Part shown: piece after piece, positions 1-10,367 of the stretch
Numbering within the stretch: position 1 is the first letter of the stretch
Layout of the letters: each line of letters opens with the position of its first letter
Assembly (NCBI GenBank): GCA_021794335.1
Contig: JAJYQZ010000095.1
Span: forward strand, 1 to 10,367
Direction: 5' to 3'
DNA from: a bacterium
GTDB taxonomy: Bacteria; SZUA-79; Acidulodesulfobacterales; Acidulodesulfobacteraceae
Length of the DNA stretch: 10,367 nt
Translations under genes and position numbers: made by a program
Notes under the pieces: model-generated
The model's input: the letters and a program-made list of their open reading frames with translations, nothing else
Databases searched by the model: none
What the model was told of the DNA's origin: nothing

Positions 1-43
1 CCGATTTCAGGTCAAGAAAAAATGCAAATTTTACGCGTTTTGG

Positions 44-192
44 CATATACTAAGTCCATATTAACTGGCAAAAACCTGCAATGTCATTCCCGCGTAGGCG
101 GGAATCCATATACTAAGTCTATATTAACTGGCAAAAACCTGCAATGTCATTCCCGCGTAGGCGGGAATCCATATACTAAGTCTATATTAATT
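44..192. repeat. 63-bp tandem repeat, about 2.4 copies, each full unit ending in a palindrome
   Basis: The units begin at 44, 107 and 170, an exact 63-bp period. The first two units are complete and differ by a single C/T at about position 57/120. The third stops matching at about 192. Each full unit carries the 20-bp palindrome ATTCCCGCGTAGGCGGGAAT (86-105 and 149-168) near its 3' end. Because 63 is a multiple of three, an open frame runs through the array and repeats the peptide CHSRVGGNP, a typical artefact of this palindrome and not a protein. The array lies downstream of the minus-strand ATPase gene ending at 246. No function is assigned. A structured 3' region or a substrate for slippage are possibilities. 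Confidence 0.9.
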
Positions 193-245
193 AGCGCAGG
201 ATTAAAGATATAACTTCACCCGCTATTTTAATATTCATATTATGA

Positions 246-1004
246 TTATATCATACCTTTTGATTCGATAACGGCGGAGGATATTATTATCCCGTCTTTA
301 ACGGTTATAAGTCTTTTTCCGTAATTGGCTATGTTTTTATCGTGCGATACAAGAATAATCGTAGCCCCTCTTTCTTCGTTAATTTTTTTAAAAAATCTCA
401 TCACATCCGCTCCCCTCACGGAATCAAGGTTGCCCGTCGGTTCATCGGCCATAATAATAGGGGCGTTGTTTACTACCGCTCTCGCTATAGCAACCCTTTG
501 CTGTTCCCCTCCGGATATCTGATTAGGAAATTTGTTTTCTTTATCCGCAAGGTCAACGAGCTTTAACGCGTCCATTGCCATCTCCGTCGCTTCCTTTGAA
601 TGCATGCCCGAATAATACAGGGGCAATTCGACATTTTCGACGATGGAAAGCCGCTGGATAAGATTGAAACCCTGAAAAACAAACCCTATTTTTTTGTTCC
701 TTATCTCGGCAAGTTCATCGGAAGTTAAATTAGAAACATCTCTGCCCTCAAGAAAATATTTTCCGGCGGTAGGTCTGTCAAGGCATCCCAGTATGTTCAT
801 AAGAGTGGATTTTCCCGAGCCTGATGCCCCCATTATGGAAACAAATTCTCCGTTTTCTACAATAAGATTTATACCTTTTAGCACCTCATAAGAAATATCC
901 CCGATTTTATAAATCATGCCGATATTTTCAAGCCTTATTAGAGGGGGATTGCCGCCCGGAATATCGTAGCTCTTTACCTGTTCCTTTATTCCTCCGGTAT
1001 TCAT
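246..1004 (-). CDS. ABC transporter ATP-binding protein, MacB/LolD type
   Basis: A 252-residue cytoplasmic ATPase subunit that would power an inner-membrane permease. The full ABC set is visible: Walker A GASGSGKST at residues 59-67, Q-loop Q111, signature SGGEQ at 164-168, Walker B IIMADE at 183-188 with catalytic E188, D-loop NLDS at 192-195 and switch His221. The text around the Walker A and Q-loop (ILGCLDRPTAG, FVFQGFNLI) is typical of the MacB/LolD/FtsE group of export or membrane-remodelling transporters. The length fits a stand-alone ATPase; in E. coli MacB this domain is fused to the permease, here it is not. It starts 27 bp after the MacA-like adaptor gene, so the two are almost certainly co-transcribed. 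The ribosome binding site is weak (GAGGG about 13 nt upstream), so the exact start is less certain than the frame. The partner permease is not visible within the 245 bp downstream and may lie further out. Confidence 0.93.
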   Translation of the reverse strand: MNTGGIKEQVKSYDIPGGNPPLIRLENIGMIYKIGDISYEVLKGINLIVENGEFVSIMGASGSGKSTLMNILGCLDRPTAGKYFLEGRDVSNLTSDELAEIRNKKIGFVFQGFNLIQRLSIVENVELPLYYSGMHSKEATEMAMDALKLVDLADKENKFPNQISGGEQQRVAIARAVVNNAPIIMADEPTGNLDSVRGADVMRFFKKINEERGATIILVSHDKNIANYGKRLITVKDGIIISSAVIESKGMI

Positions 1005-1031
1005 AAATTTCTTTTAACCCTCATATATCTG

Positions 1032-2222
1032 TTAGAAGAAGAATCTTCTTCCCGGCGCCCCGGCAGCTTGATAATTTGATTTTAAGCCCGTTATTATTTC
1101 CGTTCCCGCTTTAATATCTTTGGAAATAATCTCGGTGTCGCTGTCGTTGTTGATGCCGAGATTTACTATTACCGGTTCCGGCATTTTGTTTTTCAATACC
1201 CATACGACGCCCTCGCCGACCTTCAGTTTTTTGGATAAGTTGTCTAAAATCTCTTTGTTTTCGTCCGGCGGAATGAATCTTAAGGCGGCATTGGGCACGC
1301 CGAGAACGCCTTTTTTTTCCGAAACATAAATTTTGGGAATTGCCGTCATTCCCGGAAGAATTAACCCGTCCGGATTTTTAAAGTATATCGTAACATTATA
1401 GCTTACCACTCCCGAAACCGTCGTCGGGTTTATCCTTATGTTGTGAACATATCCCCAAAATGTCTTATCGGGATAGGCATATACGGTAAACGATGTCCTG
1501 TCCCCCTTTTTTATGCCGCCGAGATCCGCTTCATTTGTCGTGGTATATATTTCCATTTCCTTAAGATCCTCTCCTATAGTAAAAAGGCTCGGGGTCTGGA
1601 AGGTTGAAGCGACGGTCTGCCCGACTACGACGCTTACATTTATAATAACGCCGTTTACGGGGGAGTATATCTTTGTGTATGAAAGATTGGTTTCATCCTG
1701 AGCAAGCTGGGATTTAACGGCATTAGCGGCATCCTCTAAGAATTTAAGCTGGGCTTTGTCCTGAAGATATATGCTGTACGCATTTTGTTCCGTCGCGTGG
1801 GCTATGAGATTTTCTTCCCATAATTTTTTATTCCTGATGTATGTAAGTTTGTCGTATGCCAGAAGGGCTTTTTGCTTTAAAACATTTGCTCTTGCGGATT
1901 CAAGATTTGCTTTATCCTGGTCAACTTTTTGAATAAAAGGAGTAGGGTCTATTTCGGCAAGAAGCTGTCCCTTTTTTACGACGGAGTTATACCAGACATA
2001 AAGTTTTGAAAATCTTCCCGATACCTGAGCCCCCACATTTATCGTATTGATTGGATTTGCGGTTCCCGATGTCGTAACATATTTTTGTATCGTCATGGGC
2101 TTGACGGCGTAAAGCTCGTAAACCGGTTTCTTTGAGCCTGATTTTATTATAAAATAAGAAATAGCCGATATTATAATCAGAATGACTGCGATTATTAAAA
2201 TAATTTTTTTATTTTTCCCCAT
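1032..2222 (-). CDS. MacA-like periplasmic adaptor (membrane fusion protein, HlyD family)
   Basis: A 396-residue adaptor that bridges an inner-membrane ABC exporter and a TolC-type channel. Residues 6-26 form an N-terminal membrane anchor after a basic MGKNKK start, leaving the rest in the periplasm. Two half-lipoyl segments are visible at about 61-97 (VGAQVSGRF, VVKKGQLLAEIDP) and 180-217 (YSPVNGVIINVSVVVGQTV). They flank a charged, Ala/Leu/Lys-rich stretch at about 98-180 that should form the alpha-helical hairpin. A beta-barrel (about 218-300) and a membrane-proximal domain (301-396) follow, ending in GAPGRRFFF. The text is closest to MacA rather than to AcrA-type RND adaptors, which agrees with the ABC ATPase 27 bp downstream. 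The start is supported by an AAAGGA Shine-Dalgarno sequence six nt upstream. A MITE-like element separates it from the upstream tolC-type gene. The substrate is unknown; macrolide export is only one known role for this family. Confidence 0.92.
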   Translation of the reverse strand: MGKNKKIILIIAVILIIISAISYFIIKSGSKKPVYELYAVKPMTIQKYVTTSGTANPINTINVGAQVSGRFSKLYVWYNSVVKKGQLLAEIDPTPFIQKVDQDKANLESARANVLKQKALLAYDKLTYIRNKKLWEENLIAHATEQNAYSIYLQDKAQLKFLEDAANAVKSQLAQDETNLSYTKIYSPVNGVIINVSVVVGQTVASTFQTPSLFTIGEDLKEMEIYTTTNEADLGGIKKGDRTSFTVYAYPDKTFWGYVHNIRINPTTVSGVVSYNVTIYFKNPDGLILPGMTAIPKIYVSEKKGVLGVPNAALRFIPPDENKEILDNLSKKLKVGEGVVWVLKNKMPEPVIVNLGINNDSDTEIISKDIKAGTEIITGLKSNYQAAGAPGRRFFF

Positions 2223-2228
2223 TTTTAG

Positions 2229-2234
2229 TCCTTT
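2229..2234 (-). promoter_or_regulatory. Ribosome binding site of the MacA-like gene
   Basis: On the minus strand AAAGGA lies six nt before the ATG at 2222. This is the clearest Shine-Dalgarno sequence in the efflux operon and fixes the adaptor start. Confidence 0.6.
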
Positions 2235-2257
2235 GTACCTTTATAAATGCCATTTAT

Positions 2258-2471
2258 CTTTAATTTTGCAATAGAAGTTTAATTTTCTGGATTATCGCTT
2301 CGCTCTCGGCTTTCAGCCTCGTGAAGTTTCAAAGAAACTTTCCCGCTGAAGCGGGTTGGGACACCCGTTGGGTTAAAGTTTAAATTCCCTTATCGTCATT
2401 CCCGCGAAAGCGGGAATCCAGTATTTACATATAAAAGAAACATCTAAATATTTTCTATTGCAAAATTAAAG
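2258..2471. mobile_element. MITE-like element, copy A (214 bp, core inverted, 5-bp target duplication TTTAT)
   Basis: The ends are the perfect 19-bp inverted repeat CTTTAATTTTGCAATAGAA (2258-2276) and its complement (2453-2471). TTTAT flanks both sides (2253-2257 and 2472-2476), as expected for a target duplication. It has no coding capacity. It contains a short arm on the left, a long AT-rich arm on the right, and the palindrome ATTCCC-N8-GGGAAT at 2398-2417. Compared with the other copies it carries about 49 extra bp (about 2293-2341), and its core (about 2363-2394) runs in the opposite direction relative to its arms. The right target duplication overlaps the last base of the TolC-like gene's stop codon. 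It sits inside the tolC-macA-type operon and would be transcribed. Confidence 0.88.
2321..2362 (+). repeat. 42-nt double-hairpin module, first copy
   Basis: Two adjacent hairpins, AAGTTT-CAAAG-AAACTT-type and CCCGC-TGAA-GCGGG, lie within MITE copy A. The same 42-nt module occurs in reverse orientation at 10067-10108. Both stems are identical in the two copies, while the differences fall in or beside the loops plus one position in the 3' tail. Confidence 0.7.
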
Positions 2472-2475
2472 TTTA

Positions 2476-3924
2476 TTAAATGTTTTTTCGTTTTATATAA
2501 TGTTCCAACATCAAACCCAGGTCGGAATAAAGCTTGGCTTTTTGGTAAAAATAGGTAAGCTTGGCGTTTATGTAGCTTGTTATGCCGGATATATACTGGG
2601 CGTTTGCCGTTACAAGCTGAACCATAGAGCCCACCCCGACCTCATAACTTTTTAGCGCAAGCTGATATGCGAGTTTTGAGGCATCCGCCGATGATTTGAG
2701 CGCCTTTACCGTTGAATATTGATTTAAAATAGCGTAATAATCGCCGGAGACGCCGTAAACAAGATTATCTTTAGTAAGCCGCCTGTTCCATATATTACTG
2801 TTTAATATAGCCTTGGAATATTCGATTTTATTTTGAGTTAAAAACCCGTTAAAAATCGGTATAGAAATGCCGATGCCGACGGAGTAATTTCTGTTTAACG
2901 GAAAGGCGGAGTTTTGCCCCGTATATGAGAAATCGGCATTAAGGGTGGGGAAATATCCGCTTGTCGCGGCGCCCACGGATGCTATAGAGGATTTAACCGC
3001 GTATATGCTCTGTTTTAATTGCGGATTGAATTTCGTTGCCGTTTTTATAAGTTTATCCAGCGCCCGGCGAAACGGCTTGAACTTAAGCGTATTAACAAAC
3101 AAGTATCGTTTTGACGGTGAAAGGCCGATTGAATTAAGCAGCGCCAGTCTTGCAATTTTTACAATGTATATCGAGTTTATATAGGTTGCCCTTGCCGTTT
3201 CCATCGTTGCCTTAGCTGTTTCAACATCCAAAAGATTTCCGGTTCCGACCTTGTAAAATGCCGCAGCGGCTTTATACTGAGTTTCATCGTTTTTTAAATT
3301 TTCCTGAGCGGCTTTCATTAATTCCTTGTCCGCAAAATATGTGGCAAAATTAAGGATTACATTGTAAAGGTCATTATTTACCGTCATGCCGTAACCTGCC
3401 TTAGCCCCCTTCATATTATAATATGCGCTAAGATAATTGTAATGGCGGGAGCCGAATGAGTATAACATATAAGTTGCGTTAACGCTTCCCGAGTAATTGT
3501 TTAAAGAATAGTTTATACTCCCTTCGCTAACATGGTATATCTGTCCGTTAATGGCAGCTATGCCTTGGTTATTGACATCCATAACCGAATTCTTAGAAAA
3601 CCCGGCGGTTCCTGAAATTTGCGGATAATATAAAGAAAGAGATTGATTTTTGGTATATATGGAGGATATATAAGAATATTTGGACGCCATTATTCCGGGA
3701 TAATGTTTAAGCGCAATTTCTAAAGCTGTTTTTAAATTTATTATAGCAGGAAGGGTTTTATCAATTTTAGGTGCGTCGTTATACGCGTTAAATGTTAATA
3801 AATCAGCGTTTGTTTTGTTTGATTTTTTTGCCGCATAAGAAGAATGGTTTGAAATTAAAATTAAAGAAAACAGTATAAAAAATAAAAATATTAAGGATTT
3901 AATAAAAGATTTAAAATTTGGCAT
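2476..3924 (-). CDS. TolC-family outer-membrane efflux channel
   Basis: A 482-residue outer-membrane factor forming the exit duct of a tripartite exporter. An N-terminal signal peptide is clear: basic start, hydrophobic run at about 9-25, likely cleavage near SYA-A at residue 31. Two OEP repeats follow. The paired motifs FYKVGTGNLLDVETAKA (223-239) and SYEVGVGSMVQLVTANAQY (426-444) are the equivalent helix regions of repeats 1 and 2. YSVGIGISIPIFNGF (347-361) matches the beta-strand segment that precedes the second helical hairpin. No cysteine is present, so the protein is not an acylated OprM-type lipoprotein. It is the first gene of the minus-strand export operon, 253 bp ahead of the MacA-like adaptor, with a MITE-like element in the gap. 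No good Shine-Dalgarno sequence is seen before the ATG, but the signal peptide fits this start. TolC-family assignment is firm; the specific substrate is not known. Confidence 0.93.
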   Translation of the reverse strand: MPNFKSFIKSLIFLFFILFSLILISNHSSYAAKKSNKTNADLLTFNAYNDAPKIDKTLPAIINLKTALEIALKHYPGIMASKYSYISSIYTKNQSLSLYYPQISGTAGFSKNSVMDVNNQGIAAINGQIYHVSEGSINYSLNNYSGSVNATYMLYSFGSRHYNYLSAYYNMKGAKAGYGMTVNNDLYNVILNFATYFADKELMKAAQENLKNDETQYKAAAAFYKVGTGNLLDVETAKATMETARATYINSIYIVKIARLALLNSIGLSPSKRYLFVNTLKFKPFRRALDKLIKTATKFNPQLKQSIYAVKSSIASVGAATSGYFPTLNADFSYTGQNSAFPLNRNYSVGIGISIPIFNGFLTQNKIEYSKAILNSNIWNRRLTKDNLVYGVSGDYYAILNQYSTVKALKSSADASKLAYQLALKSYEVGVGSMVQLVTANAQYISGITSYINAKLTYFYQKAKLYSDLGLMLEHYIKRKNI

Positions 3925-3966
3925 GATTTTAAATTTTTAATAGCATTAAAAAACATTTTATATTAT

Positions 3967-3994
3967 ATTATAACCTTATAATTTTAATTGTAAA
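3967..3994 (-). promoter_or_regulatory. Candidate sigma70-type promoter for the efflux operon
   Basis: On the minus strand TTTACA (3989-3994) and a perfect TATAAT (3967-3972) are separated by 16 bp, about 43 bp before the TolC-like start codon. The surrounding DNA is very AT-rich, so chance matches are likely. It lies just downstream, in the direction of transcription, of MITE copy B. Confidence 0.4.
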
Positions 3995-4006
3995 TTTTAT
4001 AGTTAA

Positions 4007-4171
4007 CTTTAATTTTGCAATAGAAAATATTTAAATGTTCCTATTATATGTAAATTCTGGATTCCCGCTTTCGCGGGAATGACACCTTTTGGGTTAAAAC
4101 CTCAATCTCTGCATTGTCATTCCCGCGAAAGCGGGAATCCAGAAAATTAAATTTCTATTGCAAAATTAAAG
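4007..4171. mobile_element. MITE-like element, copy B (165 bp, target duplication GTTAA)
   Basis: The 19-bp terminal inverted repeat is at 4007-4025 and 4153-4171. GTTAA directly flanks both ends (4002-4006 and 4172-4176). The interior holds two perfect palindromes of the ATTCCC-N8-GGGAAT type (4061-4080 and 4119-4138) which are also reverse complements of each other, so the element can fold into one long stem or two small hairpins. The long arm is on the left and the short arm on the right, the same orientation as copy C. The core has diverged from the other copies. The element lies in the divergent region between the TolC-like gene and rimO; that 338-bp region holds no gene. Confidence 0.9.
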
Positions 4172-4208
4172 GTTAAAATATTATTACGATACTTTAGATA
4201 TGATTGTA

Positions 4209-4224
4209 ATGACTTTATAGTCAT
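4209..4224. promoter_or_regulatory. Short perfect palindrome upstream of rimO, possible operator
   Basis: ATGACT-TTAT-AGTCAT is a perfect 6-bp inverted repeat with a 4-bp centre, 38 bp before the rimO start. A TTGTCA (4225-4230) directly follows and could be a -35 box, but no well-spaced -10 box is evident. No known operator is recognised. Confidence 0.25.
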
Positions 4225-4262
4225 TTGTCAAGTTATTTTATTACGCCTTTTGATATTATATT

Positions 4263-5579
4263 ATGGCCCTTCGTTTTAATCTTATCAGTTTAGGATGCCC
4301 AAAAAATCAGGTGGATTCAGAGGTAATGTTTACCCGTCTCAAAACCTCCGGCGTTGAATTTACATATAATCTGGACGATTGCGATGTTTGCGTGATTAAT
4401 ACCTGCGGGTTTATAGAGGCGGCAAGAAAAGAGTCCATAGATGCCGTTATGGAAGTAATTCGAAAAAAGGAAGAGGGGCGTCCGAAATATATCGTCGTTA
4501 CGGGCTGCTTAGTCAATAACAACTTGAAAAGCTTAAAAGACGAATTACCCGAGGTGGACCTGTTTTTGTCAACATTCGACGAAGATAAAATAGTCAGCGA
4601 ACTATGCATCGTAACGAATAAAAATTTTAAGTCTTGCGAAAACGAAGGCAGGGAGCATTTTAATCTGAAGAGAACCGCATATATCAAAATTTCCGAAGGA
4701 TGCGATAGAACCTGTTCTTTTTGTACTATTCCGTCCATCAGGGGGAGCTATAAATCGAGGTCCGTGGATGAAATAAAACGGGAGGCGGCCGGTCTGGCGC
4801 AAGCCGGGGTTAAGGAGTTAATAGTAATATCGCAGGACACATCTTACTACGGTTTAGATTTAAATATCAAAAACGGTTTATATAAACTTTTAAAGGAACT
4901 CGTGAAGATTAAAGGCATAGATTGGATAAGGCTTTTATATCTTTACCCGTCAAAGAGATTATTTAATGCCGACTTAATAAGCCTCATGAAAAACGAAGAA
5001 AAGATATTGAAGTATATCGATATGCCCGTTCAACACATAAGCGGCAATGTTTTAAAACTTATGAAGCGGGGGGAAACAAAAAAAGATATTATAGAATTAA
5101 TTCAAAAATTAAAAAATAATATTCGGGATGTTGCCTTAAGGACATCTCTTATAACGGGTTTCCCCGGCGAAACCGATAAGGATTTCGAGGAACTTTTAGG
5201 GTTTATTAAAGATGTTAAATTCGATAATCTGGGGGTTTTTAAATATTCGGACGAAAGGGGAGCGGACTCTTTTAAATATCGGGGAAAGATTAGAGCCGGA
5301 ATTAGAAACGAAAGGTATAAAATATTAATGGAAACCCAGAGAAACCTTTTGCCGGAGATTTTGTCCAAGCACATCGGCAGGACTTATAATGCTATCGTTG
5401 ACGGGATCAGCAACAGGACAGTCAAGGCAAGAACCGGCTTTCAATCCCCCGATATCGACGGCTGCACATATTTATACCTTGAAGACATAAAAGATGAAAG
5501 TCTTCAAGGTTATGACGGACTTGTGCCCGTTAATGTCTTGAAATTCAAAGACTATGATTTATATGCAAATTGTAAATAA
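4263..5579 (+). CDS. rimO: Ribosomal protein S12 methylthiotransferase RimO
   Basis: A 438-residue radical-SAM enzyme that adds a methylthio group to a conserved aspartate of ribosomal protein S12 in the cytoplasm. The N-terminal UPF0004 domain carries the three auxiliary-cluster cysteines C12 (LGCPKNQVDSE), C48 (INTCGFI) and C82 (VTGCL). The radical-SAM CxxxCxxC motif is C147-C151-C154 (GCDRTCSFC). YIDMPVQHIS (251-260) and SLITGFPGETDKDFEEL (295-311) are further family motifs. The C-terminal part from about 371 fits the TRAM domain that binds the substrate. LGCPKNQVDSE near the start separates RimO from MiaB and MtaB. Length is normal. The Shine-Dalgarno sequence is weak, but the N-terminal motif lies so close to the ATG that the start is credible. 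It is a housekeeping gene, unrelated in function to either neighbour, and is followed 9 bp after its stop by MITE copy C. Confidence 0.96.
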   Translation: MALRFNLISLGCPKNQVDSEVMFTRLKTSGVEFTYNLDDCDVCVINTCGFIEAARKESIDAVMEVIRKKEEGRPKYIVVTGCLVNNNLKSLKDELPEVDLFLSTFDEDKIVSELCIVTNKNFKSCENEGREHFNLKRTAYIKISEGCDRTCSFCTIPSIRGSYKSRSVDEIKREAAGLAQAGVKELIVISQDTSYYGLDLNIKNGLYKLLKELVKIKGIDWIRLLYLYPSKRLFNADLISLMKNEEKILKYIDMPVQHISGNVLKLMKRGETKKDIIELIQKLKNNIRDVALRTSLITGFPGETDKDFEELLGFIKDVKFDNLGVFKYSDERGADSFKYRGKIRAGIRNERYKILMETQRNLLPEILSKHIGRTYNAIVDGISNRTVKARTGFQSPDIDGCTYLYLEDIKDESLQGYDGLVPVNVLKFKDYDLYANCK

Positions 5580-5588
5580 AAAAGTCGG

Positions 5589-5755
5589 CTTTAATTTTGC
5601 AATAGAAAATATTTAGATGTTTCTTTTATATGTAAATACTGGATTCCCGCTGAAGCGGGTTGGGACACCCGTTGGGTTAAAGTTTAAATTTCCTTATCGT
5701 CCCAACCCGCTTCAGCGGGAATCCAGAAAATTAAACTTCTATTGCAAAATTAAAG
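5589..5755. mobile_element. MITE-like element, copy C (167 bp, long inner inverted repeat)
   Basis: The 19-bp terminal inverted repeat is at 5589-5607 and 5737-5755. GTCGG lies on the left (5584-5588) and TCGG directly follows on the right (5756-5759); one G appears lost or shared at the right junction, so this target duplication is slightly imperfect. Inside, 5639-5666 and 5699-5726 form a perfect 28-bp inverted repeat around a 32-bp core. The long arm is on the left. Its reverse complement aligns end to end with copy D. It lies between rimO and hdrC, starting 9 bp after the rimO stop codon. Confidence 0.87.
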
Positions 5756-5767
5756 TCGGAAATTTGC

Positions 5768-5796
5768 TTGACTAAAAGTTCAAAATAAACTAAAAT
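5768..5796 (+). promoter_or_regulatory. Likely sigma70-type promoter of the hdrCBA-mvhD operon
   Basis: TTGACT (5768-5773) and TAAAAT (5791-5796) are separated by exactly 17 bp, 63 bp before the hdrC start. It begins 13 bp past the right end of MITE copy C, so the element lies directly upstream of it. Confidence 0.55.
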
Positions 5797-5859
5797 AAAA
5801 AGACTGCACTTATAATTTTATTTAAATTTAAAAAATAAAAATTTTTTAGGATATTTAAT

Positions 5860-6408
5860 ATGAAAACGGTTATAAACGAACAGAACAGAAGAAACTTTGT
5901 TTCACAGGTGGAGGCGATGCTCCACGATAAGCTTTCCAAATGCTATCAGTGCGGAAAATGTTCCGCGGGCTGTCCCGTCAACTTCGAGATGGATTATACC
6001 CCGAACCAGATTATAAAAATGACGGAACTCGGCATGGAGGAAACCGTTTTAAATTCCAAGACTATCTGGCTCTGCGTTTCCTGTAATACCTGCTCTACCC
6101 GCTGTCCAAAGGGTTTTGAAGTTACCGGTATTATGGATGTTTTAAGAGAAATAGCCGAAAAAAGAGGTATAACGGCAAAAGCCGAAAAAGAGGTTCAGAT
6201 GTTTCACGAGGTCTTTTTGGATAATGTTAAATCCAACGGGAGAATATTTGAACTCGAGCTTATAGGAAAGTATAAATTTAAAACGAGGCATTTATTCAGG
6301 GACATATTTTTAGCCCCCAAAATGCTTGAAAAAGGCAAACTTAAAATGCATGGGGAAAAAATTTCCGATTTAAATCAAATAGCTAAAATTTTTAAAGACT
6401 TTGAGTAA
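5860..6408 (+). CDS. hdrC: Heterodisulfide reductase-type subunit C, iron-sulfur electron carrier
   Basis: A 182-residue soluble protein that passes electrons from HdrA to HdrB. Two [4Fe-4S] ferredoxin motifs are complete: C28-C31-C34-C38 (CYQCGKCSAGCP) and C72-C75-C78-C82 (CVSCNTCSTRCP). Their spacing and the text between them match HdrC. The C-terminal hundred residues are helical and charged without further cysteines, and the length is usual for the family. AGGA eight nt before the ATG supports the start. It is the first gene of the operon, 33 bp ahead of hdrB. Related GlpC/LctE/DsrK-type proteins fuse this module to a CCG domain; here the two are separate genes, as in true HdrB/HdrC pairs. 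In a bacterium the final acceptor need not be CoM-S-S-CoB, so the name reflects homology only. Confidence 0.94.
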   Translation: MKTVINEQNRRNFVSQVEAMLHDKLSKCYQCGKCSAGCPVNFEMDYTPNQIIKMTELGMEETVLNSKTIWLCVSCNTCSTRCPKGFEVTGIMDVLREIAEKRGITAKAEKEVQMFHEVFLDNVKSNGRIFELELIGKYKFKTRHLFRDIFLAPKMLEKGKLKMHGEKISDLNQIAKIFKDFE

Positions 6409-6441
6409 ATAAATATTAAATATCGGGGAGAAATTATATAT

Positions 6442-7320
6442 ATGAAATTAGCATATTATCCGGGATGCTCGCTTAAGGGGACATCGTTTGAATATGAAGT
6501 ATCGCTGTTAAAAATACTAGAGGCGTTAAATATAGAAGTTAAAGAAATACCAGATTGGAATTGCTGCGGGGCTTCGGCGGCTCACAGCATAAACCACGAT
6601 CTTTCAATAGCGCTTCCGGCAAGAAACCTTGCAATAGCGGAAGGGGAGGGATATGAATCCGTTCTCGCTCCGTGCGCCGCGTGTTCTAACAGGCTTAAAA
6701 CAGCCCATCACGAGCTTAAATCTGACGATATTCTTAAAAAGAAAATAACCGACTCCATAGAAATGTCTTACAAGGCAGATATGGAAATAAATAATATGCT
6801 TGAATTTCTGATTAAGATTGCAGGCAAAGACAAGATAAAATCTATGGTCAAAAAGCCTTTGAAAGGCTTGAAGGTTGCCTCTTATTACGGCTGCCTTTTA
6901 GTCAGGCCCCCCAAGGTTATGCAGTTCGACGACCCCGAAAACCCGGTGTCTATGGATGAATTAGTCGGTCTTACGGGGGCGGAGACTGTCGATTATTCTT
7001 ATAAAACCGAGTGCTGCGGCGCCATCAACTCGCTTTCTAAACCGGATGTCGTAATGGCTTTAACCGGCAATGTCTTGTACGATATTAAAAAACACGGAGC
7101 AGACCTTGTGGTTGTCGCCTGCCCCTTGTGCCATTCTAATTTAGATGTCAGGCAAAGGGAAATCGAGAGAAAATACTCGGAAAAAATAGGACTTCCAGTA
7201 CTTTTTATAACCGAACTTCTGGGGCTTTCTTTCGGCATAGATCCGAAAGACCTTGCAATAGAAGGACATATGGTTGCGGCGGACAGGGTTTTAAGAAAGA
7301 TAGAAGGATTAAAAAATTAA
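6442..7320 (+). CDS. hdrB: Heterodisulfide reductase-type subunit B with two CCG domains
   Basis: A 292-residue catalytic-type subunit. Two CCG domains are intact, each with the five-cysteine pattern that holds a non-cubane [4Fe-4S] cluster in methanogen HdrB: C9, C41-C42, C78 and C81, then C151, C191-C192, C227 and C230. Key segments are WNCCGASAAHS, APCAACSNRL, YYGCLLVRPP, TECCGAINS and ACPLCHSNLD. Because all ten cysteines are kept, a disulfide-reducing or comparable two-electron site is likely, although the physiological substrate in this organism is unknown. GGGGAG 11 nt before the ATG supports the start. It follows hdrC by 33 bp. The stop codon's last base is also the first base of the AGATT target duplication of MITE copy D, so the insertion hit the exact end of the gene without altering the protein. 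Confidence 0.95.
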   Translation: MKLAYYPGCSLKGTSFEYEVSLLKILEALNIEVKEIPDWNCCGASAAHSINHDLSIALPARNLAIAEGEGYESVLAPCAACSNRLKTAHHELKSDDILKKKITDSIEMSYKADMEINNMLEFLIKIAGKDKIKSMVKKPLKGLKVASYYGCLLVRPPKVMQFDDPENPVSMDELVGLTGAETVDYSYKTECCGAINSLSKPDVVMALTGNVLYDIKKHGADLVVVACPLCHSNLDVRQREIERKYSEKIGLPVLFITELLGLSFGIDPKDLAIEGHMVAADRVLRKIEGLKN

Positions 7321-7324
7321 GATT

Positions 7325-7489
7325 CTTTAATTTTGCAATAGAAATTTATTTTCTGGATTCTCGCTGAAGCGGGTGGGGACGATAATGGAATTTAAACTTT
7401 AACCCAGCGGGTGTCATTCCCGCGAAAGCGGGAATCCAGTATTTACATATAAAAGAAACATCTAAATATTTTCTATTGCAAAATTAAAG
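7325..7489. mobile_element. MITE-like element, copy D (165 bp, target duplication AGATT) inside the hdr operon
   Basis: The 19-bp terminal inverted repeat is at 7325-7343 and 7471-7489. AGATT flanks both sides perfectly (7320-7324 and 7490-7494). Inner arms 7353-7380 and 7413-7439 are imperfect inverted repeats; the right one contains the palindrome at 7416-7435. The short arm is on the left and the long arm on the right; the whole aligns with the reverse complement of copy C. It lies between hdrB and hdrA, where the genes are in the same direction, so the operon transcript must cross it. Confidence 0.9.
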
Positions 7490-7522
7490 AGATTATTATT
7501 TATTTGAGATTATTATTTATTT
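7489..7522 (+). repeat. Perfect 17-bp tandem duplication before hdrA
   Basis: Positions 7489-7505 and 7506-7522 are identical AT-rich 17-mers. The first includes the last base of MITE copy D and its right target duplication, which suggests the duplication arose after the element inserted. It lies 32 bp before the hdrA start and outside its ribosome binding site. Confidence 0.75.
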
Positions 7523-7554
7523 AAGTAAATGTATATGAAATAGAGGTATATATT

Positions 7555-9537
7555 ATGGCAAGAATAGGAGTTTTTGTTTGTTGGTGCGGTTCGAACATTG
7601 CGGGAACCGTCGATGTCGCTAAGGTTACCGAGGAGGCAAAGAAGGTTCCGGGCGTCGTAACCGCCGTTGACTATAAATACATGTGTTCCGACCCGGGGCA
7701 AAACAGCTTAAGAAACATGATTAAAGAACAAAAATTAACAGGGGTTGTTCTTGCGGCATGTTCTCCGCATATGCATGAAAACACATTTAGAAAAGCTGCC
7801 GTTAAAGAGGGTTTAAATCCGTATTTTGTCGAGATTGCCAATATAAGGGAGCAGGTTTCATGGGTTCACGAGGATAAAGAAAGGGCTACGCAAAAAGCGG
7901 TAGATTTAATGAAAATGATGGTGGAAAAGGTAAAAAGGGACAGACCCATCGAAGATGTCAGGGTTCCTTTAAACAAAAAAGCGCTCGTTATCGGCGGAGG
8001 AATATCCGGTATTCAAGCGGCGCTGGATATCGCAAACGGCGGAGTAGAGGTTTTGCTTGTGGAAAAAGAGCCGTCTATCGGCGGGAGAATGATTCAGCTC
8101 GACGAAACATTTCCCACATTGGACTGCTCAAGCTGTATAATGACGCCAAAAATGGTTGAGGTAAACCAGCATCCAAACATAAAGCTATATACTTATTCCG
8201 AGGTCGAGGATGTTTCGGGATATATCGGAAATTTTAAAATAAAAATCAGGAAAAAGGCAAGAAGCGTTGTCGAGCATGACTGTACCGGCTGCGGCAACTG
8301 CTGGAATGCCTGTCCGATGCATAAAAATGTCAAAAGCGAATTTAATGTGAATTTGTCCGAAAGGACTGCGATATATGTTCCTTTTCCTCAAGCCGTTCCG
8401 CTTATTCCCGTATTGGACAGGTCGGTCTGCCTCCACTTTAAAAAAGGCGGAAAATGCGTCAAATGCTATGAGGCATGCGGACCAAAGTGCATAGATTTTG
8501 ATATAAAGGACGAGATTATCGAAGAAACGGTCGGCGCAATCGTCGCCTCGACCGGCTACGACCTTATGGATAATTCCCTTTACGGCGAATACGGCTACGG
8601 CAAATATAAGGATGTCGTATCAGGCTTACAGTTTGAACGGCTTTTATCGGCATCCGGTCCGACCGAGGGCGTAATTAAAAGACCCTCCGACGGAACGACC
8701 CCGCAGACAATCGTGTTTATTCAATGCGTAGGTTCAAGAGACCCCGAAAAAGGCGTTCCTTATTGCTCGAAGGTTTGCTGTATGTACACCGCAAAGCATG
8801 CAAAATTATTTGCGCATAAGGTTCACGGTTCACAGAGTTATGTTTTTTACATAGACATAAGGGCGACAAGCAAGGGATACGAAGAGTTTGTCAGGGGAAC
8901 AATGGAGCAGGACGGGGCGGTATATCTAAGGGGCAGGGTCTCGAAGATTTACGAAGATAACGGCAAACTTATCGTTAAGGGCGCCGATACGCTTTCGGGA
9001 AATCAGGTTGAGATTGCCGCAGATATGGTGGTTCTTGCAACCGGCGTCATACCCAAAAAGGGTTCCGACAAGACGGCGCAAATGCTCGGCATATCTTATG
9101 ATAAATACGGATTTTTTACGGAGTCTCATCCGAAGCTCCGTCCAGCGGAATCCTCTACGGCGGGGATTTATCTTGCGGGCATGGCGCAGGGTCCGAGGGA
9201 TATTCCCGAGTCTGTTGTTTCCGGTTCCGCCGCCGCATCTAAAATACTGGGGCTGTTTTCAAAGAACGAATACGAGGTCGAAGGAACAATTGCCGGCGTC
9301 AATGAAGCGACTTGCGTCGCCTGCTTTTACTGCCAAAGGGTTTGCGGCTATAGCGCGATTAGCAGAAAGGAGATTAAGGATAGAAGCGGCAAGGTTATAA
9401 AAGTCGTCGCCAGCGTTAATCCCGGGCTTTGTACCGGCTGCGGCGCGTGCGTCAACGCTTGTTTTTCAAAGTCGATAGATGTCAAAGGATTTATGGACGA
9501 CCAGATATATGCGGAGATTAGGTCTTTAGCGATTTAA
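7555..9537 (+). CDS. hdrA: Heterodisulfide reductase-type subunit A, FAD- and Fe-S-binding bifurcating flavoprotein
   Basis: A 660-residue flavoprotein that in the Hdr-Mvh system takes electron pairs from MvhD and splits them between HdrC/HdrB and a ferredoxin. An N-terminal domain has cysteines C9, C11, C44 and C69 (FVCWCGSN, AACSPHMHE). The FAD-binding Rossmann motif GGGISG is at 147-152, followed by DCSSCIMTPKM (C191, C194). An inserted ferredoxin region has C243-C246-C249-C253 and C292, C301, C304, C308, C312. The HdrA motif CVGSRD...YCSKVCC gives C391, C404, C408 and C409. Two C-terminal [4Fe-4S] motifs follow: C587-C590-C593-C597 and C626-C629-C632-C636. Length and order match full-size HdrA rather than the shorter QmoA. 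No in-frame TGA suggests selenocysteine. AGAGG eight nt before the ATG supports the start. It is 234 bp from hdrB because of MITE copy D, and 43 bp from mvhD. Confidence 0.96.
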   Translation: MARIGVFVCWCGSNIAGTVDVAKVTEEAKKVPGVVTAVDYKYMCSDPGQNSLRNMIKEQKLTGVVLAACSPHMHENTFRKAAVKEGLNPYFVEIANIREQVSWVHEDKERATQKAVDLMKMMVEKVKRDRPIEDVRVPLNKKALVIGGGISGIQAALDIANGGVEVLLVEKEPSIGGRMIQLDETFPTLDCSSCIMTPKMVEVNQHPNIKLYTYSEVEDVSGYIGNFKIKIRKKARSVVEHDCTGCGNCWNACPMHKNVKSEFNVNLSERTAIYVPFPQAVPLIPVLDRSVCLHFKKGGKCVKCYEACGPKCIDFDIKDEIIEETVGAIVASTGYDLMDNSLYGEYGYGKYKDVVSGLQFERLLSASGPTEGVIKRPSDGTTPQTIVFIQCVGSRDPEKGVPYCSKVCCMYTAKHAKLFAHKVHGSQSYVFYIDIRATSKGYEEFVRGTMEQDGAVYLRGRVSKIYEDNGKLIVKGADTLSGNQVEIAADMVVLATGVIPKKGSDKTAQMLGISYDKYGFFTESHPKLRPAESSTAGIYLAGMAQGPRDIPESVVSGSAAASKILGLFSKNEYEVEGTIAGVNEATCVACFYCQRVCGYSAISRKEIKDRSGKVIKVVASVNPGLCTGCGACVNACFSKSIDVKGFMDDQIYAEIRSLAI

Positions 9538-9580
9538 ATATTCCTGATAATATTAAAATAAAAAAGGAGCCTGTTTTTAG

Positions 9581-10039
9581 ATGGAAGATAAAAAAGAAAA
9601 GCCCGTGAAATCCGGCGGAAACAATGTGAGCGACCCCAGAATTATCGCATTTGTTTGCAACTGGTGTACCTACAGCGGAGCGGACCTTGCGGGAACAAGC
9701 AGAATGAAATATTCGGACAATGTAAGAGTGATAAAACTCCCCTGTTCGGGAAGAATAGACCCCTTGTTCATCGTCGAGGCGTTTAAGAAAGGGGCAAAGG
9801 GCGTATTGGTTTCGGGCTGTCATCCCGGAGATTGCCATTATATCAGCGGAAATTATCATTCAAGAAGAAAATACGCGGCTTTCAGAGATTTACTGGGTTT
9901 TTTGGGCGTAGATTTAAACAGGATTGAATTTTCATGGATTAGCGCCTCGGAGGGTAATAAATGGGTTTCCGTAATTAATGAATTTACCGATAAGATTAAG
10001 TCGCTGAATGATAATTCAAGCGATATATTTAAAAAATAA
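9581..10039 (+). CDS. mvhD: MvhD-type [2Fe-2S] electron-transfer subunit
   Basis: A 152-residue protein that couples an electron donor (hydrogenase, formate dehydrogenase or another oxidoreductase) to HdrA. The cysteines C26, C29 (FVCNWCTYSGADLAG), C55 (LPCSGRID), C80 and C85 (GCHPGDCHY) are the MvhD/FlpD family set for one [2Fe-2S] cluster. Cysteine is coded at all of these sites, so this is not a selenocysteine variant. It has about 18 extra polar residues at the N terminus before the conserved part. AAGGAG 11 nt before the ATG supports the full-length start. It lies 43 bp after hdrA, clearly co-transcribed. No hydrogenase or dehydrogenase large subunit is in the window, so the donor is unknown. 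It is followed by a 276-bp gap with repeats and a possible structured leader. Confidence 0.94.
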   Translation: MEDKKEKPVKSGGNNVSDPRIIAFVCNWCTYSGADLAGTSRMKYSDNVRVIKLPCSGRIDPLFIVEAFKKGAKGVLVSGCHPGDCHYISGNYHSRRKYAAFRDLLGFLGVDLNRIEFSWISASEGNKWVSVINEFTDKIKSLNDNSSDIFKK

Positions 10040-10066
10040 TTAAATAAACCAAATAATAATTCATAT

Positions 10067-10108
10067 GTCCCGACCCGCTACGGCGGGAAAGTTTAGGATA
10101 AACTTCAC
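10067..10108 (-). repeat. 42-nt double-hairpin module, second copy
   Basis: The reverse complement of this stretch aligns without gaps to 2321-2362. Both stems, CCCGC/GCGGG and AAGTTT/AAACTT, are unchanged, whereas the loops differ (CGTA against TGAA, ATCCT against CAAAG). Here the module stands alone, outside any MITE-like element. Confidence 0.7.
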
Positions 10109-10233
10109 ATATCGGCGGCACGCGTTGAAAGGCGCACGCCGCCTTTGCGTGCAGGAGATGTCGTCAGACACATATTTTCGCCCGCACGATTGTTTTTGCA
10201 TGCCTGCAACGCGGGCGAAGATGGCGAAGCGTT
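10109..10233. other. GC-rich structured intergenic stretch after mvhD
   Basis: Unusually GC-rich for this window's intergenic DNA. GGCGGC (10114-10119) can pair with GCCGCC (10138-10143), while GCACGC (10134-10139) can instead pair with GCGTGC (10147-10152); the two pairings overlap and exclude each other. A 9-bp inverted repeat TTCGCCCGC (10177-10185) / GCGGGCGAA (10211-10219) follows. I recognise no riboswitch, RNA family or gene. It may be a leader of the gene at 10316 or an unrelated repeat copy. Confidence 0.35.
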
Positions 10234-10277
10234 AATCTATACAACTGTCATTCCCGCGTAGGCGGGAATCTATACAA
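10234..10277. repeat. Palindrome flanked by an 11-bp direct repeat
   Basis: AATCTATACAA occurs at 10234-10244 and again at 10267-10277, a 33-bp period, with the 20-bp palindrome ATTCCCGCGTAGGCGGGAAT (10250-10269) at the end of the unit. The arrangement mirrors the 63-bp array at the left edge, with the same palindrome but a different and shorter spacer. Confidence 0.7.
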
Positions 10278-10315
10278 TAATATAACTGATTTAAGTTTAA
10301 TTTTTAGGACATTAT

Positions 10316-10367
10316 ATGGCAAATATAGACGAAAAGCTGCAAAAGATAGCAAAAGACCTTTTGGAAA
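10316..10367 (+). CDS. Start of a downstream gene, cut by the window end
   Basis: An ATG with AGGA six nt upstream opens a frame that stays open to the window end, giving MANIDEKLQKIAKDLLE. It is in the same direction as mvhD and probably belongs to the same cluster. The short helical N terminus resembles the beginnings of FrhB/FdhB-type iron-sulfur flavoproteins often found next to hdr genes, but 17 residues are too few to name it. Confidence 0.6.
   Translation, partial: MANIDEKLQKIAKDLLE

Follow-up and report, generated by a model that had tools for sequence, protein, structure and literature searches.

What carried four copies of one short element into a single stretch of 10,367 nucleotides (the window), and how this element relates to similar ones in other genomes, are the questions raised by this locus. 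The elements, their ends and the genes among which they lie are as follows.

1032..2222, minus strand: MacA-like/RND adaptor gene, adjoining copy 1
2258..2471, minus strand: copy 1, 214 bp; target duplication TTTAT at 2253-2257 and 2472-2476; core inverted relative to its own arms and carrying an extension of ~50 nt
2258..2276, plus strand: 19-bp terminal inverted repeat of class Q, left end of copy 1
2453-2471, 4007-4025, 4153-4171, 5589-5607, 5737-5755, 7325-7343 and 7471-7489: the other seven class Q ends
2476..3924, minus strand: TolC-like outer-membrane protein gene, between copies 1 and 2 (best profile match, under the cut-off)
4007..4171, plus strand: copy 2, 165 bp; target duplication GTTAA at 4002-4006 and 4172-4176
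4263..5579, plus strand: rimO, between copies 2 and 3 (TIGR01125, above the cut-off)
5589..5755, plus strand: copy 3, 167 bp; target duplication TCGG at 5585-5588 and 5756-5759, or GTCGG minus one base
5860..6408, plus strand: HdrC-like gene, downstream of copy 3 (best match, under the cut-off)
6442..7320, plus strand: HdrB-like gene, upstream of copy 4 (best match, under the cut-off)
7325..7489, minus strand: copy 4, 165 bp; target duplication AGATT at 7320-7324 and 7490-7494
7555..9537, plus strand: HdrA-like gene, downstream of copy 4 (best match, under the cut-off)

A preliminary description of the window had reported four copies with perfect 19-bp ends, and all eight ends proved exact: with up to 3 mismatches allowed, the window holds 8 matches, compared with a mean of 0.05 and a maximum of 1 in 200 shuffled sequences. 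The flanks reported for copies 1, 2 and 4 (TTTAT, GTTAA and AGATT) likewise match exactly within each copy. Those of copy 3, already flagged there as an imperfect ‘(G)TCGG’, read GTCGG before the element and TCGGA after it, which corresponds either to a 4-bp TCGG duplication or to a 5-bp GTCGG duplication with the last G of the element lost; an exact 5-bp duplication is thus found in three of the four copies. The right duplication of copy 1 overlaps the tolC-like stop codon in its final base, the left duplication of copy 4 starts on the final base of the stop codon of the hdrB-like gene, and the hdr gene cluster holds one of the four insertions. The elements are 165–214 bp long, within the size of MITEs (less than ~500 bp, no transposase gene), and none contains an ORF of at least 60 aa; copy 1, where shorter frames were also sought, contains none of at least 25 aa. 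The copy number is also that of a MITE, with four in the window and 48 inward end pairs in the relative G010. The earlier reading of the elements as non-coding MITEs that need a transposase in trans holds, as does the high local density of insertions.

The relative G010 is close to the window's organism (RimO 97% identical; DNA blocks longer than 500 bp 87.7–97.2% identical), and its syntenic stretch is devoid of all four elements. At the sites of copies 2, 3 and 4, the target is single and uninterrupted in G010, with clean junctions. The site of copy 1 has diverged in G010, yet it is cleanly empty in G013, where the site of copy 3 is also empty, with one base different. The four insertions are recent, with occupied and empty alleles. 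Past transposition, proposed earlier from the matched flanks, is borne out by these empty alleles in relatives, which had been named as a check, together with the matched duplications; the second check, matched flanks in further copies, was run on relatives as well. Among 63 elements, the window's four included, an exact 5-bp duplication was present in 34 (permuted mean 1.2, maximum 6) and a duplication offset by one base in 11 more (permuted mean 0.5, maximum 5), while 16 displayed neither of these nor a 4-bp match; this count was made without using the duplication as a tie-breaker. Duplication lengths across the sampled family are 4–6 bp, mostly 5, in agreement with the 4–5 bp given for the IS1380 family in the available part of PMC12116815.

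IS1380 is also the family to which the ends lead, and which the first reading had left unrecognised. In L013, from a genome of the same order, two class Q ends (19/19 and 18/19 matches) point towards each other at a distance of 1,566 bp, are flanked by a GTTAA duplication and enclose an IS1380 transposase. This is the sole Q-class IS found, and the N-terminal part of its transposase is out of frame in the assembly; the protein scores 191.5 bits against NF033539 over the open frame (cut-off 180), and 161.7 bits, under that cut-off, over the ATG-started ORF. The exact 19-mer was detected in 16 genome-contig stretches, and the family members among them are L008, L010 and L013. The other 13 have no second inward end at up to 3 mismatches and are therefore taken as chance matches, as are two viral contigs with the 19-mer. 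A distant-mode search of the plasmid collection with copy 1 and its flanks returned no match, and G010 yielded no IS1380 match, though dozens of element copies are present there.

When 16 IS ends from 8 IS copies were compared with the MITE arms, no similarity rose above the maximum of 30 shuffles, which classifies the elements as type II MITEs; origin as a type I MITE, i.e., an internally deleted or shortened IS, was rejected, since no subterminal sequence is shared with the IS above shuffled maxima. The elements thus resemble IS1380 insertion sequences (e.g., ISEcp1/ISEc9) in their ends, as seen in the same order, and in mostly 5-bp duplications, but carry no transposase gene and have only the 19-bp ends in common with them. 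The identical ends and GTTAA duplication of the L013 IS1380, together with the empty sites, mark the elements as IS1380-type MITEs that share only these ends with the L013 IS. Judged from sequence, an IS1380-type transposase most likely moved them in the window's organism. Acting in trans, such an enzyme would recognise the 19-bp end CTTTAATTTTGCAATAGAA (class Q) and duplicate mostly 5 AT-rich target bases; the MITE would have the ends alone in common with the autonomous element, the arms and the REP-hairpin core being its own. As the best explanation as a whole, we propose with high confidence IS1380-moved type II MITEs with one kind of core behind five end classes. Taken apart from the family result, the window element is an ordinary MITE.

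These five end classes (Q, R, S, T and U) were found around the ~165-bp hairpin element in relatives, and each has a matching IS1380 element, with transposases of different classes 25–55% identical. Nine full or near-full IS1380 loci were examined (L013, L152, L155–L161); the class table leaves out one of them, L157 in G019, whose inverted repeat is of a different kind. An ends-only search of G010, whose tolerance was unequal (no mismatch for Q, one mismatch each for R and S), found 35 of the 48 end pairs to be 163–167 bp long, across three classes, and two REP units were present in 14 of the 18 same-class elements read from this sample. A separate sample of 85 sites was anchored on the B arm, under a tolerance wider than the 3 mismatches of the 30-genome B-arm search, with the duplication as a tie-breaker in the class comparison. 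It gave a second end at 77 sites and none at 8; among the two-ended elements, both ends are of the same class in 62, an end is unassigned in 12, and two classes are combined in 3. The B arm is 0.94 identical between classes, a value inflated because the sample was anchored on it; the reversed B-arm pattern was matched 5 times across 30 genomes. A search with the whole element matched in 27 of 30 genomes, which overstates the family: the REP part is by itself enough for a match.

The core contains REP-like palindromes with arms of the type ATTCCCGCnnnnGCGGGAAT, and similar palindromes also stand alone elsewhere in the window. Both REP-like arms are identical in copy 2 (GTCATTCCCGCGAAAGCGGGAATCCAG type) and in copy 3 (GTCCCAACCCGCTTCAGCGGGAATCCAG type), the two arms of copy 4 are unlike each other, and the core of copy 1 runs opposite to those of copies 3 and 4. 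In the arm-matching comparison, whose permutation leaves shared descent in, failure to parse both arms excluded 13 of 62 elements, including copies 1 and 4 of the window, in which the arms differ. The inverted core of copy 1, the REP-like palindromes and the occurrence of the same core with other end classes all go beyond the preliminary description.

How one core came to lie behind five kinds of ends can be read in several ways. One reading, with somewhat less than even odds, is a modular family: five end-and-arm frames, each matched to its own IS1380 lineage, would carry a single REP-hairpin core, and this core would have changed its transposase repeatedly, through recombination between dispersed copies followed by template switching. 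The ends and the A arm would co-diverge with the transposases, some cores would be swapped between end frames through recombination, and template switching in the hairpin would make the two arms match. Recombination between dispersed copies would also leave mixed-end elements, mostly without duplications, and the core could persist once a given transposase is lost, through frame exchange and re-matching of the arms.

It is quite conceivable, on the other hand, that one old MITE lineage split along with five IS1380 lineages and exchanged no cores, its ends and A arm changing fast to follow the transposase while the core and B arm changed slowly. Arms and core do follow the class: the nearest neighbour belongs to the same class in 0.96 of cases when A arms are compared and in 0.85 when cores are, compared with 0.26–0.27 under shuffled labels (52 of the 62 elements, those 155–172 long). 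Several forms nevertheless cut across the classes. The ~214-bp form of window copy 1 (Q) recurs in R (L242, 91% over 68 nt), S (L298, L305, L308) and R/S (L309), single-REP forms of 105–108 bp exist in Q (L032), R (L312) and S (L307), and six Q-class elements have loops 0.90 identical to that of the T-class L272. Mixed-end elements exist as well; they are few and mostly lack duplications (1 of 5, Fisher p 0.015). This set excludes L148 (Q/U, duplication TTATA), one of the 3 two-class elements of the B-arm sample, because no more than two bases separate its odd end from Q; counting it, 2 of 6 have duplications (Fisher p 0.035). We infer that co-divergence accounts for much of the pattern and that core exchange between end frames would account for the rest.

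Less likely is that the core is an independent REP-type repeat, inserted repeatedly into 71–83 bp MITEs of each class, so that no exchange is needed. Core-less elements of this kind do exist, namely L026 (71 bp, Q, duplication TCTAA), L276 (80 bp, Q, TTAAA) and L313 (83 bp, S, TTCAT), as do the free-standing palindromes of the window, and in G005 Q ends enclose another palindromic core. Repeated insertion would nevertheless leave the B arm beside the core, also common to the classes, to be explained (with the caveat of its role as search anchor), and the core-less elements may themselves have arisen by deletion across the hairpin.

A MITE usually depends on a single transposase and is stranded upon its loss. 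If the proposed exchange is real, this family would be a natural system for studying how non-autonomous elements switch transposases or outlast the one they had. The core arms resemble REP palindromes and BIMEs, with which Neisseria dRS3 is grouped as a further repeat of this kind; here, they are enclosed by IS1380 ends with target duplications. Among the matches listed in a literature search by core sequence, none concerned such repeats.

On MITE mobilisation and exchange, the literature within reach, which excluded most subscription papers, offered coral CMITEs as the only precedent. According to the available part of PMC2872659, these piggyBac-type elements are better conserved between families in their interior than in their terminal repeats, and the origin of the interior is left unexplained there; IS1380 transposases are called distant relatives of piggyBac (PMC10140906, available part). 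The bacterial family shares the conserved interior behind variable ends. As far as the same portion of PMC2872659 describes them, CMITEs are ~100 bp long, with TTAA duplications and a partner for one family, whereas the bacterial family has 5-bp duplications, a palindromic core, mixed ends and, in all five classes, a partner IS, which supplies partner transposases for a constant interior with variable ends. By its description in the accessible text of PMC10969869, the Chunjie MITE of Geobacter uraniireducens (178–235 bp) is similar to the window elements in size, insertion in an operon, many copies, conserved ends and duplications. Correia elements, ERIC and QMITE, which that text describes as intergenic MITEs with transcripts forming long hairpins, are set apart by ends that differ, as far as described there. 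Template switching between inverted repeats, reported in yeast (PMC8604942, available part), parallels the homogenised arms of copies 2 and 3 and the inverted spacer of copy 1; in the MITEs, as opposed to the yeast system, it is deduced from end products.

It is improbable, in our view, that the elements owe their retention to a role as RNA or regulatory devices, acting in mRNA processing or attenuation between genes, and are not plain mobile DNA. Their predicted folding is far better than that of shuffled sequences, at -61.7, -88.2, -82.0 and -73.2 kcal/mol (z, in the order of these values, -8.9, -14.6, -14.9 and -7.7), with copies 2, 3 and 4 folded on the plus strand and copy 1 on the minus strand, but inverted ends fold well in any case. 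Three of the four lie ~10 nt or less from a stop codon, and RNase III cleaves transcripts with Correia elements (PMC10969869, available part); against this, G010 has the same genes without the elements, and no Rfam family was matched at the gathering score. Intrinsic terminators were rejected: 3 terminator-like matches were found, of which copy 1 contains one, compared with 5.0 in shuffled sequence. That the repeats spread through recombination or slippage, their flanks matching by chance, is a practically negligible possibility, since the clean empty sites and the exact duplications, far above permutation, contradict it, even though palindromic repeats can rearrange and the mixed-end elements suggest that recombination occurs.

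A promoter-like TTTACA-17-AATATT (9 of 12 matches), pointing out of the A arm, is present in all four copies. Promoter-like sites in the region number 27, compared with 17.5 expected (sd 4.4), a weak signal.

The 19-bp end CTTTAATTTTGCAATAGAA occurs eight times in the window, each time exactly and paired in inverted orientation on four elements, against a chance expectation of 0.05 matches at up to three mismatches.

Positions, flanks and surroundings of the four copies in the window
Copy 1: 2258-2471, flanks TTTAT, between macA-like and tolC-like genes
Copy 2: 4007-4171, flanks GTTAA, between the tolC-like gene and rimO
Copy 3: 5589-5755, flanks TCGG, or GTCGG minus one base, between rimO and the hdrC-like gene
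Copy 4: 7325-7489, flanks AGATT, between hdrB-like and hdrA-like genes

The identical inverted ends of the preliminary description were recovered without exception; its matched 5-bp flanks hold for copies 1, 2 and 4, and copy 3 shows either a 4-bp TCGG or a GTCGG that is one base short. All four copies are intergenic; neighbouring genes are named from best matches under curated cut-offs, except rimO and the adaptor gene (macA-like). At three of the four insertions, a stop codon is no more than about 10 nt away (window 2472-2478, 5577-5588 and 7318-7324).

Empty sites, the lack of which would have spoken against transposition, were found in relatives for every copy. Among 30 genomes of one order, the nearest relative by RimO (G010, 97%) has a syntenic stretch with none of the four elements and with clean sites for copy 2 (single GTTAA), copy 3 (reading AAAGTCGGAAATTT) and copy 4 (single AGATT). 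The copy 1 site is diverged in G010, but G013 (RimO 89%) shows it clean, with one TTTAT; this second comparison is readable for sites 1 and 3, where the copy 3 site is also empty with one base different, and not for copies 2 and 4. Conversely, G010 carries an element with class S ends (defined below) and a similar core between macB-like and macA-like genes, where the window has none. Because the ends are perfect and the sites are empty in a relative whose DNA is 88-97% identical, these comparisons indicate that the elements moved recently in the lineage of the window. To the right of copy 4, a 17-bp tandem duplication (7490-7524, AGATTATTATTTATTTG) is single in G010.

The exact end was found in 16 stretches of the genome contigs, and at one locus, L013, an inward-facing second end (18/19) completes a 1,566-bp element flanked by GTTAA on both sides. 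It encloses an IS1380-family transposase, so that the gene bounded by the same ends, anticipated from the non-coding nature of the copies, does exist in a genome of the same order. The 329-aa ORF scores 161.7 bits to profile NF033539, below the cut-off of 180, and the 387-aa open frame scores 191.5 bits, above it. Since the assembly has the N-terminal portion in a different frame, this copy may be inactive. NF033539 matches occur in 13 of the 30 genomes (above cut-off in 7), the end with at most one mismatch in 10, and the degenerate end CYTTAATYYTGCAWTAGAR in 22, its backward control in none.

The B arm, a subterminal stretch of the MITEs, is present in 19 of the 30 genomes. In the loci retrieved, 85 sites were read from this arm towards the element ends; two ends were present at 77 of them, and 62 had the same class at both (Q 13, R 29, S 4, T 5, U 11); the window copies belong to class Q.

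End classes (each with near forms)
Class Q: CYTTAATYYTGCAWTAGAA
Class R: CCCAAATCCCGATTTAGAA
Class S: CCMAAAATTGCCGATAGAR
Class T: CCTTAAMTCACCGTTAGAR
Class U: CTTTAATCCT(GCG/TCC)ATAGAA

In 230 different-class pairs from the same genome, the outer 14 bases are 0.47-0.48 and the A arm 0.58 identical, whereas the REP-like arms and the B arm reach 0.90-0.94, similar to the within-class 0.88-0.93, the B-arm value being inflated by its use as search anchor. Every class has an IS1380 copy within the order: L013 (Q), L152 and L155 (R), L156, L158 and L159 (S), L161 (T, reading frame interrupted) and L160 (U). Among these copies, transposase identity is 76-98% inside a class (R, S) and 25-55% across classes. 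We read clear duplications at L013, L156, L160 and L161, a one-base offset at L152 and no clear duplication at L155 and L159, with L158 at a contig end. A ninth IS1380 locus, L157, was left out as a class partner, its ends being of another kind. No subterminal likeness between IS and MITE was detected: none of the 16 stretches from the eight IS copies, each compared with all arms, reached the highest score of its 30 shuffles. By this comparison, the ends are the sole sequence common to both. Genome G003 has many S-class ends roughly 90-130 bp away from the end of a contig (e.g., C5, C23, C25, C36 and C52), which looks as though its assembly stops at a multi-copy S-class element.

In a check by ends alone in G010, 129 sites matching Q, R or S ends gave 48 pairs facing inward at up to 400 bp; 35 of these span 163-167 bp (Q 3/3, R 16/22, S 15/20, mixed 1/3). 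The 22 pairs read in sequence comprised 18 same-class MITE-like elements, three mixed ones and L316 (C1:696220-696616), a 397-bp R-class IS1380 remnant reduced to two end pieces 90-91% identical to L155. Under a strict pattern, 14 of the 18 same-class elements hold two REP units, two hold one and two none; duplications of at least 4 bp flank 16/18 of them and 0/3 mixed ones. Since G010 has many copies (44 B-arm matches, overlapping with the 48 pairs) but neither an NF033539 match nor a transposase candidate, and a single R-class remnant, these copies seem orphaned, unless the transposase sits in a missing part. With 48 pairs in 1.9 Mb, or roughly one in 40 kb, G010 bears out the high density noted for the window, whose four insertions in 5.2 kb are locally clustered; the syntenic 19 kb of G010 has three elements as well, at other sites.

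Read from the long side, an element has one end followed by the A arm, then two REP-like arms separated by a loop of about 30-38 nt, then the B arm and the other end. Copies 2 and 3 each carry an identical pair of REP-like arms, of one type in copy 2 and another in copy 3; in copies 1 and 4 the pair is unlike. On our reading, the entire core of copy 1 is inverted relative to its arms. Template switching between inverted repeats is reported to give both arm homogenisation and spacer inversion (PMC8604942). In relatives, the REP arms are identical in 18/41 elements versus 10.1 when permuted within class and genome (p 0.001), mean arm identity is 0.928 versus 0.910 (p 0.017) and identity between an element's two ends is 0.923 versus 0.910 (p 0.002), all three of which shared descent can raise. 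Each of the four window copies has a promoter-like TTTACA-17-AATATT directed outward from its A arm (2424-2452, 4026-4054, 5608-5636 and 7442-7470).

Core forms cross the classes. Single-REP forms of 105-108 bp occur with Q (L032), R (L312), S (L307) and R/S (L246) ends, and the ~214-bp form with Q (window copy 1), R (L242, 91% over 68 nt), S (L298, L305, L308) and R/S (L309) ends. Ends are clearly mixed at L164 (R/Q), L174 (T/Q), and L235, L246 and L309 (R/S). Only one of these five (L164) has a duplication, versus 62/80 same-class elements (Fisher p 0.015), the latter combining 46/62 from the B-arm survey, where duplication served as tie-breaker, with 16/18 from the ends-only check; counting L148 as mixed gives 2/6 (p 0.035). 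Because mixed-end elements rarely carry duplications, these small numbers suggest recombination between dispersed copies. Conversely, Q ends in genome G005 (73 in total; L273-L286, 80-208 bp) surround a different palindromic core (GGTGTCAGA...TCTGACACC), and profile and B-arm pattern searches there gave neither an IS1380 match nor a B arm. Cores nevertheless keep class structure (nearest neighbour of the same class 0.85 versus 0.26 by chance), which counts against free exchange.

A 2024 review on MITEs of prokaryotes (PMC10969869) has 0 occurrences of "IS1380" in its text, and no description of such a family was encountered in the accessible portions of literature treating both IS1380 and MITEs. 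A constant interior with variable ends, as in the IS1380-type MITEs here, has been published for coral CMITEs (PMC2872659).

REP-like palindromes also lie outside the MITEs of the window: in 63-bp head-to-tail repeats at 44-200 (TGTCATTCCCGCGTAGGCGGGAATCC) and as solitary units at 10066-10108 and 10246-10270, the former resembling an extension within copy 1 (81% complementary). A row of hdrC-, hdrB- and hdrA-like genes with an HdrA2-tail/VhuD-like gene occupies 5860-10039.
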